NCBI RefSeq assembly: GCF_900111005.1
Contig: NZ_FOFV01000010.1
Span: 248,001 to 312,000, forward strand
Direction of reading: 5' to 3'
Length of the DNA stretch: 64,000 nucleotides
Source of the DNA: Lentzea albida
GTDB lineage: Bacteria; Actinomycetota; Actinomycetes; Mycobacteriales; Pseudonocardiaceae
Positions 1 to 64,000 of the stretch are shown here, one piece after another (the stretch's first letter is position 1; the number at the start of each line of letters is the position of its first letter). Both the position numbers and the translations under genes were made by a program. Under the pieces are notes generated by a model that searched no databases, was not told the DNA's origin, and saw only the letters and a list, made by a program, of their open reading frames with translations.

Positions 1-1
1 T

Positions 2-283
2 CCGTTGCTGGGACCGACGATCCGCGTGTGGATCTTCCTCTCGGTGATCGGGTCGCTGCAGCTGTTCGACCTCGTCTGGATCATGACGCTCGGCGGTCCC
101 GCCAACGCGTCGACGACCATGGCGGTCTACCTCACCGACCACGGCTTCAAGCGCTACGAGTTCGGCTTCGGCAGTGCGGTCGCGGTGATCCTGTTCATCA
201 TCTGCTTCGTGTTCGCGTTGTTCTACCAGCGGTTCGCCCTGCGCAGGGACACCGAGGGCGCTGTGACGTCGGGGGTGCGCTGA
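2..283 (+). CDS. Sugar ABC transporter permease, MalF-like (5' truncated by window edge)
   Basis: C-terminal 93 codons of a binding-protein-dependent sugar ABC permease; the reading frame runs off the left edge, so the true start is outside the window. Visible are the end of the permease core (TLGGPANASTT, the loop that in MalF-like permeases follows the last conserved helix pair) and a final hydrophobic helix VAVILFIICFVFALFY. In this family the protein pairs with a MalG-like partner in the membrane to import oligosaccharides. The next gene starts 1 bp after the stop and encodes that partner, and a GH10 xylanase follows with an ATGA overlap. The inferred cargo is therefore xylo-oligosaccharides. 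The binding protein gene must lie upstream of the window. Confidence 0.9.
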   Translation, partial: PLLGPTIRVWIFLSVIGSLQLFDLVWIMTLGGPANASTTMAVYLTDHGFKRYEFGFGSAVAVILFIICFVFALFYQRFALRRDTEGAVTSGVR

Positions 284-284
284 G

Positions 285-1103
285 GTGGTACGCCGCAACA
301 ACATCACCGGTTACCTGGCGGCGATCGCCGTCATCGGTGTGACCGTGGTCCCGCTGCTGTTCGTCGTGCTGGGCGGGTTCCGCACCACGGCGCAGATCAA
401 CGCGTCGCCCGCCGGGCTACCGGGGCCGTTCGTGTTCGACAACTACGTCGAGGTCGCCACGTCGCCGCAGTTCTGGCGGCTGCTCGGCAACAGCGCGCTG
501 ATCGCGGTGATCGCCACGACGCTGGCGGTCGGGCTCGGCTCGATGGCGGCGTTCGCCTTGTCCCGCTACGCGTTCCGGGGCAGGGAAGGGCTCTACACCC
601 TGTTCACGCTCGGCCTGCTGTTCCCGCTGGGCGTCGCGGCGCTGCCGCTGTACCTGTGGCTGCGCCAGCTCGGGATGCTGGAGAACCCGCTCGGCGTCGC
701 GATCCCGGAGGCGGCGTTCTCGCTGCCGGTGACGATCGTGATCCTGCGGCCGTTCATGCACGCGATCCCCGGTGAGCTCGAGGACGCCGCACTGCTCGAC
801 GGCGCGGCCAAGCTCGGTTTCTTCTGGCGGATCCTGCTGCCGCTGTCGCGGCCGGCGCTCATCACGGTGTCGGTGCTCGCGTTCGTCACCAGCTGGAACT
901 TCTTCCTGCTGCCGCTGCTGGTGTTCAACGACTCCACCAACTTCACCCTCCCGCTCGGCGTGGCGATGTTCCAGTCCGAGCACACCCAGGACACCGCGAA
1001 GGTGCTCGCCTTCACCGCGTTGTCCATGATCCCCGCGCTCACGTTCTTCGTGCTCGCCGAACGCCGGATGGTGGGCGGCCTGACCGGCTCTGTGAAGGGA
1101 TGA
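285..1103 (+). CDS. Sugar ABC transporter permease, MalG-like
   Basis: 272-residue inner-membrane permease of a carbohydrate ABC importer (MalG/UgpE type), with about six hydrophobic helices. The cytoplasmic EAA loop that docks the ATPase is seen near residues 163-180 (ELEDAALLDGAAKLGFFWR). GTG start at 285, 1 bp after the stop of the preceding permease, indicating translational coupling. No ATPase gene is adjacent, as is usual in actinobacteria where a shared MsiK-type ATPase energises many sugar importers. The stop overlaps the ATG of the GH10 xylanase (ATGA), so import and xylan cleavage are co-transcribed. Confidence 0.92.
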   Translation: MVRRNNITGYLAAIAVIGVTVVPLLFVVLGGFRTTAQINASPAGLPGPFVFDNYVEVATSPQFWRLLGNSALIAVIATTLAVGLGSMAAFALSRYAFRGREGLYTLFTLGLLFPLGVAALPLYLWLRQLGMLENPLGVAIPEAAFSLPVTIVILRPFMHAIPGELEDAALLDGAAKLGFFWRILLPLSRPALITVSVLAFVTSWNFFLLPLLVFNDSTNFTLPLGVAMFQSEHTQDTAKVLAFTALSMIPALTFFVLAERRMVGGLTGSVKG

Positions 1104-2119
1104 CCGTGCGAATCCGACTGGCAGTTGGCCTCGCCGTGCTGGTGGTGGCCGCGCAGGCCGCGCCCGCCTCGGCCGGGGGACCGTTGCAGGGCGTCACGAA
1201 GAGGTACGTGGGCAGTGCGGTGGCCGTCCAGCACCTCGAGGCCGAGGCGGACTACAAGGCGGTGCTGACGCGGGAGTTCGACAGCGTCACGCCGGAGAAC
1301 GAGATGAAGTGGGGCACCGTCGAGGCGGTGCGCGGCCAGTACGACTGGTCCGGCGCGGACGCGATCGTGGCCTACGCGAAGAAGACCGGCAAGTCCGTGC
1401 GCGGCCACACCCTGGTGTGGCACAGCCAGTTGCCCGACTGGGTGGGCGGTCTGGAAGCGGCGGAGCTGCGCGAGGTCGTGCGCGACCACGTGAAGACCGA
1501 GGCCGGCCGGTACCGCGGCAAGATCCGGGCGTGGGACGTCGTCAACGAGGCGTTCAACGAGGACGGCACGCGCCGGCCGACGGTGTTCCAGGAGAAGCTC
1601 GGCGACGGCTACATCGCCGACGCGCTGCGCTGGGCGCACCAGGCCGACCCGAAGGCCAAGCTCTACATCAACGACTACAACATCGAGGGCCTCAACCCGA
1701 AAAGCGACGCGACGTACGAGTTGGTGCGTTCGCTGAAGCGGCAGGGCGTGCCCATCCACGGCGTCGGCATCCAGGCGCACCTCTCGCTCATGTACGGGTT
1801 CCCGTCCGGCATGAAGGAGAACATCGCGCGGTTCGCCGCGCTCGGCCTGGACGTCGCGATCACCGAGGCGGACGTGCGGATCCCGTTGCCCGTCACGCCC
1901 GAGAAGCTGGCCGCGCAGGCGGACTACTTCGGGCAGGTCTGGGACGCCTGCCACGCGGTGAAGCGGTGCGTCGAGTTCACCACGTGGGGCTTCACCGACC
2001 GGCACTCGTGGGTGCCGGACGTGTTCCCCGGTGAGGGTGCCGCCTGTCTGTTCGACGAGAACCTGGTGCCGAAACCCGCCTACGCCCGGCTCAACCACCA
2101 CGGGCCGCGGCCGCGGTAG
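1100..2119 (+). CDS. Secreted GH10 endo-beta-1,4-xylanase
   Basis: 339 residues with an N-terminal signal peptide (hydrophobic 6-18, likely cleavage after ASA near 25) and a single GH10 (beta/alpha)8 barrel of normal length; no carbohydrate-binding module. The acid/base Glu is in WDVVNE (E150). The nucleophile Glu is in ITEADVR (E256), a variant of the more usual ITELDVR. Other GH10 marks are NEMKW near 67-71 and HTLVWHSQ near 103-110. It cleaves internal beta-1,4 links of xylan outside the cell. The ATG overlaps the upstream permease stop (ATGA), tying it to that importer. A 13-bp hairpin follows at 2148-2183. Confidence 0.95.
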   Translation: MTVRIRLAVGLAVLVVAAQAAPASAGGPLQGVTKRYVGSAVAVQHLEAEADYKAVLTREFDSVTPENEMKWGTVEAVRGQYDWSGADAIVAYAKKTGKSVRGHTLVWHSQLPDWVGGLEAAELREVVRDHVKTEAGRYRGKIRAWDVVNEAFNEDGTRRPTVFQEKLGDGYIADALRWAHQADPKAKLYINDYNIEGLNPKSDATYELVRSLKRQGVPIHGVGIQAHLSLMYGFPSGMKENIARFAALGLDVAITEADVRIPLPVTPEKLAAQADYFGQVWDACHAVKRCVEFTTWGFTDRHSWVPDVFPGEGAACLFDENLVPKPAYARLNHHGPRPR

Positions 2120-2147
2120 CCGTGCCTCGGCGCGGCACTCGTAGCAC

Positions 2148-2183
2148 CCCGGTGGTGCGGTCTGTTCCGGCCGCACCACCGGG
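2148..2183 (+). terminator. Strong hairpin, probable terminator after xylanase
   Basis: Perfect 13-bp inverted repeat (2148-2160 with 2171-2183, loop of 10), 29 bp after the xylanase stop. There is no T-tract, as is common for actinobacterial terminators. It separates the xylanase operon from the GH43 gene at 2229, which may have its own promoter or receive read-through. Confidence 0.65.
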
Positions 2184-2228
2184 CACCACCTCAGGACTTC
2201 GCTGCAGGCTCTAGCGGGGAGCGTCCAC

Positions 2229-3803
2229 TTGGCACAGTTCGAGAACCCGATCCTCCCCGGCTCGCACCCGGATCCGTCGGTGTGCCGGGCGGGATCGGAC
2301 TACTACCTCGTCACCTCGACGTTCGAGTACTTCCCCGGCCTGCCGATCTACCACAGCCGGGACCTGGTGCACTGGCGGCTGCTCGGGCACGTGCTGGACC
2401 GCCCGTCCCAGCTGCCGTTGCAGGGGGTGCGGGCGTCCGGTGGCCTGTACGCGCCGACGATCCGGTACCACGACGGCGTGTTCTACGTGGTGTGCACGCT
2501 GGTCGACGGCACCACCAAGAGCGGCAACTTCGTCGTGACGGCCGCGGATCCGGCCGGCGAGTGGTCGGAGCCGCAGTGGCTGCCCGAGGCGGACGGGTTC
2601 GACCCGTCGCTGTTCTTCGGCGACGACGGCCGCGCGTGGTGGACGGGCACCCGCGAGGTGCCCGGTGGCGGGCCCGGTCAGACCGAGGTGTGGCTGCGCG
2701 AGTTCGACCCCGTGCACAGGGAGCTGATCGGGGACGAGCACGTGCTGTGGACAGGCGCGTTGCGGGACTCCGTCTGGCTGGAGGCGCCGCACCTGTACGA
2801 GGTGGGAGGGAAGTACGTGCTGCTCTGCGCGGAGGGCGGCACGGACTTCGAGCACTCGGTGGTCGTGGCGACGGCGGACGAGGTCACCGGCCCGTACCGC
2901 GGTTCGCCGCTGAACCCCGTGCTGACCCACCGCCACCTCGGTCGTGACCACCCGATCGCCGCCGCCGGGCACGCGGACCTGGTGCTCACGCAGCACGGCC
3001 AGTGGTTCGCGGTGTTGCTCGCGACCCGGCCCTACGGCGGTTACAACTACAACCTCGGGCGCGAGACGTTCCTCGTGCCGGTGTCCTGGGAGGCGGGCGG
3101 TCCGGTGTTCAGCCCCGGTACGGGCAGGGTGGAGACGCGGTACGACGTTCCGGTGCTGCCCGCGCACCCGTGGCCGGAGGTGCCGGAGACCGACGACTTC
3201 GACGGGCCGGTCCTCGACCCCTCGTGGATGTTCCTGCGCACACCGGACGAGGTGTTCTGGTCGCTCGCGGACCGGCCGGGTCACCTGCGGCTGCGGGTGC
3301 GCCCGGAGTCGGTGACGGACCTGGCCACGCCGAGCCTCGTCGTGCGGCGCCAGCAGCACCAGGACTTCCACGCGTCCTGCGTGCTCGAGTTCGACCCGGC
3401 CCGGCCGGGGGAGACCGCGGGAATGGTGTTGCTGCAGAACGACGAGCACCACGTGCGGCTGCTGCTCGGCAGCCACCGCGAGGTCACCCTCGTGGTCCGC
3501 GCCGGCGGGCAGGACACCACGCTGGCGCGGACCACGGTGCCCGGCGGCGCCGTGCGCCTGTGCTTCGAGGCGACCGGCCAGGACCACCGGGCGCTGGTCG
3601 CCTCGGGCGGTGGCGAGTGGCGGCCGCTGGGCGAGCCGTTCGACGGACGGGTGCTGAGCACGCAGGCGGCAGGCGGGTTCACCGGCGTGCACATCGGACT
3701 GCTGGCGACGAGTTCCGGTGCGCCGAGCGGGTCGTGGGCCGACTTCGGCAGCTTCACCTACCGCGGGCTCAGTCCCTCGCGAGAACGTTCTGCAGCAGGG
3801 TGA
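2229..3803 (+). CDS. GH43 beta-xylosidase / arabinofuranosidase (XynB type), cytoplasmic
   Basis: 524 residues without a signal peptide. An N-terminal five-bladed GH43 propeller is followed by a beta-sandwich domain from about residue 310, the layout of intracellular XynB-type beta-xylosidases. Catalytic acids seen: base D15 in HPDP, pKa modulator D125 in GFDPSLFF, acid E185 in WLEAPH. It would release xylose (or arabinose) from imported xylo-oligosaccharides, completing the pathway started by the GH10 enzyme and importer upstream. TTG start chosen because it follows GGGGAG by 7 nt and begins directly at the domain. The 3' end overlaps the convergent Roadblock gene by 35 bp. Confidence 0.92.
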   Translation: MAQFENPILPGSHPDPSVCRAGSDYYLVTSTFEYFPGLPIYHSRDLVHWRLLGHVLDRPSQLPLQGVRASGGLYAPTIRYHDGVFYVVCTLVDGTTKSGNFVVTAADPAGEWSEPQWLPEADGFDPSLFFGDDGRAWWTGTREVPGGGPGQTEVWLREFDPVHRELIGDEHVLWTGALRDSVWLEAPHLYEVGGKYVLLCAEGGTDFEHSVVVATADEVTGPYRGSPLNPVLTHRHLGRDHPIAAAGHADLVLTQHGQWFAVLLATRPYGGYNYNLGRETFLVPVSWEAGGPVFSPGTGRVETRYDVPVLPAHPWPEVPETDDFDGPVLDPSWMFLRTPDEVFWSLADRPGHLRLRVRPESVTDLATPSLVVRRQQHQDFHASCVLEFDPARPGETAGMVLLQNDEHHVRLLLGSHREVTLVVRAGGQDTTLARTTVPGGAVRLCFEATGQDHRALVASGGGEWRPLGEPFDGRVLSTQAAGGFTGVHIGLLATSSGAPSGSWADFGSFTYRGLSPSRERSAAG

Positions 3804-4245
3804 GCGCCTGTTTGGCCACGACGTTGAACATGCCCATGGTGGTGTCCCGCTTGCCGAGCACCACCATGAGCGTGTCCTCGTCGACGCCGAACACGCCCAC
3901 CTGACCGGAGTCGCCCTCGAAGAACACCGCCTTCGGGAGGCCGATCCGGGCCTGCGAGGTGAACTGGCTCGCGAGACCGGCGGAGGCCGCGGCCATCGCC
4001 GCGACGCCGTCGTCCTCGACGTCGCGCGTGACGCCGCACAGCACCAGGCCGTCCCGCGTCGCGATCAGCACACCGTTGATCGAGATCGTGTCGATGCTGC
4101 CGTGGATCTCCTGCAGTGCCTCGGTCATCTTCCTGGCGTTGGTGCCCGCTGCCTGTCGCGCCATCGCCGGTGCGGCCACCGGCGTCGTCGATCCGCGCCT
4201 GCGCAGGGGCAGCGCGCCGGAGTTCTGCGCTGCCTGGGTGGACAT
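3769..4245 (-). CDS. Roadblock/LC7 domain protein (downstream of pair)
   Basis: 158 residues. A basic, low-complexity N-terminus (1-35) precedes a Roadblock/LC7 (MglB-like) fold of about 110 residues, with strands such as TISINGVLIATRDGLVL and MVVLGKRDTTMGMF. Proteins of this fold scaffold or regulate small Ras-like GTPases; in Streptomyces they occur in conservon (cvn) operons. Here it sits 5 bp after a second Roadblock protein, and neither a GTPase nor a DUF742 gene is adjacent. Its 3' end overlaps the convergent GH43 gene by 35 bp. Domain call firm, cellular role unknown. Confidence 0.8.
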   Translation of the reverse strand: MSTQAAQNSGALPLRRRGSTTPVAAPAMARQAAGTNARKMTEALQEIHGSIDTISINGVLIATRDGLVLCGVTRDVEDDGVAAMAAASAGLASQFTSQARIGLPKAVFFEGDSGQVGVFGVDEDTLMVVLGKRDTTMGMFNVVAKQALTLLQNVLARD

Positions 4246-4250
4246 CGCGG

Positions 4251-4622
4251 TCAGACCGTCAGGTCGGCTTCGATGGCCTTCAGGCTGTGCCTGGCGAGCG
4301 CGAGGTTGGCGCGTTCGCGGTCCAGCACGAGGTAGAGGAACAGCGAGTCACCCCGCTTGCCCTGCGACAACAGGCGGATCAGGTGGTACTGGCGGTGCAG
4401 GGTGATCAGGATGTCCTCGATCTCGTCGTTCAGGCCGAGAGCCGAGATCACCCGCTGCTTGGACCGCACGACCTCCGTGTTGCCGGCCGCGGCCACCTCG
4501 AGGTTCAGCCAGTCGCCGCCACCGATGGACCCGAGCGACATGCCGCTGTCGTAGTCCACGAGCGCCACCCCGAGCGCGCCGGTGATGTTCATGGCTTCTT
4601 TGAGCGCCGTTTCGATGTTCAT
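4251..4622 (-). CDS. Roadblock/LC7-like small protein
   Basis: 123 residues filled by one Roadblock/LC7-like domain: alternating helix and strand with GALGVALVDYDSG near 15-27, a central helix NTEVVRSKQRVIS, and a final strand pair DSLFLYLVLDRERANLALARH. Similar short proteins are widespread in streptomycetes and relatives, with no established biochemical activity known to me. First gene of a two-gene operon on the minus strand (5 bp to the next). Start ATG at 4622; AGGAG lies about 12 nt upstream. Heterodimer formation with the 158-residue partner is an inference from family behaviour. Confidence 0.78.
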   Translation of the reverse strand: MNIETALKEAMNITGALGVALVDYDSGMSLGSIGGGDWLNLEVAAAGNTEVVRSKQRVISALGLNDEIEDILITLHRQYHLIRLLSQGKRGDSLFLYLVLDRERANLALARHSLKAIEADLTV

Positions 4623-4824
4623 TCCGGTGTTCGTCTCCTCGTGCGCGCCTGTTCACACGCGGTGACGACTTCCCCGAGTCTCGACCGAAATCCGCTGGCA
4701 GACCGCGTGATCACGTCACCCTACGTCGCGACGCGGGGGCGAATGACAGGCCCGTTCGGAGCAACGTGCACGCGTTCGTGTCTCTTTAGGACCGAACGTG
4801 CGCACTGCTCACAATCTCTACATA

Positions 4825-4951
4825 GGACCGGTGGAGGTAGGCCTGGAGCACCGCGCCGACCCACGGGAAGTCCGCCCTCAGCTCTCGCAGGATGCCCAGC
4901 GTGGGGGTCCGTGGTGGTGTGGTCCTCGATGTCCAGTGTCACGGTCGTGCC
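4825..4951 (-). pseudogene. Frameshifted remnant of proline dehydrogenase
   Basis: Reading the minus strand, GTTVTLDIEDHTTTD continues one base out of frame as TLGILRELRADFPWVG and AVLQAYLHRS. Both halves match the conserved barrel region I recall for monofunctional proline dehydrogenases, and nothing else of that protein is present. The break coincides with a run of five C (plus-strand G 4903-4907), as expected for a one-base slip. No flanking ProDH sequence or P5C dehydrogenase gene is nearby. Only about 42 codons survive, so it is a dead fragment, not a gene. Confidence 0.7.
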
Positions 4952-4972
4952 CGGCGGACACGACTCCGCCCT

Positions 4973-4995
4973 CACGTCCCGTGCGACGGGACGTG
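4973..4995 (-). terminator. Hairpin downstream of nitroreductase-like gene
   Basis: Perfect 9-bp inverted repeat (4973-4981 with 4987-4995, loop TGCGA), 45 bp past the stop of the minus-strand gene ending at 5040. No T-tract. Confidence 0.55.
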
Positions 4996-5039
4996 GGGGC
5001 GGAGCAGGAGTGCAGCACCCTGGCCGGGCGGTGTCCGGG

Positions 5040-5465
5040 CTACTTCGGGTCGAGCACGAACAGCGGGATCAGCCGGTCCGTCTTCTCCTGGTACTCGGCG
5101 TAGTTCGGGAAGGCCGCGACGGCCCGCTCCCACCACCGCGCCCGCTCCTCGCCGTCGACCTCGCGCGCGGTGTACTCACCCTTCGCGGTGCCGTCCTGCA
5201 GCGAGATCTCCGGGTACGCCTTGATGTTGTGGTACCAGGTGGGGTGCTCGGGGGCACCGCCCTTGGACGCCACGACCGCGTAGCTGCCCTCGTGCTCCAC
5301 GCGCATCACCGGGGTGTAGCGCAGCTTGCCGCTCTTCGCACCCCGGACGGTCAGGAGCACGATCGGCCTGCCCGCGACCTTGATGCCCTCGGTCGTCCCG
5401 GTCTCCAGGATGGTCTTGGTCTGGTTCTGGACCCACTCGGTCGGGCTGAGTTCCACGTCTGCCAT
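5040..5465 (-). CDS. Deazaflavin (F420)-dependent nitroreductase-family protein
   Basis: About 141 residues from the ATG at 5465 ([13 protein letters not shown]). It belongs to the DUF385/Ddn split-barrel family: WVQNQ near the N-terminus, then [22 protein letters not shown] and [12 protein letters not shown]. These proteins bind F420H2 or related flavins and reduce quinones or nitro compounds; the substrate here cannot be read from sequence. The frame stays open 25 codons further upstream, but that part runs through the terminator repeat of the neighbouring operon and has no family similarity, so the internal ATG is preferred. Not obviously linked to the sugar genes around it. Confidence 0.88.
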
Positions 5466-5480
5466 GAGACGATCAACGCA

Positions 5481-5515
5481 TCCGGGCCCCGCCGCATTCC
5501 TCGGCGCGGCCCGGA
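5481..5515 (-). terminator. Hairpin terminating the furanose ABC operon
   Basis: Imperfect 14-bp stem (5481-5494 with 5502-5515, one mismatch, loop of 7), 41 bp past the stop of the last permease gene (5556). It separates that operon from the nitroreductase-like gene. Confidence 0.6.
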
Positions 5516-5555
5516 GCCCCACGACCTGCGGGTTCTTCACCTGAGCGGGTGAGGC

Positions 5556-6518
5556 TCACCGCCGGACCATGGTCCTCTGCACCGCGATGAACACCAGCAG
5601 CAGGACGCCGATCACGATCTTCGTCCACCACGAGCTGAGCGTGCCCTGGAACGAGATCAGCGTCTGGATCGTGCCGAGCACCAGCACCCCGGCCAGCCCG
5701 CCGAGCACGTACCCGACGCCGCCCGCCAGCAGCGTCCCGCCGATCACCACGGCCGCGATGGCGTCGAGCTCCATGCCCACGGCGTGCAGGCCGTAGCCGG
5801 AGAGCATGTAGAGGCTGAACAGCAGCCCGGCCAGCGACGAGCAGAGGCCGCTGATGACGTACACGCCGACCTTCACGCGGGTGGTCGGCAGGCCCATCAG
5901 CAGCGCGGACGACTCGCTGCCGCCCACCGCGTACACCGTGCGGCCGAAGCGGGTGCGGTGCAGCACGTACATCGCGGCCGCGACGACGAGCAGTGCGATC
6001 ACGACGTTGTAGGTGATCGTGACGCCGCCCGGCAGCTCGATCGCAGCGGTGGCGACGTCGCGGAACGTCCTGTCCTTGATGGACACCGACTCCACGCTGA
6101 TCACGAAGCACAGGCCGCGGGCGAGGAACATGCCGGCGAGCGTGACGATGAACGGCTGGATGTCGAACTTGTGGATCACCAGCCCCATCAGCAGGCCGAG
6201 CGTCGACCCGATCAGCAGCACGGCGACGACCACCAGCGGTACCGGCCAGCCCGCCTGCAGCCCCGAGGCCGTGACCATGGTGGACAGTGCGACGACCGAG
6301 CCCACGGACAGGTCGATGCCGCCGCTGAGGATCACGAACGTCATGCCCGCGGCGAGGACGATCAGGAAGGCGTTGTCGATGAACAGGTTCGCGATCACCT
6401 GGCCGGACGCGAACCCGTCGTAGCGCGCCGAGCCGACGCCGAACGCGAGGACGAACAGCGCGACGGTCGCGAGCACCGGCAGGAAGCGCGACGGCACGCG
6501 CGGGGCGAGAGTGGTCAT
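5556..6518 (-). CDS. Sugar ABC permease, YjfF-like (furanose-type importer)
   Basis: 320 residues with eight or more hydrophobic helices. It is a RbsC/YjfF-type permease (BPD_transp_2) with the signatures MTFVILSGGIDLSVGSVVALS and DAIAAVVIGGTLLAGGVGYV. In E. coli YjfF and YtfT form the membrane channel of the galactofuranose importer. The operon sits opposite a GH51 arabinofuranosidase gene and next to araBDA, so L-arabinose (possibly the furanose form) is the likely cargo; that is inference. The start ATG overlaps the stop of the preceding permease by 4 bp. Last gene of the four-gene operon. Confidence 0.92.
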   Translation of the reverse strand: MTTLAPRVPSRFLPVLATVALFVLAFGVGSARYDGFASGQVIANLFIDNAFLIVLAAGMTFVILSGGIDLSVGSVVALSTMVTASGLQAGWPVPLVVVAVLLIGSTLGLLMGLVIHKFDIQPFIVTLAGMFLARGLCFVISVESVSIKDRTFRDVATAAIELPGGVTITYNVVIALLVVAAAMYVLHRTRFGRTVYAVGGSESSALLMGLPTTRVKVGVYVISGLCSSLAGLLFSLYMLSGYGLHAVGMELDAIAAVVIGGTLLAGGVGYVLGGLAGVLVLGTIQTLISFQGTLSSWWTKIVIGVLLLVFIAVQRTMVRR

Positions 6519-7498
6519 GACGGGACCGCCACCTTCCGGAAGCTCAGCGCGGCACGGGCCTTCGGTGCCTGGACCAGGCACACGGCGATCACGACGACCG
6601 CCTTGAACACCAGCGTCACCTCGGGGGCGACGCCGATCGTGTAGACGGTGGTGGTGAGGGTCTGGATGATCAGCGCGCCGAGCAGGGTGCCGGTCAGCGA
6701 GTACCGCCCGCCGGCGAGCGAGGTGCCGCCGATGACGACGGCGAGGATCGCGTCCATCTCGATCCACAGACCGGCGTTGTTGGCGTCGGCCGCGCTGACG
6801 TTCGAGCTGATCATCAGGCCGGCGATGCCCGCGCACACGGCGGCGAACACGTAGACGGTCCAGATGATGGTCCTCGACCGCACACCGGCGAGGCGGGAGG
6901 CCTCGGGGTTCACCCCGACGGCCTCGATCAGCATGCCCAGTGCGGTCTTCCTGGTCACGAACGCCACCAGCCCGAGCACGAGCAGGCTGATCAGGATCGA
7001 GATCGGCAACACCAGGAACCCGGCGCCGACCTGCTTGTAGGCGGTGTTGTTGACCGTGACGATCTGGCCCTCGGTCACGAGCATCGCGACACCGCGACCC
7101 GCGGTCATCAGCACCAGGGTGGCGATGATCGGCTGGATGCCGAGCCCCGCCACCAGGAAGCCGTTCCAGAGCCCCAGCACCGCGCACAGCACCAGGGCGA
7201 TGGCCATTCCGGCGATCGCGGTGCCGGCGCTGCCCGACGTTCCGATGTGGACACACGTCACGGCGCCCGCGATCGCCGCCACCGCGCCGACCGAGAGGTC
7301 GATGCCGCGGGTGGCGATCACCAGCGTCATGCCGAGCGCGATCAGCAACGTCGGGGCGCCGTTCTTCAGCACGTCGACGAGGCCGCCGTAGAGGGCGCCG
7401 TCCTGCATGCGCAACGAGAAGAAGGAGGGCGTCACGATCAGGTTGAGCAGCAGTAGAGCGGCCAGTGCGAGCAACGGCCACAGCAACCGGTTCTTCAC
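6515..7498 (-). CDS. Sugar ABC permease, YtfT-like
   Basis: 327 residues of the same RbsC-type permease fold as its neighbour: LIALGMTLVIATRGIDLSVG near 57-76 and the conserved DAILAVVIGGTSLAGGRYS. The N-terminal helix LLWPLLALAALLLLNLIV is the first membrane segment. GTG start at 7498 overlaps the ATPase stop by 4 bp (GTGA), and its own stop overlaps the next gene by 4 bp, so production of the three membrane-complex subunits is translationally coupled. It presumably forms a heterodimer with the YjfF-like permease. Confidence 0.92.
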   Translation of the reverse strand: MKNRLLWPLLALAALLLLNLIVTPSFFSLRMQDGALYGGLVDVLKNGAPTLLIALGMTLVIATRGIDLSVGAVAAIAGAVTCVHIGTSGSAGTAIAGMAIALVLCAVLGLWNGFLVAGLGIQPIIATLVLMTAGRGVAMLVTEGQIVTVNNTAYKQVGAGFLVLPISILISLLVLGLVAFVTRKTALGMLIEAVGVNPEASRLAGVRSRTIIWTVYVFAAVCAGIAGLMISSNVSAADANNAGLWIEMDAILAVVIGGTSLAGGRYSLTGTLLGALIIQTLTTTVYTIGVAPEVTLVFKAVVVIAVCLVQAPKARAALSFRKVAVPS

Positions 7499-9045
7499 GA
7501 CACCACCTTCTCCGGCGCGGCCCCGCCCGCGATGAGTTCCACGACCTCGTCGACGCCGGTCACCGAGCCGTCCAGCTCGGCGATCTTGCGCCGGTCGCGC
7601 AGCACGACGATGCGGTCGGAGATGCGCACGACCTCCTCCAGTTCCGCGGAGATGAACAGGACCGCGGTGCCCTCCGCGGCCAGGGTCGTGACGAGCTGCT
7701 GGATCTGGGCCTTGGCACCGATGTCGATGCCGCGCGTCGGTTCGTCGAGGATCAGCAGCCGCGGCTCGGTGACGAGCCAGCGCGCCAGGAGCACCTTCTG
7801 CTGGTTGCCGCCGGACAGGGTGCGCACCAGCGCGTCCGGGTTGGCGGGCCGGATGTCGAGCGCCTTCAGGTACTTCTCGACCAGCTGGTCCTTGGTCCTG
7901 CGCGGTAGCGGGCGCGTCCAGCCGCGTGCGGCCTGCATCGCGAGCACGAGGTTGTCGCGGATCGAGAGGTCCGCGACGAGGCCCTCGCCCTTGCGGTCCT
8001 CGGAGCTGAACGCGATGCCCGCCGCGATCGCGGACCGGGGCCCGCGCAACCGCAGGGGCTTGCCGTCCACGACCAGCCTGCCGGAGTCCGCTCGGTCCGC
8101 GCCGAAGAGCAGCCGGGCGAGTTCCGTGCGGCCGGAGCCGAGCAGACCGGCGAGGCCGACGACCTCGCCCGCGCGGATCTCCAGGTCGAACGGGTCGATG
8201 GCGCCGCGCCTGCCGAGCTCCGACGCGTGCAGCAGCACCGGTCCGTCGGGGTGGCGCTTCTCCGCGGCGTCCTCGATGGCCTCCAGCGCGCCGAGGTCGC
8301 GGCCGATCATCTGCGCGATGAGCGTGCGCCGGTCCACGTCCGCGGTCAGGTGCTCGCCGACGAGGGAACCGTTGCGCAGCACCGTCATCCGGTCGGAGAT
8401 CTCGTAGACCTGGTCGAGGAAGTGCGACACGAACAGGATCGCCACGCCCTCGTCGCGCAGCACGCGCATGATCCGGAACAGCTCGGCGACCTCACCCGCG
8501 TCCAGGCTGGACGTCGGCTCGTCGAGCACCAGGACGCGGCAGTCGACGGCGATCGCGCGGGCGATGGCGACGAGTTGCTGCACGGCGATCGGGTGTTCAC
8601 CGAGGCTCGACCCGGGGTCGATGTGCACCCCGATGCGCGCGAGCACCTCCCCGGCGCGCTTGCGCATCGCCGGGAAGTCGATGCCGCCGAACCTGCGCGG
8701 TTCGCGGCCCAGCAGGATGTTCTCCGCGACCGTGAGGTTCGCGCAGAGGTTGACCTCCTGGTACACCGTGCTGATCCCGGCGTGCTGGGCCTCGCCGGGG
8801 GAGGAGAACGCCACCTCGTCACCACCGAGCACGACCTGCCCGCCGTCGGGCCGGTGCACGCCGGTCAGGGTCTTGATCAGGGTGGACTTGCCGGCGCCGT
8901 TCTCGCCCATGAGGGCGTGCACCTCGCCGGGGAACAGCCGGAAGTCGACGTCCTGCAACGCTTTCACGCCGGGGAACGCGAGGCTGATGCCCCGCATCTC
9001 GACGACCGGTGGTGGTGGTTCGTTCAACGGCGGGGTCATGGGCAC
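7495..9045 (-). CDS. Sugar ABC transporter double ATPase, YtfR/RbsA-like
   Basis: 516 residues with two fused nucleotide-binding domains. Domain 1: Walker A GENGAGKST near 47-55, Walker B VLVLDEPTSSLD, and a degenerate signature (IAVQQLVAIARA) as in other RbsA-type proteins. Domain 2: a Walker A variant GLLGSGRTE, an intact LSGGNQQK signature, and Walker B LLILDEPTRGID. It energises pentose/furanose import through the two permeases downstream. ATG at 9045. A long hairpin lies between the binding-protein gene and this one, a usual way of keeping ATPase expression below that of the binding protein. Confidence 0.95.
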   Translation of the reverse strand: MPMTPPLNEPPPPVVEMRGISLAFPGVKALQDVDFRLFPGEVHALMGENGAGKSTLIKTLTGVHRPDGGQVVLGGDEVAFSSPGEAQHAGISTVYQEVNLCANLTVAENILLGREPRRFGGIDFPAMRKRAGEVLARIGVHIDPGSSLGEHPIAVQQLVAIARAIAVDCRVLVLDEPTSSLDAGEVAELFRIMRVLRDEGVAILFVSHFLDQVYEISDRMTVLRNGSLVGEHLTADVDRRTLIAQMIGRDLGALEAIEDAAEKRHPDGPVLLHASELGRRGAIDPFDLEIRAGEVVGLAGLLGSGRTELARLLFGADRADSGRLVVDGKPLRLRGPRSAIAAGIAFSSEDRKGEGLVADLSIRDNLVLAMQAARGWTRPLPRRTKDQLVEKYLKALDIRPANPDALVRTLSGGNQQKVLLARWLVTEPRLLILDEPTRGIDIGAKAQIQQLVTTLAAEGTAVLFISAELEEVVRISDRIVVLRDRRKIAELDGSVTGVDEVVELIAGGAAPEKVVS

Positions 9046-9063
9046 TGGCCTTCGTCGTTGGGG

Positions 9064-9109
9064 CCGCGGGGCCCGTCATCGGGATGCGCGTCCACGACGG
9101 GCCCCGCGG
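9064..9109 (-). promoter_or_regulatory. Long intercistronic hairpin between binding protein and ATPase genes
   Basis: Perfect 14-bp GC-rich stem (9064-9077 with 9096-9109, loop of 18) located 19 bp upstream of the ATPase start and inside the operon. A second, weaker hairpin (9140-9147 with 9161-9168) lies 10 bp past the binding-protein stop. Together they probably act as a partial terminator or 3'-end mRNA stabiliser, giving excess binding protein over ATPase; that effect is inferred. Confidence 0.6.
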
Positions 9110-9177
9110 TGCTCGGGGGGTCTTGCCTCGGTGCCGGGGCGTGCCGGCGGCTTTCCGCCACCGGCACGACCACCGGC

Positions 9178-10146
9178 TCAGTACTGGCGCTGGGGGAGCG
9201 CGGCCTTCGCCTGCTCCTGCGTGAACGTGCCCTCCTCGGTCACGACGCGGTTGGGCACCTCCTCGCCGGCCACGACCTTCTTCGCCAGCTCCATCAACTG
9301 CTTGCCCAGCAACGGGTTGCACTCGACGATGAAGTTGATCTCGCCGTTCGCCAGCGCCTGCATGCCGTCCTTCACCGCGTCCACGGTGATGATCTTGATG
9401 TCCTTGCCGGGCACCTTGCCCGCCGCCTTGATCGCCTCGATCGCGCCCAGGCCCATGTCGTCGTTGTGCGCGTACACCACGTCGATCTTCGGCTGGGACT
9501 TGAGGAACGCCTCCATGACCTGCTTGCCGCCGGAGCGGGTGAAGTCACCGGTCTGCGAGGCGACGACCTTGATGTCGGGCTTCGACGCGATCTTCTCCTC
9601 GAAGCCCTTCTTGCGGTCGATCGCGGGCGCCGCGCCGGTGGTTCCCTGCAGTTCCACCACGTTCGTCGGGCCGGAGGCGTTCGCCACCAGCCAGTCGCCC
9701 GCCCGGCGGCCCTCCTCGACGAAGTCGGAGCCGAGGAACGTCTTGTAGAGCGACGTGTCGTCGGAGTCGATGGAGCGGTCGGTGAGGATCACCGGGATGT
9801 TGGCGCGCTTGGCCTCCAGCAGAACCGTGTCCCAGCCCGTTTCGACGACGGGGCTGAACGCGATCACCGACACCTTCTGCTGGATGTAGGAGCGGATCGC
9901 CTTGATCTGGTTCTCCTGCTTCTGCTGCGCGTCGGAGAACTTGAGCTCGATCCCGGCGGCCTTGGCCTCGTCCTGGATCGACTTGGTGTTGGCGGTGCGC
10001 CAGCCGCTTTCGGCGCCGACCTGCGCGAAGCCCATGGTGATGGTGCCGCTGCCGGACGAGGCGGTGCCTCCACCGCCTCCCGAGCCGCACGCGGTGAGCG
10101 CGCTCAGCAGGACCACGCCGGCAACTGTCGTGATCTTCTTCAGCAC
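9178..10146 (-). CDS. Sugar ABC substrate-binding lipoprotein, YtfQ-like
   Basis: 322 residues from GTG 10146, chosen because GGAGG lies 8 nt upstream and it opens a lipoprotein signal (hydrophobic GVVLLSALTACGSG, lipidated Cys near 21). A Gly/Ser tether precedes a periplasmic-binding-protein-like type 1 domain (ITMGFAQVGAESGWRTAN, VYAHNDDMGLGAIEAI, IITVDAVKDGMQAL). The GFAQVGAES.WR.A and HNDDM motifs are shared with the E. coli galactofuranose binder YtfQ. It captures a pentose or furanose outside the membrane for the YtfR/YtfT/YjfF-like complex. Divergent from the GH51 gene, with operator palindromes in the shared region. Confidence 0.94.
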   Translation of the reverse strand: MLKKITTVAGVVLLSALTACGSGGGGGTASSGSGTITMGFAQVGAESGWRTANTKSIQDEAKAAGIELKFSDAQQKQENQIKAIRSYIQQKVSVIAFSPVVETGWDTVLLEAKRANIPVILTDRSIDSDDTSLYKTFLGSDFVEEGRRAGDWLVANASGPTNVVELQGTTGAAPAIDRKKGFEEKIASKPDIKVVASQTGDFTRSGGKQVMEAFLKSQPKIDVVYAHNDDMGLGAIEAIKAAGKVPGKDIKIITVDAVKDGMQALANGEINFIVECNPLLGKQLMELAKKVVAGEEVPNRVVTEEGTFTQEQAKAALPQRQY

Positions 10147-10215
10147 TGGGATTCCTCCGGGGTGACGACGGTGTCGCGGAGCCTGACCGCCTGTCCTCCA
10201 GCTGTCAGGTGCACA

Positions 10216-10244
10216 AGAGTGAACGCTCACAACTGCTGCGTCAA
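10216..10244 (-). promoter_or_regulatory. Promoter of the furanose ABC operon
   Basis: On the minus strand, TTGACG (10244-10239), a 17-nt spacer, then CACTCT (10221-10216). The palindrome at 10219-10230 overlaps the -10 and the end of the spacer, which is where a LacI-type repressor would block polymerase. Confidence 0.5.
10218..10231. promoter_or_regulatory. LacI-type operator (site 1)
   Basis: AGTGAACGCTCACA: near-perfect palindrome with central CG, 72 bp upstream of the binding-protein start and overlapping its predicted promoter. One of nine related sites in the window. Confidence 0.65.
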
Positions 10245-10248
10245 GGCC

Positions 10249-10278
10249 TTGCTTGTAACAAGCACGCAGCCCTATGTT
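10249..10278 (+). promoter_or_regulatory. Candidate promoter of the GH51 gene
   Basis: TTGCTT (10249-10254), an 18-nt spacer and TATGTT (10273-10278). The operator at 10275-10288 overlaps the -10, consistent with repression when inducer is absent. Confidence 0.45.
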
Positions 10279-10288
10279 AACGCTCACT
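10275..10288. promoter_or_regulatory. LacI-type operator (site 2)
   Basis: TGTTAACGCTCACT, same palindromic family as site 1, 23 bp upstream of the GH51 start codon and overlapping the predicted -10. Confidence 0.65.
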
Positions 10289-10310
10289 TCCGAGCTTGGG
10301 AGGGAACCCC

Positions 10311-12779
10311 GTGTCCCGCAAGCACGTCCTGTTGAGCGCCGCACTCGCGGCATCCCTGCTGGTTGCCGTCCCCGGATCCGGGGCGGCCGCCGAAACCGAC
10401 TACACGATCAAGATCGACGCCACCAAGAAGGGCGCGTCGATCGACGACTCGATGTACGGCGTCTTCTTCGAGGACATCAACCGCGCAGCCGACGGCGGCC
10501 TGTACGCGGAGCTCGTGCAGAACCGGTCGTTCGAGTACGACCCCGCGGACAACGCGGGCTACCACGGCCTGACTTCCTGGGCGCCGCACAGCGGCACCGT
10601 GGACGTCGCCGACGACGCCGGACGCCTGAACGAGCGCAACCGGCGTTATCTGAAGCTCGGCCTGCCCGCCGGTGTGATCAACTCCGGCTACAACAGCGGG
10701 ATCGCCGTGCGGGAGGGCCAGCGCTACGACTTCTCCGTCTGGGCCCGCGCCGACCGGCAGGCGCAGCTGACCGCCACGATCACCGACCCCGCTGGGAACG
10801 CCCTGGGCGACCCGGTGAACGTGCAGGTCCGCGGCGACGGCTGGACCCGGTACAGCGGAACGGTCCGGGCGAAGAAGACCTCCACCACGGGCAGGCTCCT
10901 CGTGACCGGTGCCGGCACCGGGACCCTGCGGCTCGACATGGTCTCGTTGATGCCGCAGGACACCTTCAAGGGCCACGGCCTGCGGCGCGACCTCGCCGAG
11001 AAGATCGCCGCGCTGAAGCCCGGCTTCGTCCGGTTCCCGGGCGGCTGCCTGGTCAACACCGGCAGCCACTACGGCTACGACGCGCCGAACTTCGAGCGAC
11101 GCCGGTCGTACCAGTGGAAGGACACCATCGGCCCGGTCGAGCAGCGCGCCACCAACTGGAACTTCTGGGGCTACAACCAGTCCTACGGACTCGGCTACCA
11201 CGAGTACTTCCAGTTCTCCGAGGACATCGGCGCCATGCCGCTGCCCGTCGTGCCCGCGCTGGTCACCGGCTGCGGCCAGAACCGCGCGACCGACGACCCC
11301 GCGTTGCTGGCGCGGCACGTCCAGGACACGCTCGACCTGATCGAGTACGCGAACGGCCCGGCCGACTCGGTGTGGGGCCGCAAGCGCGCCGAGATGGGGC
11401 ACCCCGAGCCGTTCGGGCTCACGCACCTGGCCGTCGGCAACGAGGAGAACCTGCCGGACGAGTTCATGGCGCGCTTCGTGCGGTTCCGCGACGCCATCAA
11501 CGCCAAGTACCCGGACATCACCGTCGTCAGCAACTCCGGCCCCGACGACACCGGCGGCACGTTCGACCGCCTGTGGCAGCTGAACAAGCAGGCCGGCGTG
11601 AAGATGGTCGACGAGCACTACTACAACAGCCCGAGCTGGTTCCTGGAGAACAACAACCGCTACGACTCCTACGACCGCAACGGTCCCAAGGTGTTCCTCG
11701 GTGAATACGCCTCGCAGGACAACAAGTTCTACAACGCGCTGAGCGAAGCGGCGTTCATGACGGGGCTCGAGCGCAACGCCGACGTCGTGAAGCTCGCCTC
11801 CTACGCGCCGTTGCTGGCCAACGAGGACTACGTCCAGTGGCGCCCGGACATGATCTGGTTCAACAACCACGCGTCGTGGGGTTCGGCCAGCTACGAGGTC
11901 CAGAAGCTCTTCATGACCAACGTGGGCGACCACGTGGTGCCGAGCACCGCGTCCGCCACGCCCTCGACGCAAGCGCCGATCACCGGCGCGATCGGGTTGT
12001 CGACGTGGGCCACCGCCGCGACCTACGACGACGTGAGCGTTACCAGTGCTTCCGGGCAGGCGTTGTTCAGCGACGACTTCTCCGGCGGTGACGCGAAGTG
12101 GACGAAGTCCGGCCGCGGCGCGTGGAACGTCGTGAACGGCGCCTACGTGCAGTCCGACGCGGCGGCGGAGGACGCGCTCGTCACGGCGGGCGACAAGTCC
12201 TGGCGCGACTACACGCTGAACGTCAAGGCGGTGAAGCAGTCCGGGCGGGAAGGCTTCCTCGTCGCGTTCGGCGTGCAGGACACCGGCAACTACTACTGGT
12301 GGAACCTCGGCGGCTGGAACAACACCCAGTCCGCCGTGGAGAAGGCCGTCGGCGGCGGCAAGAGCACGCTGATCTCCAACGGCACCCGCATCGAGACCGG
12401 ACGCGAGTACGACGTGCGCGTCGAGGTGCGTGGGCGGCACGTTGCGCTGTTCCTCGACGGCCAGAAGTGGGGCGAGTTCACCGACGACAAGCTGGCCGAG
12501 CCGTTCCGGCAGGTCGTCACCCGCGACGTCGCCACCGGCGAGCTGATCGTCAAGGTGGTCAACGCCCAGGACAACGCCGCCCGCACGCGCATCGACCTCG
12601 GCGTCCCGGTCGCCCCGACGGCACGCGTGACCGTGCTGCAGGGCCGTCCCGACGACGTCAACACCGAGTTCACCCAGCCGATCCGCCCCCGCCTCGACCA
12701 GGCGCGGGTGGCGAGCAGCTTCACGCACACGTTCCCGCCGAACTCCGTCACGTTCTTCCGGATCAGGAGCCGCTCGTGA
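10311..12779 (+). CDS. Secreted GH51 alpha-L-arabinofuranosidase with CBM-like insert and C-terminal region
   Basis: 822 residues from GTG 10311 (GGGAGGG lies 6 nt upstream). A signal peptide is present (cleavage near GAAA|ET, about residue 27). The GH51 barrel carries a CBM4_9-like beta-sandwich insert at about residues 95-220. Acid/base Glu is in GNEEN (E378) and nucleophile Glu in LGEYA (E465). A laminin-G-like beta-sandwich (about 590-730) precedes the GH51 C-terminal beta domain. The enzyme removes L-arabinofuranosyl side groups from arabinoxylan or arabinan outside the cell. It is divergent from the furanose importer and coupled by a GTGA overlap to a GH43-CBM42 gene, so release and uptake of arabinose are co-regulated. 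Confidence 0.94.
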   Translation: MSRKHVLLSAALAASLLVAVPGSGAAAETDYTIKIDATKKGASIDDSMYGVFFEDINRAADGGLYAELVQNRSFEYDPADNAGYHGLTSWAPHSGTVDVADDAGRLNERNRRYLKLGLPAGVINSGYNSGIAVREGQRYDFSVWARADRQAQLTATITDPAGNALGDPVNVQVRGDGWTRYSGTVRAKKTSTTGRLLVTGAGTGTLRLDMVSLMPQDTFKGHGLRRDLAEKIAALKPGFVRFPGGCLVNTGSHYGYDAPNFERRRSYQWKDTIGPVEQRATNWNFWGYNQSYGLGYHEYFQFSEDIGAMPLPVVPALVTGCGQNRATDDPALLARHVQDTLDLIEYANGPADSVWGRKRAEMGHPEPFGLTHLAVGNEENLPDEFMARFVRFRDAINAKYPDITVVSNSGPDDTGGTFDRLWQLNKQAGVKMVDEHYYNSPSWFLENNNRYDSYDRNGPKVFLGEYASQDNKFYNALSEAAFMTGLERNADVVKLASYAPLLANEDYVQWRPDMIWFNNHASWGSASYEVQKLFMTNVGDHVVPSTASATPSTQAPITGAIGLSTWATAATYDDVSVTSASGQALFSDDFSGGDAKWTKSGRGAWNVVNGAYVQSDAAAEDALVTAGDKSWRDYTLNVKAVKQSGREGFLVAFGVQDTGNYYWWNLGGWNNTQSAVEKAVGGGKSTLISNGTRIETGREYDVRVEVRGRHVALFLDGQKWGEFTDDKLAEPFRQVVTRDVATGELIVKVVNAQDNAARTRIDLGVPVAPTARVTVLQGRPDDVNTEFTQPIRPRLDQARVASSFTHTFPPNSVTFFRIRSRS

Positions 12780-14206
12780 TCAACCGACGATCCCTGCTGG
12801 CCACCGGCGGCCTCCTGGCCGCGACCGGTGCGCTCACGTCCGCCACGCCCGCCGCCCTCGCCGCGGAACCGGCCTCTGACCTGCCCACGCGCAACCCGCT
12901 CGTCGAACAACGCGCCGACCCGTTCGTCACGCCGCCGGTGGACGGCATGTACTACCTGACCGGGTCGGTGCCGGAGTACGACCGCGTCGTCATCCGCGGT
13001 GCGTCCACGTTGGACGGTCTGTCCTCCGCCCGTGAACGCACCATCTGGCGGCGGCCGTCGTCGGGCGTGATGGGCGGCTACATCTGGGCGCCGGAGCTGC
13101 ACCGCATCGACGGCAAGTGGTACGTGTACTTCGCCGCGGGGGACAAGGACGAACCGTTCCGCATTCGCACCTACGTGCTCGAGTCCTCGAACGCCGACCC
13201 GCGCGAGAGCGGGTGGGTGCTGCGCGGGCAGATGGTCACGGCGTGGGACACCTTCACGCTCGACGCGACCACGTTCACGCACCGCGGCAAGCGCTACTTC
13301 CTGTGGGCGCAGAGCGAACCCGGCATCGCCACGAACTCGAACCTCTACATCGCGGAAATGGCTTCACCACTGGCGTTGAAGACCACCCCGGTGCGCATCG
13401 CGACGCCCACGCTGTCGTGGGAGGTGCAGGGCTTCAAGGTGAACGAGGGGCCGGCGGTGCTGATCCGCAACGGCCGGGTGTTCGTGACGTACTCGGCCAG
13501 CGCGACCGACGCCCGGTACTGCATGGGCCTGCTGACCGCCGACGAGAACGCGAACCTGCTCGACGCGCGGTCGTGGACGAAGTCGCCCAACCCGGTGTTC
13601 ACGACGAACGCGGCGACCTCGCAGTACGGCCCGGGGCACAACTCGTTCACCACGGTGGGTTCCACGGACGTGCTCGTCTACCACGCCCGCGACTACCGGG
13701 ACATCACCGGTGATCCGCTGTTCGACCCGAACCGGCACACCCGCGTGCAGAAGGTGCACTGGAACGCGGACGGCACGCCGTCCTTCGGGGTGCCGGTGGG
13801 ACGGGGCGGCCCGATCGTGCGGCTGTCGCCCCTGGACGCGCCGTCGCTGGTGGTGCGGCACTACGAGTACGCGCTGCGGGCCGACGGCAACGTGCGCGAG
13901 CTCGCCGACACCCAGTTCCGGTTCGTGCCGGGATTCCTGGGCGCCGGCACGGTCGCGGTGCAGTCAGTGAACTTCCCGGACCGGTACGTGCGGGGAGATG
14001 TGCTCCGCATCGACCCGTTCGAGGACACCGACGCCTACGGCCGTGCCGCGAGCTTCGTCCGCGTGCCGGGACTCGCGGACTCGAACGCGGTCTCCCTGCG
14101 GATGGGCGCGGACACGTACCTGGCCCACGACAACGGGCGGATCGTGTTGTCCAGACCAGGTGGTGACCGCGACGCGCGCCGACGTGCCACGTTCCGCCTG
14201 GAATGA
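12776..14206 (+). CDS. Secreted GH43 exo-alpha-L-arabinofuranosidase with C-terminal CBM42
   Basis: 476 residues from GTG 12776, which follows AGGAG by 6 nt and overlaps the GH51 stop (GTGA). The Tat-type signal NRRSLLATGG suggests export after folding. GH43 propeller about 40-350: base Asp in RADPFV, pKa-modulating Asp in TLDATTF, and Glu in KVNEGPAVL as acid candidate. The C-terminal domain (about 355-476; SVNFPDRYVR, DTDAYGRAASFVRVPG, DTYLAHDNG) is a CBM42/AbfB-like trefoil that binds arabinofuranose side chains. The architecture resembles exo-1,5-arabinofuranosidases characterised in Streptomyces avermitilis. Likely trims arabinan and arabinoxylan branches together with the GH51 enzyme. 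Confidence 0.9.
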   Translation: MINRRSLLATGGLLAATGALTSATPAALAAEPASDLPTRNPLVEQRADPFVTPPVDGMYYLTGSVPEYDRVVIRGASTLDGLSSARERTIWRRPSSGVMGGYIWAPELHRIDGKWYVYFAAGDKDEPFRIRTYVLESSNADPRESGWVLRGQMVTAWDTFTLDATTFTHRGKRYFLWAQSEPGIATNSNLYIAEMASPLALKTTPVRIATPTLSWEVQGFKVNEGPAVLIRNGRVFVTYSASATDARYCMGLLTADENANLLDARSWTKSPNPVFTTNAATSQYGPGHNSFTTVGSTDVLVYHARDYRDITGDPLFDPNRHTRVQKVHWNADGTPSFGVPVGRGGPIVRLSPLDAPSLVVRHYEYALRADGNVRELADTQFRFVPGFLGAGTVAVQSVNFPDRYVRGDVLRIDPFEDTDAYGRAASFVRVPGLADSNAVSLRMGADTYLAHDNGRIVLSRPGGDRDARRRATFRLE

Positions 14207-14240
14207 GTGGACAATGAGCACTGCATCGAAGCCGACCAGG

Positions 14241-14254
14241 TGTTATCGCTAACA
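14241..14254. promoter_or_regulatory. LacI-type operator (site 3), upstream of lacI-family gene
   Basis: TGTTATCGCTAACA, 33 bp before the GTG of the LacI-family gene. It is the exact reverse complement of the site before araB at 15691-15704, so the two ends of the regulator gene carry the same operator in opposite orientation: strong evidence for autoregulation plus araBDA control. Confidence 0.8.
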
Positions 14255-14287
14255 TCGTCGGCGCAGATCAAGGATCGGAGACCGCTA

Positions 14288-15301
14288 GTGGAGAAGACCT
14301 CGCGTGAACCCGCGATGACCGATGTCGCACGACTCGCCGGGGTGTCGCACCAGACGGTCTCGCGCGTGCTCAACAACCACCCGAACGTCCGCGAGCAGAC
14401 GAGGCTGCGCGTCCAGGCGGCCATCAAGGAACTCGACTACCGCCCCAACCGCGCGGCCCGAGCCCTCGTCACGGGAAAGACCCAGCTCATCGGCGTGGTG
14501 GCGCAGAACTCGACGCTCTACGGCCCGGCCTCGCTCCTGTCCGCCTTCGAGGAGGCGGCAGGAGGGGCCGGCTTCGCCGTCAGCGTGGGCAGGGTCAAGG
14601 TCCTCGACCGCGACTCGATCGCCGCCGCCGTGGAACGCCACCGCGACCAGCGGGTCGCGGGCATCGTGGTGATCGCCCCGACCTCCTCGGCGGCGGACGC
14701 CCTGGCCGACGTCCCGGCGGGCGTCCCCCTGGTCACGGTGGACGGCGACCCCGACCGCCCGACCCCGCTGGTCACGGTGGACCAGGCGGTGGGCGCGTTC
14801 GACGCCACGAAGCACCTGCTCGACGCGGGCCACGACACGGTCTGGCACGTCTCCGGCCCCGCGGACTGGTTCGACGCGGCGGGCCGGGTCGAGGGCTGGC
14901 GCTCGGCCCTCGAAGCGGCCGGTGCCGAGGTCCCGCCGGTGATGGCGGCGGACTGGAGCGCCGCCTCCGGCTACCGGGCGGGCCAGATGCTCGCGCGGAT
15001 GCCCGAGGTCACCGCCGTCTTCTGCTCGAACGACCACCTCGCCCTGGGCGTGCTGCGGGCCATGAGCGAGCGGGGCAAGAAGGTTCCGCACGACGTGAGC
15101 GTGGTGGGCTTCGACGACGTCTCCGAAGCCGCGTACTTCATCCCGCCGCTCACCACCGTGCGGCCTGACTTCGCCGCGGTGGCCCACGAGACGCTGGGGT
15201 TGCTGCTGGAGCAGATCAGCGACGGTGAGACCACCCGTCCGCGCCGGACGGTGGCGCCTTCGCTGGTCAAGCGGGAGAGCGTGGGTCCGCCGCCTCGCTA
15301 G
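14288..15301 (+). CDS. LacI-family repressor of the arabinose genes
   Basis: 337 residues. Helix-turn-helix at about 12-31 (DVARLAGVSHQTVSRVL) with the hinge helix RPNRAARALV near 56-65, then a periplasmic-binding-protein-like effector domain (VDGDPDRPTP, VFCSNDHLALGVL, VVGFDDVSEAAYF). GTG 14288 chosen because GGAG lies 8 nt upstream and the helix-turn-helix follows directly. Flanked by two copies of one 14-bp operator and by araB, so it is the likely arabinose-responsive repressor of itself and araBDA, functionally like AraR but built on the LacI fold. The effector (arabinose or an oligosaccharide) is inferred. Confidence 0.92.
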   Translation: MEKTSREPAMTDVARLAGVSHQTVSRVLNNHPNVREQTRLRVQAAIKELDYRPNRAARALVTGKTQLIGVVAQNSTLYGPASLLSAFEEAAGGAGFAVSVGRVKVLDRDSIAAAVERHRDQRVAGIVVIAPTSSAADALADVPAGVPLVTVDGDPDRPTPLVTVDQAVGAFDATKHLLDAGHDTVWHVSGPADWFDAAGRVEGWRSALEAAGAEVPPVMAADWSAASGYRAGQMLARMPEVTAVFCSNDHLALGVLRAMSERGKKVPHDVSVVGFDDVSEAAYFIPPLTTVRPDFAAVAHETLGLLLEQISDGETTRPRRTVAPSLVKRESVGPPPR

Positions 15302-15677
15302 TGGGCGGAGGTTCGGCCGGGCAACGCCTGGTGTGGCCGGCCTGAGGTCGGTGCCCTGGGAGGTGTGCTCGTGTCCGGCGGGAGGTGGTCGTCGCAGGCC
15401 GTGCGCCCGCTGAACCGGCGCCTGGTAAGGGCGGGCCTGTGTCCGACCTGAGTCGGTCGCCGCACGCCGTGCGCCCCCAAGCCGGCGCCCTGTGCTGCGC
15501 CCACCCCGACCGGCCCCGCTCGCGTGCCCCGCACCGAGCCCTCTCCCCGCCGCGCCCCGGCGGCGCCCCCGCGCGCCCACTCCGCCCGAGGCGCCCGAGC
15601 GCGCCTCGGTTGTCGAGCGCTCACCTCCCGCCACAATCCTTTCCCCTCCAGGGAAATCACGATGTCCCCGGCACGTC
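15302..15677. other. Gene-free GC-rich gap of 376 bp
   Basis: Between the LacI gene and the araB promoter. Very GC-rich, with loosely repeated CCGTGCGCCC and CGGCGCC words. The frame entering araB is open through part of it but encodes only Pro/Arg/Ala-rich sequence. A weak operator-like word (AGCGCTCACC, 15617-15626) is the only other thing I see. Confidence 0.5.
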
Positions 15678-15706
15678 TTGACTCGCCGATTGTTAGCGAT
15701 AACACT
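15678..15706 (+). promoter_or_regulatory. araBDA promoter
   Basis: TTGACT (15678-15683), 17-nt spacer, AACACT (15701-15706). The operator at 15691-15704 covers the spacer end and the -10. Transcription would start near 15713, right at an in-frame GTG, so the araB message may be leaderless. Confidence 0.5.
15691..15704. promoter_or_regulatory. LacI-type operator (site 4), upstream of araB
   Basis: TGTTAGCGATAACA, exact reverse complement of site 3. Overlaps the predicted -10 of araB. Confidence 0.8.
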
Positions 15707-15712
15707 CAGGTC

Positions 15713-17395
15713 GTGACTGACATGACGATCGACCGCGACGCGTGCGTGGTGGGTGTCGACTTCGGCACGTTGTCGGGCCGCGCCGTGGTCGTGCGGGTCC
15801 GCGACGGCGCGGAGCTGGGCACCGCCGTGCACGACTACCGCCACGGTGTGGTGGACCAGGTGCTGCCCTCGACCGGCCGGCCGTTGCCGCCGGAGTGGGC
15901 GCTGCAGGTCCCTTCCGACTACGTCGACGTCCTGCGCACCGCCGTCCCGCAGGCCGTCGAGGCGGCCGGGATCTCCGCGGACCAGGTCGTCGGCATCGGG
16001 ACGGACTTCACGGCCTGCACGATGGTGCCGACCACCGCGGACGGCACGCCGTTGTGCGAACTCGAGGAGTTCGCGGGTGATCCGCACGCGTACGTGAAGC
16101 TGTGGCGCCACCACGCCGCGCAGCCGCAGGCCGATCGCATCAACGAGCTGGCGCGGCAGCGCAAGGAGCCGTGGCTCGCGCGGTACGGCGGGCTCATCTC
16201 CTCGGAGTGGGAGTTCGCCAAGGGGCTGCAGCTCCTCGAGGAGGCGCCCGAGGTCTACGCGGCCACCGAGCACTGGGTCGAGGCCGCGGACTGGATCATC
16301 TGGCAGCTCACGGGCACGTACACGCGCAACGCCTGCACGGCCGGCTACAAGGGCATCCTGCAGGACGGCGCGTATCCCACCGAGGAGTTCCTGGCAGAAC
16401 TCAACCCGGGCTTCAGCACGTTCGTCAGGGACAAGCTCGACCACCCGTTGTCCGCGCTCGGCGACAAGGCGGGCACCCTCACCGCGCAAGCCGCCGGGTG
16501 GACCGGTCTGCGGGAAGGCATCGCGGTCGCGGTCGGCAACGTCGACGCGCACGTCACCGCTCCCGCGGCGCAGGCCGTGAACCCCGGCCAGATGGTCGCG
16601 ATCATGGGCACCTCCACGTGCCACGTCATGAGCGGGTCCGACCTGCGCGAGGTGCCGGGCATGTGCGGCGTCGTCGACGGCGGCATCGTGCCGGGGCTGT
16701 GGGGCTACGAGGCCGGGCAGAGCGGCGTCGGCGACATCTTCGCGTGGTTCCTGCGCAACCAGGTGCCGCCGAGCTACCACGACCAGGCCCGCGAACGCGG
16801 CATCAGCGTGCACGAGCTGCTCTCGGAACTGGCCGCACAGCAGGAAGTCGGCGAGCACGGGCTCGTCGCGCTCGACTGGCACAGCGGCAACCGGTCGGTG
16901 CTGGTCGACCACGAACTGTCCGGTGTGGTCGTCGGCCAGACGCTCGCCACCAAGGCCGAGGACGTCTACCGCGCCCTGCTGGAGGCCACGGCGTTCGGCA
17001 CGCGCGTCATCGTCGACACCTTCACCGACGCGGGCGTGCCGGTCACCGAGCTGGTGATCGCGGGCGGGCTCACCAAGAACTCCCTGCTGATGCAGATCTA
17101 CGCCGACGTGCTGGACCTCCCGCTCTCCGTCATCGGCTCGGCACAGGGGCCGGCGCTCGGCTCCGCGATGCACGCGGCCGTGGCCGCGGGCGCGTACGGC
17201 GACATCCGCGACGCCGCCGAGAAGATGGGATCGGTGCGCCGCAACGTCTTCGTGCCCGACCAGAAGAACGTCGAGGCGTACGAACGGCTCTTCCTCGACT
17301 ACCAGGAGCTGCACGACTACTTCGGCCGGGGTGCCAACGATGTCATGCACCGGTTGCGCGGGTACCGCCGTGCCGCGCTGGAGGGGAAGAGCTGA
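15713..17395 (+). CDS. araB: L-ribulokinase
   Basis: About 560 residues, the usual length for AraB. FGGY-kinase fold: N-terminal phosphate loop VGVDFGTLSGRAVVV, GIGTDFTACTM, the araB-type GNVDAHVTAP, and the C-terminal ATP-site segment ELVIAGGLTKNSLLMQIYADVL. Phosphorylates L-ribulose to L-ribulose-5-phosphate in the cytoplasm. Start uncertain: GTG 15713 fits a leaderless message from the predicted promoter, and ATG 15722 is the alternative; both lack a good Shine-Dalgarno. An upstream ATG at 15662 would place the operator inside the gene and is less likely. First gene of araB-araD-araA; its stop shares a base with the araD start. Confidence 0.95.
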   Translation: MTDMTIDRDACVVGVDFGTLSGRAVVVRVRDGAELGTAVHDYRHGVVDQVLPSTGRPLPPEWALQVPSDYVDVLRTAVPQAVEAAGISADQVVGIGTDFTACTMVPTTADGTPLCELEEFAGDPHAYVKLWRHHAAQPQADRINELARQRKEPWLARYGGLISSEWEFAKGLQLLEEAPEVYAATEHWVEAADWIIWQLTGTYTRNACTAGYKGILQDGAYPTEEFLAELNPGFSTFVRDKLDHPLSALGDKAGTLTAQAAGWTGLREGIAVAVGNVDAHVTAPAAQAVNPGQMVAIMGTSTCHVMSGSDLREVPGMCGVVDGGIVPGLWGYEAGQSGVGDIFAWFLRNQVPPSYHDQARERGISVHELLSELAAQQEVGEHGLVALDWHSGNRSVLVDHELSGVVVGQTLATKAEDVYRALLEATAFGTRVIVDTFTDAGVPVTELVIAGGLTKNSLLMQIYADVLDLPLSVIGSAQGPALGSAMHAAVAAGAYGDIRDAAEKMGSVRRNVFVPDQKNVEAYERLFLDYQELHDYFGRGANDVMHRLRGYRRAALEGKS

Positions 17396-18048
17396 TGTCA
17401 CCCACCGCAGAGCTGCGCCGCACCGTCGCCGAACTGCACCGCGAGCTGACCCGCTACGAGCTGGTGACCTGGACCGCGGGCAACGTGTCGGCACGCGTGC
17501 CCGGCCACGACCTGATGGTCATCAAGCCCTCCGGGGTGTCCTACGACGAGCTGGGTCCCCACGCGATGGTCGTGACGGACCTGCACGGCACGCTCAAGGA
17601 AGGTGAGCTGGCGCCGTCGAGCGACACCGCGGCGCACGCGTACGTGTACCGGCACATGCCGGAGGTCGGCGGCGTCGTGCACACACATTCCCCCTATGCC
17701 ACAGCGTGGGCGGCGCGCGGGGCGCCCATCCCGTGCGTGCTCACGATGATCGCGGACGAGTTCGGCGGCGACATCCCCGTCGGGCCGTTCGCGCTGATCG
17801 GCGACGACTCGATCGGCAAGGGCATCGTGGACACGTTGAGCACCAGCAGGTCGAAGGCCGTGCTGATGCGCAACCACGGCCCGTTCACCGTCGGTGAGAC
17901 GGCCGTCAAGGCGGTGAAGGCCGCGGTGCTGCTGGAAGACGTCGCCCGGACCGTCCACTTCGCACTCCAGCTCGGCAAGCCCGACGTGATCGACCAGCAG
18001 CACGTCGACCGGCTCTACGAGCGCTACCAGAACGTTTACGGCCAGTGA
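17395..18048 (+). CDS. araD: L-ribulose-5-phosphate 4-epimerase
   Basis: 217 residues, a class II aldolase/adducin fold of family-typical length. Substrate/phosphate-binding motifs [11 protein letters not shown] and [10 protein letters not shown]; zinc ligands in [13 protein letters not shown] and a later MRNHGPF. Converts L-ribulose-5-phosphate to D-xylulose-5-phosphate, which enters the pentose phosphate pathway. ATG 17395 overlaps the araB stop by one base, and GAGGGG lies 7 nt upstream. Eighteen bases separate it from araA. Confidence 0.95.
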
Positions 18049-18065
18049 GCCCAGAAGGAGAGCAC

Positions 18066-19568
18066 ATGGCGGACAAGCCCCAGATCTGGTTCCTCACCGG
18101 CAGCCAGCACCTCTACGGCCCCGAGACGCTCGACCAGGTCGCGGCCCAGTCCCAGCAGATCCAGCGGATGCTCACCGACTCCGGCCGGATCAGCGCGGAG
18201 ATCGTGTGGAAGCCGGTGCTGACCGACTCTGGCGCCATCCGCGCGGTCATGCAGGAGGCGAACAACGACCCGTCGTGCGTCGGCGTGATCGCGTGGATGC
18301 ACACGTTCTCGCCCGCGAAGATGTGGATCACCGGGCTCGACCTGCTGCGCAAACCGTTGCTGCACCTGCACACGCAGCTCAACGAGGCGTTGCCGTGGTC
18401 CACGATCGACATGGACTTCATGAACCTCAACCAGGCCGCGCACGGCGACCGCGAGTTCGCCTACGTGCAGACCAGGATCGGGGTGGCGCGCAAGACGGTC
18501 GCGGGGCACGCGAGTGATCCCGTGGTGGCCGAACGGATCGACGGCTGGGCTCGTGCCGCCGCCGGCGTCGCGCACCTGCGCGGCCTGAAGCTCGCCCGCT
18601 TCGGCGACAACATGCGCGACGTCGCCGTGACCGAGGGCGACAAGGTCGAGGCGGAACTGCGGTTCGGCGTCTCCGTCAACACCTACGGGGTCAACGACCT
18701 GGTGGACGTGGTCGACGCGGTGCCGGACGCGGGCATCGACCTGCTCGTCGCCGACTACGCGGAGGCCTACCGGCTGAGCCCGGAGCTGGCACGCGGGGGA
18801 GAGCGGCACGAGTCGCTGCGCTACGCCGCCCGCATCGAGATCGGCCTGCGGTCCTTCCTGGACGACGGCGGCTTCGGCGCGTTCACCACGAACTTCCAGG
18901 ACCTGGGCGGGTTGCGGCAGCTGCCGGGCCTCGCCGTGCAGCGACTCATGGCCGACGGCTACGGCTTCGGCGGTGAGGGCGACTGGAAGACCTCCGCGCT
19001 GCTCGCCGCGGTGAAGGCGATGGGCACCGGCACGGGCCGCGGCACGTCGTTCATGGAGGACTACACCTACCACTTCGGGCCGGGCGAGCCGAAGATCCTC
19101 GGCGCGCACATGCTGGAGGTCTGCCCGACGATCGCCGCCGACCAGCCGTCCTGCGAGATCCACCCCCTGGGCATCGGCGACCGCGAGGACCCGGTGCGGC
19201 TGGTGTTCGACGCCGCGTCCGGACCCGCCGTCGTGGTCGGCCTCGCCGACATGGGCGACCGGTTCCGGTTGGTGGCCAACGAGGTCACGGTCGTCCCGCC
19301 GGACGAGCCGCTGCCGGCGCTGCCGGTCGCGCGGGCCGTGTGGAAGCCGGAGCCGTCGCTCTCGACCTCCGCGGAGTGCTGGCTCACGGCGGGCGGACCG
19401 CACCACACGGTGATGACGCAGGCCGTCGGGGCCGAGGTACTGCGGGACTTCGCGCAGATGGTCGCCACGGAGCTCGTGCTGATCGACTCTGCGACGACCC
19501 CGGCCTCGTTCGCGGACCGGTTGCGCTGGAACTCCGCCTACCACCGCCTCGCGCTGGGGATCAGCTGA
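18066..19568 (+). CDS. araA: L-arabinose isomerase
   Basis: 500 residues, normal AraA length. N-terminal [15 protein letters not shown] is diagnostic. Metal/catalytic residues correspond to Glu in [11 protein letters not shown], Glu in MLEVCP, His in [17 protein letters not shown] and His in GGPHHTVMT. Converts L-arabinose to L-ribulose, the first step of the pathway. ATG 18066 follows AAGGAG by 7 nt. The 3' end overlaps a convergent alpha/beta hydrolase gene by 31 bp, so the two genes share their terminal coding sequence on opposite strands. Confidence 0.97.
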
Positions 19569-20365
19569 CGGGCGTGGAACTCGGCGATCTGCCGCCACGT
19601 CGCGACGGGGTTGGAGTACATGGGGAGCTGCCCGCTGTGCGGGATCTCCGCGAGCTCCACCCCGTTCGCGTCGAGCAGCGGCAGGTACGAGAGCCCGGCG
19701 CACTGCTCGCCGTAGAGGTACATCCGCGGGCAGGGCAGTGAGAGGAACTTCTGCAGCAGGTCGCCGTGGTCGGCCAGTTCGACCATGGAACGGAAGTAGC
19801 CGGCCACGGCACCGCGGCGGACCTTGTTCGGGAGGTTAGCCGCGTAGAGCCCACCGCCGTAGCAGGACGACGCGCGGGTGCGCTCGGCGAGCTGGAAGAG
19901 GTACTCACCCGGATCGCGGTGGTGCAGCGACTCCCGGCTCAGCACGCAGTCCTCCGGCGCGAGCACGCCCTTGATGTTCACGAAGCTCAGCACCCGGCCG
20001 GGTTCCGCGTGCGCCAGCAGGAGCGCGGTGAGCGCGCCGGTCGACTGCGCGACGACGTGGAACCGGCCGATGCCCGCGCGTTCGAGCACCGCACGGGCGG
20101 TCTCCACCAGGAACGGCAGGTCGATCGCCCCGAGGTCGCCGCACTCCGTGGCGCCGCAACCGGGTGCGTCGTAGGCGAGGAATCCGCGTGCGGCGAACTC
20201 GTGCCGGTGCGTGATGTCGAGGTAGTCCTCCTTGCTCGTGCCGAAGCCGTGCAGCAGGACGACGGGATCGCCGGAGCCCTCCCGGCGAACCGACGCGATC
20301 TTGAGGTTCACCCCGTGGATGCGGAGCGGGAGGTGCTCGTGGGCCACTCTGGCGGCCGATGGCAT
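19538..20365 (-). CDS. Alpha/beta hydrolase, possible sugar-ester esterase
   Basis: 275 residues from ATG 20365. Alpha/beta-hydrolase fold: oxyanion strand [14 protein letters not shown] near 30-43, the next strand [14 protein letters not shown], nucleophile elbow VVAQSTGAL (A-x-S-x-G rather than the common G-x-S-x-G), and a C-terminal catalytic His candidate in IPHSGQLPM. No signal peptide seen, so probably cytoplasmic. Function cannot be fixed from sequence. An arabinose-type operator 63 bp upstream of the start suggests co-regulation with arabinose genes, e.g. as an esterase on imported acylated sugars (inference). Overlaps araA tail-to-tail by 31 bp. Confidence 0.85.
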
Positions 20366-20427
20366 GGCTGTACCCCGGTTTCTCGCAGGTGCGGGACTGC
20401 GGAACGATCTGCGAGCATGCCAGCGCC

Positions 20428-20441
20428 TGTGAACGCTCACA
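20428..20441. promoter_or_regulatory. LacI-type operator (site 5)
   Basis: TGTGAACGCTCACA, nearly perfect 14-bp palindrome, 63 bp upstream of the hydrolase start and 80 bp upstream of the divergent repeat-protein gene at 20521. Could serve both. Confidence 0.65.
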
Positions 20442-20520
20442 AGTAGTTGAACCTTTCATTTTCCCGGTCCGTATTCCCCTTGTGCCGGCAGAAAACGTCC
20501 CCTACTCGTGAGGTTCGGAT

Positions 20521-21279
20521 ATGTCGAGAGCGCATGCACGACCGCAACGGAGCAAACGGGTGATCGTGGCCGGGCTGGGTGTCGCGGCGACCTTGACCGC
20601 GGTGACGGCGGCCGTCGCCTTCGCCGGTGGCGAGACCGCGACGGGCGCCGTGGTGTGCCCGCAGCCGGTCGTCCCCGCCGTTCCGGCCGCGGCGCAGGCC
20701 GAGGTGCGGCGGGAGCTGGCGAACCTGGACAAGCAGATCGCGGAGGCCAACGAGCGGCTGCGCACCTCTGCCGGTGAAGGCGGGCCGAACTTCGTGCAGA
20801 ACGCGATCCTCGGTCCGTTGGCCAGCAAGCGCGTCGCCGCGCTGAACCGCATCGAGACGGCCATCGGCCGGGTCGCCGCGAAACCCGAGGGGCTGGAGAG
20901 GTTCGCGACCTGCGGGCTTGGTCAGGCACCCGCCGTGTCCGCACCGCCGACCACCTCGAAACCCGCCGCGAGCGGATCGAGCGCACCGGTGGCCGGTGGG
21001 GCGATCGAATGCCCGTCGCCCGTGCTCCAGGACGTGCCGGCGGCCGCGCGGGCCGAGGTCGACCGCGAGCTCGCGAACCTCGGCAAGCAGCTCGCGGAAG
21101 CGAACGAGCGGCTGCGCACCTCGGTCGGTCAGGGCGGGCCGAACTTCGTGCAGAACGCGATCCTCGGCCCGTTGGCGAGCAAGCGCGCCGCCGCGCTGGA
21201 CCGGATCGCGATCGCCGTCGGCCGCGTGCAGGCGCGGCCCCAGGGACTGGAGCGCTTCGCCACCTGCTCGCTCAAGTGA
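20521..21279 (+). CDS. Secreted protein of two tandem ~85-residue repeats, unknown function
   Basis: 252 residues. A basic N-terminus and hydrophobic helix (14-36) form a signal peptide or anchor. Two copies of one domain follow (about 46-132 and 163-251), joined by a Pro/Ser/Thr/Ala linker. Each begins with a Cys (VVCPQPV, IECPSPV) and ends with one (RFATCGL, RFATCSL), and shares ELANL.KQ.AEANERLRTS and GGPNFVQNAILGPLASKR. The two Cys per repeat may form a disulphide closing each helical unit. I recognise similar secreted proteins in streptomycetes but no activity. Near-identity of the repeats suggests a recent duplication. Confidence 0.8.
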   Translation: MSRAHARPQRSKRVIVAGLGVAATLTAVTAAVAFAGGETATGAVVCPQPVVPAVPAAAQAEVRRELANLDKQIAEANERLRTSAGEGGPNFVQNAILGPLASKRVAALNRIETAIGRVAAKPEGLERFATCGLGQAPAVSAPPTTSKPAASGSSAPVAGGAIECPSPVLQDVPAAARAEVDRELANLGKQLAEANERLRTSVGQGGPNFVQNAILGPLASKRAAALDRIAIAVGRVQARPQGLERFATCSLK

Positions 21280-21369
21280 CTCTCCTCGGGGTTCGAGCGA
21301 GCGGCTGCCCGCAGGGGTGAGCGTTCCCAGGAGGCCTGCCGGACGGACGCGCCTCCGTCCGGCAGGACC

Positions 21370-21398
21370 TTGACGCACCAGTAGGTTCTCGATAGATG
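21370..21398 (+). promoter_or_regulatory. Promoter of the GH30 gene
   Basis: TTGACG (21370-21375), 17-nt spacer, TAGATG (21393-21398), with the operator at 21397-21410 overlapping the end of the -10 and the start site. Confidence 0.5.
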
Positions 21399-21410
21399 TT
21401 AGCGTGAACA
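21397..21410. promoter_or_regulatory. LacI-type operator (site 6)
   Basis: TGTTAGCGTGAACA, 22 bp before the GH30 start codon. Same family as the araBDA operators (TGTTAGCG half identical to site 4). Confidence 0.65.
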
Positions 21411-21432
21411 TCGCGCGTTCAACGGAGAACCG

Positions 21433-23403
21433 ATGACCAGACTCCCTGCTCTGCTCGCCGCTTCGGCGCTCATGCTCTCCACCGCGACGCCCGTCACGGC
21501 CGCCGCCGACGCCGTCCTGGTGCGGCCGGATCCGACCTACCAGCAGGAGCCCTTCCAGGGCTGGGGGACGAGCCTGGTGTGGTTCGCCAACGCCACCGGC
21601 GGCTACCCGGACGAGATCCGCAACCGGTTGGCCGAGCTGCTGTTCGGTGAGGACGGCCTGAACCTCGACATCGCCCGCTACAACATCGGCGGCGGCAACG
21701 CCCCCGACGTGCCGCCGTACCTGCGGGCGGGCGCCGCGGTCCCGGGCTGGTGGAAGGCGCCGGAGGGGACCACGCGGGAGGACACCGACTGGTGGCGGCC
21801 CGGCGATCCGCGTTTCTTCGACGCGGCGGCGGATCCACGTCAGCGCTGGTGGGTCGACCGGATCAAGCGGGACGTGACGCGGTGGGAGTCGTTCAGCAAC
21901 TCGCCGCCGTGGTTCCAGACCGTGAGCGGGTACGTGTCCGGCGGCTTCGACCCGAACGCGGACCAGTTGCGCGAGGACAGGATCGGCGACTTCGCGGCCT
22001 ACCTCGCACAGGCGACCGCGGAGCTGGAACGCGCCCACGGCATCCGGTTCGCCACGGTCGACCCGTTCAACGAGCCCAACACCTCCTACTGGCGCACCAC
22101 GCTCGGCCCGGACGGCAACCCGACGGGCGGGCGGCAGGAGGGAGCGCACATCGGGCCCGCGTTGCAGGCGAAGGTCGTGCCCGCGATGGCGGAGGCGTTG
22201 CGCGCCAACGGCCTCAAGGCGGCCGTGTCCGCCCCGGACGAGACCAATCCCGGCATCTTCGCCGAGAACTGGGCGGGTTATCCCGCCTCCGCACGCGCGC
22301 AGGTCGGCCAGCTGAACGTGCACACCTACGGCACGGCACGCCGCACGACCGCCCGGGACATCGCCAAGGGCGCGGGCAAGCCGTTGTGGATGAGCGAGGT
22401 CGACGGGCACTGGGGTGCAGGGCAGAGCTTCACGAGCATGGACCCCGGACTGGGGATCGCCGAGCGCGTGATCGACGACCTGCGCGAGCTGGAGCCGCGT
22501 GCCTGGCTGCTGTGGCAGGCCGTCGAGGACTACAACAACATGAGGCCCGGTGCCGAGTCTCCGGACGGCATGAACTGGGGAGTGGTGCAGATCCCGTTCG
22601 ACTGCGGGCCGGGGGACACCCTGGCGACGTGCCCGGCGCGCGTGAACACGAAGTTCCACGCGTTGCGGAACTTCACCCACTTCGTGAGGCCCGGCGACCG
22701 CCTGGTGAAGGTGAACACCACGACGGACGTGGCGGCGGTGCGCGGCACCGAGCTGAAGTCCGTGGTGCACCTCAACAAGAGCGACCAGGCGCAGTCCGTG
22801 ACGCTGGACCTGTCGGCGTTCGGGTCGGTGCGGCCGGGCGCGTCCGTGCGACCGGTCGTGACGGACCAGCACGGCGCGTTGGTCAAGGGCGCGGCCGTGA
22901 ACGTGCAGAACCGCCGGGCGACCCTGTCCGTGCCCGCCAGGTCGGTCACCACCTTCGAGGTGAACGGCGTGAGCGGGGTGAACCGCGCGGCGGCGCTCGG
23001 TGGGGAATACCGGCTCACGGGGGTGCAGAGCGGCAGGTCCCTGGCGCCGTCGGGCACCTCGCTCGTCCAGCGCACCACCGATCCTTCCGCGGCGGACCAG
23101 GTGTGGCGCGTGGAGCGGCGTTCGGGCGGCTACGACCACCGCGCGCAGTTCTCGATCGTCAACGCCGCCACGGGGCAGCGGATCGCGGTGAACGGCGCCG
23201 ACGTCGTGCTGGGCACCGCGGACGGGCCGGCCGCGAGGTGGGTGCTGTCCTCGACGGGGGACGGCACATGGACGTTCGTGAACGCCTCCACCGGCAGCCT
23301 GCTCGACGTGATCGGGGAGTCGCGTGAGGACGGTGCCCGGATCGGGACGTACCACGCGACCTCGGGGGCCAACCAGCGCTGGACCGCCGTTGCGCGCGGT
23401 TAG
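21433..23403 (+). CDS. Secreted GH30 (probable endo-beta-1,6-galactanase) with C-terminal CBM13-like domain
   Basis: 656 residues: signal peptide (about 1-24), GH30 barrel plus beta side domain to about 500, and a ricin-type trefoil (about 525-656: TGVQSGRSLAP, IVNAATGQRIAV, FVNASTGSLLDV, ending NQRWTAV). Acid/base Glu in FNEPN (E214) and nucleophile Glu in SEVDG (E322). The layout matches GH30_5 beta-1,6-galactanases of Streptomyces, which cut type II arabinogalactan side chains; subfamily is my judgement. ATG 21433 follows GGAG by 6 nt. Its arabinose-type operator links arabinogalactan breakdown to the arabinose regulon. The next gene starts inside its 3' end. Confidence 0.88.
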   Translation: MTRLPALLAASALMLSTATPVTAAADAVLVRPDPTYQQEPFQGWGTSLVWFANATGGYPDEIRNRLAELLFGEDGLNLDIARYNIGGGNAPDVPPYLRAGAAVPGWWKAPEGTTREDTDWWRPGDPRFFDAAADPRQRWWVDRIKRDVTRWESFSNSPPWFQTVSGYVSGGFDPNADQLREDRIGDFAAYLAQATAELERAHGIRFATVDPFNEPNTSYWRTTLGPDGNPTGGRQEGAHIGPALQAKVVPAMAEALRANGLKAAVSAPDETNPGIFAENWAGYPASARAQVGQLNVHTYGTARRTTARDIAKGAGKPLWMSEVDGHWGAGQSFTSMDPGLGIAERVIDDLRELEPRAWLLWQAVEDYNNMRPGAESPDGMNWGVVQIPFDCGPGDTLATCPARVNTKFHALRNFTHFVRPGDRLVKVNTTTDVAAVRGTELKSVVHLNKSDQAQSVTLDLSAFGSVRPGASVRPVVTDQHGALVKGAAVNVQNRRATLSVPARSVTTFEVNGVSGVNRAAALGGEYRLTGVQSGRSLAPSGTSLVQRTTDPSAADQVWRVERRSGGYDHRAQFSIVNAATGQRIAVNGADVVLGTADGPAARWVLSSTGDGTWTFVNASTGSLLDVIGESREDGARIGTYHATSGANQRWTAVARG

Positions 23404-24259
23404 CGGCCTGCTGGCGCTGGTCCTGCTGGCGGGGTGCTCGGCGCCCCCGCCCGCACCGGCGCCGCCGACCCGCGCGTCCCAGAAGCCGCCGACGCTGGTC
23501 AACGAGCAGGTCCGCGCGGAAGGCGTGCTGCACTTCGTGCGGGACGTGGTCGACGGCCGGACCGTGGAGCTGGCGGACGGCACGAAGGCCCGGATCGCGC
23601 AGCTGGCGGCCCCACCCGCCTGCGGTGAGGCGGGCGCGCTCTCGTTCGCCAGGACGACGTTGCTGGCCAGCGCGGTGCGCATCAGCCCGATGCTGTCCGG
23701 CGACGTGAAGCTGACGCTCGAGGACGGCACGGACTACGCGTTGCTCGCCGTGCGGCAGGGCGCCCTCCGGGCGGAAGGAACCGACGGCGGCGCGCTGCTG
23801 ACCGCCGAGTCCGAGGCGGCCGCCGCCGACCGCGGTCTGTGGGGCCCGCCCTGCGAAGCGCCGGCGGTCGCGCCCACCACCACGACGACGGTCCCGCCGC
23901 CACCGCGTCTCACGACCACCGCCGCGCCCCCTCCCGCACGGACGTGTGCCGTGTCGTACCGGCTGGCCGGGCAGTGGCCCGGTGGTTTCCAGGCGCAGGT
24001 GACCGTGCGCAACACCGGTACCGCCCCGATCAACGGCTGGGTGCTGCGCTGGACTTTCGCGAGCGGGCAGGTGGTCACCGAGATGTGGAACGCGACGCCG
24101 AGGCAGTCCCGTGGGACCGTCGACGCCGTGAACGCCCACTACAACCCGCTGATCCAGCCGGGTGGTTCGGTGGAGATCGGGTTCAACGGGTCGGCACAGC
24201 GCGGAAACGCCGCTCCGACGGGGTTCACGCTCAACGACCAGCCGTGCTCGGTCGCATGA
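23390..24259 (+). CDS. Lipoprotein with SNase-like domain fused to CBM2
   Basis: About 289 residues from TTG 23390, the only start that directly opens a lipoprotein signal (GLLALVLLAGCS, lipobox LAGC). A Pro-rich tether is followed by a thermonuclease-like OB domain (about 45-155: VRDVVDGRTVELADGTKARIA, then TAESEAAAADRGLWGP). The catalytic segment normally reading TPE is APP here, so nuclease activity is doubtful. After a Thr/Pro linker comes a CBM2 (about 190-289; CAVSYRLAGQWPGGFQ, PINGWVLRW, FTLNDQPCS). A cell-surface cellulose- or xylan-binding lipoprotein is the likely role. Overlaps the GH30 gene by 14 bp and abuts the convergent LacI gene. Confidence 0.82.
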   Translation: MRAVSGLLALVLLAGCSAPPPAPAPPTRASQKPPTLVNEQVRAEGVLHFVRDVVDGRTVELADGTKARIAQLAAPPACGEAGALSFARTTLLASAVRISPMLSGDVKLTLEDGTDYALLAVRQGALRAEGTDGGALLTAESEAAAADRGLWGPPCEAPAVAPTTTTTVPPPPRLTTTAAPPPARTCAVSYRLAGQWPGGFQAQVTVRNTGTAPINGWVLRWTFASGQVVTEMWNATPRQSRGTVDAVNAHYNPLIQPGGSVEIGFNGSAQRGNAAPTGFTLNDQPCSVA

Positions 24260-25243
24260 TCACGCGCTTTCGCGCACGACGAGCGCGGACGGGTAGAACG
24301 TCGTCTCGGCGGCGTCGCGGCGGTCGAGCACGGCCCGTGCCGCCGCGGTGGCGATCTCCTCCACGGGGTGGGTGCTCGTCGTGAGCGCCGGCCTGCTCAG
24401 CCCCGCGAACGCGATGTCGTCGAACCCGGCGACCGCCACGTCGTCCGGCACCCGCACGCCGAGCGCGTGCAGTCCGTCGAGGACACCGAGGGCGGTGAGG
24501 TCGCTGAGCGCGAAGACGGCGTCGGTGTCGGGCCACCGCGTCATGATCTCGACGGCGGCGCCGGCTCCCCGTGCCGCGGTGAAGTCACCGGGGACGACGC
24601 GGGGTTCGGCGCCGGTCGCCTCCAGCACCTGCCGGTAGGCCTCGACCGCGCGGTCGCCGCAGGGCAGCCACGACGGCCCGGTCACCATCGCGATCCGGCG
24701 CCGCCCGGTGCGCACCAGGTGCCGCACGACGCCGTCGGTGCCGGCGCGGTTGTCGACGTCGAACGACGGCACGTGCCGCGTGCCGACCCCGACCGCGGCG
24801 ACCCGCCCGCGCAGGGCCCTCGGCACGGTCTCGAGCGCGGGCCGGGTCGGGTTCACCACCACCAGCCCGCCGAGCCCGCGGCCGTCGGCGAGCCGGGCGA
24901 GTGAACCGGGGTCGTGCAGGGGTAGCCAGTGCAGTGAGACACCGACCTCGCGCTCGGCGGCGACGTGCGCCGCCGACGTCAGCACGCGCCCGACGTACGG
25001 GTCGTCGAGCACGGCCGCGGTGCGGCCGATGACGGCGATGGCGAGGCGAGTGCCGGTCCGCGTGACCAGCGCGCGGGCGGAGGCGTCCGGCACGTAACCC
25101 AGGGCGGCCACCGCGGCGGTGACACGATCCCTCGTACGCTGTGATGCCGGTCCTTGTCCCGTGACAACACGTGAGGCGGTGGCCCGGGACACGCCCGCGG
25201 CCCGTGCCACGTCATCAAGCGTGGCGGTGCGTTCAGCCGTCAT
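24260..25243 (-). CDS. LacI-family regulator of the divergent MFS gene
   Basis: 327 residues. Helix-turn-helix near 9-28 (LDDVARAAGVSRATASRVV), hinge VPDASARALV, then a sugar-binding-type effector domain (FALSDLTALGVLDGL, VAGFDDIAFAGLSRPAL). Divergent from an MFS transporter gene with a perfect TGGAAGCGCTTCCA palindrome in the 74-bp gap, so it likely represses itself and the transporter. This operator differs from the arabinose-type sites and from the CebR boxes. Ends directly against the convergent lipoprotein gene with no gap. Confidence 0.92.
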   Translation of the reverse strand: MTAERTATLDDVARAAGVSRATASRVVTGQGPASQRTRDRVTAAVAALGYVPDASARALVTRTGTRLAIAVIGRTAAVLDDPYVGRVLTSAAHVAAEREVGVSLHWLPLHDPGSLARLADGRGLGGLVVVNPTRPALETVPRALRGRVAAVGVGTRHVPSFDVDNRAGTDGVVRHLVRTGRRRIAMVTGPSWLPCGDRAVEAYRQVLEATGAEPRVVPGDFTAARGAGAAVEIMTRWPDTDAVFALSDLTALGVLDGLHALGVRVPDDVAVAGFDDIAFAGLSRPALTTSTHPVEEIATAAARAVLDRRDAAETTFYPSALVVRESA

Positions 25244-25259
25244 CTCAGCAGTATTGCGG

Positions 25260-25273
25260 TGGAAGCGCTTCCA
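25260..25273. promoter_or_regulatory. LacI-family operator in divergent promoter region
   Basis: TGGAAGCGCTTCCA, a perfect 14-bp palindrome centred in the divergent region between the LacI gene (start 25243) and the MFS gene (start 25318). Central CG and spacing are typical of LacI-family sites. Confidence 0.8.
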
Positions 25274-25317
25274 TGTGTGGGATAAGAACTTCTGTATCGA
25301 GAGAGGGAGGGACCGGG

Positions 25318-26493
25318 ATGTCGGTCACGGTGCCGCGCAGTCACGTCCGAGCCGCCGCCGCGGGGGTGGCCGTCACGTTCGGGCTGAACGGCGTGGCCGT
25401 GGCGACGTGGTTCGCCCGCGTCCCCGCCGCCCGCGACGCGCTGGGCCTGACACCGGGCGCACTGGGATTGCTGCTGTTGTCGATGTCGGCCGGCGCCTGC
25501 CTGGCGATGCTCACCGCGGGCGAGGTCACGCACCGGTTGCGCCCGAAGCGCACCGTGGCCGTCGCGGCCGTGACCGTCGCAGTGGGACTCGCGGTGGCGG
25601 GCGTGGGCATCGGCGCCTACCCGTCGGCGATCCTCACGGCCGTCGGCATCTTCACCCTCGGCTACGGCTCCGGCCTGTGCGACGTGGCGATGAACGTGGA
25701 GGCCGCCGAGGTGGAACGCGCCCTCGGCAAGACGGTGATGCCGCGCTTCCACGCCATGTGGAGCCTCGGCACGGTCGCCGCGGCCGGTCTCGCGTCGTTC
25801 GTCGCCTGGGCCGCCCTGTCCGTGACCGCGCACCTGGTCGTGGTGGCTCTCATCGTGGCTGTGGGCACCCTGGTCGCCACCAGGACGTACCGGTTCGCCG
25901 GCGAGGCGGAACACGGCACCGGCAGCGGCGTCCTGGCCGCGTGGCGCGAGCCCCGCACGTTGCTGATCGGCCTGCTCGTGCTGGTGCTGGCGTTCACCGA
26001 GGGCACCGCGAACGACTGGGTGGCGGTCGCGTTCATCGACGGGTACGAGGTCGATCCCGCGCTCGGCGCGCTGGTGTTCGGCGTGTTCGTCACGACCATG
26101 ACGTTCGGCCGGATCTTCGGGACCATCGCGCTCGACCGGTGGGGGCGTGTGCCGGCGATCCTCGTGTCGATGGTGCTGGCGGCGTCCGGGGTGGCGCTCG
26201 CCGTGTTCGCCGGGTCGTTCCCGGTGGCGATCGTGGGTGTCGCGGTGTGGGGGCTGGGGACCGCACTCGGATTCCCCGTGGGGATGAGTGCCGCGGCGGA
26301 CGATCCGGCTCGGGCGGCGGCTCGGGTCAGCGTGGTGGCGGTGATCGGGTACACGGCTTTCCTGGCCGGGCCGCCTCTGGTCGGGTTCCTGGGCAACGAG
26401 GTCGGGGTGCTGCGGGCTCTGCTCGTGGTGCCGTTCTTGTTGCTGCCCGCGTTGGCGCTGGTGCCGATGCTGCGTCCGGTGAAGGCCGAGTAA
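25318..26493 (+). CDS. MFS transporter (YbjJ/FucP-like)
   Basis: 391 residues with about 12 hydrophobic segments and the MFS loop motif GYGSGLCDVAMN. ATG 25318 follows GAGGGAGGG by 6 nt. Fold and the helix pattern resemble the YbjJ/sugar-MFS group, but the direction of transport and substrate cannot be read. Regulated with its divergent LacI neighbour, so a sugar or glycoside substrate is plausible. No enzyme gene is coupled to it. Confidence 0.87.
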   Translation: MSVTVPRSHVRAAAAGVAVTFGLNGVAVATWFARVPAARDALGLTPGALGLLLLSMSAGACLAMLTAGEVTHRLRPKRTVAVAAVTVAVGLAVAGVGIGAYPSAILTAVGIFTLGYGSGLCDVAMNVEAAEVERALGKTVMPRFHAMWSLGTVAAAGLASFVAWAALSVTAHLVVVALIVAVGTLVATRTYRFAGEAEHGTGSGVLAAWREPRTLLIGLLVLVLAFTEGTANDWVAVAFIDGYEVDPALGALVFGVFVTTMTFGRIFGTIALDRWGRVPAILVSMVLAASGVALAVFAGSFPVAIVGVAVWGLGTALGFPVGMSAAADDPARAAARVSVVAVIGYTAFLAGPPLVGFLGNEVGVLRALLVVPFLLLPALALVPMLRPVKAE

Positions 26494-26574
26494 CCCGCTG
26501 GCCGTGGTGCGCGATAGCACCTGCACGTCGCCGGGTGGTCCGGCGGCGTGCCGTCGGCGAGTGGAGTTGTTCGC

Positions 26575-27099
26575 ATGGGGTTGCCCGACTCGGAACTGGA
26601 AGCGCCATCCCCGGCGGGACGGATGGGCAAGGCGGCCGAGTACCTCGTTGCCGCGACGTGCATCCTGGCGTCGCGGGGCCGTCTGAACGTCGCGACGCAA
26701 CTGATCGACGACGAGGGCATCGACCTTCTGTTCAGCTCCGCTGACGCCGTGACGAGCCTGGCCGTGCAGGTGAAGGCCCGCATGTCGACCAGCAAGCGCG
26801 TCAAGTCCGAGACGTTCATGGCGTTCGTCCGCACTCAGACGTTCCGGCCGCGGCCGAGCCTGGACATGTTGTTCGTGGCGATCGACGTCGACAGGGGCGC
26901 GATCATCGCGGCCTGGCTGGTCCCGAGCACGGTGTTCGCAGAGGAGGCGACCGAGTCGGTGACTCAGGGGCGGTACCGCTTCTACGCCTCGTTGAAGGAA
27001 GGCGGCCGCGACCGCTGGCAGACGTATCGGCTCGCCCCTGAGGAACTGGCGCCACGACTGTTGGCTCGGCTGCGTGAATTGGACGATCGAACAATCTGA
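26575..27099 (+). CDS. PD-(D/E)XK nuclease-like protein (DUF4365-like), orphan
   Basis: 174 residues from ATG 26575 (GGAG about 8 nt upstream). The N-terminal half shows the layout of a PD-(D/E)XK nuclease core: Glu in GKAAEYLVAA, Asp in DDEGIDLLF, and VQVKAR with the catalytic Lys. This matches the restriction-endonuclease-like DUF4365 family in pattern. The C-terminal half is helical with no motif I recognise. No methylase, helicase or other defence gene is adjacent, and the flanks are an MFS gene and a pectate lyase. DNA cleavage is a family-based guess. Confidence 0.72.
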   Translation: MGLPDSELEAPSPAGRMGKAAEYLVAATCILASRGRLNVATQLIDDEGIDLLFSSADAVTSLAVQVKARMSTSKRVKSETFMAFVRTQTFRPRPSLDMLFVAIDVDRGAIIAAWLVPSTVFAEEATESVTQGRYRFYASLKEGGRDRWQTYRLAPEELAPRLLARLRELDDRTI

Positions 27100-27137
27100 A
27101 CGTTCAACCATTCGACCGCATTCGATTCGAAAAAACG

Positions 27138-27163
27138 TCGAATACCGAGTCGAATTGTCGAAT
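27138..27163. promoter_or_regulatory. Triple TCGAAT cluster upstream of pectate lyase 1 promoter
   Basis: Three copies of TCGAAT (27138, 27150, 27158) in an AT-rich patch directly upstream of the -35. Two copies and a TCGAAG recur before the second pectate lyase gene. Candidate activator or repressor sites shared by the pectin genes. Confidence 0.45.
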
Positions 27164-27175
27164 GAATTCACTTCG

Positions 27176-27204
27176 TTGACGCACGGCGGACGCATTCGTA
27201 ATAC
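27176..27204 (+). promoter_or_regulatory. Strong promoter of the pectin operon
   Basis: TTGACG (27176-27181), exactly 17 nt, TAATAC (27199-27204): one of the best vegetative-type promoters in the window. The start codon of the pectate lyase is 60 bp downstream. Confidence 0.7.
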
Positions 27205-27264
27205 TCGTTTCACGATCGTGGACGGTGTTCAAGAATGTGAATCCTTTCTGAAGGGTATTCCGTC

Positions 27265-28509
27265 ATGCGGCTTTTCGTCAGCGCGCTGGTTCTGGCCTGC
27301 GCGGGTACCGGGGTGGTCCCGGCGCACGCCCACGACCCCGCCCGGCAGGTGCTGGCCGCGGGGGACGGCTGGGCGTCGGCCGGGCCGGGCACGACCGGGG
27401 GTGCGAAGGCGCGGAACGTGCACGACGTGCGCACGCGCGCCGAACTGGTCGAAGCCCTGGCGGCGCCGGGTCCGAGGATCATCGCGGTCAAGGGCGTGAT
27501 CGACGCCAACACCGCGGACGACGGCACACCGTTGCGGTGCGCGGACTACGAGACCGACGGCTACACGCGGGCCGCGTACCTCGCGGCCTACGACCCGGCG
27601 GTGTGGGGGTGGGAGCGGGAGCCCGAGGGGCCGCTGGAGGAGGCGCGGACCAGATCGGCGAAGAAGCAGGAAGCGACGATCGCGCTCACCGTGCCCGCTG
27701 ACACGACGATCATCGGTGCGAGCCGAGGCGCCGGGATCACGGGTGGCAGCCTGCGGATCCACAACGTGCGCAACGTGATCGTGCGCGACCTGACCTTCCG
27801 CGACACCCACGACTGCTTCCCGCAGTGGGATCCGACGGACACCAGTCCCGGGGCGTCGCCGGGCAACTGGAACTCGCTGTACGACTCGGTGTCCGTTCAG
27901 AACTCCGAGAACGTGTGGGTCCACCGCAACACGTTCACCGACGCGCCCAACCAGGACGCCAAGCAGCCGCTCCACTTCGGACGGCCCTACCAGGTGCACG
28001 ACGGGCAGCTCGACATCACGAACGGGGCCGATCTCGTCACGGTGTCCCGCAACCTGTTCGCCGAGCACGGCAAGACGATGCTGATCGGCTCGTCGAACTC
28101 CTCGACCACCGATCCCGGCAAGTTGCGGGTCTCGGTGCACCACAACGTCTTCCGCGACGTGCTGGAACGCGCCCCGCGGGTGCGGTTCGGGCAGGTGCAC
28201 GTCTACAACAACCTGTACGAAGGCGCGCAGACGTACAGCTGGGGTGTCGGCGTGCAGTCGCAGATCTACGCCCAGAACAACTTCGTCAGGGGCATCGCGG
28301 CCGAGGAGGTCGTCTACAACTGGGGCGGCACCGGGATCACCGACGTCGGCAACCTCCTTGACGGCAAGGCGACGAGCTTCGTCGAGGCGTACAACACCGC
28401 GTTCCCCGACAAGGCTCTCGGCCGGGACGCCGGGTGGACGCCGACACTGGCCCGCGGGCTCGAGCCGGCGCAGGGGATCAGGCACCTGAAGGCGGGCGCG
28501 CGCCGGTGA
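27265..28509 (+). CDS. Secreted pectate lyase, PL1 family
   Basis: 414 residues with a signal peptide (1-22, ending AHA). A single right-handed beta-helix of the PL1 pectate lyase type follows: NVIVRDLTFRDTHDCFPQ, SLYDSVSVQNSENVWVHRNTF, and ERAPRVRFGQVHVYNNLY carrying the catalytic Arg candidate. Acidic clusters at DTHDCF and DGQLDI are the usual calcium ligands. Cleaves polygalacturonate by beta-elimination outside the cell. First gene of a five-gene operon: lyase, two permeases, binding protein and acid-sugar enzyme, joined by 4-bp overlaps or short gaps. ATG 27265, GAAGGG upstream. Confidence 0.93.
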   Translation: MRLFVSALVLACAGTGVVPAHAHDPARQVLAAGDGWASAGPGTTGGAKARNVHDVRTRAELVEALAAPGPRIIAVKGVIDANTADDGTPLRCADYETDGYTRAAYLAAYDPAVWGWEREPEGPLEEARTRSAKKQEATIALTVPADTTIIGASRGAGITGGSLRIHNVRNVIVRDLTFRDTHDCFPQWDPTDTSPGASPGNWNSLYDSVSVQNSENVWVHRNTFTDAPNQDAKQPLHFGRPYQVHDGQLDITNGADLVTVSRNLFAEHGKTMLIGSSNSSTTDPGKLRVSVHHNVFRDVLERAPRVRFGQVHVYNNLYEGAQTYSWGVGVQSQIYAQNNFVRGIAAEEVVYNWGGTGITDVGNLLDGKATSFVEAYNTAFPDKALGRDAGWTPTLARGLEPAQGIRHLKAGARR

Positions 28510-29381
28510 GGACCCGCACCTGGGCGCCCTACGCCCTGATCGCGCCGACGCTGGTGCTGATGGCGGTGTTCCTAGTCTACCCGATCGCGAGCGTCGGGTG
28601 GTTCAGCCTGCGCCAGCACACCGTCACGCAGCCGTGGAAGAACGGCTTCATCGGGTTCGAGAACTTCCGCCGGATGCTGTTCGAGGACCAGCTCTTCTGG
28701 CAGAGCCTCGTGTTCAGCGCCAAGTGGGTCGCGGTGGAGGTCGGCCTGCAGCTGGTGCTGGGGCTGGTGCTCGCGCTGATCGTCAACGAGACGTTCGTCG
28801 GACGGGCGGTGGCGCGAGCGCTGGTGTTCTCGCCGTGGGCGGTGTCCGGGGTGCTCACCACCGGCATCTGGATCCTGCTCTACAACCCGTCCACGGGGAT
28901 CTTCCAGCAGCTCGCGCAGTGGGGGATCGGCGATCCCGGCACGTCGGTGCTCGGGGACCCGGCGACCGTGTTCCCCGCGACCGTCGTCACCGAGCTGTGG
29001 CGCGGGGTGCCGTTCTTCGCGATCCTGCTGCTCGCCGACCTGCAGACCATCCCGAACGACCTGTACGAGGCCGCGTCCGTCGACGGCGCCGGGCGGTGGC
29101 GGCGGTTCGTGAGCGTCACGCTGCCACACCTGCGGGACGCGATCGTGCTGTCCACGCTGCTGCGGGCGGTGTGGGAGTTCAACAACGTCGACCTCATCTA
29201 CACGCTCACCGGTGGTGGGCCGGCGAACCAGACCACCACGCTGCCGCTCTACGTGGCGCGCAAGGCCGTCGACTCGCACGACTTCGGCTACGGCTCGGCG
29301 CTCACCACGGCGGGCTTCGTGATCCTGCTGTTCTTCTCGATCCTCTACCTGAGGCTGTCCAAGTTCGGGAGCCGGGCATGA
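28506..29381 (+). CDS. Sugar ABC permease, MalF-like (pectin oligosaccharides)
   Basis: 291 residues with six hydrophobic helices. EAA loop at about 180-200 (YEAASVDGAGRWRRFVSVTLP) and the MalF-like LTGGGPANQTTTLPLY. GTG 28506 overlaps the pectate lyase stop (GTGA). Forms the membrane channel with the next permease. The pectin context points to oligogalacturonide import. Confidence 0.92.
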   Translation: MRTRTWAPYALIAPTLVLMAVFLVYPIASVGWFSLRQHTVTQPWKNGFIGFENFRRMLFEDQLFWQSLVFSAKWVAVEVGLQLVLGLVLALIVNETFVGRAVARALVFSPWAVSGVLTTGIWILLYNPSTGIFQQLAQWGIGDPGTSVLGDPATVFPATVVTELWRGVPFFAILLLADLQTIPNDLYEAASVDGAGRWRRFVSVTLPHLRDAIVLSTLLRAVWEFNNVDLIYTLTGGGPANQTTTLPLYVARKAVDSHDFGYGSALTTAGFVILLFFSILYLRLSKFGSRA

Positions 29382-30259
29382 CCCAGACGCTGATCCGCCC
29401 GGAGACCCCGGTCGTGCCACCGCCTTCGCCGCCGCGACGCAGGAGGCGGAAAGACCCCGGCCGGTATCTGAGGCTGCACCTGCCGTTGGTGCTCTACCTG
29501 CTGTTCACGCTGATCCCGTTCTACTGGATGCTGGTGTTCGCGCTGAGGCCGGCGGGGGCGACCTCGCTCGTGCCGTGGCCGATCACGTTCGAGCACTTCG
29601 ACACCGTGTGGAACGGTGTCGGCTTCGGGTTGTTCTTCCAGAACAGCCTGATCATCGGCGTCGGCACGCTCGTCGTCGTCACCGTGTTCGCGCTCATGGG
29701 CGGGTACGCGCTGGCGCGCTTCCGGTTCCGCGGCCAGCGGGTGTTCCTGCTGGCGTTGCTGTGCACGCAGTTCATCCCCGGCGCGATGATGCTGATCCCG
29801 CTGTTCGTGATCTTCAAGTCCGCCGGGCTGCTGAACAGCCTGACCGGGCTGGTCATCGCGGACACGGCGTTCCAGCTGCCGCTCGCGCTGATCCTGATGA
29901 GCGGGTTCGTGCGCAACGTCCCGGTCGAGCTCGAAGAGGCCGCGATGGTCGACGGATGCACGCGGCTGCGCGCGTTCTTCGCGGTCACCCTGCCGCAGCT
30001 CAAACCCGCGCTCGTGGCGGTCGGGTCGTTCGCGTTCATCGGCGCCTGGAACAACTTCCTGTTCGCGCTGATGTTCGCGAGCAAGCAGGACAAGTTCACG
30101 CTCCCGGTCGGGCTGAGCTACGCGCTGGGGGAGTTCAACACCGACTTCGGGGCGCTCGCGGCCGGTGGCGTCGTCGCCGCCGTGCCGGTGGTGCTGGTTT
30201 TCGCCGTCGTGCAGCGGTTCCTCGTGCAGGGGCTCAGCGCGGGCGCGGTCAAGGGATGA
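29378..30259 (+). CDS. Sugar ABC permease, MalG-like (pectin oligosaccharides)
   Basis: 293 residues. A Pro/Arg-rich cytoplasmic N-terminus (1-30) leads to six helices, with EAA loop ELEEAAMVDGCTRLRAFF. ATG 29378 overlaps the previous stop by 4 bp. Partner of the MalF-like permease; the ATPase is not encoded here and is presumably the shared MsiK type. Confidence 0.92.
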   Translation: MTQTLIRPETPVVPPPSPPRRRRRKDPGRYLRLHLPLVLYLLFTLIPFYWMLVFALRPAGATSLVPWPITFEHFDTVWNGVGFGLFFQNSLIIGVGTLVVVTVFALMGGYALARFRFRGQRVFLLALLCTQFIPGAMMLIPLFVIFKSAGLLNSLTGLVIADTAFQLPLALILMSGFVRNVPVELEEAAMVDGCTRLRAFFAVTLPQLKPALVAVGSFAFIGAWNNFLFALMFASKQDKFTLPVGLSYALGEFNTDFGALAAGGVVAAVPVVLVFAVVQRFLVQGLSAGAVKG

Positions 30260-30266
30260 GGGAGAG

Positions 30267-31538
30267 ATGATGAGGAGACTGCTGGTCGCGCTCGCGCTCG
30301 TGGTGAGCGCGTGTTCCGCCGGGCAGGACGGTCCCACGACGATCACGTTCTGGGACAACAACGGCGGCCCCGGCCGCACCCCGATCTACACCGAGCTGAT
30401 CAAGCGGTTCGAGGCGGCGAACCCGGACGTCAAGGTCGAGTACGTCGGCATCCCGAGCTCGTCGGTGCAGCAGAAGTACGACACGGCCATCGCCGGTGGC
30501 GCGACGCCCGACGTCGGTGGCGTCACCACCTCCTACCTCGCGCACCTCGTCGGGCAGGACGCGCTCGAACCGGCCGACGAGCGGGTCGAGAACGGCGCTC
30601 TGAAGGGCAAACTGCTGCCGGGCCTGCTGGAGACGGTGCGCCAGACCGCGCCGGACGGCAAGCTCTACGCCGTGCCCGCGTCGGGCAACATGGACGTGAT
30701 CTGGTACCGGTCCGACCGGTTCGAGGAGGCCAAGATCGCCGAACCGTCCACGTGGGACGACCTGGCGAAGGCCGCCACGCAGCTCACGAAGCCGGCCGAG
30801 AACCAGTACGGCTTCACCATCCGCGGTGGCGCGGGCTCGATCTTCCAGCTGCTGGCCGAGGCCTACTCCTACTCCGGCGTCGAGAAGTTCTACGAGGGCG
30901 GCAAGAGCACCGTCGCCGACCCGCGCAACGCCGAGCTCGTGCGCAAGGTCGCGGAGCTGTACAAGAAGGCCACGCCCGAGGCCGACGTGAACAACAACTA
31001 CACGCAGATGGTCGCCCAGTTCACCGGCGGCACGGTCGCGATGATGCACCACAACCTCGGCTCCACCGCGGACGTCATGAAAGCGCTCGGCCCGGAACGC
31101 GTCAGCGCCATGCCGTTGCCCAAGGGCCCGTCCGGCAAGCGGACCGTGGTGCCGAACCCGACCGACGGCTTCGCCGTGTTCAAGGGGTCCGAGAACAGGG
31201 AGGCGGCCTGGAAGTTCGTCGAGTTCCTGACCTCGGCGGAGAGCAACGGCTACTGGAACGAGAAGGTCGGCCAGATCCCGGCCAACACCGATGTGCGCGG
31301 CGCGGAGTGGATCCAGGAGAACCCGGCCGTGAAGATGGCGCTCGGCGTGCTGGAGGACCCGGCCACCGTGCTCGTGCCGGCGCCGGTCTACCTGCCGGAG
31401 TACTCGTCGATCACCAAGACCGACACCGAACCGCTGTACCAGAAGGTGTTGCTGGGGCAGATGCCCGCGCAGGAGTTCCTCGACCAGCTCGCGGCCAAGC
31501 TCACCACCGCCCAGCAGGACTGGGAGAAGCGCAAGTGA
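30267..31538 (+). CDS. Extracellular sugar-binding lipoprotein (ABC importer, pectin operon)
   Basis: 423 residues. Short lipoprotein signal with Cys near 17 (LVVSACSAG), then a family-1 solute-binding fold (TITFWDNNGGPGRTP, FEAANPDVKVEYVGIP, GFTIRGGAGSIFQL, NPTDGFAVFKGSENREAAWKF). Captures an oligosaccharide, most likely oligogalacturonide given its neighbours. Two in-frame ATGs (30267, 30270) follow GAGGGAG; either would serve. The stop overlaps the GTG of the enolase-superfamily gene. Confidence 0.92.
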   Translation: MMRRLLVALALVVSACSAGQDGPTTITFWDNNGGPGRTPIYTELIKRFEAANPDVKVEYVGIPSSSVQQKYDTAIAGGATPDVGGVTTSYLAHLVGQDALEPADERVENGALKGKLLPGLLETVRQTAPDGKLYAVPASGNMDVIWYRSDRFEEAKIAEPSTWDDLAKAATQLTKPAENQYGFTIRGGAGSIFQLLAEAYSYSGVEKFYEGGKSTVADPRNAELVRKVAELYKKATPEADVNNNYTQMVAQFTGGTVAMMHHNLGSTADVMKALGPERVSAMPLPKGPSGKRTVVPNPTDGFAVFKGSENREAAWKFVEFLTSAESNGYWNEKVGQIPANTDVRGAEWIQENPAVKMALGVLEDPATVLVPAPVYLPEYSSITKTDTEPLYQKVLLGQMPAQEFLDQLAAKLTTAQQDWEKRK

Positions 31539-32680
31539 TCGAACGGGTGGTGGTGCGGACGTTCAAGACCACGGCGGCGACCTCCGTCGACCCGGAGGGG
31601 CACCGGCACCCGGCGCCCGAGCACGAGGTCGTCGAGGCGCTGCTGGAGGTCACCGACACCGACGGCGTCACCGGGTACTGCCAGGTCCAGCCGGACCAGG
31701 TGCGTCCCGCGGCGCTGGACAAGCACGTCAGACCCGTGTTGCTGGGCCAGGACCCGTGGGACCGCGAGCGGCTCTGGCGGCTCCTCGCGAGGCGCCAGCG
31801 GGGAGCGCACGGCGGGTTCACCGACCGCGCGCTCGGGTTCGTCGACCAGGCGCTCTGGGATCTGGTGGCGCGCAAGGTGGACCTGCCCGCGTGGAAGCTC
31901 GCCGGGGGCGCGCGCGACCGGATACCTGCCTACGCCAGCACGATGTGCGGCGACGCGGACGGCCTCGCGACCCCGGCCGACTACGGGGACTTCGCGAAGC
32001 ACCTGGTGTCGCTGGGATATCGGGCGATCAAGCTGCACACCTGGATGCCTCCGGTACCCGGAGCACCGGACGTCGCGCGGGACGTCGAGGCCTGCCGGGC
32101 CGTGCGGGACGCGGTCGGGCCGGACGTCGCGCTGATGCTCGACGCGAGCCACTGGTACTCGAGGACCGAGGCCCTGCGGCTCGGCAGGGCGTTGCAGGAG
32201 CTGGACTTCTACTGGTTCGAGGAACCGATGGAGGAGGCCTCGATCAGCTCCTACCGGTGGCTCGCGGAGCAGCTGGACATCCCGGTCATCGGCCCGGAGG
32301 TGGCGTGGGGCAAGCACATGACCCGCGCCGAGTGGGTCAGCAGCGGCGCGTGCGACATCCTCAGAGCCGGTCCCGCGGGCAGTGGTGGCATCACACCGGT
32401 GCTGAAGACCGTGCACCTCGCGGAGGCGTTCAACGTGGACTGCGAGATCCATGGCAACGGCTCGGGCAGCCTCACCGTGCTCGGGGCGACGGACGCCGGC
32501 CGGTGGTACGAGCGCGGCCTGCTGCACCCGCACGTCGACTTCGACCGGGTCCCGCCGCACCGCAACGCGATCGCGGATCCGCTGGACGAGAACGGGTGCG
32601 TGACGCTGCCGGAGATATCGGGAATCGGCGACGACTGGAATTTCGAACACATCGGAGTTCACACTCTTGAAGTGTGGTGA
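31535..32680 (+). CDS. Enolase-superfamily acid-sugar dehydratase/epimerase (mandelate racemase group)
   Basis: 381 residues: an N-terminal capping domain (1-125) and a beta-barrel. Metal ligands appear in order as Asp in LMLDASHWY, Glu in WFEEPM and Glu in GPEVAWG. The base motif KLH (IKLHTW, K-x-H) and the His of CEIHGNG complete a mandelate-racemase-type site. Members dehydrate or epimerise sugar acids. In a pectate lyase/importer operon the substrate is probably a galacturonate-derived acid, but the exact reaction cannot be read. GTG 31535 overlaps the binding-protein stop (GTGA). Last gene of the operon. Confidence 0.85.
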   Translation: MIERVVVRTFKTTAATSVDPEGHRHPAPEHEVVEALLEVTDTDGVTGYCQVQPDQVRPAALDKHVRPVLLGQDPWDRERLWRLLARRQRGAHGGFTDRALGFVDQALWDLVARKVDLPAWKLAGGARDRIPAYASTMCGDADGLATPADYGDFAKHLVSLGYRAIKLHTWMPPVPGAPDVARDVEACRAVRDAVGPDVALMLDASHWYSRTEALRLGRALQELDFYWFEEPMEEASISSYRWLAEQLDIPVIGPEVAWGKHMTRAEWVSSGACDILRAGPAGSGGITPVLKTVHLAEAFNVDCEIHGNGSGSLTVLGATDAGRWYERGLLHPHVDFDRVPPHRNAIADPLDENGCVTLPEISGIGDDWNFEHIGVHTLEVW

Positions 32681-32684
32681 GAAA

Positions 32685-32724
32685 TCGAAGAACTGATTAT
32701 CGAATATCTTCGAATTGGTTGACC
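32685..32724 (+). promoter_or_regulatory. TCGAA repeats and -35 of pectate lyase 2 gene
   Basis: TCGAAG (32685), TCGAAT (32700) and TCGAAT (32710), the last two one helical turn apart, lead into TTGACC (32719-32724). No good -10 at the right distance could be chosen. The same hexamer precedes the first pectate lyase. Confidence 0.4.
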
Positions 32725-32782
32725 GCTCTGCCGGGTGCTGGTTTCGTGAGTTCTACCGCCGCTCACCACATTGGGAGCGTGA

Positions 32783-33715
32783 ATGAATTCGAAACGTGCA
32801 GCACTGATTTCCGCGGCCGCGCTCGTCATGGGCGCGGTGTCCATTCCCCAGGCGACCGCCGCACCGTTCGGGCTGGTCGGCTGGGCCACCCAGGGAGGGG
32901 GTACGACGGGTGGCGGCAGCGCCACCCCCGTCACCGTGACCACGGCGTCCGCGTTCGTCGCGGCCGCGAAGGCGTCCGGCGCGGCGGTGATCCGGGTCTC
33001 CGGCACGATCTCGCTGTCGAGCATGACGAAGGTGGCCTCGAACAAGACCATCGAGGGAGTCGGCTCGTCCTCGGCGATCACCGGGCAGGGCCTGAACATC
33101 GCCAACGCCTCGAACGTGATCGTGCGCAACCTCAACTTCCGCAGCTGGGGCGACGACGCGATCAACGTGCAGTACTCGACCCGCGTGTGGATCGACCACA
33201 ACACCTTCTCCAACGGTTATGACGGTGCGGTCGACGTCAAGCGGGCGTCGGACTACGTCACGGTGTCCTGGAACAAGTTCAGCAGTCACAACAAGACGAT
33301 GCTGCTGGGCCACAGCGACGACAACGGCTCCGAGGACCGCGGCAAGCTCCGGGTGACCTACCACCACAACTGGTTCGACGGAACGCAGCAGCGCCACCCG
33401 CGCGTGCGGTTCGGCAACCCGGTGCACGTCTACAACAACTATTACGGCGGCGTGACCGACTACGGCGTCGCGTCGACCGTCGAGGCCGGTGTCCTGGTCG
33501 AGGGCAACTACTTCGAGAACACCGAAGACCCGTTCCACCGCGGTGAGGGCAGCTCGGCCGGCGGCTCGCTCGTGGCGAGGAGCAACCACTTCGTCAACTC
33601 CGGAACGGGCGACCAGGGCGGTTCGGTCAAGAGCCTGCCCTACTCGTATCCGCTGGACGGCGCGAGCAGCGTGAAGAGCGTGGTCACGGCCGGTGCCGGA
33701 GCCGGGCGCGGCTGA
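32783..33715 (+). CDS. Secreted pectate lyase, PL1 family (PelA-like)
   Basis: 310 residues, signal peptide 1-26 (ATA|AP). Compact PL1 beta-helix with the classical motifs WIDHNTFSNG, YDGAVDVKRASDYVTVSWNKF and QRHPRVRFGNPVHVYNNYYG, where the RxPR Arg is catalytic. Calcium-binding Asp residues are in DGAVDVK. Cleaves polygalacturonate to unsaturated oligomers. ATG 32783 with GGGAG about 8 nt upstream. Single-gene unit ended by a 14-bp terminator directly after the stop. Confidence 0.95.
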   Translation: MNSKRAALISAAALVMGAVSIPQATAAPFGLVGWATQGGGTTGGGSATPVTVTTASAFVAAAKASGAAVIRVSGTISLSSMTKVASNKTIEGVGSSSAITGQGLNIANASNVIVRNLNFRSWGDDAINVQYSTRVWIDHNTFSNGYDGAVDVKRASDYVTVSWNKFSSHNKTMLLGHSDDNGSEDRGKLRVTYHHNWFDGTQQRHPRVRFGNPVHVYNNYYGGVTDYGVASTVEAGVLVEGNYFENTEDPFHRGEGSSAGGSLVARSNHFVNSGTGDQGGSVKSLPYSYPLDGASSVKSVVTAGAGAGRG

Positions 33716-33722
33716 CGGGACC

Positions 33723-33754
33723 CAGGGGCGCCCCCGGTGGCGGGGGCGCCCCTG
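33723..33754 (+). terminator. Strong terminator after pectate lyase 2
   Basis: Perfect 14-bp GC stem (33723-33736 with 33741-33754, loop GTGG), 7 bp after the stop and followed by CTATTG. Confidence 0.8.
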
Positions 33755-33762
33755 CTATTGCC

Positions 33763-33776
33763 TGGGACCGCTCCCA
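33763..33776. promoter_or_regulatory. CebR/CelR box upstream of GH48 (distal)
   Basis: TGGGACCGCTCCCA, 13 of 14 matches to the TGGGAGCGCTCCCA box bound by the cellobiose-responsive repressors CebR (Streptomyces) and CelR (Thermobifida). Confidence 0.75.
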
Positions 33777-33924
33777 GAATTCCACTCGAAGGGAGCAGTA
33801 AGAGGAACCGCCAGAGCAACAAGTATTGCGCCGCAAAGAGTAACGCGAAGAGCTGTGCGGCGCAGAACCTGTTGCACCTGTGATCGGTTGGTCGCTGTGG
33901 GCCACGTTACAGTGCCGTGAACTC

Positions 33925-33938
33925 TGGGAGCGCTCCCA
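33925..33938. promoter_or_regulatory. CebR/CelR box upstream of GH48 (proximal)
   Basis: TGGGAGCGCTCCCA, perfect match to the consensus, 20 bp before the GH48 start codon. The repressor gene itself is not in the window. Confidence 0.9.
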
Positions 33939-33958
33939 GTTGTCGAGAGGGCGGCGGC

Positions 33959-36835
33959 ATGACTCGACGAAGAGTGGCGTTGGCGGTTGCGGCGGTGGTG
34001 CTGATCGGCGGGACCCCCGCCGTCGCGGCACCTGCTGCGGTGGCCTGCACCGTCACCTACCAAGTCACCAACGAGTGGAACAACGGATTCGGCGCTGCTG
34101 TGTCGATCCGCAACGACGGGGAGGCGCTGAACGGCTGGAACCTCACGTGGACGTTCCCGGACGGGCAACGCGTCACGCAGGGGTGGAGCGGCAACTTCAC
34201 GCAGAACGGCGCCGTTGTGAGCGTCACCAACCCCTCCTGGGCGCCGACGCTGCCTTCGGGTGGCACCGCGCAGGTGGGCTTCAACGGCAGCAAGGGCTCG
34301 ACGAACCGGCCCCCGACGGACTTCGCCGTGAACGGCGTGTCCTGCACGGGCCCCAACCAGTCGCCGTCCGTGGCACTGACGGCACCCACCAGCGGCAGCA
34401 GCTACACCCTGCCCGCGCAGATCCCGCTGGCGGCGACCGCGCAGGACGCCGACGGCACGATCGCCAAGGTCGACTTCTACGCCGGCACCACGCTGGTCGC
34501 GACCGACACCAGCGCGCCGTTCACCGGCACGTGGACGTCGGCGCCGGCCGGTGACCACAGCATCACCGCGCGGGCGACGGACAACCGCGGCGCCACCACG
34601 ACCTCGGCCCCGGCCGCGGTCAAGGTCCTCTCCGGGCCGGCGGTGCTCGCCTCGCCGAGCGCGGTCTCGGTGAAGCAGGGCCAGACGGCGACGTTCGACG
34701 TCTCCCTGGCCACGGCACCGAGCCAGCCGGTCACCGTCACCATCACCGGCAGCGGCAGCACCGACCTGACGGTGAGCCCGGCGACGCTCACGCTCTCCGG
34801 CACCGCCAAGCAGACGGTCACGGTGACGTCGGCGAACAACGGTGGCGCGCTCGGCACGGCCACGTTCACCGCGTCGGCCACCGGCTACAGCCCGGCGACC
34901 GTCACGGTCAAGGAACTCGACCCGTCCACTTCGGACTTCAACAAGGCGTTCCTCGACCAGTACAACAAGATCAAGGACCCGGCGAGCGGCTACTTCCGCA
35001 AGTTCGGCGACCTGCTCGTGCCCTACCACTCGGTCGAGACGCTGCTGGTGGAGGCACCGGACCACGGTCACCAGACCACGTCCGAGGCGTTCAGCTACTA
35101 CCTGTGGCTCGAGGCGAGCTACGGCCGCGTCACCGGGGACTGGGCTCCGTTCAAGTCCGCGTTCGCGTCGATGGAGAAGTACATCATCCCGGCGAAGGCC
35201 GACCAGCCGACCAACGACAAGTACGACCCGTCCAAGCCGGCGACCTACGCGCCGGAGCACCCGAGGATGGACCAGTACCCGTCGACGCTCGACGGCACCG
35301 TTTCCGTGGGCCAGGACCCGATCGCGGCGGAGCTGAAGTCCGCGTACGGCAACTCGGACGTCTACGGCATGCACTGGCTGATCGACGTCGACAACACCTA
35401 CGGCTTCGGCCGCTGCGGTGACGGCACGACGGCACCCGCGTACATCAACACCTACCAGCGCGGCTCGTCGGAGTCGGTGTGGGAGACCATCCCGCAGCCC
35501 TCCTGCGACACGTTCAAGCACGGCGGTCCCAACGGCTTCCTGGACCTGTTCACCAAGGACTCGTCCTACGCCAAGCAGTGGAAGTACACCAACGCGCCGG
35601 ACGCGGACGCCCGCGTGGTGCAGGTGGCGCTGCTGGCCCAGCAGTGGGCCACGGCGCAGGGCAAGGCCGGTGACATCTCCGCGGAGATCGGCAAGTCCGC
35701 CAAGATGGGCGACTACCTGCGGTACGCCATGTTCGACAAGTACTTCAAGCGCATCGGCAACTGCAACAGCCCGTCGTCGTGCCCCGGCGCGACCGGCAAG
35801 AACAGCGCGCACTACCTGATGTCCTGGTACTACGCGTGGGGCGGCGCGACCGACACGTCCGCCGGCTGGGCGTGGCGCATCGGTGACGGTGCCTCGCACC
35901 AGGGCTACCAGAACCCGCTGGCAGCGCACGCTCTCGCGAACGTGCCGGCGCTCAAGCCGTTGTCCGCCACAGGGCAGCAGGACTGGGCGACGTCGCTGAA
36001 CCGGCAGCTCGAGATGCTGCAGTGGCTGCAGTCGGCCGACGGCGGTCTCGCCGGCGGCGTGACGAACAGCTGGGAGGGCCAGTACGCATCGCCTCCCGCC
36101 GGCACGCCGACGTTCTACGGCATGTACTACGACGCCCACCCCGTGTGGCGCGACCCGCCGAGCAACCGGTGGTTCGGCTTCCAGGTGTGGGGGATCGAGC
36201 GCACGGCCGCTCTCTACCGGCTGACCGGTGACGCGCGCGCCAAGAAGATCCTCGACAAGTGGGTGCCGTGGGCGATCGCGAACACCACGACCGGCACGAA
36301 CTTCCAGATCCCCGCGGACCTGGAGTGGTCGGGAGCGCCGGACACGTGGAACGCGACCAACCCGGGCTCGAACGCGAACCTGCGGGTGCGCGTGGTGAAC
36401 CACAACCAGGACGTCGGCATCGCCGCGTCTTACGCGAAGGTGCTGCTGAACTACGCGGCGCGGTCGGGCAACGCCTCGGCCAAGACCACGGGTGAGGCGC
36501 TGCTGACCGGGCTGCTCGCGCACCAGGACAGCCTCGGCATCGCGACGCCGGAGACCCGCACGGACTACAACCGGTTCGACGACGTCTACAACACCAGCAC
36601 GCTCGAAGGCCCGTACGTGCCGTCCGGCTGGACCGGGAAGATGCCCAACGGCGACACGATCGGCCAGGGCTCGTCCTTCCTGTCGATGCGGTCGATGTTC
36701 CGCAACGACCCGCAGTGGCCCAAGGTCCAGTCCTACCTGGACGGTGGGCCGGCGCCGACGTTCACCTACCACCGCTTCTGGGCGCAAGCCGAGATCGCGA
36801 CGGCGTTCTCCCTGCACGCCGAGATCTACGGGTGA
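33959..36835 (+). CDS. Secreted GH48 reducing-end cellobiohydrolase with CBM2 and two Ig-like modules
   Basis: 958 residues from ATG 33959. Signal peptide 1-23 or so; CBM2 30-129 bounded by Cys30 and Cys129; Ig-like domain about 133-223 (SVALTAPTSG, DGTIAKVDFYAG); a second beta-sandwich about 228-320 (ASPSAVSVKQGQTATFDV); GH48 catalytic domain about 325-958. The acid Glu is E376 in HQTTSEAFSYY. GH48 enzymes run processively along cellulose from the reducing end and are key components of free and complexed bacterial cellulase systems. Under two CebR-type boxes. First gene of an operon with the LPMO (11-bp gap), a small unknown protein and a GH6 enzyme. Confidence 0.96.
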   Translation: MTRRRVALAVAAVVLIGGTPAVAAPAAVACTVTYQVTNEWNNGFGAAVSIRNDGEALNGWNLTWTFPDGQRVTQGWSGNFTQNGAVVSVTNPSWAPTLPSGGTAQVGFNGSKGSTNRPPTDFAVNGVSCTGPNQSPSVALTAPTSGSSYTLPAQIPLAATAQDADGTIAKVDFYAGTTLVATDTSAPFTGTWTSAPAGDHSITARATDNRGATTTSAPAAVKVLSGPAVLASPSAVSVKQGQTATFDVSLATAPSQPVTVTITGSGSTDLTVSPATLTLSGTAKQTVTVTSANNGGALGTATFTASATGYSPATVTVKELDPSTSDFNKAFLDQYNKIKDPASGYFRKFGDLLVPYHSVETLLVEAPDHGHQTTSEAFSYYLWLEASYGRVTGDWAPFKSAFASMEKYIIPAKADQPTNDKYDPSKPATYAPEHPRMDQYPSTLDGTVSVGQDPIAAELKSAYGNSDVYGMHWLIDVDNTYGFGRCGDGTTAPAYINTYQRGSSESVWETIPQPSCDTFKHGGPNGFLDLFTKDSSYAKQWKYTNAPDADARVVQVALLAQQWATAQGKAGDISAEIGKSAKMGDYLRYAMFDKYFKRIGNCNSPSSCPGATGKNSAHYLMSWYYAWGGATDTSAGWAWRIGDGASHQGYQNPLAAHALANVPALKPLSATGQQDWATSLNRQLEMLQWLQSADGGLAGGVTNSWEGQYASPPAGTPTFYGMYYDAHPVWRDPPSNRWFGFQVWGIERTAALYRLTGDARAKKILDKWVPWAIANTTTGTNFQIPADLEWSGAPDTWNATNPGSNANLRVRVVNHNQDVGIAASYAKVLLNYAARSGNASAKTTGEALLTGLLAHQDSLGIATPETRTDYNRFDDVYNTSTLEGPYVPSGWTGKMPNGDTIGQGSSFLSMRSMFRNDPQWPKVQSYLDGGPAPTFTYHRFWAQAEIATAFSLHAEIYG

Positions 36836-36846
36836 GGAGTCCCGAG

Positions 36847-38118
36847 ATGAGGAAACGCATAGCTCTGTTGGCAGTCGCGGCCGCGGTCGGTGCCGTGCTC
36901 GTGCACACCGGCGGCACCGCGGTCGCGCACGGGTCGATGGTCTGGCCCGGCAGCCGCACCTACCTCTGCTACGAGGACGGCCGCGCCGGCGGCGGTGGCG
37001 GCGACCTGAACCCGACCAACCCGGCCTGCCAGGCCGCGGTCGCGCAGGGCGGCAAGCAGCCGCTGTGGGACTGGTTCGGCAACCTGATCAGCAACGCGGC
37101 CGGGCGCCACCGGGAGATCATCCCCGACGGCAACCTCTGCGGCCCCACCACGAAGTACTCCGCCTACAACCTGACGCGCGCCGACTGGCCCACGACCCAG
37201 GTGCAGGCGAACAGCCAGGTCACGTTCCGGTACAACGCGTGGGCGCCGCACCCCGGCACCTGGGAGCAGTACGTCACCAAGGACGGCTTCGACGTGACGA
37301 AGCCGCTCAAGTGGTCCGACCTCGAGTCGGTGCCGTTCGACAAGGTGACGAACCCGCCGCTGGCGAACGGTGAGTACGCCTGGCAGGCCCGCCTGCCCAA
37401 CAAGTCGGGCCGGCACGTCATCTACTCGCTGTGGCAGCGCTCGGACAGCCCCGAGGCGTTCTACAGCTGCTCGGACGTCGTGTTCGGCGGCGGCACCGGT
37501 ACGCCCGACACCACCGCGCCGTCCGCACCCGGCACCCCTGTCGCGTCGGGCGTCACCGCGAACTCGGTGAAGCTCGACTGGTCCGCCTCGACGGACAACG
37601 TCGGCGTCGCGTCCTACCGCGTCTACGGCGGTGGTCAGGTGGTGGCGACCTCCTCGACGAACTCCGTGACGGTCACCGGCCTGAGCGCGGACACCTCGTA
37701 CTCGTTCACGGTGGTGGCGACGGACTCCGCGGGCAACGCTTCGACGGCCTCCTCGGGCGTCACGGTCAGAACGTCGACCGGTGGCGGCACTCCCACGGGT
37801 TCGTGCACGGTGACGTACACGCGGCCGAGCACGTGGAGCGGCGGGTTCACGGCGAACGTGACGGTGGCGAACACGGGCACCAGCGCGATCAGCGCGTGGC
37901 AGCTCGTGTGGGCCTTCCCGTCGGGGCAGCAGCTCCAGCAGGCCTGGTCGTCGACCGTGACCGTCGCGAGTGGACAGGCGACGGCGAAGGGCGTGTCGTA
38001 CAACGCCGACATACCGGCCGGTGGCTCGGCGTCGTTCGGCTTCAACGCCACGACGACGTCCACGCCGACCGACCCGACGTCCTTCACGCTCAACGGTTCG
38101 GCGTGCGCCGTCCGGTGA
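36847..38118 (+). CDS. Secreted AA10 lytic polysaccharide monooxygenase with FnIII and CBM2
   Basis: 423 residues. Signal peptide ends at A27, exposing His28 (HGSMVWPGSRTYLCY), the N-terminal ligand of the copper histidine brace. The second brace His is H135 in WAPHPGTWEQY, and EAFYSCSDVVF closes the AA10 domain at about 215. A fibronectin type III module (about 222-310) and a C-terminal CBM2 (about 320-423) follow. AA10 enzymes oxidatively nick crystalline cellulose or chitin; the cellulase context and CBM2 argue for cellulose. The stop overlaps the next gene's ATG by one base. Confidence 0.95.
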   Translation: MRKRIALLAVAAAVGAVLVHTGGTAVAHGSMVWPGSRTYLCYEDGRAGGGGGDLNPTNPACQAAVAQGGKQPLWDWFGNLISNAAGRHREIIPDGNLCGPTTKYSAYNLTRADWPTTQVQANSQVTFRYNAWAPHPGTWEQYVTKDGFDVTKPLKWSDLESVPFDKVTNPPLANGEYAWQARLPNKSGRHVIYSLWQRSDSPEAFYSCSDVVFGGGTGTPDTTAPSAPGTPVASGVTANSVKLDWSASTDNVGVASYRVYGGGQVVATSSTNSVTVTGLSADTSYSFTVVATDSAGNASTASSGVTVRTSTGGGTPTGSCTVTYTRPSTWSGGFTANVTVANTGTSAISAWQLVWAFPSGQQLQQAWSSTVTVASGQATAKGVSYNADIPAGGSASFGFNATTTSTPTDPTSFTLNGSACAVR

Positions 38119-38570
38119 TGAGGGCGTTGCTCGCCCTCCTGGTGGTGGGTTCGGTGACGTTCGCCCTCCTCGTAGGACGCGCCGAACCCACCCCGGACCT
38201 CAGCAAGGGCGTCGACGGCATCGCCGCGTGGCTGCACGACCTGACCGACGAGTGCTCCACGGTCCGGCGCGGTGACGACTTCACCGAGTTCGCCGGACCG
38301 GTGCGGTCGAAGGTCTACGCGCCGTTCGTCGCGGAGTGGGGGACCTGCGCCAAGGAGCCGTACGGGCGGCTCGGGCTGCTGGTCCTCAGGCCTGGCTTGG
38401 ACCAGGCCTGGCTGGCGGCGCTCGCGGAGGGCGAGGTCCGGGGCGATCCGGACCTCGCCTTCGGGGACGGGTTCGCCCTCACCGGCTCGATCGGCATGGA
38501 GTACCTCGGCCTGAAAAGACTTGAGTGCACGCCCAGCGCGTGCTCGCTCAGGGAGATCGAACATCATTGA
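38118..38570 (+). CDS. Small membrane-anchored or secreted protein of unknown function in cellulase operon
   Basis: 150 residues. N-terminal hydrophobic helix (2-19, ALLALLVVGSVTFALLV) acts as anchor or signal, followed by a soluble alpha/beta segment with three Cys (DECSTV, WGTCAKE, LECTPSACS has a fourth) and no motif I recognise. ATG 38118 overlaps the LPMO stop by one base; GTG 38115 is an alternative. The next gene (GH6) begins 20 bp downstream. Its placement between LPMO and GH6 suggests a role in the oxidative cellulose system, but that is guilt by association. Confidence 0.75.
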   Translation: MRALLALLVVGSVTFALLVGRAEPTPDLSKGVDGIAAWLHDLTDECSTVRRGDDFTEFAGPVRSKVYAPFVAEWGTCAKEPYGRLGLLVLRPGLDQAWLAALAEGEVRGDPDLAFGDGFALTGSIGMEYLGLKRLECTPSACSLREIEHH

Positions 38571-38590
38571 CAGACAGGAGATCCGGAGCA

Positions 38591-40339
38591 ATGAAGCTCA
38601 ACGGACAGAGGCGGTGGGCCGCGGCGGGAGTCGTGGTCGCCACTGCCGTGGCAACGTTCGGGGTGGCGATGAGCGCACCCGCGGGCGCCGCACCTGGCTG
38701 CCGTGTGGACTATACGGCGAACAGCTGGGGCGGAGGGGGTTTCGGTGCTGCGGTGAAGATCACCAACCTCGGTGACGCGATCTCGGGTGGGTGGACGCTC
38801 AAGTTCTCGTTCCCCGGAAGCCAGCGCGTGGCCCAGGGCTGGAGCGCGAACTGGACGCAGTCCGGCAAGGACGTGACCGCGACGAGCATGTCGTGGAACG
38901 GCAGCCTGGGCACCAACGCGTCGATCGACATCGGCTTCAACGGCAGCAACGCCGCCACCGGTGACGCGAACCCGTCCACGTTCACCCTGAACGGCACGAC
39001 GTGCACCGGTCAGCCGGGGACGACGACGACCACCACCACAACGACGACGACCACCACGACCACGACGTCGAACGGCCCCGGCCCCGGCAACCGGGTCGAC
39101 AACCCGTACGTGGGCGCGAAGCAGTACGTGAACCCGGACTGGGCGGCCAAGGCGAACGCGGAACCGGGCGGCAGCAGGGTCGCGAACCAGCCGACCGGTG
39201 TGTGGCTGGACCGCATCGCGGCGATTGCGGGAACGGCCGACTCGCGCAGCCTGGCCGGACACCTGGACGAGGCGGTGCGCCAGGCGGCGGGCTCACCGCT
39301 CGTGATCCAGCTGGTGATCTACAACCTGCCGGGTCGCGACTGCTCGGCGCTCGCCTCCAACGGTGAGCTCAAGGCGACGGAGATCGACCGCTACAAGTCG
39401 GAGTACATCGACCCGATCGCGTCGATCCTCGCCAGGCCCGAGTACTCCGGTCTGCGCATCGTCACGACGGTGGAGATCGACTCCCTGCCGAACCTGATCA
39501 CGAACGTCTCGCCGCGTCCGACCGCGGTGGCGGCGTGCGACACGATGAAGGCGAACGGCAACTACGTGACCGGCGTCGGCTACGCGCTCGCGAAGCTGGG
39601 TGCGGTGCCGAACGTCTACAACTACCTCGACATCGGCCACCACGGCTGGATCGGCTGGGACGACAACTTCGGCCCGACCGCCGAGCTGCTCTTCCAGGCG
39701 GCCAACGCGTCGGGCAGCACCAAGGCGAACGTGCACGGCTTCATCGCCAACACCGCGAACTACGGCGCGCTCAAGGAGCCGTACTTCAAGATCGAGGACT
39801 CGGTGAACGGCACCTCGGTCCGCCAGTCGAAGTGGGTGGACTGGAACCGGTACGTCGACGGGTTGTCCTACGCCCAGGCGTTCCGCAACCGTGCCGTCCA
39901 GGCCGGTTTCGACGCGAACGTCGGTGTGCTGATCGACACCAGCCGCAACGGCTGGGGCGGCAGCGCCCGTCCGACGGGCCCCGGCCCGACGACGAGCGTC
40001 GACGCCTACGTCAACGGTGGCAAGATCGACCGTCGCATCCACCTCGGCAACTGGTGCAACCAGGCCGGTGCCGGACTGGGCGAGCGCCCCAAGGCCGCTC
40101 CGGAGCCGGGCATCGACGCCTACGTCTGGATGAAGCCGCCGGGTGAGTCCGACGGCGCCAGCGAGGAGATCCCGAACAACGAGGGCAAGGGCTTCGACCG
40201 GATGTGCGACCCCACGTACACCGGCAACGTGCGCAACGGCAACAACATGTCCGGCGCGCTCGGCAACGCCCCGATCTCGGGCAAGTGGTTCTCCGCCCAG
40301 TTCCAGGAGCTCATGCGCAACGCCTACCCGGCGCTCTGA
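38591..40339 (+). CDS. Secreted GH6 cellobiohydrolase with N-terminal CBM2
   Basis: 582 residues. Signal peptide 1-34; CBM2 37-138 (Cys37/Cys138); an uninterrupted run of 16 Thr (39020-39067); GH6 domain about 170-582. Acid Asp candidate in NLPGRDCSALASNG and later Asp in IDTSRNGWGG. The catalytic domain is about 410 residues and carries extra loop segments (e.g. EIPNNEGKGFDRMCDPTY) typical of tunnel-forming exo enzymes rather than the short endo form encoded at 47224. It attacks cellulose from the non-reducing end, complementing GH48. ATG 38591; AGGAG about 10 nt upstream. Confidence 0.94.
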   Translation: MKLNGQRRWAAAGVVVATAVATFGVAMSAPAGAAPGCRVDYTANSWGGGGFGAAVKITNLGDAISGGWTLKFSFPGSQRVAQGWSANWTQSGKDVTATSMSWNGSLGTNASIDIGFNGSNAATGDANPSTFTLNGTTCTGQPGTTTTTTTTTTTTTTTTSNGPGPGNRVDNPYVGAKQYVNPDWAAKANAEPGGSRVANQPTGVWLDRIAAIAGTADSRSLAGHLDEAVRQAAGSPLVIQLVIYNLPGRDCSALASNGELKATEIDRYKSEYIDPIASILARPEYSGLRIVTTVEIDSLPNLITNVSPRPTAVAACDTMKANGNYVTGVGYALAKLGAVPNVYNYLDIGHHGWIGWDDNFGPTAELLFQAANASGSTKANVHGFIANTANYGALKEPYFKIEDSVNGTSVRQSKWVDWNRYVDGLSYAQAFRNRAVQAGFDANVGVLIDTSRNGWGGSARPTGPGPTTSVDAYVNGGKIDRRIHLGNWCNQAGAGLGERPKAAPEPGIDAYVWMKPPGESDGASEEIPNNEGKGFDRMCDPTYTGNVRNGNNMSGALGNAPISGKWFSAQFQELMRNAYPAL

Positions 40340-40441
40340 GCCGCGGGATGTGAGCGTGCCCATGCGACCGGCCTCGTTCGCTGAGGTCGTACCGCGTGGG
40401 CACGCTCTTCCAGCCTGATCGTCTTTTCCGTCGCGGAACTT

Positions 40442-40467
40442 TCCAGACGGTGCCGAATTCGTCTGGA
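40442..40467 (+). terminator. Hairpin downstream of cellulase operon
   Basis: 8-bp perfect inverted repeat (40442-40449 with 40460-40467, loop of 10), 102 bp past the GH6 stop. Modest candidate terminator. Confidence 0.4.
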
Positions 40468-40484
40468 CCACCTGAAGTTCGCAA

Positions 40485-40498
40485 TGTTAACGCGCACA
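40485..40498. promoter_or_regulatory. LacI-type operator (site 7)
   Basis: TGTTAACGCGCACA, 76 bp before the GTG start (or 31 bp before the ATG alternative) of the LacI-family gene. Fits the arabinose-type consensus, not the CebR box, despite its place beside cellulases. Confidence 0.6.
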
Positions 40499-40574
40499 TA
40501 ACACTTGATGTCATCAGAAGGTGCTCCCTATGGTGTCGACACGCTCACTGAGCGCAAGCGCGAGAGGAGGCTGT

Positions 40575-41597
40575 GTGGTCACCATCGCGGACGTCGCAAG
40601 GCACGCCGGGGTCGCCCCGAGCACGGTCTCCTACGTCCTCACCGGCAAGCGGTCCATCTCCGCGGACACGAAGACGAGAGTCCGCGAGAGCATCAGAGCC
40701 CTGGGCTACCAGCCGCACGCCTCCGACCGCACGATGTCGGCGGGCAGGACCAACGTGATCGGCCTCGTCCTCCCGCTGCGCGCGGGCACCCACCTGCCCG
40801 CGGTGATGCGCTTCGTCACCGCCGCGGTGACGACCGCCCGCCGTTACGACATGGACCTGCTGCTCATGACCGCGGACGACGGAGCCGCGGGCCTGCGCCG
40901 CGCGGCGAACGGCGCCCAGGTCGACGGGTTCCTCGTCATGGACGTGGAGATGGACGACGACCGGGTGCCGTTGCTGCGGCAGCTGGCCAAGCCGTCCGTC
41001 CTCATCGGACACCCCGCGGCGGCCCGCGGCCTCACCTGCGTGGACCTGGACTTCGAGGCGGCCGGCGCCAAGTGCGTGGACCACCTGGCGGACCTGGGCC
41101 ACCGCTCGATCGGCTTCCTGGGCGCGCCCAGCGCCGTCTACCGGCGCAGCACCGGCTTCGCCCACCGCACCATGAACGGCTTCAGCGCGGCGGCGATGCG
41201 CCGCGGGGTCGCCGCGACCGCGCTGGCCGTGGAGGGCGACCACGACTCGGTGCTGCGGGCCACCAAGGCCCTGATCCGGGCGCACCCGTCGATGACGGCC
41301 CTGGTGGTGCACAACGAGGCCGCGCTGGGGTGGATCACCACCTGCCTGCGGGCGGCCGGGAGGCAGGTCCCGGGAGACGTCGCCGTCGTGGCGATCTGCC
41401 CGGACGAGCTGGCGGAGCAGACGTCACCGCTGCTCACTTCGGTGCGGCTGCCGGCGGAGGAGCTGGGGCGGCACGCCGTCGACCTGCTGGTGGCGAAGCT
41501 GGAGGGCAAGCAGCCGCCACCGCTGATGTTGTTGCCGCCCAGGCTCTCGCGGCGGGCGAGCACGCCGGACCCGGCACCACACCGCGGCACGGCCTGA
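40575..41597 (+). CDS. LacI-family regulator next to the cellulase operon
   Basis: 340 residues from GTG 40575 (AGGAGG 4 nt upstream), where the protein begins VVTIADVARHAGV as typical LacI proteins do. An ATG at 40530 with AGAAGG is a reasonable alternative adding 15 residues. Helix-turn-helix ADVARHAGVAPSTVSYVL, hinge QPHASDRTMSAG, effector domain with VLIGHPAAARG and VVHNEAALGWI. The recognition helix (STVSYVL) and the operator upstream differ from CebR, so I do not call it the cellobiose repressor. Probably autoregulated; regulon unknown. A 15-bp hairpin follows the gene. Confidence 0.9.
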   Translation: MVTIADVARHAGVAPSTVSYVLTGKRSISADTKTRVRESIRALGYQPHASDRTMSAGRTNVIGLVLPLRAGTHLPAVMRFVTAAVTTARRYDMDLLLMTADDGAAGLRRAANGAQVDGFLVMDVEMDDDRVPLLRQLAKPSVLIGHPAAARGLTCVDLDFEAAGAKCVDHLADLGHRSIGFLGAPSAVYRRSTGFAHRTMNGFSAAAMRRGVAATALAVEGDHDSVLRATKALIRAHPSMTALVVHNEAALGWITTCLRAAGRQVPGDVAVVAICPDELAEQTSPLLTSVRLPAEELGRHAVDLLVAKLEGKQPPPLMLLPPRLSRRASTPDPAPHRGTA

Positions 41598-41686
41598 GGG
41601 CTCACCGAGCGGACGGTCGCAGGGACGACTTCGGCCCGCGCGGAAACGCGGCGCGCGCGGACCGGCCACGCCCGCAGACCGTCCTG

Positions 41687-41731
41687 GAGGAGTGCGCGAC
41701 GCCACGGCGGAGCGACCGTCGCGCACTCCTC
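41687..41731 (+). terminator. Strong hairpin between lacI-family gene and mmuM
   Basis: Perfect 15-bp inverted repeat (41687-41701 with 41717-41731, loop of 15), 90 bp past the LacI stop and 29 bp before the mmuM start. Probable terminator, though its closeness to the next promoter leaves an operator role possible. Confidence 0.6.
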
Positions 41732-41759
41732 GGCCCGTGCCGTCTTGCGTAGACTTCCT

Positions 41760-42662
41760 GTGGTGGAACTGGCGGAGGCACTGGAGCGCAGGCCGGTCGT
41801 GCTGGACGGCGGCATGTCGACGGCACTGGAACTGGCCGGGCACGACCTGTCCGACGAGCTGTGGTCGGCGCGGCTGCTGCTCACCGACCCGGACGCCGTC
41901 CGCGCCGCCCACCTCGCCTACTTCCGCGCGGGAGCCGAGGTCGCCATCACCGCGAGCTACCAGGCGAGCTTCGACGGCTTCGCGAAGCGCGGGATCAGCG
42001 AGAGCGAGACGGCACGCCTGCTCAGGTCCAGCGTCGGGCTCGCACGCTCAGCCGCGTCCGAAGTGGACGGACCGCGCTGGGTGGCGGCGTCCGTCGGGCC
42101 GTACGGGGCGGTGCTCGCGGACGGGTCGGAGTACCGCGGCCGTTACGGGCTGAGCGGGCGGGAGCTCCAGGCGTTCCACCGCAGGCGGATCGAGGAGTTG
42201 TGCGCCGCCGGGCCGGACGTGCTCGCGGTCGAGACCGTCCCGGACGTCGACGAGGCCGAGGCGGTGCTGGAGGTGGTGCGCGGCAGCGGTGTGCCGGCCT
42301 GGCTTTCCTACAGCGTCCGCGGGGACAGGACGTGCGCCGGGCAACCGCTGGGGGAGGCCTTCGCGGTCGTGTCCGGTGTGGACGAGGTGATCGCGGTCGG
42401 CGTGAACTGCTGCGCGCCGGAGGACGTGGCCGGCGCGGTCGCCGTGGCGCGTGAGGTGACCGGCCTGCCGGTCGTCGTGTACCCCAACAGCGGCGAGCGG
42501 TGGGACGCGCGCGACCGGTCGTGGACGGGGGACGGCGGCGGGTTCGCCACGTCGGCGGGGGAGTGGGTGCGCGATGGAGCCCGGCTGGTCGGCGGGTGCT
42601 GCCGGACCGGGCCGGACGCCATCGCGGTGCTGGCGGAGAACTTCACCGCCGCGGGAGGGTGA
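41760..42662 (+). CDS. mmuM: Homocysteine S-methyltransferase
   Basis: About 300 residues. Zinc-dependent methyltransferase barrel with LDGGMSTALEL near the N-terminus (catalytic domain start) and the three zinc Cys in GVNCCAPED and VGGCCRTGPDAI. Uses S-methylmethionine (abundant in plants) or SAM to methylate homocysteine to methionine. GTG 41760 chosen because TAGACT at 41749-41754 would place the transcript start at this codon, a leaderless message. GTG 41763 and TTG 41745 are alternatives. Not a carbohydrate gene. Convergent with the CE1 esterase gene, 3 bp between stops. Confidence 0.92.
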   Translation: MVELAEALERRPVVLDGGMSTALELAGHDLSDELWSARLLLTDPDAVRAAHLAYFRAGAEVAITASYQASFDGFAKRGISESETARLLRSSVGLARSAASEVDGPRWVAASVGPYGAVLADGSEYRGRYGLSGRELQAFHRRRIEELCAAGPDVLAVETVPDVDEAEAVLEVVRGSGVPAWLSYSVRGDRTCAGQPLGEAFAVVSGVDEVIAVGVNCCAPEDVAGAVAVAREVTGLPVVVYPNSGERWDARDRSWTGDGGGFATSAGEWVRDGARLVGGCCRTGPDAIAVLAENFTAAGG

Positions 42663-42665
42663 TCG

Positions 42666-43970
42666 TCAGGCGGTGGTGCAATTCCTGCCGTTGAGGTGGA
42701 ACGAGGCAGGTGCGGCCGCGTCACCGGTGTGCGTGGCCTGGAAGCCGATGGTGGTGGACGCGTACGGGGCGATGGTCGCGTTGTAGGAGACGTTCCGGGC
42801 GATCACCTGTCCCGAGGTGGGGGAGTAGGTGGCGTTCCAGCCGCCCGTGATCGTCTGCCCCGGCGCCAGGGTGAACCCCAGCGACCAGCCTTCGACCGGG
42901 GTGGGACCGGTGTTGGTGATCGTGATGTTCGCCGTGAGGCCGTTGTTCCAGGCGTTGGTCGTCGTGCCCAAGCGGCAGGACCCCTGACCGGGGAGCAAGG
43001 TGGTGGTGGTCGGCCCCGTCGTGCTCGTCGTGGTCGTGGTGCTCGTCGGTTCGCTGCCGCGGAACTGGCTGATGAACCTCCACGCCTCGTCGGACGTCCA
43101 GGTGCGCCAGCCGTCGCCGCCCCCGTCGACCGGTGCCGGGGTGTGCCCGCCGTCGAACGCCGCCCACACCACCGGTTGACCGGACCGGCAGCCGCTGTAC
43201 GCGGTGACGACGTGGGTCCTGCTGCCCGCGCTCGGTTCCCGCGGGTTCTGCGCCGTGCAGCCGTTGTTGCGCACGAACGTGTCGCGCAGCGCCCGGCCCT
43301 GCGAGATGTTGAGGACGGTGTCGCTGATCCCGTGGATGCCCAGGTAGGCAACGGGTTGCGTACCGCCGTTGCAGCCGCTGAGCTGAGCGCCCGCGTACAC
43401 GACCACCGCGCGGAACACCGTCGCCCTGGCACAGGCGACCGCGTACGACATGGCCCCGCCGTAGCTGAAGCCACCGGCGAAGCGCTGGGTCGTGTCGAGG
43501 CACAGCGCCGCGTCCAGCCGTGCGAGCAGGTCGTCGACGAACACCAGGTCCTGGCCGCCGGGGTTGGCCCAGCCGTTGTTGTTGCCCTGCGGTGCGACGA
43601 AGATCGTGCCGTTGTCCGCCGCGTCCGACAACCGCCGGAGCCCGTAGTACGACCAGTTGTAGCCGTCGCCGCCGCCGGAGTCGACGTCGTTGGCCGTGCC
43701 GTTGAGCCAGTGGAAGCCGACGAACAGCCGGTACTGGCGGTTGTTGTCGTAGTTCGCGGGCAGCCGCAGGAAGAACGTGCGGTTCTGGCCGCCGCTGCTG
43801 ATCGTGTGCTGGCCGCTCGTCAACGCGGGCGATTTGCCGCACCCCGCCGTCGTGGCACCGACCTCGCCGGCACCGACCTCGCGGGCACCGCCCGCGGCGA
43901 CGCCCGCCGCGCCCAGCAGCACCACGGCACTCGCGACGGCCGCCGCGAGCACGGACCTGTGCCGGCTCAT
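42666..43970 (-). CDS. Secreted CE1-type feruloyl esterase with C-terminal CBM2
   Basis: 434 residues from ATG 43970. Signal peptide about 1-26; alpha/beta hydrolase of the LpqC/PHB-depolymerase-like CE1 group (about 45-320) with nucleophile Ser in GGFSYGGAMS, Asp candidate in HGISDTVLN and His in FDGGHTPAP. Thr/Ser linker, then CBM2 (about 340-434, CRLGTTTNAWNNG to LNGRNCTTA). Releases ferulate or related acids from arabinoxylan. ATG overlaps the stop of the upstream esterase (ATGA), so the two esterases form one operon. Confidence 0.88.
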   Translation of the reverse strand: MSRHRSVLAAAVASAVVLLGAAGVAAGGAREVGAGEVGATTAGCGKSPALTSGQHTISSGGQNRTFFLRLPANYDNNRQYRLFVGFHWLNGTANDVDSGGGDGYNWSYYGLRRLSDAADNGTIFVAPQGNNNGWANPGGQDLVFVDDLLARLDAALCLDTTQRFAGGFSYGGAMSYAVACARATVFRAVVVYAGAQLSGCNGGTQPVAYLGIHGISDTVLNISQGRALRDTFVRNNGCTAQNPREPSAGSRTHVVTAYSGCRSGQPVVWAAFDGGHTPAPVDGGGDGWRTWTSDEAWRFISQFRGSEPTSTTTTTSTTGPTTTTLLPGQGSCRLGTTTNAWNNGLTANITITNTGPTPVEGWSLGFTLAPGQTITGGWNATYSPTSGQVIARNVSYNATIAPYASTTIGFQATHTGDAAAPASFHLNGRNCTTA

Positions 43971-45304
43971 CGCACACCGCACACTGCGCCGTTGAGCGAG
44001 AACCCGGTCGCGGCCGCGCTGTTGCCGGTGTGCGTGGCCTGCAGGCCGATCGAGATCGACCCGTTCGGCGGGATCTGCGGGTTGTAGTTCACGTTCCGCG
44101 CGGTCACCTGGCCGCTCGCGGGCGAGTAGGTCGCGCTCCAGCCGCCGGTGATGACCTGTCCACCTGGGAGCGTGAACTGCAACTGCCAGCCGTTCACCGC
44201 GGTGGTGGACGTGTTGGTGATCGTGATCGTCTCGGTCAGCCCCGTGTTCCAGGCGTTGACCGACGCGGTCACCGCGCACCCACCGGACGGCGGTGGGGTG
44301 GTCGTGGTCGTGGTCGTCGTGGTGGTGGTCGTGGTGGTCGGGTCGGTGCCCGGCTGGTCCAGGCCCAGGAACGTGATGGCGCGCGAGACCATCCCCGCGG
44401 TCGGCACGTCGTGCCCGGTGCCCTGCGCGCTGATGCCCTCGACGACACCCGTTGCGCCGTACCGGGTGCGCGTCCAGTTCGACTGCGGCTGGTCGGTCGA
44501 CACCGGCGTCCTGCTGACCCCGTGCACATTCGTCCACTGGTCAAGCGCCTCGCCGAAGTTCGGGTACGCGAGGGTCGTGTCGTTCGTGCCGTGCCACAGC
44601 TGCATTCGCGGGTAGGCGCCGGTGTAACCGGGGAACATCGCCCGCGCCTGGTCACCCCACTGCTGCGGGGTCTTCTGCAGCGTCCCGCCCGAGCACTGGC
44701 TGTTCCACAGCGACCCGTCGGTCGTCGCGAAGCACCCCGCGGGAACGCCCGCGAAGGCCGACGCCGCGCTGAACACGTCCGGGTACTCGGCCGCCAGAAC
44801 GTTGGTCATCATCGCGCCGGACGAGATGCCGGAGACCACGATGCGCGACGGGTCGACGTTGTAGCGCTGGCGCGCGTGGGCCACCATCGACATGATGCCG
44901 GTGGAGTCGCTGCCCCCGTCGCGGCGCAACGCGTTCTGGGTGGAGACGTCGAAGCAGCGGCCGTCCCGCGTCGCCTCGGGGTAGACGATCACGAACCCGT
45001 ACCGGTCCGCGGCGCTGACGTAGTCGCGCCCGCCGCCGTTGTGCACGGCGCTCGCCGTCCCGGTGCAGTAGTGGATCATCAGGAGCAGTGCGGGCCGGGC
45101 GGCGAGCCGGTCCGGCGCGTAGACGTACATGTTGAGGTTCGTCGGGTTGGTGCCGAAGCCCGTCACGCGCGTCAGGGACGCGGCGTGCGCCTGCTGCGGC
45201 ACGGAGGCGAAGGCGATGGCGGCGACGACGGACAGCACCGCCGCGATGACCGCGATGACGCGGTACCTGGTCGTGCGCGGAAAGGTGGGGTTGCGGAGGG
45301 TCAC
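43967..45304 (-). CDS. Secreted CE1-type acetylxylan/feruloyl esterase with C-terminal CBM2
   Basis: 445 residues from GTG 45304. Signal peptide about 1-42; esterase domain about 43-325 of the PHB-depolymerase/acetylxylan-esterase type (nucleophile Ser in VVSGISSGAMM, Asp candidate in HGTNDTTL, His in GTGHDVPTAG). A run of 14 Thr is followed by a Pro-rich stretch and CBM2 (about 345-445). Removes acyl groups from xylan so xylanases can act. Operon with the feruloyl esterase downstream; 100 bp separate it from the GH10 gene upstream on the same strand, which may drive it by read-through. Confidence 0.88.
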   Translation of the reverse strand: MTLRNPTFPRTTRYRVIAVIAAVLSVVAAIAFASVPQQAHAASLTRVTGFGTNPTNLNMYVYAPDRLAARPALLLMIHYCTGTASAVHNGGGRDYVSAADRYGFVIVYPEATRDGRCFDVSTQNALRRDGGSDSTGIMSMVAHARQRYNVDPSRIVVSGISSGAMMTNVLAAEYPDVFSAASAFAGVPAGCFATTDGSLWNSQCSGGTLQKTPQQWGDQARAMFPGYTGAYPRMQLWHGTNDTTLAYPNFGEALDQWTNVHGVSRTPVSTDQPQSNWTRTRYGATGVVEGISAQGTGHDVPTAGMVSRAITFLGLDQPGTDPTTTTTTTTTTTTTTPPPSGGCAVTASVNAWNTGLTETITITNTSTTAVNGWQLQFTLPGGQVITGGWSATYSPASGQVTARNVNYNPQIPPNGSISIGLQATHTGNSAAATGFSLNGAVCGVR

Positions 45305-45404
45305 GATGACCTCGTTCTCTCACAGGGAGTTCCAGGGCAGGCCGGCGCCCGCGGAGGACGTCACGCCGACTCCGCGGGGCCTGCCTGTGGTGTGGTGCGG
45401 GACG

Positions 45405-46823
<1,419 letters not shown>

Positions 46824-46958
46824 TCAGTGCGGTGGCCGGACCCGGTGCGCCATTGCCGGATCTCGGTGGGCGTCGAATCCGCGGTGGTGTTCCGCCAACG
46901 CCTACCGGTGCCGTTCCCGGAGTGTCGCAGCAGTTCGACACGGCTCACAAGAAGTCGT

Positions 46959-46972
46959 TGTCGAATTCGACA
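46959..46972. promoter_or_regulatory. Perfect 14-bp palindrome upstream of GH10 gene
   Basis: TGTCGAATTCGACA, 181 bp upstream of the xylanase start. Carries the TCGAAT word seen before the pectate lyases; regulator unknown. Confidence 0.45.
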
Positions 46973-47004
46973 GCAGATTACCCTGATCGGCCTACCCTGG
47001 ATGC

Positions 47005-47016
47005 GGGAGCGCTCCC
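47005..47016. promoter_or_regulatory. CebR/CelR box between GH10 and GH6 genes
   Basis: GGGAGCGCTCCC, perfect 12-bp core (13 of 14 with flanks) of the cellobiose-repressor box. Positioned between divergent cellulase and xylanase genes. Confidence 0.85.
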
Positions 47017-47101
47017 AACTAGCACGTCAAAGCCGTGATCGCATTCTCGGCGGACTTTTCGAAACTTTCCTCGACGTCGTCGACGCGCTTCGTTTCCGCC
47101 G

Positions 47102-47130
47102 TTGACGATTCAGTGCTCCGTGGTTACGTT
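47102..47130 (+). promoter_or_regulatory. Promoter of GH6 endoglucanase gene
   Basis: TTGACG (47102-47107), exactly 17 nt, TACGTT (47125-47130); start codon 94 bp downstream. Confidence 0.6.
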
Positions 47131-47178
47131 GGCCCGAACTCGCATTCGCATCTGATTCCCACTTCTGGGCGGCAATGA

Positions 47179-48561
<1,383 letters not shown>

Positions 48562-48608
48562 GGCGGCCGGCGTGAGGTCTCGCCCGTTGAGGCGGCGGCG
48601 GGCGAGGC

Positions 48609-48638
48609 GGAGTCCCCGGCCGGGAGGCCGGGGACTCC
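48609..48638 (+). terminator. Strong terminator after GH6 endoglucanase
   Basis: 13-bp perfect stem (48609-48621 with 48626-48638, loop GGGA), 48 bp past the stop. Confidence 0.75.
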
Positions 48639-48639
48639 C

Positions 48640-49203
48640 GCGTGCCCGGCGGGGGCGTCCACGCCCGAGTGGGCCGGACTGCGGGGTCGGGCGGGTGTTC
48701 GGTGCGTCGGGTGCGACAGCTACCGCCGGGCGCCTGGCCCACACCTGAGCCCGCACCCCGGCGCGCCCCTGAGCCCACCTCTCCGAGCCCACCTCTCCGA
48801 GCCCACCTCTCCGAGCCCACCTCTCCGAGCCCACCCCTGAGCCCACCCCTGAGCCCACCCCTGAGCCCACCGCAGCCCGCCCCAGCTCACACCGCAGCCC
48901 GCTCACGCTCACACCGCAGCCCAGCCCACCTCTGAGCCCACACGTCGGCCCGCCCTGAGCCCGCACCTCAGCCCACCCCGCTCACACCCAGCCCAGCCCG
49001 CCTCTGAGCCCACACCTCAGCCCGCCTCCACACCCAGCCCAGCCCATCCCTGAGCCCGCACCCCACCCAGGTGTCCACCGCCTCCGTCCACCGGCGTGCC
49101 CTCCGCAACGCCGGCGCGGCCACCGGAGGCCACATCCCCGACCAGCCCCGTCCGCTGAAAGCACGCCCGCAGGAAGCGGCCCTCGAAGGCAGGAGCCGGA
49201 CCC
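48640..49203. other. Gene-free C-rich repetitive gap
   Basis: About 560 bp without a supportable gene. Dominated by the words GAGCCCACC and AGCCC, clearest as the tandem array at 48771-48862. Composition strongly skewed to C on the plus strand. Ends at the Shine-Dalgarno of the LacI gene. Confidence 0.6.
48771..48862. repeat. Minisatellite: four 14-bp then three 12-bp units
   Basis: Four identical copies of GAGCCCACCTCTCC (48771-48826) followed by three copies of GAGCCCACCCCT (48827-48862); degenerate copies continue to about 49070. No spacers, so not a CRISPR array. Confidence 0.85.
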
Positions 49204-50193
49204 GTGGCGGAACGAACGCGTGTGACCCTGGCCCACGTGGCGGCGGCGAGCGGGGTGTCGGTCACGACCGCCTCTCTCGTGCTGACCGGGCGTGCGCGCG
49301 AGTTGCGCATCTCCGAGGCGGCGGAGCAGCGGGTCCGGTCCACCGCGCAGGAGCTGGGCTATCGGCGTGGCGGCGGCGACACGCGGGCGGGGCTGTCGCG
49401 GACGATCGGGTTCGTGCTCGGCGCCGAGCCGGACGTGGAGGGGGACACCGTCAAGGGTGCCGTGGAGGTGGCGTACCGGCGCGGGTTCATGCTGTTCGTC
49501 GGCGAGACCGGGGGAGATCCGGCCGTGGAGCGGGGGCTGGTCGAGGCGTTGCGCGACCGGCGGGCGGACGGTGTCGTGTTCGCCGGCGGGCGGCCGGACG
49601 TGCTCTGGTACGGGCCCGCCGTGGTGCTCGGCGCCCCGGGGTCGGGTCTTCCCTCGGTGGTGCCCGACGAGGTGCGGGGTGGCCGGTCGGCGGCGCGTGT
49701 CCTGGTCGAGGCCGGGCACGACCGCGGTGTTCACCTGGTGGGTGCCGGCCAGCGCGACGTCGCGGCCGCGGACCGGCTCGCCGGGCTGCGGCAGGTGTTC
49801 TCCGGGGCCGGTGTCGAGGTGGCCGGGGTGCACCCGTGTCCGGAGTGGACACCGGAGGGCGGGTACGACGTCACGAAGGACCTGTTGCGCCGGCATCGGC
49901 CCGCGGCACTGGTGTGCTTCGACGACCGGCTGGCGTTCGGGGCGTACGAGGCCCTCGCGGAGGCGGGGCTCTCAGTGCCGGGCGACGTGTCCGTGCTCGG
50001 GTTCGGTGGCCACCCCGCCGCCGCGTGGATGCGTCCCCGGCTGACCACGGTCGCCCTGCCCCTGCGCGAGCTCGGGGAGCGCGCCGTGGAGGTGCTCGTG
50101 GAGCTCGTCGAGGGGCGGGGTTCCCGCACCCCGCTGGTGCACCGGGTGCCGATGCCCGTGCGCGGAGGCGGTTCGGTGGCACGAGCGCGATGA
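49204..50193 (+). CDS. LacI-family regulator upstream of SGNH esterase operon
   Basis: 329 residues from GTG 49204 (GGAG 8 nt upstream). Helix-turn-helix AHVAAASGVSVTTASLVL, then a somewhat degenerate hinge (GYRRGGGDTRAG) and an effector domain (VCFDDRLAFGAYEAL, VLGFGGHPAAAWMRPRL). The usual hinge helix with its minor-groove Leu is not obvious. Two arabinose-type operators lie just downstream, before the esterase gene, so it may control that operon. The effector is not predictable. Confidence 0.88.
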   Translation: MAERTRVTLAHVAAASGVSVTTASLVLTGRARELRISEAAEQRVRSTAQELGYRRGGGDTRAGLSRTIGFVLGAEPDVEGDTVKGAVEVAYRRGFMLFVGETGGDPAVERGLVEALRDRRADGVVFAGGRPDVLWYGPAVVLGAPGSGLPSVVPDEVRGGRSAARVLVEAGHDRGVHLVGAGQRDVAAADRLAGLRQVFSGAGVEVAGVHPCPEWTPEGGYDVTKDLLRRHRPAALVCFDDRLAFGAYEALAEAGLSVPGDVSVLGFGGHPAAAWMRPRLTTVALPLRELGERAVEVLVELVEGRGSRTPLVHRVPMPVRGGGSVARAR

Positions 50194-50199
50194 CTTGCA

Positions 50200-50213
50200 T
50201 GTTTGCGTTAACA
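50200..50213. promoter_or_regulatory. LacI-type operator (site 8)
   Basis: TGTTTGCGTTAACA, 6 bp after the LacI gene's stop. Confidence 0.55.
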
Positions 50214-50265
50214 GTCGAAATGGCCAGATGCGTCCTTCGGTGCTACAGAAAAGCGATCAGCTAAA

Positions 50266-50279
50266 AGTTAGCGCTCACA
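50266..50279. promoter_or_regulatory. LacI-type operator (site 9)
   Basis: AGTTAGCGCTCACA, 7 bp upstream of the -35 of the esterase promoter. With site 8, a spaced pair (centres 66 bp apart) that could support looping. Confidence 0.6.
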
Positions 50280-50286
50280 TTTAGCT

Positions 50287-50316
50287 TTGACCGCGGTGTG
50301 AACCCGTCGTTACATT
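50287..50316 (+). promoter_or_regulatory. Promoter of SGNH esterase operon
   Basis: TTGACC (50287-50292), 18-nt spacer, TACATT (50311-50316); start codon 48 bp downstream. Confidence 0.6.
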
Positions 50317-50363
50317 GCTGGGAGCCGCCCCTGCCGTTGACCCCCGTCGACGAAAGGCTCCTC

Positions 50364-51368
50364 ATGCCGAGCCCGTTCCGCGCGCTGTGCTGTGCCCTGG
50401 TCGCCACCCTCCTGGCCGCCTCACCCGCACTCGCCGACCAGTCCACTGTGGAGCAAGCCGCCGATCCCGTGAGGGTGATGCCCCTGGGCGACTCGATCAC
50501 CCAGGGCGGCTCGATCGGCGGTTACCGCCTCGACCTGGGCACGAGACTGCGCGCCGCGGGGCGCAACGTCGACTTCGTGGGGTCCCTCGCGGACGGCCCC
50601 GGCTCCATGCCCGACCGCAACCACGAAGGCCATCCCGGCTGGACCATCGCGCAGGTCGACGCGAACGTCGTGAACTGGCTCAGGACCTACACCCCGCGCA
50701 CGATTCTGTTGCACATAGGCACGAACGACATGTACGGCAGCGATCCCGCTGGTGCGCCAGGACGACTCTCGTCCCTGGTGGACAAGATCACCGCACAGGC
50801 ACCGGGTGCGGACGTGTTCGTCTCGACGATCATCCCGATCCGGTTCGCCGACGCCACCGTGCGCAACTACAACGCCGCCATCGTGCCGTTGCTGCGGGCG
50901 AAAGCAGCCGCCGGCAAGCGGGTGCACGTCGTGGACATGTACCCGGCCGTGCCCGTCGCGGACCTGCCCGACGGCATCCACCCGAACGCGGCGGGCTACA
51001 GCAAGATGGCGGCGGTCTGGTTCAACGCCCTGTCCTCGGTGCCCGGCAGCGTCGGAGACCCGCAGGACCCCGGCGCGACCTGCACTGCGACACCCAAGGT
51101 GACCGGCACGTGGAACGGCGGCTTCCAGGCGGAGGTCGTCGTCACCAACCCCACCGCGTCGACCCTCACCGGCTGGAGCGTCCGGTTCACGCTGCCGGGC
51201 GGGCACACCGTGACGCAGATCTGGGGTGGCACGGCCAGCGGTTCGGTCACGGTCACCAACGCCGCCTACAACGGCACGATCGGCCCCGGTGCCTCCGCGG
51301 CCTTCGGCTTCATCGCGTCCGGTTCCGGTGCGGCGGCGGTCGGATCCGCCACCTGCGCCGGCGCCTGA
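50364..51368 (+). CDS. Secreted SGNH/GDSL esterase (CE3-like acetylxylan esterase) with CBM2
   Basis: 334 residues from ATG 50364 (AAAGG 6 nt upstream). Signal peptide 1-24; SGNH hydrolase about 35-230 with block I GDSITQGG (nucleophile Ser), the GTND block (LLHIGTNDM) and block [11 protein letters not shown] (Asp/His). A short linker leads to CBM2 (about 238-334, [14 protein letters not shown]). Resembles CE3 acetylxylan esterases; deacetylation of xylan is inferred from family and CBM2. Followed after 28 bp by the GH62 gene. Confidence 0.88.
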
Positions 51369-51396
51369 ACCCCTGCCCCAGCGACGAAGGGTGATC

Positions 51397-52848
51397 ATGT
51401 CCCCCGCTCGGTTCTCCCCGTCCCGGCGTGCCCGGCTCACCGCCCTGGCCGCCGTCCCGCTCATCGCGGTCACCGCGCTGACCGCGGTGGCCCAGCCGCC
51501 CGCCTCGGCCGCCCCCGGCTGTTCGGTCACCTATTCCACACCGTCGCAATGGGACGGTGGCTTCACCGCGGCCGTCGCCGTCACGAACCTCGGTGACGCG
51601 GTCAACGGCTGGACGCTCACCTGGAGCTTCGGCGCCGGGCAGCAGGTGCAGCAGGCCTGGAACGCCCAGGTGACCCAGTCCGGCTCCCAGGTGACCGCCC
51701 GCAACGTCTCCTACAACGCGACGATCCCGACCAGCGGGAAGGTCGAGTTCGGCTTCAACGGCTCCAGCACCGGTGCCAACCCGAGCCCGTCGGCGTTCAG
51801 CCTCAACGGCACCCTGTGCACCGGCGACGTCGGCCCCACCACCACGACCACCACGACGACGACCACCACGGGCAACCCGCCGGTGGGCACCCTCCCGTCG
51901 AGCTTCCGCTGGTCCTCGAGCGGCCAGCTGATCAGCCCGAAGCCGGACTCCACGCACGCCAACGTCGCGGTGAAGGACCCGAGCGTCGTCTACCACAACG
52001 GCAAGTACCACGTCTTCGCGTCGACCTACACCGACGGCTACAACCTGATGTACACCAGCTTCACCGACTGGTCGCAAGCGTCGTCGGCACCGCACCACTA
52101 CCTGGACCGCTCCGGGATCGGCGCCGGCTACCGGGCGGCGCCGCAGGTGTTCTACTTCGCGCCGCAACGCCTCTGGTACCTCGTCTACCAGACCGGGTCG
52201 AACGCCTCGTACTCGACGACGTCCGACATCTCGAACCCGTCCTCGTGGTCCACGCCGAAGAACTTCTACGCCAACGGCATGCCGCAGATCATCCGCGACA
52301 ACATCGGCAACGGTTACTGGGTCGACTTCTGGACGGTGTGCGACACCGCGAAGTGCTACCTGTTCTCGTCCGACGACAACGGCCACCTCTACCGGTCCGA
52401 GACGAACCTCGCGCAGTTCCCCAACGGCTTCACCAACACGGTGATCGCCATGCAGGACAGCGACAGGTACCGGCTCTTCGAGGCGTCGAACGTCTACAAG
52501 ATCGCCGGGAAGGACCAATGGCTGCTGGTGCACGAGGCGATCGGCACCGACGGCCGGCGCTGGTTCCGCTCCTGGACCGCCCCCTCGATCACCGGTCCGT
52601 GGACGGCGCTGGCCGACACGGAGTCGAACCCGTTCGCCCGCGCGAACAACGTGACGTTCCCGAGTGGACAATGGACCCGCGACATCAGCCACGGCGAGAT
52701 GGTCCGCACCAACGTCGACCAGACGATGGAGATCAGCCCGTGCAGGCTCAGCTACCTGTACCAGGGCATGGATCCCAACGCCGGCGGCGACTACAACCGC
52801 CTGCCCTGGCGGCTCGGCCTGCTGACCCAGACCAACTCCACCTGCTGA
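51397..52848 (+). CDS. Secreted GH62 alpha-L-arabinofuranosidase with N-terminal CBM2
   Basis: 483 residues. Signal peptide about 1-38; CBM2 about 41-140; Thr run (11) and [11 protein letters not shown]62 five-bladed propeller about 165-483. Base Asp is in [19 protein letters not shown], further acids lie in YWVDFWTV and FEASNVYKI, and the C-terminal [12 protein letters not shown] is characteristic of the family. Removes single arabinofuranosyl groups from arabinoxylan. ATG 51397, GAAGG upstream. A 12-bp terminator follows. Confidence 0.95.
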
Positions 52849-52856
52849 CCCGGGAC

Positions 52857-52884
52857 CGGCGCCACCGGCACCCCGGTGGCGCCG
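52857..52884 (+). terminator. Terminator between GH62 and GH27 genes
   Basis: Perfect 12-bp stem (52857-52868 with 52873-52884, loop CACC), 8 bp after the GH62 stop and 23 bp before the GH27 start. May be partial, since no promoter fits in the remaining gap. Confidence 0.7.
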
Positions 52885-52907
52885 CTCGTGGGGAGAAAGG
52901 GGCGACG

Positions 52908-54701
52908 ATGCCCTTCCGGTCCAGGAAACTCACGCGTCTCGGGATCGCCGCCCTGGCAGCGGTGGCGGTCACCGCGCCTCCCGCCAGCGCCGCTGCCGCA
53001 CCGGCCGCTGGTCCGGGCAGCGCCACCGCACCCGCCACCGCCGGCCCCGACGCCGCTGCGGCGACGGCTGCCGGTCCCGCCACCGGCACCGGCACCGCCG
53101 CCACCGCCACCGCCAGTCTCGCCACCGCCGCACCCACCACCGGTCCCAGCGCCGCGGCCCCCGGCAGCCCGGCCCAGACCCCGCCCCTGGGGTGGAACAG
53201 CTGGAACAGCTTCGGCTGCGGCATCACCGAGGGCCAGGTCCGCCAGGCCGCCGAGGCGATGGTGTCGTCGGGCATGCGCGACGCCGGCTACCAGTACGTC
53301 GTCGTGGACGACTGCTGGTTCGACCCGCAGCGCGACTCGGCGGGCAACCTCCGCTCGCACCCGTCGAAGTTCCCCAGCGGCATGAAGGCGCTGGGCGACT
53401 ACATCCACGCCCGCGGCCTGAAGTTCGGCATCTACCAGGTGCCGAACGAGAGGACGTGCGCGCAGACCACCGGCGCCCACCCCGGCTCGACCGGCAGCAA
53501 GGGCCACGAGGTCCAGGACGCCGGCACGTTCGCGTCGTGGGGTGTCGACTACCTCAAGTACGACTGGTGCTCGGGCGCCGGCACCCGCGACGAGCAGGTG
53601 GCCCGGTTCTCGATCATGCGCGACGCCCTGCGCGCCACCGGACGGCCGATCGTCTACAGCATCAACCCCAACAGCTTCCACGCCATCACCGGCGACCGGT
53701 ACGACTGGGGGCAGGTCGCCGACCTGTGGCGCACCACCGAGGACCTGCTGGACATCTGGCAGAACGGCAACGTCAACAGCTATCCGATGGGCGTGGGCAA
53801 CGTCCTCGACGTCACCGCCCCGCTCGCGGCGCAGTCCGGTCCCGGCCACTGGAACGACCCGGACATGCTGGTGGTCGGGCGCCCCGGGCTCACCCTCACC
53901 GAGTCCCGCTCGCACTTCGCGCTCTGGGCGTTGATGGCGGCGCCGCTGATGGCGGGCAACGACATCCGCACCATGTCCGCCGACGTGAGCGCGGTCCTGC
54001 GCAACCAGCGCCTGATCGCGGTGAACCAGGACGCCCTCGGTGCGGGAGGGCGGAGGGTGCGCGACGACGGGACCGCGGAGGTGTTCGCCAAACCCCTCGC
54101 GGACGGCTCGGTCGCCGTCGGCCTCTTCAACCGGGGCGACGCCACCGCGACCATCACCACCACGGCCGCCCAGACCGGTCTGTCGGGGAGCGCCTTCACC
54201 CTCACCGACCTGTGGACCGGCGGCACGTCCGCCACCACGGGCGCGATCTCCGCCTCCGTTCCCGCGCACGGCGTCGCCGTGTACCGGGTGACGGGCGGGA
54301 GCCCGGTGCAGAGCACCACGTCCCCGTTGCGCGGGGCGGGGGCGAACCGCTGCCTCGACGTCGAGAACGGGTCCACCGCGGCCGGGACCGCCGTCGTGAT
54401 CCAGGACTGCCTCACGCCCGCGTCGCAGCGGTGGACGTCCTGGCCGAACGGCGAGGTGCGCGTGTTCGGGGACAAGTGCCTCGACGCCTACGACCAGGGC
54501 ACCGCGAACGGCACGCGCGTCATCGTCTGGCAGTGCAACGGCCAGGCGAACCAGCGCTGGACGTTCGGCTCCGACGGGACGCTGCGCAACGCGAACGCCG
54601 GCCTGTGCCTCGACGTCGAACGGGCCGCGACGGCCAACGGCTCGAGGCTCGTGCTGTGGACCTGCAACGGCCAGTCCAACCAGAGGTGGACGCGATCATG
54701 A
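52908..54701 (+). CDS. Secreted GH27 alpha-galactosidase (or beta-L-arabinopyranosidase) with CBM13
   Basis: 597 residues. Signal peptide about 1-28, then an unusual 60-residue Ala/Thr/Gly/Pro-only segment; GH27 barrel from about 90 (TPPLGWNSWNSFGC). Nucleophile D219 in YLKYDWC; acid/base Asp in HWNDPDML. The DDCW sequence near 134-137 is the normal alpha-galactosidase form, which I take as slight support for galactosidase over arabinopyranosidase. All-beta domain about 390-460, then a ricin-type CBM13 about 470-597 with repeated QRWT/NQRWT ends. ATG 52908 with GGGAGAAAGG upstream. Stop overlaps the GH43 start. Confidence 0.9.
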   Translation: MPFRSRKLTRLGIAALAAVAVTAPPASAAAAPAAGPGSATAPATAGPDAAAATAAGPATGTGTAATATASLATAAPTTGPSAAAPGSPAQTPPLGWNSWNSFGCGITEGQVRQAAEAMVSSGMRDAGYQYVVVDDCWFDPQRDSAGNLRSHPSKFPSGMKALGDYIHARGLKFGIYQVPNERTCAQTTGAHPGSTGSKGHEVQDAGTFASWGVDYLKYDWCSGAGTRDEQVARFSIMRDALRATGRPIVYSINPNSFHAITGDRYDWGQVADLWRTTEDLLDIWQNGNVNSYPMGVGNVLDVTAPLAAQSGPGHWNDPDMLVVGRPGLTLTESRSHFALWALMAAPLMAGNDIRTMSADVSAVLRNQRLIAVNQDALGAGGRRVRDDGTAEVFAKPLADGSVAVGLFNRGDATATITTTAAQTGLSGSAFTLTDLWTGGTSATTGAISASVPAHGVAVYRVTGGSPVQSTTSPLRGAGANRCLDVENGSTAAGTAVVIQDCLTPASQRWTSWPNGEVRVFGDKCLDAYDQGTANGTRVIVWQCNGQANQRWTFGSDGTLRNANAGLCLDVERAATANGSRLVLWTCNGQSNQRWTRS

Positions 54702-56635
54702 GGTGGTTCCCGGCCGCGTTGTCGGCACTCACCCTGGTGGCGGCGGGAGTCGCCGCGAGCACGGCGGCGCAGGCGGCTCCCGGCTGTGCGGTCACCTACA
54801 CGAAGACCTCGGAGTGGCAGGGCGGTTTCGGCGCTTCCGTGTCCATCACGAACACCGGTGACGCGATCACCGGCTGGACGCTGGAGTGGACCTACGCGTC
54901 CGGCCAGCAAGTCGGGCAGCACTGGAACGCCGTGATCACGCAGAGCGGCGCGGAGGTGAGCGCGCGCAACGCCGGCTACAACGCGACGATCCCGTCCGGT
55001 GGCCGGGTCGAGTTCGGGTTCAACGCCACGGCCGGCTCCTCCAACCCGGCACCGGCCTCCTTCCGCCTCAACGGAACGACCTGCGGGGACACCGGCACAC
55101 CCACGACCACCACGACAACCACCACGACCACCACGCCGAGGCCGTCGTCCTTCACCAATCCGGTGCTGTGGCAGGACTTCGCGGACATCGACATCATCCG
55201 CGTCGGCGACGCTTACTACTACTCGGCGTCGACCATGCACTACTCGCCGGGGGCCCCGGTCCTGCGGTCCTACGACCTGGTCAACTGGGAGTTCGCCGGA
55301 CATTCCGTGCCGCGACTGGACTTCGGCGCCAAGTACGACCTCAACGGCGCCAGGGGGTACGTGCGGGGCATCTGGGCGTCGTTCCTCAACCACCGCAAGA
55401 GCAACAACACCTTCTACTGGGGTGGCTGCGTCGACTTCGCGCAGACGCACATCTACACCGCCACCTCCGTGGACGCGCAGTGGTCGAAGCTGTCGACGAT
55501 CAACAAGTGCTATTACGACGCCGGAATGCTGGTCGACGACAACGACACGATGTACGTCGCCTACGGCAACACGACGATCAGCGTCGCGCAGCTTTCGGCG
55601 GACGGGAAGTCGGAGGTGCGGTCGCAGCAGGTGTTCCAGACCCCGTCGACCATCGGGACGCTCGAGGGTGCGCGGTTCTACAAGCGCAACGGCAGCTACT
55701 ACATCTGGTTGACCAGGCCCGCGAACGGCCAGTACGTGCTCAAGGCGTCGAGCCCGTTCGGTCCCTACACCGTGCAGCAGGTGCTGCTGGACATGCCCGG
55801 CCCGATCCAGGGCGGGGGAGTGCCGCACCAAGGCGGTCTGGTGCAGACGCAGAACGGCGACTGGTACTACATGGCGTTCGTGGACGCCTACCCCGGCGGG
55901 CGGGTGCCGGTGCTCGCGCCGATCACCTGGACCTCCGACGGCTGGCCGCGCGTCACCACCGCCAACGGAGGCTGGGGCGTGAACTACCCGATGCCGAACC
56001 TGCCGTCGCGGCCGGTGAAACCCATGACCGGCGTCGACACCTTCGACGGCACGGTGCTCAAGCCGCAGTGGGAGTGGAACCACAACCCGGACACCACGAA
56101 GTACAGCGTGAACAACGGTCTGCGGCTGTCCACGGCGACCGTCACCAACGACCTCTACAACGCCCGCAACACCCTCACCCACCGCGTCCAGGGCCCGACG
56201 TCGACCGGCACCGTCGCGCTGGACCTGACCTCGATGCGCGACGGCGACCGCACCGGTCTCGCGATGCTGCGCGACTCCTCGGCGTGGATAGGCGTCAAGC
56301 GCGACAACGGCCGCAACCGCGTCGTCGTGGTCAACGGACTGACCATGGACGGCAACTGGAACACCACGGGCACCGGCACCGAGACCGCGAGCGTGAACCT
56401 CGCCGGAACCCGGATCTGGTTGCGCGCCAACGCCGACATCCGGCCCGGCAGCGGACGGCAGGCCAGGTTCTCCTACAGCACCGACGGGGTCAACTTCACG
56501 TCGCTGGGCTCCGGCTTCACGCTGAAGAACGAGTGGCAGTTCTTCATGGGCTACCGGTTCGGCATCTTCAACCACGCCACACAGGCACTGGGCGGATCGG
56601 TCACCGTGCAGCGCTTCGAGCTCACGACTCCATGA
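54698..56635 (+). CDS. Secreted CBM2-GH43 beta-xylosidase/arabinofuranosidase
   Basis: 645 residues. Signal peptide about 1-26; CBM2 about 29-130; Thr run (11); GH43 propeller about 150-445 (base Asp in FADIDIIRVGDAYYYSAS, Glu in TLEGARFYKRNGSYY as acid candidate) and a C-terminal beta-sandwich about 450-645 of the XynB-C type (TFDGTVLKPQWEWNHNPD). Probable activity on xylan or arabinoxylan decorations at the cell exterior; exact specificity cannot be read. ATG 54698 overlaps the GH27 stop (ATGA). Convergent with the sigma-region-4 gene, 14-bp overlap. Confidence 0.9.
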   Translation: MRWFPAALSALTLVAAGVAASTAAQAAPGCAVTYTKTSEWQGGFGASVSITNTGDAITGWTLEWTYASGQQVGQHWNAVITQSGAEVSARNAGYNATIPSGGRVEFGFNATAGSSNPAPASFRLNGTTCGDTGTPTTTTTTTTTTTPRPSSFTNPVLWQDFADIDIIRVGDAYYYSASTMHYSPGAPVLRSYDLVNWEFAGHSVPRLDFGAKYDLNGARGYVRGIWASFLNHRKSNNTFYWGGCVDFAQTHIYTATSVDAQWSKLSTINKCYYDAGMLVDDNDTMYVAYGNTTISVAQLSADGKSEVRSQQVFQTPSTIGTLEGARFYKRNGSYYIWLTRPANGQYVLKASSPFGPYTVQQVLLDMPGPIQGGGVPHQGGLVQTQNGDWYYMAFVDAYPGGRVPVLAPITWTSDGWPRVTTANGGWGVNYPMPNLPSRPVKPMTGVDTFDGTVLKPQWEWNHNPDTTKYSVNNGLRLSTATVTNDLYNARNTLTHRVQGPTSTGTVALDLTSMRDGDRTGLAMLRDSSAWIGVKRDNGRNRVVVVNGLTMDGNWNTTGTGTETASVNLAGTRIWLRANADIRPGSGRQARFSYSTDGVNFTSLGSGFTLKNEWQFFMGYRFGIFNHATQALGGSVTVQRFELTTP

Positions 56636-56840
56636 CCCCGTTGTCCCGCAGGGCGTTCCTCAAGGCGTGCAGGCCGTGGTTCAACCTCGATTTCACGGTG
56701 TCCTGCGGCAGCCCCAGTTCGTCGGCGAGCTCGGCGACGGACCGGTGGCGGTAGAAGGCCCGCACGACCACCACCCGGTGCTCGGGTTCGAGCGAGGACA
56801 AGGCCTCGGCGACGAGGGCCGCACTGCGGGGTGCGTTCAC
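56622..56840 (-). CDS. Stand-alone sigma-70 region 4 protein or truncated ECF sigma factor
   Basis: 72 residues from GTG 56840. Only sigma region 4 is present: ALSSLEPEHRVVVVRAFYRHRSVAELADELGLPQDTVKSRLNHGLHALRNAL, a clean helix-turn-helix with the family's TVKSRL recognition helix. Region 2, needed for -10 recognition and core binding, is absent, and the sequence upstream on this strand is the adenylating-enzyme gene. The GTG lies 7 bp after that gene's stop, so the unit looks translationally coupled. Either a domesticated DNA-binding protein or the 3' remnant of an ECF sigma gene truncated by rearrangement. The 3' end overlaps the GH43 gene by 14 bp. Confidence 0.65.
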   Translation of the reverse strand: MNAPRSAALVAEALSSLEPEHRVVVVRAFYRHRSVAELADELGLPQDTVKSRLNHGLHALRNALRDNGVMES

Positions 56841-56847
56841 GGGTGCC

Positions 56848-58374
56848 TCACACCTGCGAGCGGAGTGCCCGCGCACGGCGTCCGTCCAAACGGGACAGAA
56901 GTGCGTGCCGGTCGACCTTGCCGCGATCCGTCGTGGGCAGTGCGTCGACCGGCACGATCAGCGTCGGCACGCAGTAGTGCGGCAACCGCCGCGAGACCGC
57001 CTGCTTGGCCACCTCCGGCGCGGCCGTGCCGGGACTGATGAACCCGACGAGCCTCCCGTCGTGGACCAGGGTCGTGGCGCGCTCGCAGCCCACTGCCCCC
57101 TCCAGCGCCTCGGTGACCGCGTCCAGCTCGAAGCGGTGCCCGAGCACCTCGACCTGGTCGCCGGCGCGGCCGTGGTGCTCCAGGTCGCCGTCGGCGGTCC
57201 ACCTGCCGAGGTCACCGGTGCGGAACATCAGGCCGCCGCCCCTCAGGAACGGGTCGGGCCGGTACCGCCGCGCCGTCAGGTCGAGGTCGCCCGCGTACCC
57301 CGCGGTCACGCCGGCGCCGCCGATCCACACCTCGCCGACGGCACCGGCGGGCAGCGGCTGGAGGTCGTCGCCGAGCACGTACACCGTCGTGTTCGGCACC
57401 GGCCTGCCGAGGGTGAGCCGCCCGCCACCCGGTTCGTGGCGCCGCACCGCGGCGGCGATGGAGACCTCGGTCGGCCCGTACGCGTGGTGCAGGGCCACGC
57501 GGGTCGACCACGTGTCCGCCAGCGCCTGCGGGCAGCGTTCGCCGGCGACCACGACCGTGCGGACGCGGTGGCAGACCTCGGGGTCCAGGGACGCGAGCAC
57601 GCCCGGTGTGGCGATGACGACGTCGGCCTCGCTCGCCGTCTGCTCGGCGTCGTCGCCGCGGAGCACGAGGGTGCCTCCGTTCGCGAGGGTGCCGAGCACC
57701 TCCCAGATCGCCAGGTCGCAGGCGATGTCCTGCAGTTGCGACACCCTGGTCCCCGGCGTGATGCCCAGCGATCCGGGGGCGGTGAGCAGGACGTTGCACA
57801 GGTTGGCGTGGGAGATCCGCACGCCGGTGGCACCGCTGTAGACCACGGCGGCGGCGTCCGACTCGGCGGTGATGGTGCGGCAGAACGCGCCGACGTCGGG
57901 CAGCGCGTCGACCACGACGATCCGCGCCAGGTGGTCGGGCACCTCGTCCGCGCTCGTGGTGAGCACCACGTCGATGCGCGCGGTGCGGACGACGTGCCGC
58001 AACCGGGCCTCCGTCGCGGTGGCGGTGTCCTGCGGCACGTAGGCCGCTCCCGCCTTGAGCACCGCGAGGACACCCACGACCATGGAGATCGACCGCGTCA
58101 GGAACAGGCCGACGTGGTCACCGGGACGCACGCCGCCGCGGATCAGGAGTTCGGCCAGCAGCCCGGCCCTGGCGTCGAGCTCCGCGTAGGTCAGCGACTC
58201 GCCGAGGTGCTCCACCGCGGTCGCGCGCGGGCGCTGGGCGGCGTGTGCCTCGAACGCGTGGTGGACGTGGTCGAACGGAGGGGTGCGGATCGGCCCGGCG
58301 CCGAACGCCCGGAACAGCGCGCTGTCGGCGGCGGACAGCCCCCGCAGGGCGGTCTCCAGGAACTCGGCTGCCAC
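56848..58374 (-). CDS. AMP-forming adenylating enzyme (NRPS A-domain-like), degenerate P-loop
   Basis: 508 residues, GTG 58374 with AGGAGG 7 nt upstream. ANL-superfamily fold of a stand-alone NRPS-type adenylation domain: LTYAELDARAGLLAELL, AVLKAGAAYVPQD (A2), YGPTEVSIAA (A5), FRTGDLGRWTADGDLEHHGRAGDQVEVLGHRFEL (A7/A8) and TDRGKVDRHAL with the A10 Lys. The A3 phosphate-binding loop, normally SGTTGxPKG, is eroded to YSGATGVRISH, so activity may be weak or altered. No carrier protein or condensation domain is adjacent. An amino or aryl acid substrate is only a guess. Confidence 0.8.
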   Translation of the reverse strand: MAAEFLETALRGLSAADSALFRAFGAGPIRTPPFDHVHHAFEAHAAQRPRATAVEHLGESLTYAELDARAGLLAELLIRGGVRPGDHVGLFLTRSISMVVGVLAVLKAGAAYVPQDTATATEARLRHVVRTARIDVVLTTSADEVPDHLARIVVVDALPDVGAFCRTITAESDAAAVVYSGATGVRISHANLCNVLLTAPGSLGITPGTRVSQLQDIACDLAIWEVLGTLANGGTLVLRGDDAEQTASEADVVIATPGVLASLDPEVCHRVRTVVVAGERCPQALADTWSTRVALHHAYGPTEVSIAAAVRRHEPGGGRLTLGRPVPNTTVYVLGDDLQPLPAGAVGEVWIGGAGVTAGYAGDLDLTARRYRPDPFLRGGGLMFRTGDLGRWTADGDLEHHGRAGDQVEVLGHRFELDAVTEALEGAVGCERATTLVHDGRLVGFISPGTAAPEVAKQAVSRRLPHYCVPTLIVPVDALPTTDRGKVDRHALLSRLDGRRARALRSQV

Positions 58375-58442
58375 GACAGGACCTCCTCACGAGCGGTGTC
58401 CCTCCATCTTGAACGAAACAGACCAGTCGTGGTGACAAGCTG

Positions 58443-58463
58443 TCGATTCACCGGTCGAATCGA
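58443..58463. promoter_or_regulatory. Inverted repeat in divergent promoter region
   Basis: TCGATTC (58443-58449) and GAATCGA (58457-58463) flank ACCGGTC. Placed between the divergent adenylating-enzyme and Nudix genes; candidate operator, regulator unknown. Confidence 0.4.
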
Positions 58464-58495
58464 TAAAGCCGTTGTGTCGCATCGGCTTGCACGGT

Positions 58496-58933
58496 ATGGG
58501 ATCGGCCGGGCAGAGTCGGGAGGTGGACGAGGGAACGAACATCGTGATGATCAACCCCGCGGGCCGGGTGCTGCTCTACCTGCGGGACGACAAGCCCGGG
58601 ATCAGGTTCCCGAACACCTGGTGCCTGCCCGGCGGGTACCTCGAGGAGGGCGAGACCCCGCACGAGTGCATCAGGCGGGAGATCGAGGAGGAGATGGGCG
58701 TCGTCCTCGGGGCGGACGACGTGCACCACCTGTGCTCCGAGGAGCGCTCCTACGGCATCGAGCACACGTTCTGGGCCGAGGCGGACCTCGACCTCGACCG
58801 GGTGGTGCTCACCGAGGGTCAGCGGCTGCGGTGGTTCACCCCGGAGGAGGTCGCGGCCCACGAACTGGGCTACGAGGACAACGCGATCCTCGCCGAGTTC
58901 TTCGCGCGCGCCGGCCATCACCCAGGTGGATGA
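58496..58933 (+). CDS. Nudix hydrolase
   Basis: About 145 residues. A perfect Nudix box GGYLEEGETPHECIRREIEEEMGV supplies the metal-binding Glu residues, preceded by the strand NIVMINPAGRVLLYLRDD and followed by a normal C-terminal half. Hydrolyses a nucleoside diphosphate linked to another group; the substrate is not predictable. Start uncertain: ATG 58496, GTG 58523 and GTG 58544 are possible and none has an ideal Shine-Dalgarno; the longest sensible frame is given. Divergent from the adenylating enzyme. Confidence 0.88.
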   Translation: MGSAGQSREVDEGTNIVMINPAGRVLLYLRDDKPGIRFPNTWCLPGGYLEEGETPHECIRREIEEEMGVVLGADDVHHLCSEERSYGIEHTFWAEADLDLDRVVLTEGQRLRWFTPEEVAAHELGYEDNAILAEFFARAGHHPGG

Positions 58934-58986
58934 TCACCGGGCGCGCCGGTTTGTCGTGGTCGTCTGCGCATATGAGCATCTGTCCT

Positions 58987-59319
58987 ATGACGACAGTCGA
59001 CCACGCTCCCGCCGAACTGCACCGCCACACCCACGGTCCCGGCTGCGGCCACGACGCCGTCGTGCACCGCGACCACGTCGACTACCTGCACGACGGCCAC
59101 CTGCACCGCGAACACGTGACGGATCGCGGTGTGCACTACGACGAGTGCGACAAGTGCCGGTGCGCGCACTGCGCGGACTCCTGCGCGCAGTGCGACTGCA
59201 CGGACTGCGACTGCCCCACCTGCAACCACGCCCGTTGCGCGTGCGACGGCTGCGACGACTCGTGCGCCAACTGCACGTGTGCCGAGTGCAGCTGCCCCAC
59301 GTGCGCGCACGCGGCCTGA
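58987..59319 (+). CDS. His-rich/Cys-rich small metal-binding protein
   Basis: 110 residues with two parts. The N-terminal half (1-50) is packed with His (HRHTHGPGCGH, VHRDHVDYLHDGHLHREH), a pattern known from actinobacterial metal-responsive proteins. The C-terminal half (52-110) has 19 Cys, mostly as CxC and CxxC (CDKCRCAHC, CDCTDCDCPTC, CTCAECSCPTC), like a bacterial metallothionein. No enzyme fold. Probably binds zinc, copper or cadmium in the cytoplasm. ATG 58987; the upstream CATATG...CTATG stretch might hold a metal-sensor site, unproven. Convergent with galM, 1 bp between stops. Confidence 0.8.
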   Translation: MTTVDHAPAELHRHTHGPGCGHDAVVHRDHVDYLHDGHLHREHVTDRGVHYDECDKCRCAHCADSCAQCDCTDCDCPTCNHARCACDGCDDSCANCTCAECSCPTCAHAA

Positions 59320-59320
59320 G

Positions 59321-60406
59321 TCAGTCCGCAGTGGACAGTTGGAACACCGTCTCCTGGTGGTAGACCTCGCCGGGCCGCAACACCGTGCTGGGGAAGTCCG
59401 GCCGGTTCGGCGAGTCCGGGAAGTGCTGCGCCTCCAGGGCGAACCCGGCACCGGGACCGTAGGGGCGGCCGCCGGTGCCGACCAGGTCGTCGGTGAGGAA
59501 GTTGCCCGAGTAGAACTGCAGGCCCGGCTCGGTGGTCCACAGCGTCAGCAGCCGCCCGGACCCCGGGTCGCACGCCTGCGCGGCGAACGACGCCCCGGAG
59601 GAGTCCAGCACCCAGTTGTGGTCGTAGCCGCCCGCGATGCCGAGTTGCGGGTGCGGCGCGCCGATGCGGGCGCCGATGGCCGTCGGCAGCCGGAAGTCGA
59701 ACGGGCCGCCGTCCACGGCGACCGGGTCGCCCACCGGGATCAGCGTCTCGTCGACCGGGCAGAACCGGCCCGCGTTCAGCATCAGCGACTGGCCGTGCAC
59801 GTCGCCGGTGCCCTCGCCGGCGAGGTTCCAGTAGGTGTGGTTGGTCATGTTGAGGACGGTGGGCGCGTCCGCGGTCGCGGTGTAGGTGATCGTGAGGCGG
59901 TTGTGCCGGTCGAGCCGGTACGTCACCTGCGCGGCCACGGCGCCGGGGAACCCGCCGTCCCCGTCCGGGCTCACCAGGTCGAGCCGCACGCCCACGCTGT
60001 CCGGTTCGCGCAGTTCGGACGCGGACCACACCCGCGTGTCGAAGCCGTTCGGCCCGCCGTGCAGGCTGTTCGGGCCGTCGTTGACGGGCAGCCGGTAGCC
60101 GACGTCGTCGAGGGTGAAGGCGCCGCGGGCGATCCGGTTTGCGTACCGGCCGATGACGGCGCCGAAGAACACCCTGTTCTCGCCGGGCTGGCTGTTCTTG
60201 ACGTAGTCGTCGAGCGAGGAGAACCCGAGCACCACGTTGGCGGGGACGCCGTCGCGGTCCGGCGCCTCCAGCGACTGGACGATGCCGCCGTAGTCCAGCA
60301 CGCGCACGGTGAGCCCACCGGGCCACGCCAGGACGTACCGGTGGACGGCGGTGTCACCGATGTGGCCGAACAGTTCCCGGTGGAGCGCGGGTTCCCGCTG
60401 CGACAT
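59321..60406 (-). CDS. galM: Aldose 1-epimerase (mutarotase)
   Basis: 361 residues, usual GalM length, no signal peptide. GalM-type beta-sandwich: FGAVIGRYANRIA near 80-92, the catalytic His in MTNHTYWNLAG and the catalytic Glu in GFALEAQHFPDSPN near the C-terminus. Interconverts alpha and beta anomers of aldoses (galactose, arabinose, xylose, glucose), helping sugars released nearby reach the right anomer for isomerase or kinase. Lies 14 bp downstream of the double-GH43 gene on the same strand, so likely in the same operon as that enzyme and the xylose-type ABC importer. Confidence 0.95.
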   Translation of the reverse strand: MSQREPALHRELFGHIGDTAVHRYVLAWPGGLTVRVLDYGGIVQSLEAPDRDGVPANVVLGFSSLDDYVKNSQPGENRVFFGAVIGRYANRIARGAFTLDDVGYRLPVNDGPNSLHGGPNGFDTRVWSASELREPDSVGVRLDLVSPDGDGGFPGAVAAQVTYRLDRHNRLTITYTATADAPTVLNMTNHTYWNLAGEGTGDVHGQSLMLNAGRFCPVDETLIPVGDPVAVDGGPFDFRLPTAIGARIGAPHPQLGIAGGYDHNWVLDSSGASFAAQACDPGSGRLLTLWTTEPGLQFYSGNFLTDDLVGTGGRPYGPGAGFALEAQHFPDSPNRPDFPSTVLRPGEVYHQETVFQLSTAD

Positions 60407-60420
60407 CGAACTCCTCGTGA

Positions 60421-63400
60421 TCAGGTGACCAGGGCGCGGCAGTGCTGCGGCCGGATCCGTTGTGGTGCGACGCTTTCCAGGGTCGGTCTGACCGGGACGA
60501 TCGAACCGTCCCGGTCGAACCCCATCCTGTCTATCGTGATCTCCCGGTGCGTGCCATCCCCCTCCGGGATGGCGAACCGGTGGTAGGCGAGGTACCAGTC
60601 GTCGGTGCCGGGCACCCGGAGCATCGAGCTGTGCCCGGTGCCCTTCACACCGAGCGCCAGGTCCTTGGCGAGGATCACACCGCGGTTCGTGAACGGGCCG
60701 GTGGGGGAGGGCCCTGTCGCGTAGGCCACGCGATAATCCTCGCTGCGGGTGTCGTCGACCGACCAGCTCAGGTAGTAGGTGCCCGCGCGTTCCACCACGA
60801 ACAGGCCTTCCCGGAAGTCCGCCAGCCCGGTGAGCCGGGTGATCTTCCCCGGGTCGTAGGAGATCATGTCGGCGTTGAGCGGCACCACATGTGCTTCACC
60901 GTTGCCCCAGTACAGGTAGGGCTGCCCGGAGCGGTCGACGAAGACCGCCGGGTCGATGGCCTGGCCGCCGCCGGGGTTGCGGGCGACCAGCGGCTGTCCG
61001 GAGTCGGTGAACGGGCCGGTCGGCGAGTCGCCCACCGCGACCCCGATCTTGGCCTCGGCGCAGAAGTAGAAGTAGTACTTGCCGTCGCGTTCGGCGATCG
61101 CGGGTGCCCAGGCGTTGCGGTCGGCCCAGCTCACGTCGGGCCCGAGGTCGAGGACCACGCCCTCGTCCCGCCAGTTCACCAGGTCCTTCGACGACCACGC
61201 CGAGAACCTCGTGCCGCTCCAGCCGTCGAAGCCGTCCGTGGTCGCGTACATGTAGTAGGTGTCGCCGAACGCCACGATGTTCGGGTCGGCGTTGAGGCCC
61301 GGGACCACGGGGCTGCGCATCTCGTGCGCCTCGACCGTCCACACCCGACTCTCCCGCCCCGACCGGACGACGAACTGCCGGGGTTTCCGCAGATCGACCG
61401 GCCCGCCGGGGGTGATGGTGGCGCCCGGCGGGAGCTCGAAGCCGAGCCGGACCCGCCGCAGGTCGGTGCCCGGCCGCACGGGGAGCACCACCCTGCCGGA
61501 CCCGACGACCGCGGGTGCTTGGAGCGAATCGTGCGTGACCGACCGGATCTGCGTGGCGTTGAACGGGAGCGCGGCCACCTCGCCGCCGGAGAGCGCGCGG
61601 TTGTACAGGCGGACGTCCTTCATCCTGCCGAGCAACGGCCTGTCCGCCGTGTACACGGACCGGCCGAGGTAGTTGGCCGTGGTGATCCCGCCGCCGATGT
61701 CGGACGGTCTGGTCGTGACACCGGTGGTGCGCGCCACCTCGACCCCGTCCAGGTAGAGCACTTCCACACCGTTGCCGACGGTCAGCGTCACGTTCTTCCA
61801 CACCCCGCGCGGCAGCGCCCGGCCGGAGTTCACGCCCTGCTCGGTCGCCCAGTTGCCGGTGGCGATCGCGCCGCGGTAGGTGTCGCCGGTGCTGAACAGG
61901 TAGCCGTCGCCGACCCCGTTCGGCGCGGTGTTGCCGAAGCCGTAGAGGAAGTACGGCGTCTGCTGGGCCGGATCGACCAGCACGTCGGCGGAGATCGTGG
62001 CCGCCGGGGCGCCCGTCAGCAGGTTGTTCGGCAGTTGGACGTGCCCGCCCTTCAACGACAGGGAACCTCCGGACCACGTGGCGTTGCCGGCGAGCACGCC
62101 GTCGTACCCGTGACCGGTGGCGTCGGCGGCGGACCCGTTGAGCGGCCAGTGCGCGACCAGGCCCCTGCTGTCGGCCTTCACCGGCGCCGGGGGAGCGGTG
62201 AGGCGGTTCAGCTCGGCCTGCGTCACCGGGAGGACCGTGCCGTGCCGGGGAGAGGCGGGCAGGCGGGCGCCGGTCGACATCGTCCACCTGCCCGACGCGA
62301 GGTCGGTCGTCTCGAACGGCACGTAGCCGCGGCCGCCGTACTCGTCGATGAACAGGTACCACCTGTCCTCGGTGTTGGACTTGAACCCTGTCGGGCCCTC
62401 ACCCGCGGACAGGCCGGGGCTCGTCGGCGTGGCCTTGCCGATGCACTCGGCGACGAAGTCGTAGCTCGTGTCGAGCAGGTCGGTGGACTTCTCGGCGGTG
62501 ATGTACTTGCTGCACGGCGACGACGACGAGTTGTTCCGCTCGTCCTTGGTGTAGCGGTAGTACGTGCCGTCGTGCTCGATGACCGTCGAGTCGATCACCG
62601 AGTAACCGGGGTCGATCCACACCTTCGCCGGGGTGAAGGTGACGAAGTCGCGCGTGGTCGCGTACATCATCCGGTTGTAGCTGGTGCCGGTGTGGTTCGG
62701 GTCGTTCTCCGCGTAGAGCTTCGAGGCCCAGTAGACGACGTAGGTGCCGCGGCGGGCGTCCCAGAACGCCTCCGGTGCCCACGTGTTGCCCGCGGTCGGC
62801 GGTGAGACCTGGACGCTGCGCTGGCGGGACCAGTTCCGCAGGTCCGTCGACTCCCACACCATGATCGACCGGCTGCCGGTGCGCTGGGCCGCGTCCCAGC
62901 CGCGGCCGCCGTTGATCTTGAGGTCGGTGGCCAGCAGGTAGAACCTGTCGCCGTCGGGGGAGCGCAGGATGAACGGGTCGCGCACGCCCAGCTCGCCGAG
63001 GCTCGACTTCAGGATCGGCCTGCCGCCGTTGACCTCGGAGAAGTCGAGCGGGTTGTTTCCGTTGCTCGCGGCGGCGTAGATCTGCTCGCCGATCGGGCTG
63101 CTCTCACCGGTGAAGTAGAAGAAGCCGTAGCCAGCCAGGGGTTCCGCGACGGGCAACGGGACGACGGTGGCCGTCAGGGCGCGGGTGGTGCTCTGCTGCC
63201 CGAGGCTGACCTTCGCCGTCAGCACGACCTTCGCCGGCCTGGCGCCCGCCGGAGGGCGGGTCACCTCACCGGTCGGGGTGATCACCGCGCTGTCGGACGA
63301 CCGCCACGCGACGGTCGTGCCGTGGGTGCCGGTGGTGGGCAGGGTGAGGTGCCCTCGGACGTCGCCGAGGTTCGGCACCTCGACGGCGGCCGCCGCCGAC

Positions 63401-63489
63401 CGCACGAGCGGTTCGGCGGCGGCCGGAGTGGACGGGAGGAGCGCGGCGGTCAGCACCGCGGTGAGGACGACGTGGCGCAGGGGTGCCAT
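60421..63489 (-). CDS. Secreted multidomain double-GH43 glycosidase with LamG-type domain
   Basis: 1022 residues: signal peptide 1-25; atrophied Ig-like domain about 30-112 (TVAWRSSDSAVITPTGEVTRP); first GH43 about 118-420 (base Asp D171 in GVRDPFIL, later STVIEHDGTYY and SAGEGPTGFK); LamG/concanavalin-like domain about 440-650 (GLVAHWPLNGSAADATGHGYDG, RMKDVRLYNRALSGGEV); a second Ig-like linker about 655-720; second GH43 about 725-1010 (LNADPNIVAFGDTYYMYAT, AIDPAVFVDRSGQPYLYWGN, FREGLFVVERAGTYYLSWS). Both propellers keep Asp/Asp/Glu candidates, so it may cut two linkages in arabinan or arabinoxylan. Starts 19 bp after the ABC permease gene: co-transcribed with sugar import. Confidence 0.9.
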   Translation of the reverse strand: MAPLRHVVLTAVLTAALLPSTPAAAEPLVRSAAAAVEVPNLGDVRGHLTLPTTGTHGTTVAWRSSDSAVITPTGEVTRPPAGARPAKVVLTAKVSLGQQSTTRALTATVVPLPVAEPLAGYGFFYFTGESSPIGEQIYAAASNGNNPLDFSEVNGGRPILKSSLGELGVRDPFILRSPDGDRFYLLATDLKINGGRGWDAAQRTGSRSIMVWESTDLRNWSRQRSVQVSPPTAGNTWAPEAFWDARRGTYVVYWASKLYAENDPNHTGTSYNRMMYATTRDFVTFTPAKVWIDPGYSVIDSTVIEHDGTYYRYTKDERNNSSSSPCSKYITAEKSTDLLDTSYDFVAECIGKATPTSPGLSAGEGPTGFKSNTEDRWYLFIDEYGGRGYVPFETTDLASGRWTMSTGARLPASPRHGTVLPVTQAELNRLTAPPAPVKADSRGLVAHWPLNGSAADATGHGYDGVLAGNATWSGGSLSLKGGHVQLPNNLLTGAPAATISADVLVDPAQQTPYFLYGFGNTAPNGVGDGYLFSTGDTYRGAIATGNWATEQGVNSGRALPRGVWKNVTLTVGNGVEVLYLDGVEVARTTGVTTRPSDIGGGITTANYLGRSVYTADRPLLGRMKDVRLYNRALSGGEVAALPFNATQIRSVTHDSLQAPAVVGSGRVVLPVRPGTDLRRVRLGFELPPGATITPGGPVDLRKPRQFVVRSGRESRVWTVEAHEMRSPVVPGLNADPNIVAFGDTYYMYATTDGFDGWSGTRFSAWSSKDLVNWRDEGVVLDLGPDVSWADRNAWAPAIAERDGKYYFYFCAEAKIGVAVGDSPTGPFTDSGQPLVARNPGGGQAIDPAVFVDRSGQPYLYWGNGEAHVVPLNADMISYDPGKITRLTGLADFREGLFVVERAGTYYLSWSVDDTRSEDYRVAYATGPSPTGPFTNRGVILAKDLALGVKGTGHSSMLRVPGTDDWYLAYHRFAIPEGDGTHREITIDRMGFDRDGSIVPVRPTLESVAPQRIRPQHCRALVT

Positions 63490-63508
63490 GTTCGCCTTTC
63501 CGGTCGAA

Positions 63509-64000
63509 TCAGGCGCGTCGCTTGGTCCAGACGTCGTAGGCGACGGCGACGAGCAGGACGAGGCCCTTCACGAGCATCACGCGTTCGCTGGGCGCGCCGA
63601 TCAGCGACATGCCGTTGTTGATCACGCCCATGATCAGGCCGCCGGTGATGGCGCCGACGACCTTGCCGACACCGCCCTGCACCGCCGCGCCGCCGATGAA
63701 CGCGGCCGCGATGGCGTCGAGCTCGAACGACATGCCGGCGGTCGGACCCGCCTGGTTGAGGCGGCCGGCGAAGATCACGCCGGCGAGCCCCGCGAGCGCG
63801 CCCATGTTGACGAACACCCAGAACGTGACGGCCTTGACCTTCACGCCGGACAGCGTGGCGGCCTGCAGGTTGCCGCCGATCGAGTAGATGTGCCGTCCGA
63901 ACACCGAGTTGTTCGCCATCAGCGAGTAGCCGAGCGCGAGAGCCGCGAGCAGCACGAGCACCCACGGCAGGTTGCGGAACCGGGCGAGCTGCACGACGAC
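63509..64000 (-). CDS. Xylose/multiple-sugar ABC permease, XylH/GguB-like (5' truncated by window edge)
   Basis: C-terminal 160 residues or so of a RbsC-type permease; the frame continues off the right edge. Visible are three to four hydrophobic helices, the cytoplasmic segment GRHIYSIGGNLQAATLSGVKVK and FELDAIAAAFIGGAAVQGGVGKV, both typical of XylH/MmsB/GguB permeases that import xylose, arabinose or glucose. First visible gene of an operon continuing into the double-GH43 enzyme and galM. The ATPase and binding-protein genes presumably lie beyond the window. Confidence 0.92.
   Translation of the reverse strand, partial: VVVQLARFRNLPWVLVLLAALALGYSLMANNSVFGRHIYSIGGNLQAATLSGVKVKAVTFWVFVNMGALAGLAGVIFAGRLNQAGPTAGMSFELDAIAAAFIGGAAVQGGVGKVVGAITGGLIMGVINNGMSLIGAPSERVMLVKGLVLLVAVAYDVWTKRRA

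Follow-up and report, generated by a model that had tools for sequence, protein, structure and literature searches.

Architecture of the lipoprotein gene

The window, the whole stretch of 64,000 nucleotides of Lentzea albida DNA analysed here, carries a gene whose translation from a TTG codon yields a protein with a signal peptide bearing the lipobox LAGC, then a Pro-rich segment, a domain resembling SNase, a linker rich in Pro and Thr, and finally a CBM2 (Table 1). The start of this gene overlaps the stop end of an upstream GH30 gene by 14 nt, an arrangement also found in the relatives L044 and L049 (both with TTG) and L053 (GTG), and the candidate starts of the other relatives lie between 0 and about 80 nt past the GH30 stop. 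A longer start, GTG 23324, may be used for the window gene. The lipobox noted in the first-pass annotation is present as expected of a bacterial lipoprotein, with its Cys at residue 16. Using a PROSITE-type lipobox pattern, 63 of the 67 CBM2-type Lentzea relatives match and four do not, with a stricter pattern matching 54/67. Judging from the sequence, the window protein is predicted to be exported, lipidated at Cys16 and surface-exposed.

Table 1. Coordinates of the lipoprotein gene, its parts and the preceding GH30 gene in the window
Feature	Position	Strand	Basis or remark
GH30 (PF14587) enzyme resembling endo-beta-1,6-galactanases and ending in a ricin-B lectin tail	21433..23403	+	Pfam, PDB relative
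SNase-like/CBM2 lipoprotein, whole gene	23390..24259	+	289 aa; predicted start codon
Signal peptide and lipobox LAGC, Cys = residue 16	23390..23437	+	sequence
Pro-rich linker 1	23438..23527	+	model confidence partly low
OB fold of SNase type, catalytically inactive by sequence (roughly residues 47-155)	23528..23854	+	profile, hhalign, model superpositions
Arg57 at the catalytic Asp21 position	23558..23560	+	alignment; Arg in 83/84 Lentzea domains
Arg68 at the catalytic Arg35 position, kept	23591..23593	+	alignment; Arg in 57/84 Lentzea domains
Ala-Ala-Pro-Pro, residues 73-76, replacing Asp40-Thr-Pro-Glu43	23606..23617	+	alignment
Pro/Thr-rich linker 2	23855..23944	+	model confidence low
CBM2	23945..24256	+	PF00553 E 2.9e-30; 6qfs Z 20.0; aromatics W, W, Y

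The middle domain adopts an SNase fold

Pfam analysis lists no PF00565 match up to E 1 in the window protein, no match over the PF00565 cut-off occurs anywhere in its own genome, and NCBIfam provides no name for the middle domain. Comparison of a middle-domain profile against PDB sequences retrieves human SND1 (E 8.1e-6 and 5.2e-5), and hhalign matches the profile to four intact actinobacterial SNases at 99.7 % (E 3e-27). AlphaFold was run on the mature window protein with 79 relatives. The model of the mature protein has a mean pLDDT of 85 with a low-confidence linker, and its pTM of 0.48 is expected, since the mutual position of the two domains is open; the SN domain alone reaches pLDDT 83 and pTM 0.77. 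The modelled OB fold superposes (VIA-align) on SND1 (5m9o; Z 16.2, rmsd 1.8, 111 residues) and on Staphylococcus aureus nuclease (2pzu; Z 15.3, rmsd 2.2, 109 residues), and with the SN domain alone Foldseek recovers both of these proteins at E values of 4e-6 to 7e-6 and a query TM of about 0.7. Given the profile and hhalign matches, the kinship with SND1 and SNases is independent of the model. The middle domain is thus a real SNase fold which is missed by PF00565, staying below its curated cut-off, and the OB fold proposed in the first-pass annotation is borne out by HMM searches and structure prediction, with no model at odds with it.

Loss of the nuclease site

The first-pass annotation had read the catalytic TPE as changed to APP and the nuclease site as apparently lost. 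Alignment against the intact relatives L174, L175, L160 and L038, with residues numbered as in SNase, agrees with this reading (DTPE in the intact relatives corresponds to AAPP in the window protein) and extends it, with D21 replaced by Arg, D40 by Ala and E43 by Pro, and the segment containing R87 deleted. From the catalytic set D21, R35, D40, E43 and R87 only R35 is kept in the window protein; D19 is also kept. Among the 84 Lentzea domains read, D21 and D40 are replaced in every case (by Arg in 83 and by Glu in one, respectively), E43 is replaced in 82 (by Asp in seven) and kept as Glu in two, and no residue aligns with R87 in any of the 84. Position 35 is Arg in 56 of 69 CBM2-class rows, two tail-less rows included, and in one of 15 Excalibur-type rows. 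The first member of the Cys pair is found in 84/84 domains and the second in 77/84, with an alignment gap in seven. The sequences show no alternative site that is intact, and an active nuclease with a displaced site was considered very unlikely as no conserved replacement residues are apparent.

All five catalytic residues are kept in four of the 63 non-Lentzea proteins read. Arg occupies position 21 in 12/31 non-Lentzea proteins, including the nearest Excalibur-tailed ones, and the D21→Arg change thus predates the CBM2 fusion. In L161 and L162, from another genus, D21 is Val and D40 is Gln, yet R35 and R87 are kept, which may point to repeated loss of the nuclease site within the SN-domain family. 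The partial proteins L167 and L172 were left out of the residue table and the domain tree.

The CBM2 module

The CBM2 recognised in the first-pass annotation is confirmed by both family and fold. CBM_2 (PF00553) matches residues 186-286 with 105 bits against a curated cut-off of 24 (E 2.9e-30), and the C-terminal part of the model superposes on the Cellulomonas fimi CBM2 6qfs (VIA-align Z 20.0, rmsd 0.9, 104 residues). CBM2 surface aromatics bind flat polysaccharide faces such as cellulose. At these positions the window protein has W, W and Y, which suggests binding to a flat polysaccharide, e.g. cellulose. Of the 67 fused CBM2s, 66 retain the first two Trp, with both positions lost in L058, and 61 have Tyr at the third, with six relatives lacking an aromatic Tyr there. 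The CBM2 label of the 67 rows was assigned by tail length, lack of an Excalibur motif and alignment; Pfam analysis of twelve of them and of L036 returned CBM_2 in 13/13. The CBM2s of cellulases (C. fimi 6qfs, 1exg) share the fold and the surface aromatic positions, but sit on glycoside hydrolases, whereas here the module is carried by a non-catalytic lipoprotein. Ten further stretches matching the query CBM2 part lie at 34016-55087 of the window, where genes for probable cellulose-binding enzymes are thus densely clustered on the contig of the lipoprotein gene.

Distribution and copy number

A search of 60 genomes located the SN domain in 24/24 Lentzea genomes and 3/36 others. A CBM2-fused copy occurs in 23/24 Lentzea genomes; the exception, G023, has two copies, both Excalibur-ended. 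The genome of the window encodes five copies, three with CBM2 and two (L009 and L010) with an Excalibur domain (PF05901) by Pfam. In the window protein CBM2 stands where Excalibur would, and no Excalibur domain is found. The 84 Lentzea proteins read, comprising 79 loci (from the best 80 of 88 relatives) and the five of the window's own genome, include 67 ending in CBM2, 15 in Excalibur and two tail-less proteins; this set falls short of every Lentzea copy, more having appeared in the 60-genome search. The tail-less proteins, L092 and L096 (near 8001-8336 of their loci; frames of 198 and 193 aa), have a dead SN domain and no tail domain, and perhaps represent secondary CBM2 loss, as they branch inside the CBM2 group. 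A Lentzea-type set (L063, L068, L073 and L109) is also encoded in the record of Nocardia sp. NRRL S-836, which matches G007, of the same genus, and is probably misnamed.

At least 159 of the 390 genomes in a family sample contain a match, mostly as a single copy outside Lentzea, and the matches in a phylum sample of 396 include the window's own genome and two others, both with intact SNases; as at most eleven candidates were scored per genome in both samples, absence from them is weak evidence. Sixty of the 135 matching non-Lentzea genomes were opened, with one protein taken from each, and 14 further matches in these genomes (11 + 3) lie outside the protein set. None of the 63 non-Lentzea proteins read has a CBM2 tail. 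An Excalibur end, labelled by a text pattern (21/33 + 23/30) and by eye in L149 and L210, is found in 46/63, the rest having neither or an unnamed tail. Pfam was run on L009, L010, L145 and L174.

History of the fusion

In a tree of the SN domain (115 rows, 115 columns) the 67 rows with a fused CBM2 form a single group with the two tail-less ones (support 99/94). In a CBM2 tree, which took 22 of the 67 fused CBM2s chosen across clades, these are set apart from 24 other CBM2s of the window's own genome (support 96/93), and the fused modules thus form a branch of their own among the CBM2s of this genome. Both trees were midpoint-rooted for drawing only, and many forks are unresolved. The two trees fit one fusion followed by duplications, and repeated independent captures of a CBM2 are not favoured, as the fused rows group in the tree of either module. 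It would appear that in a dead, membrane-anchored SNase-Excalibur protein the tail gave way to a CBM2 a single time within Lentzea, and that duplication into about five lineages ensued. A donor in the window's own cellulase cluster was also considered: the nearest rows of the CBM2 tree are found there, without strong support.

Pairing with a GH30 gene

The best PDB relative of the GH30 enzyme encoded upstream of the lipoprotein is the secreted endo-beta-1,6-galactanase 24td (E 3.9e-41). Orthologs of this enzyme (79-92 % identity to that of the window) are found in 22/24 Lentzea genomes, the window's own included, and are lacking in G013 and G023. As read by eye from the places of both genes, an SN-domain gene directly follows the GH30 ortholog on the same strand in 21 of the 22 genomes, G002 being the exception. 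At the level of loci, GH30 lies directly upstream in 21/26 of those in the two window-like clades (12/13 and 9/13). The region of the window clade further encodes an FGGY kinase and an L-arabinose isomerase upstream, and a pectate lyase and ABC transport proteins downstream, and this clade is placed in a plant-polysaccharide region. No conserved glycoside hydrolase is present among the recurrent neighbours of the other CBM2 paralog clades. Some of the gene calls were made by a simple GC3 score.

Selection on the two modules

Nei-Gojobori dN/dS values, each a rough figure from one estimate over some 100 codons, are 0.09 for the SN part and 0.24 for the CBM2 part between the window protein and that of L. 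cavernae. Over 15 close pairs the value for the SN part is at most 0.47, and it is lower than that of the CBM2 part in nine of 14 pairs and higher in five. Such values are at odds with decay of the domain and also weigh, though with less force, against its being a passive spacer. Recent decay to a pseudogene was rejected on the dN/dS values together with the fixation of the changes, and a chance or mis-annotated frame on purifying selection and occurrence in 24/24 genomes of the genus.

Relation to known systems

The closest known proteins are the nucleases of the SNase family (PF00565), above all anchored SNase-Excalibur proteins (e.g. L174), which share the OB fold, export, the Cys pair and a GLWGPPC end. 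The anchored proteins differ in carrying a C-terminal Excalibur domain, whereas the window protein has a CBM2 instead, has lost the catalytic residues and is missed by PF00565. Bacillus subtilis YokF presumably has a nuclease domain. It is named as an Excalibur protein in a passage of PMC5137146, which also states that in pneumococcal CbpL the Excalibur domain is a Ca2+ binder and is not folded when the ion is absent. By analogy with CbpL, the ancestral Excalibur tail was probably a Ca-dependent module.

SND1/Tudor-SN is the nearest solved relative by profile and, together with S. aureus nuclease, by fold. SND1 also has SN-like domains without a full nuclease site. However, it is an intracellular protein with multiple SN domains and a Tudor domain, and with neither lipobox nor CBM, whereas the window protein has a single SN domain followed by CBM2 and no Tudor match. 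PMC5900569 describes SND1 as a ribonuclease. A further parallel is provided by the AbpS/FilP-like proteins, coiled-coil proteins that are not known to contain a CBM2 or OB fold; these too are actinomycete proteins of non-catalytic cellulose affinity, such affinity being predicted for the lipoprotein. Their cellulose affinity, in Streptomyces, is described in PMC6224456.

The first-pass annotation considered this architecture unfamiliar, and a fusion of SNase-like domain and CBM2 was indeed not found in the titles and abstract starts of the open-licence PMC literature, nor were the genus-wide expansion and the GH30 gene partner. The main text of the Lentzea genome paper PMC9120177 contains no word starting with 'nuclease', 'lipoprotein' or 'cellulose-binding', and mentions CBM2 once, in a list. 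The parts are of known kinds and their combination is, as far as found, new in print. The family represents bacterial pseudoenzymes in which a nuclease fold was disarmed in ancestors and kept under selection, and which gained a plant-fibre module, apparently once and in one genus, before duplicating to several copies per genome. It thereby offers a testable case for the use of a dead SNase domain outside eukaryotic SND1, as well as a candidate non-enzymatic, glycan-holding lipoprotein of Gram-positive plant-biomass degraders that is paired with an arabinogalactan enzyme.

Possible roles of the protein

The explanation we prefer, to which we give an even chance of being correct, is that of an exported, lipid-anchored protein that tethers the cell or a glycan to cellulose during attack on arabinogalactan, with the pseudonuclease as a non-catalytic binding or docking module. 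A lipid on Cys16 would anchor the protein to the membrane, and its CBM2, on a flexible linker, would grip a cellulose fibre, thereby keeping the cell, or fragments of glycan in its vicinity, attached to plant cell walls. The OB fold, a putative relic of the membrane-anchored SNase-Excalibur protein, would be kept to bind or dock a further ligand, most likely glycan fragments or the co-encoded galactanase. The lipoprotein is probably made, and its gene co-transcribed, with the overlapping GH30 endo-beta-1,6-galactanase, and would then serve arabinogalactan use. As the OB domain occurs with Excalibur, with CBM2 or alone and is conserved, it can be regarded as the functional core that stays constant, with the tail serving to target it. 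The tether is backed by the lipobox pattern in 63/67 relatives, the OB fold and CBM2 of the model, the lost catalytic residues, the conserved CBM2 aromatics, the GH30 pairing amid plant-polysaccharide genes, the purifying selection on the SN part and the joint branching of the fused rows in either tree. Points against the tether are the five of 26 window-like loci without a GH30 partner, the lack of a conserved glycoside hydrolase neighbour in the other CBM2 paralog clades, the aromatics lost in L058, the six relatives without Tyr at the third position, the SN part evolving faster than the CBM2 part in 5/14 pairs, and the lipobox absent from 4/67 relatives.

The first-pass annotation left the OB fold as either a spacer or a ligand-binding module. 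A passive stalk holding the CBM2 clear of the membrane, with the CBM2 alone at work, would accord with the loss of all metal-binding residues and with the Pro/Thr linkers flanking the OB fold on both sides, but is unlikely in view of the strong purifying selection in several pairs, the near-fixed D21→Arg (83/84) and the survival of the OB core with an Excalibur tail or none, where there is no CBM2 to lift. Purifying selection and the near-fixed Arg suggest a retained binding role, and this half of the earlier proposal is the better supported one. A dock for a secreted partner at the surface and fibre, above all for the co-encoded GH30, draws on the tight gene pairing (21/22 genomes) and on SND1, the nearest structural kin, having been solved with a protein partner (4qmg, by its title). 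Paralogs in the other clades, however, have the same OB core without a GH30 neighbour, and the GH30 already has its own lectin tail, which makes such a dock distinctly unlikely.

Binding of extracellular DNA, RNA or nucleotides without cutting is suggested by the SNase fold, the kinship with SND1 and the R35 found in 56 of the 69 CBM2-class and tail-less domains. It is nonetheless quite improbable, as R35 is present in only 1/15 Excalibur-type Lentzea copies, R87 is gone in 84/84 and the domain has a net charge of -6 in the window protein and a median of -4 in the CBM2 class, although two intact relatives are also at -6. Continued nuclease activity through a different residue set is barely credible: the fold is intact and the window protein keeps D19 and R35, but D21, D40 and R87 are absent from 84/84 Lentzea domains, and no conserved acidic replacement is seen beyond the one Glu at D40 and the seven Asp at E43. 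A more specific form of ligand binding, which we regard as improbable, is that the Ca/nucleotide site was rebuilt as a metal-free anion pocket for an acidic plant-glycan residue or an acidic partner. The D21→Arg change would place a fixed positive charge where Ca2+ was held, beside D19 and the mostly kept R35, and candidate ligands would include a uronate of arabinogalactan or pectin. If true, the family would be one of modular pseudonuclease receptors whose Excalibur tail was traded for a CBM2 as a means of targeting, and a nuclease active site would have been turned into a glycan receptor.

Further genes at the paralog loci

Other genes recur around members of the family. At 20521-21279 the window encodes a predicted secreted protein whose two halves, each some 75 residues long, look alike by eye, with no Pfam family over the cut-off. 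In 11/13 and 9/13 loci of the two window-like clades a gene of this type is found upstream of the lipoprotein gene, two genes away. The clade B copies occur near protocatechuate-dioxygenase genes; those at L075:10132-11476 encode protocatechuate 3,4-dioxygenase, and may reflect either synteny or a link to lignin-derived aromatics. In clade D a DUF1996 gene is found near the lipoprotein gene in 5/9 loci, for example at L101:8733-10217 (- strand), where it lies opposite the lipoprotein gene. Furthermore, 14/24 Lentzea genomes (G001, G004, G006, G011, G012 and G014-G022) have a second GH30 paralog of larger size, with 57-61 % identity and reading frames of 954-1018 aa.
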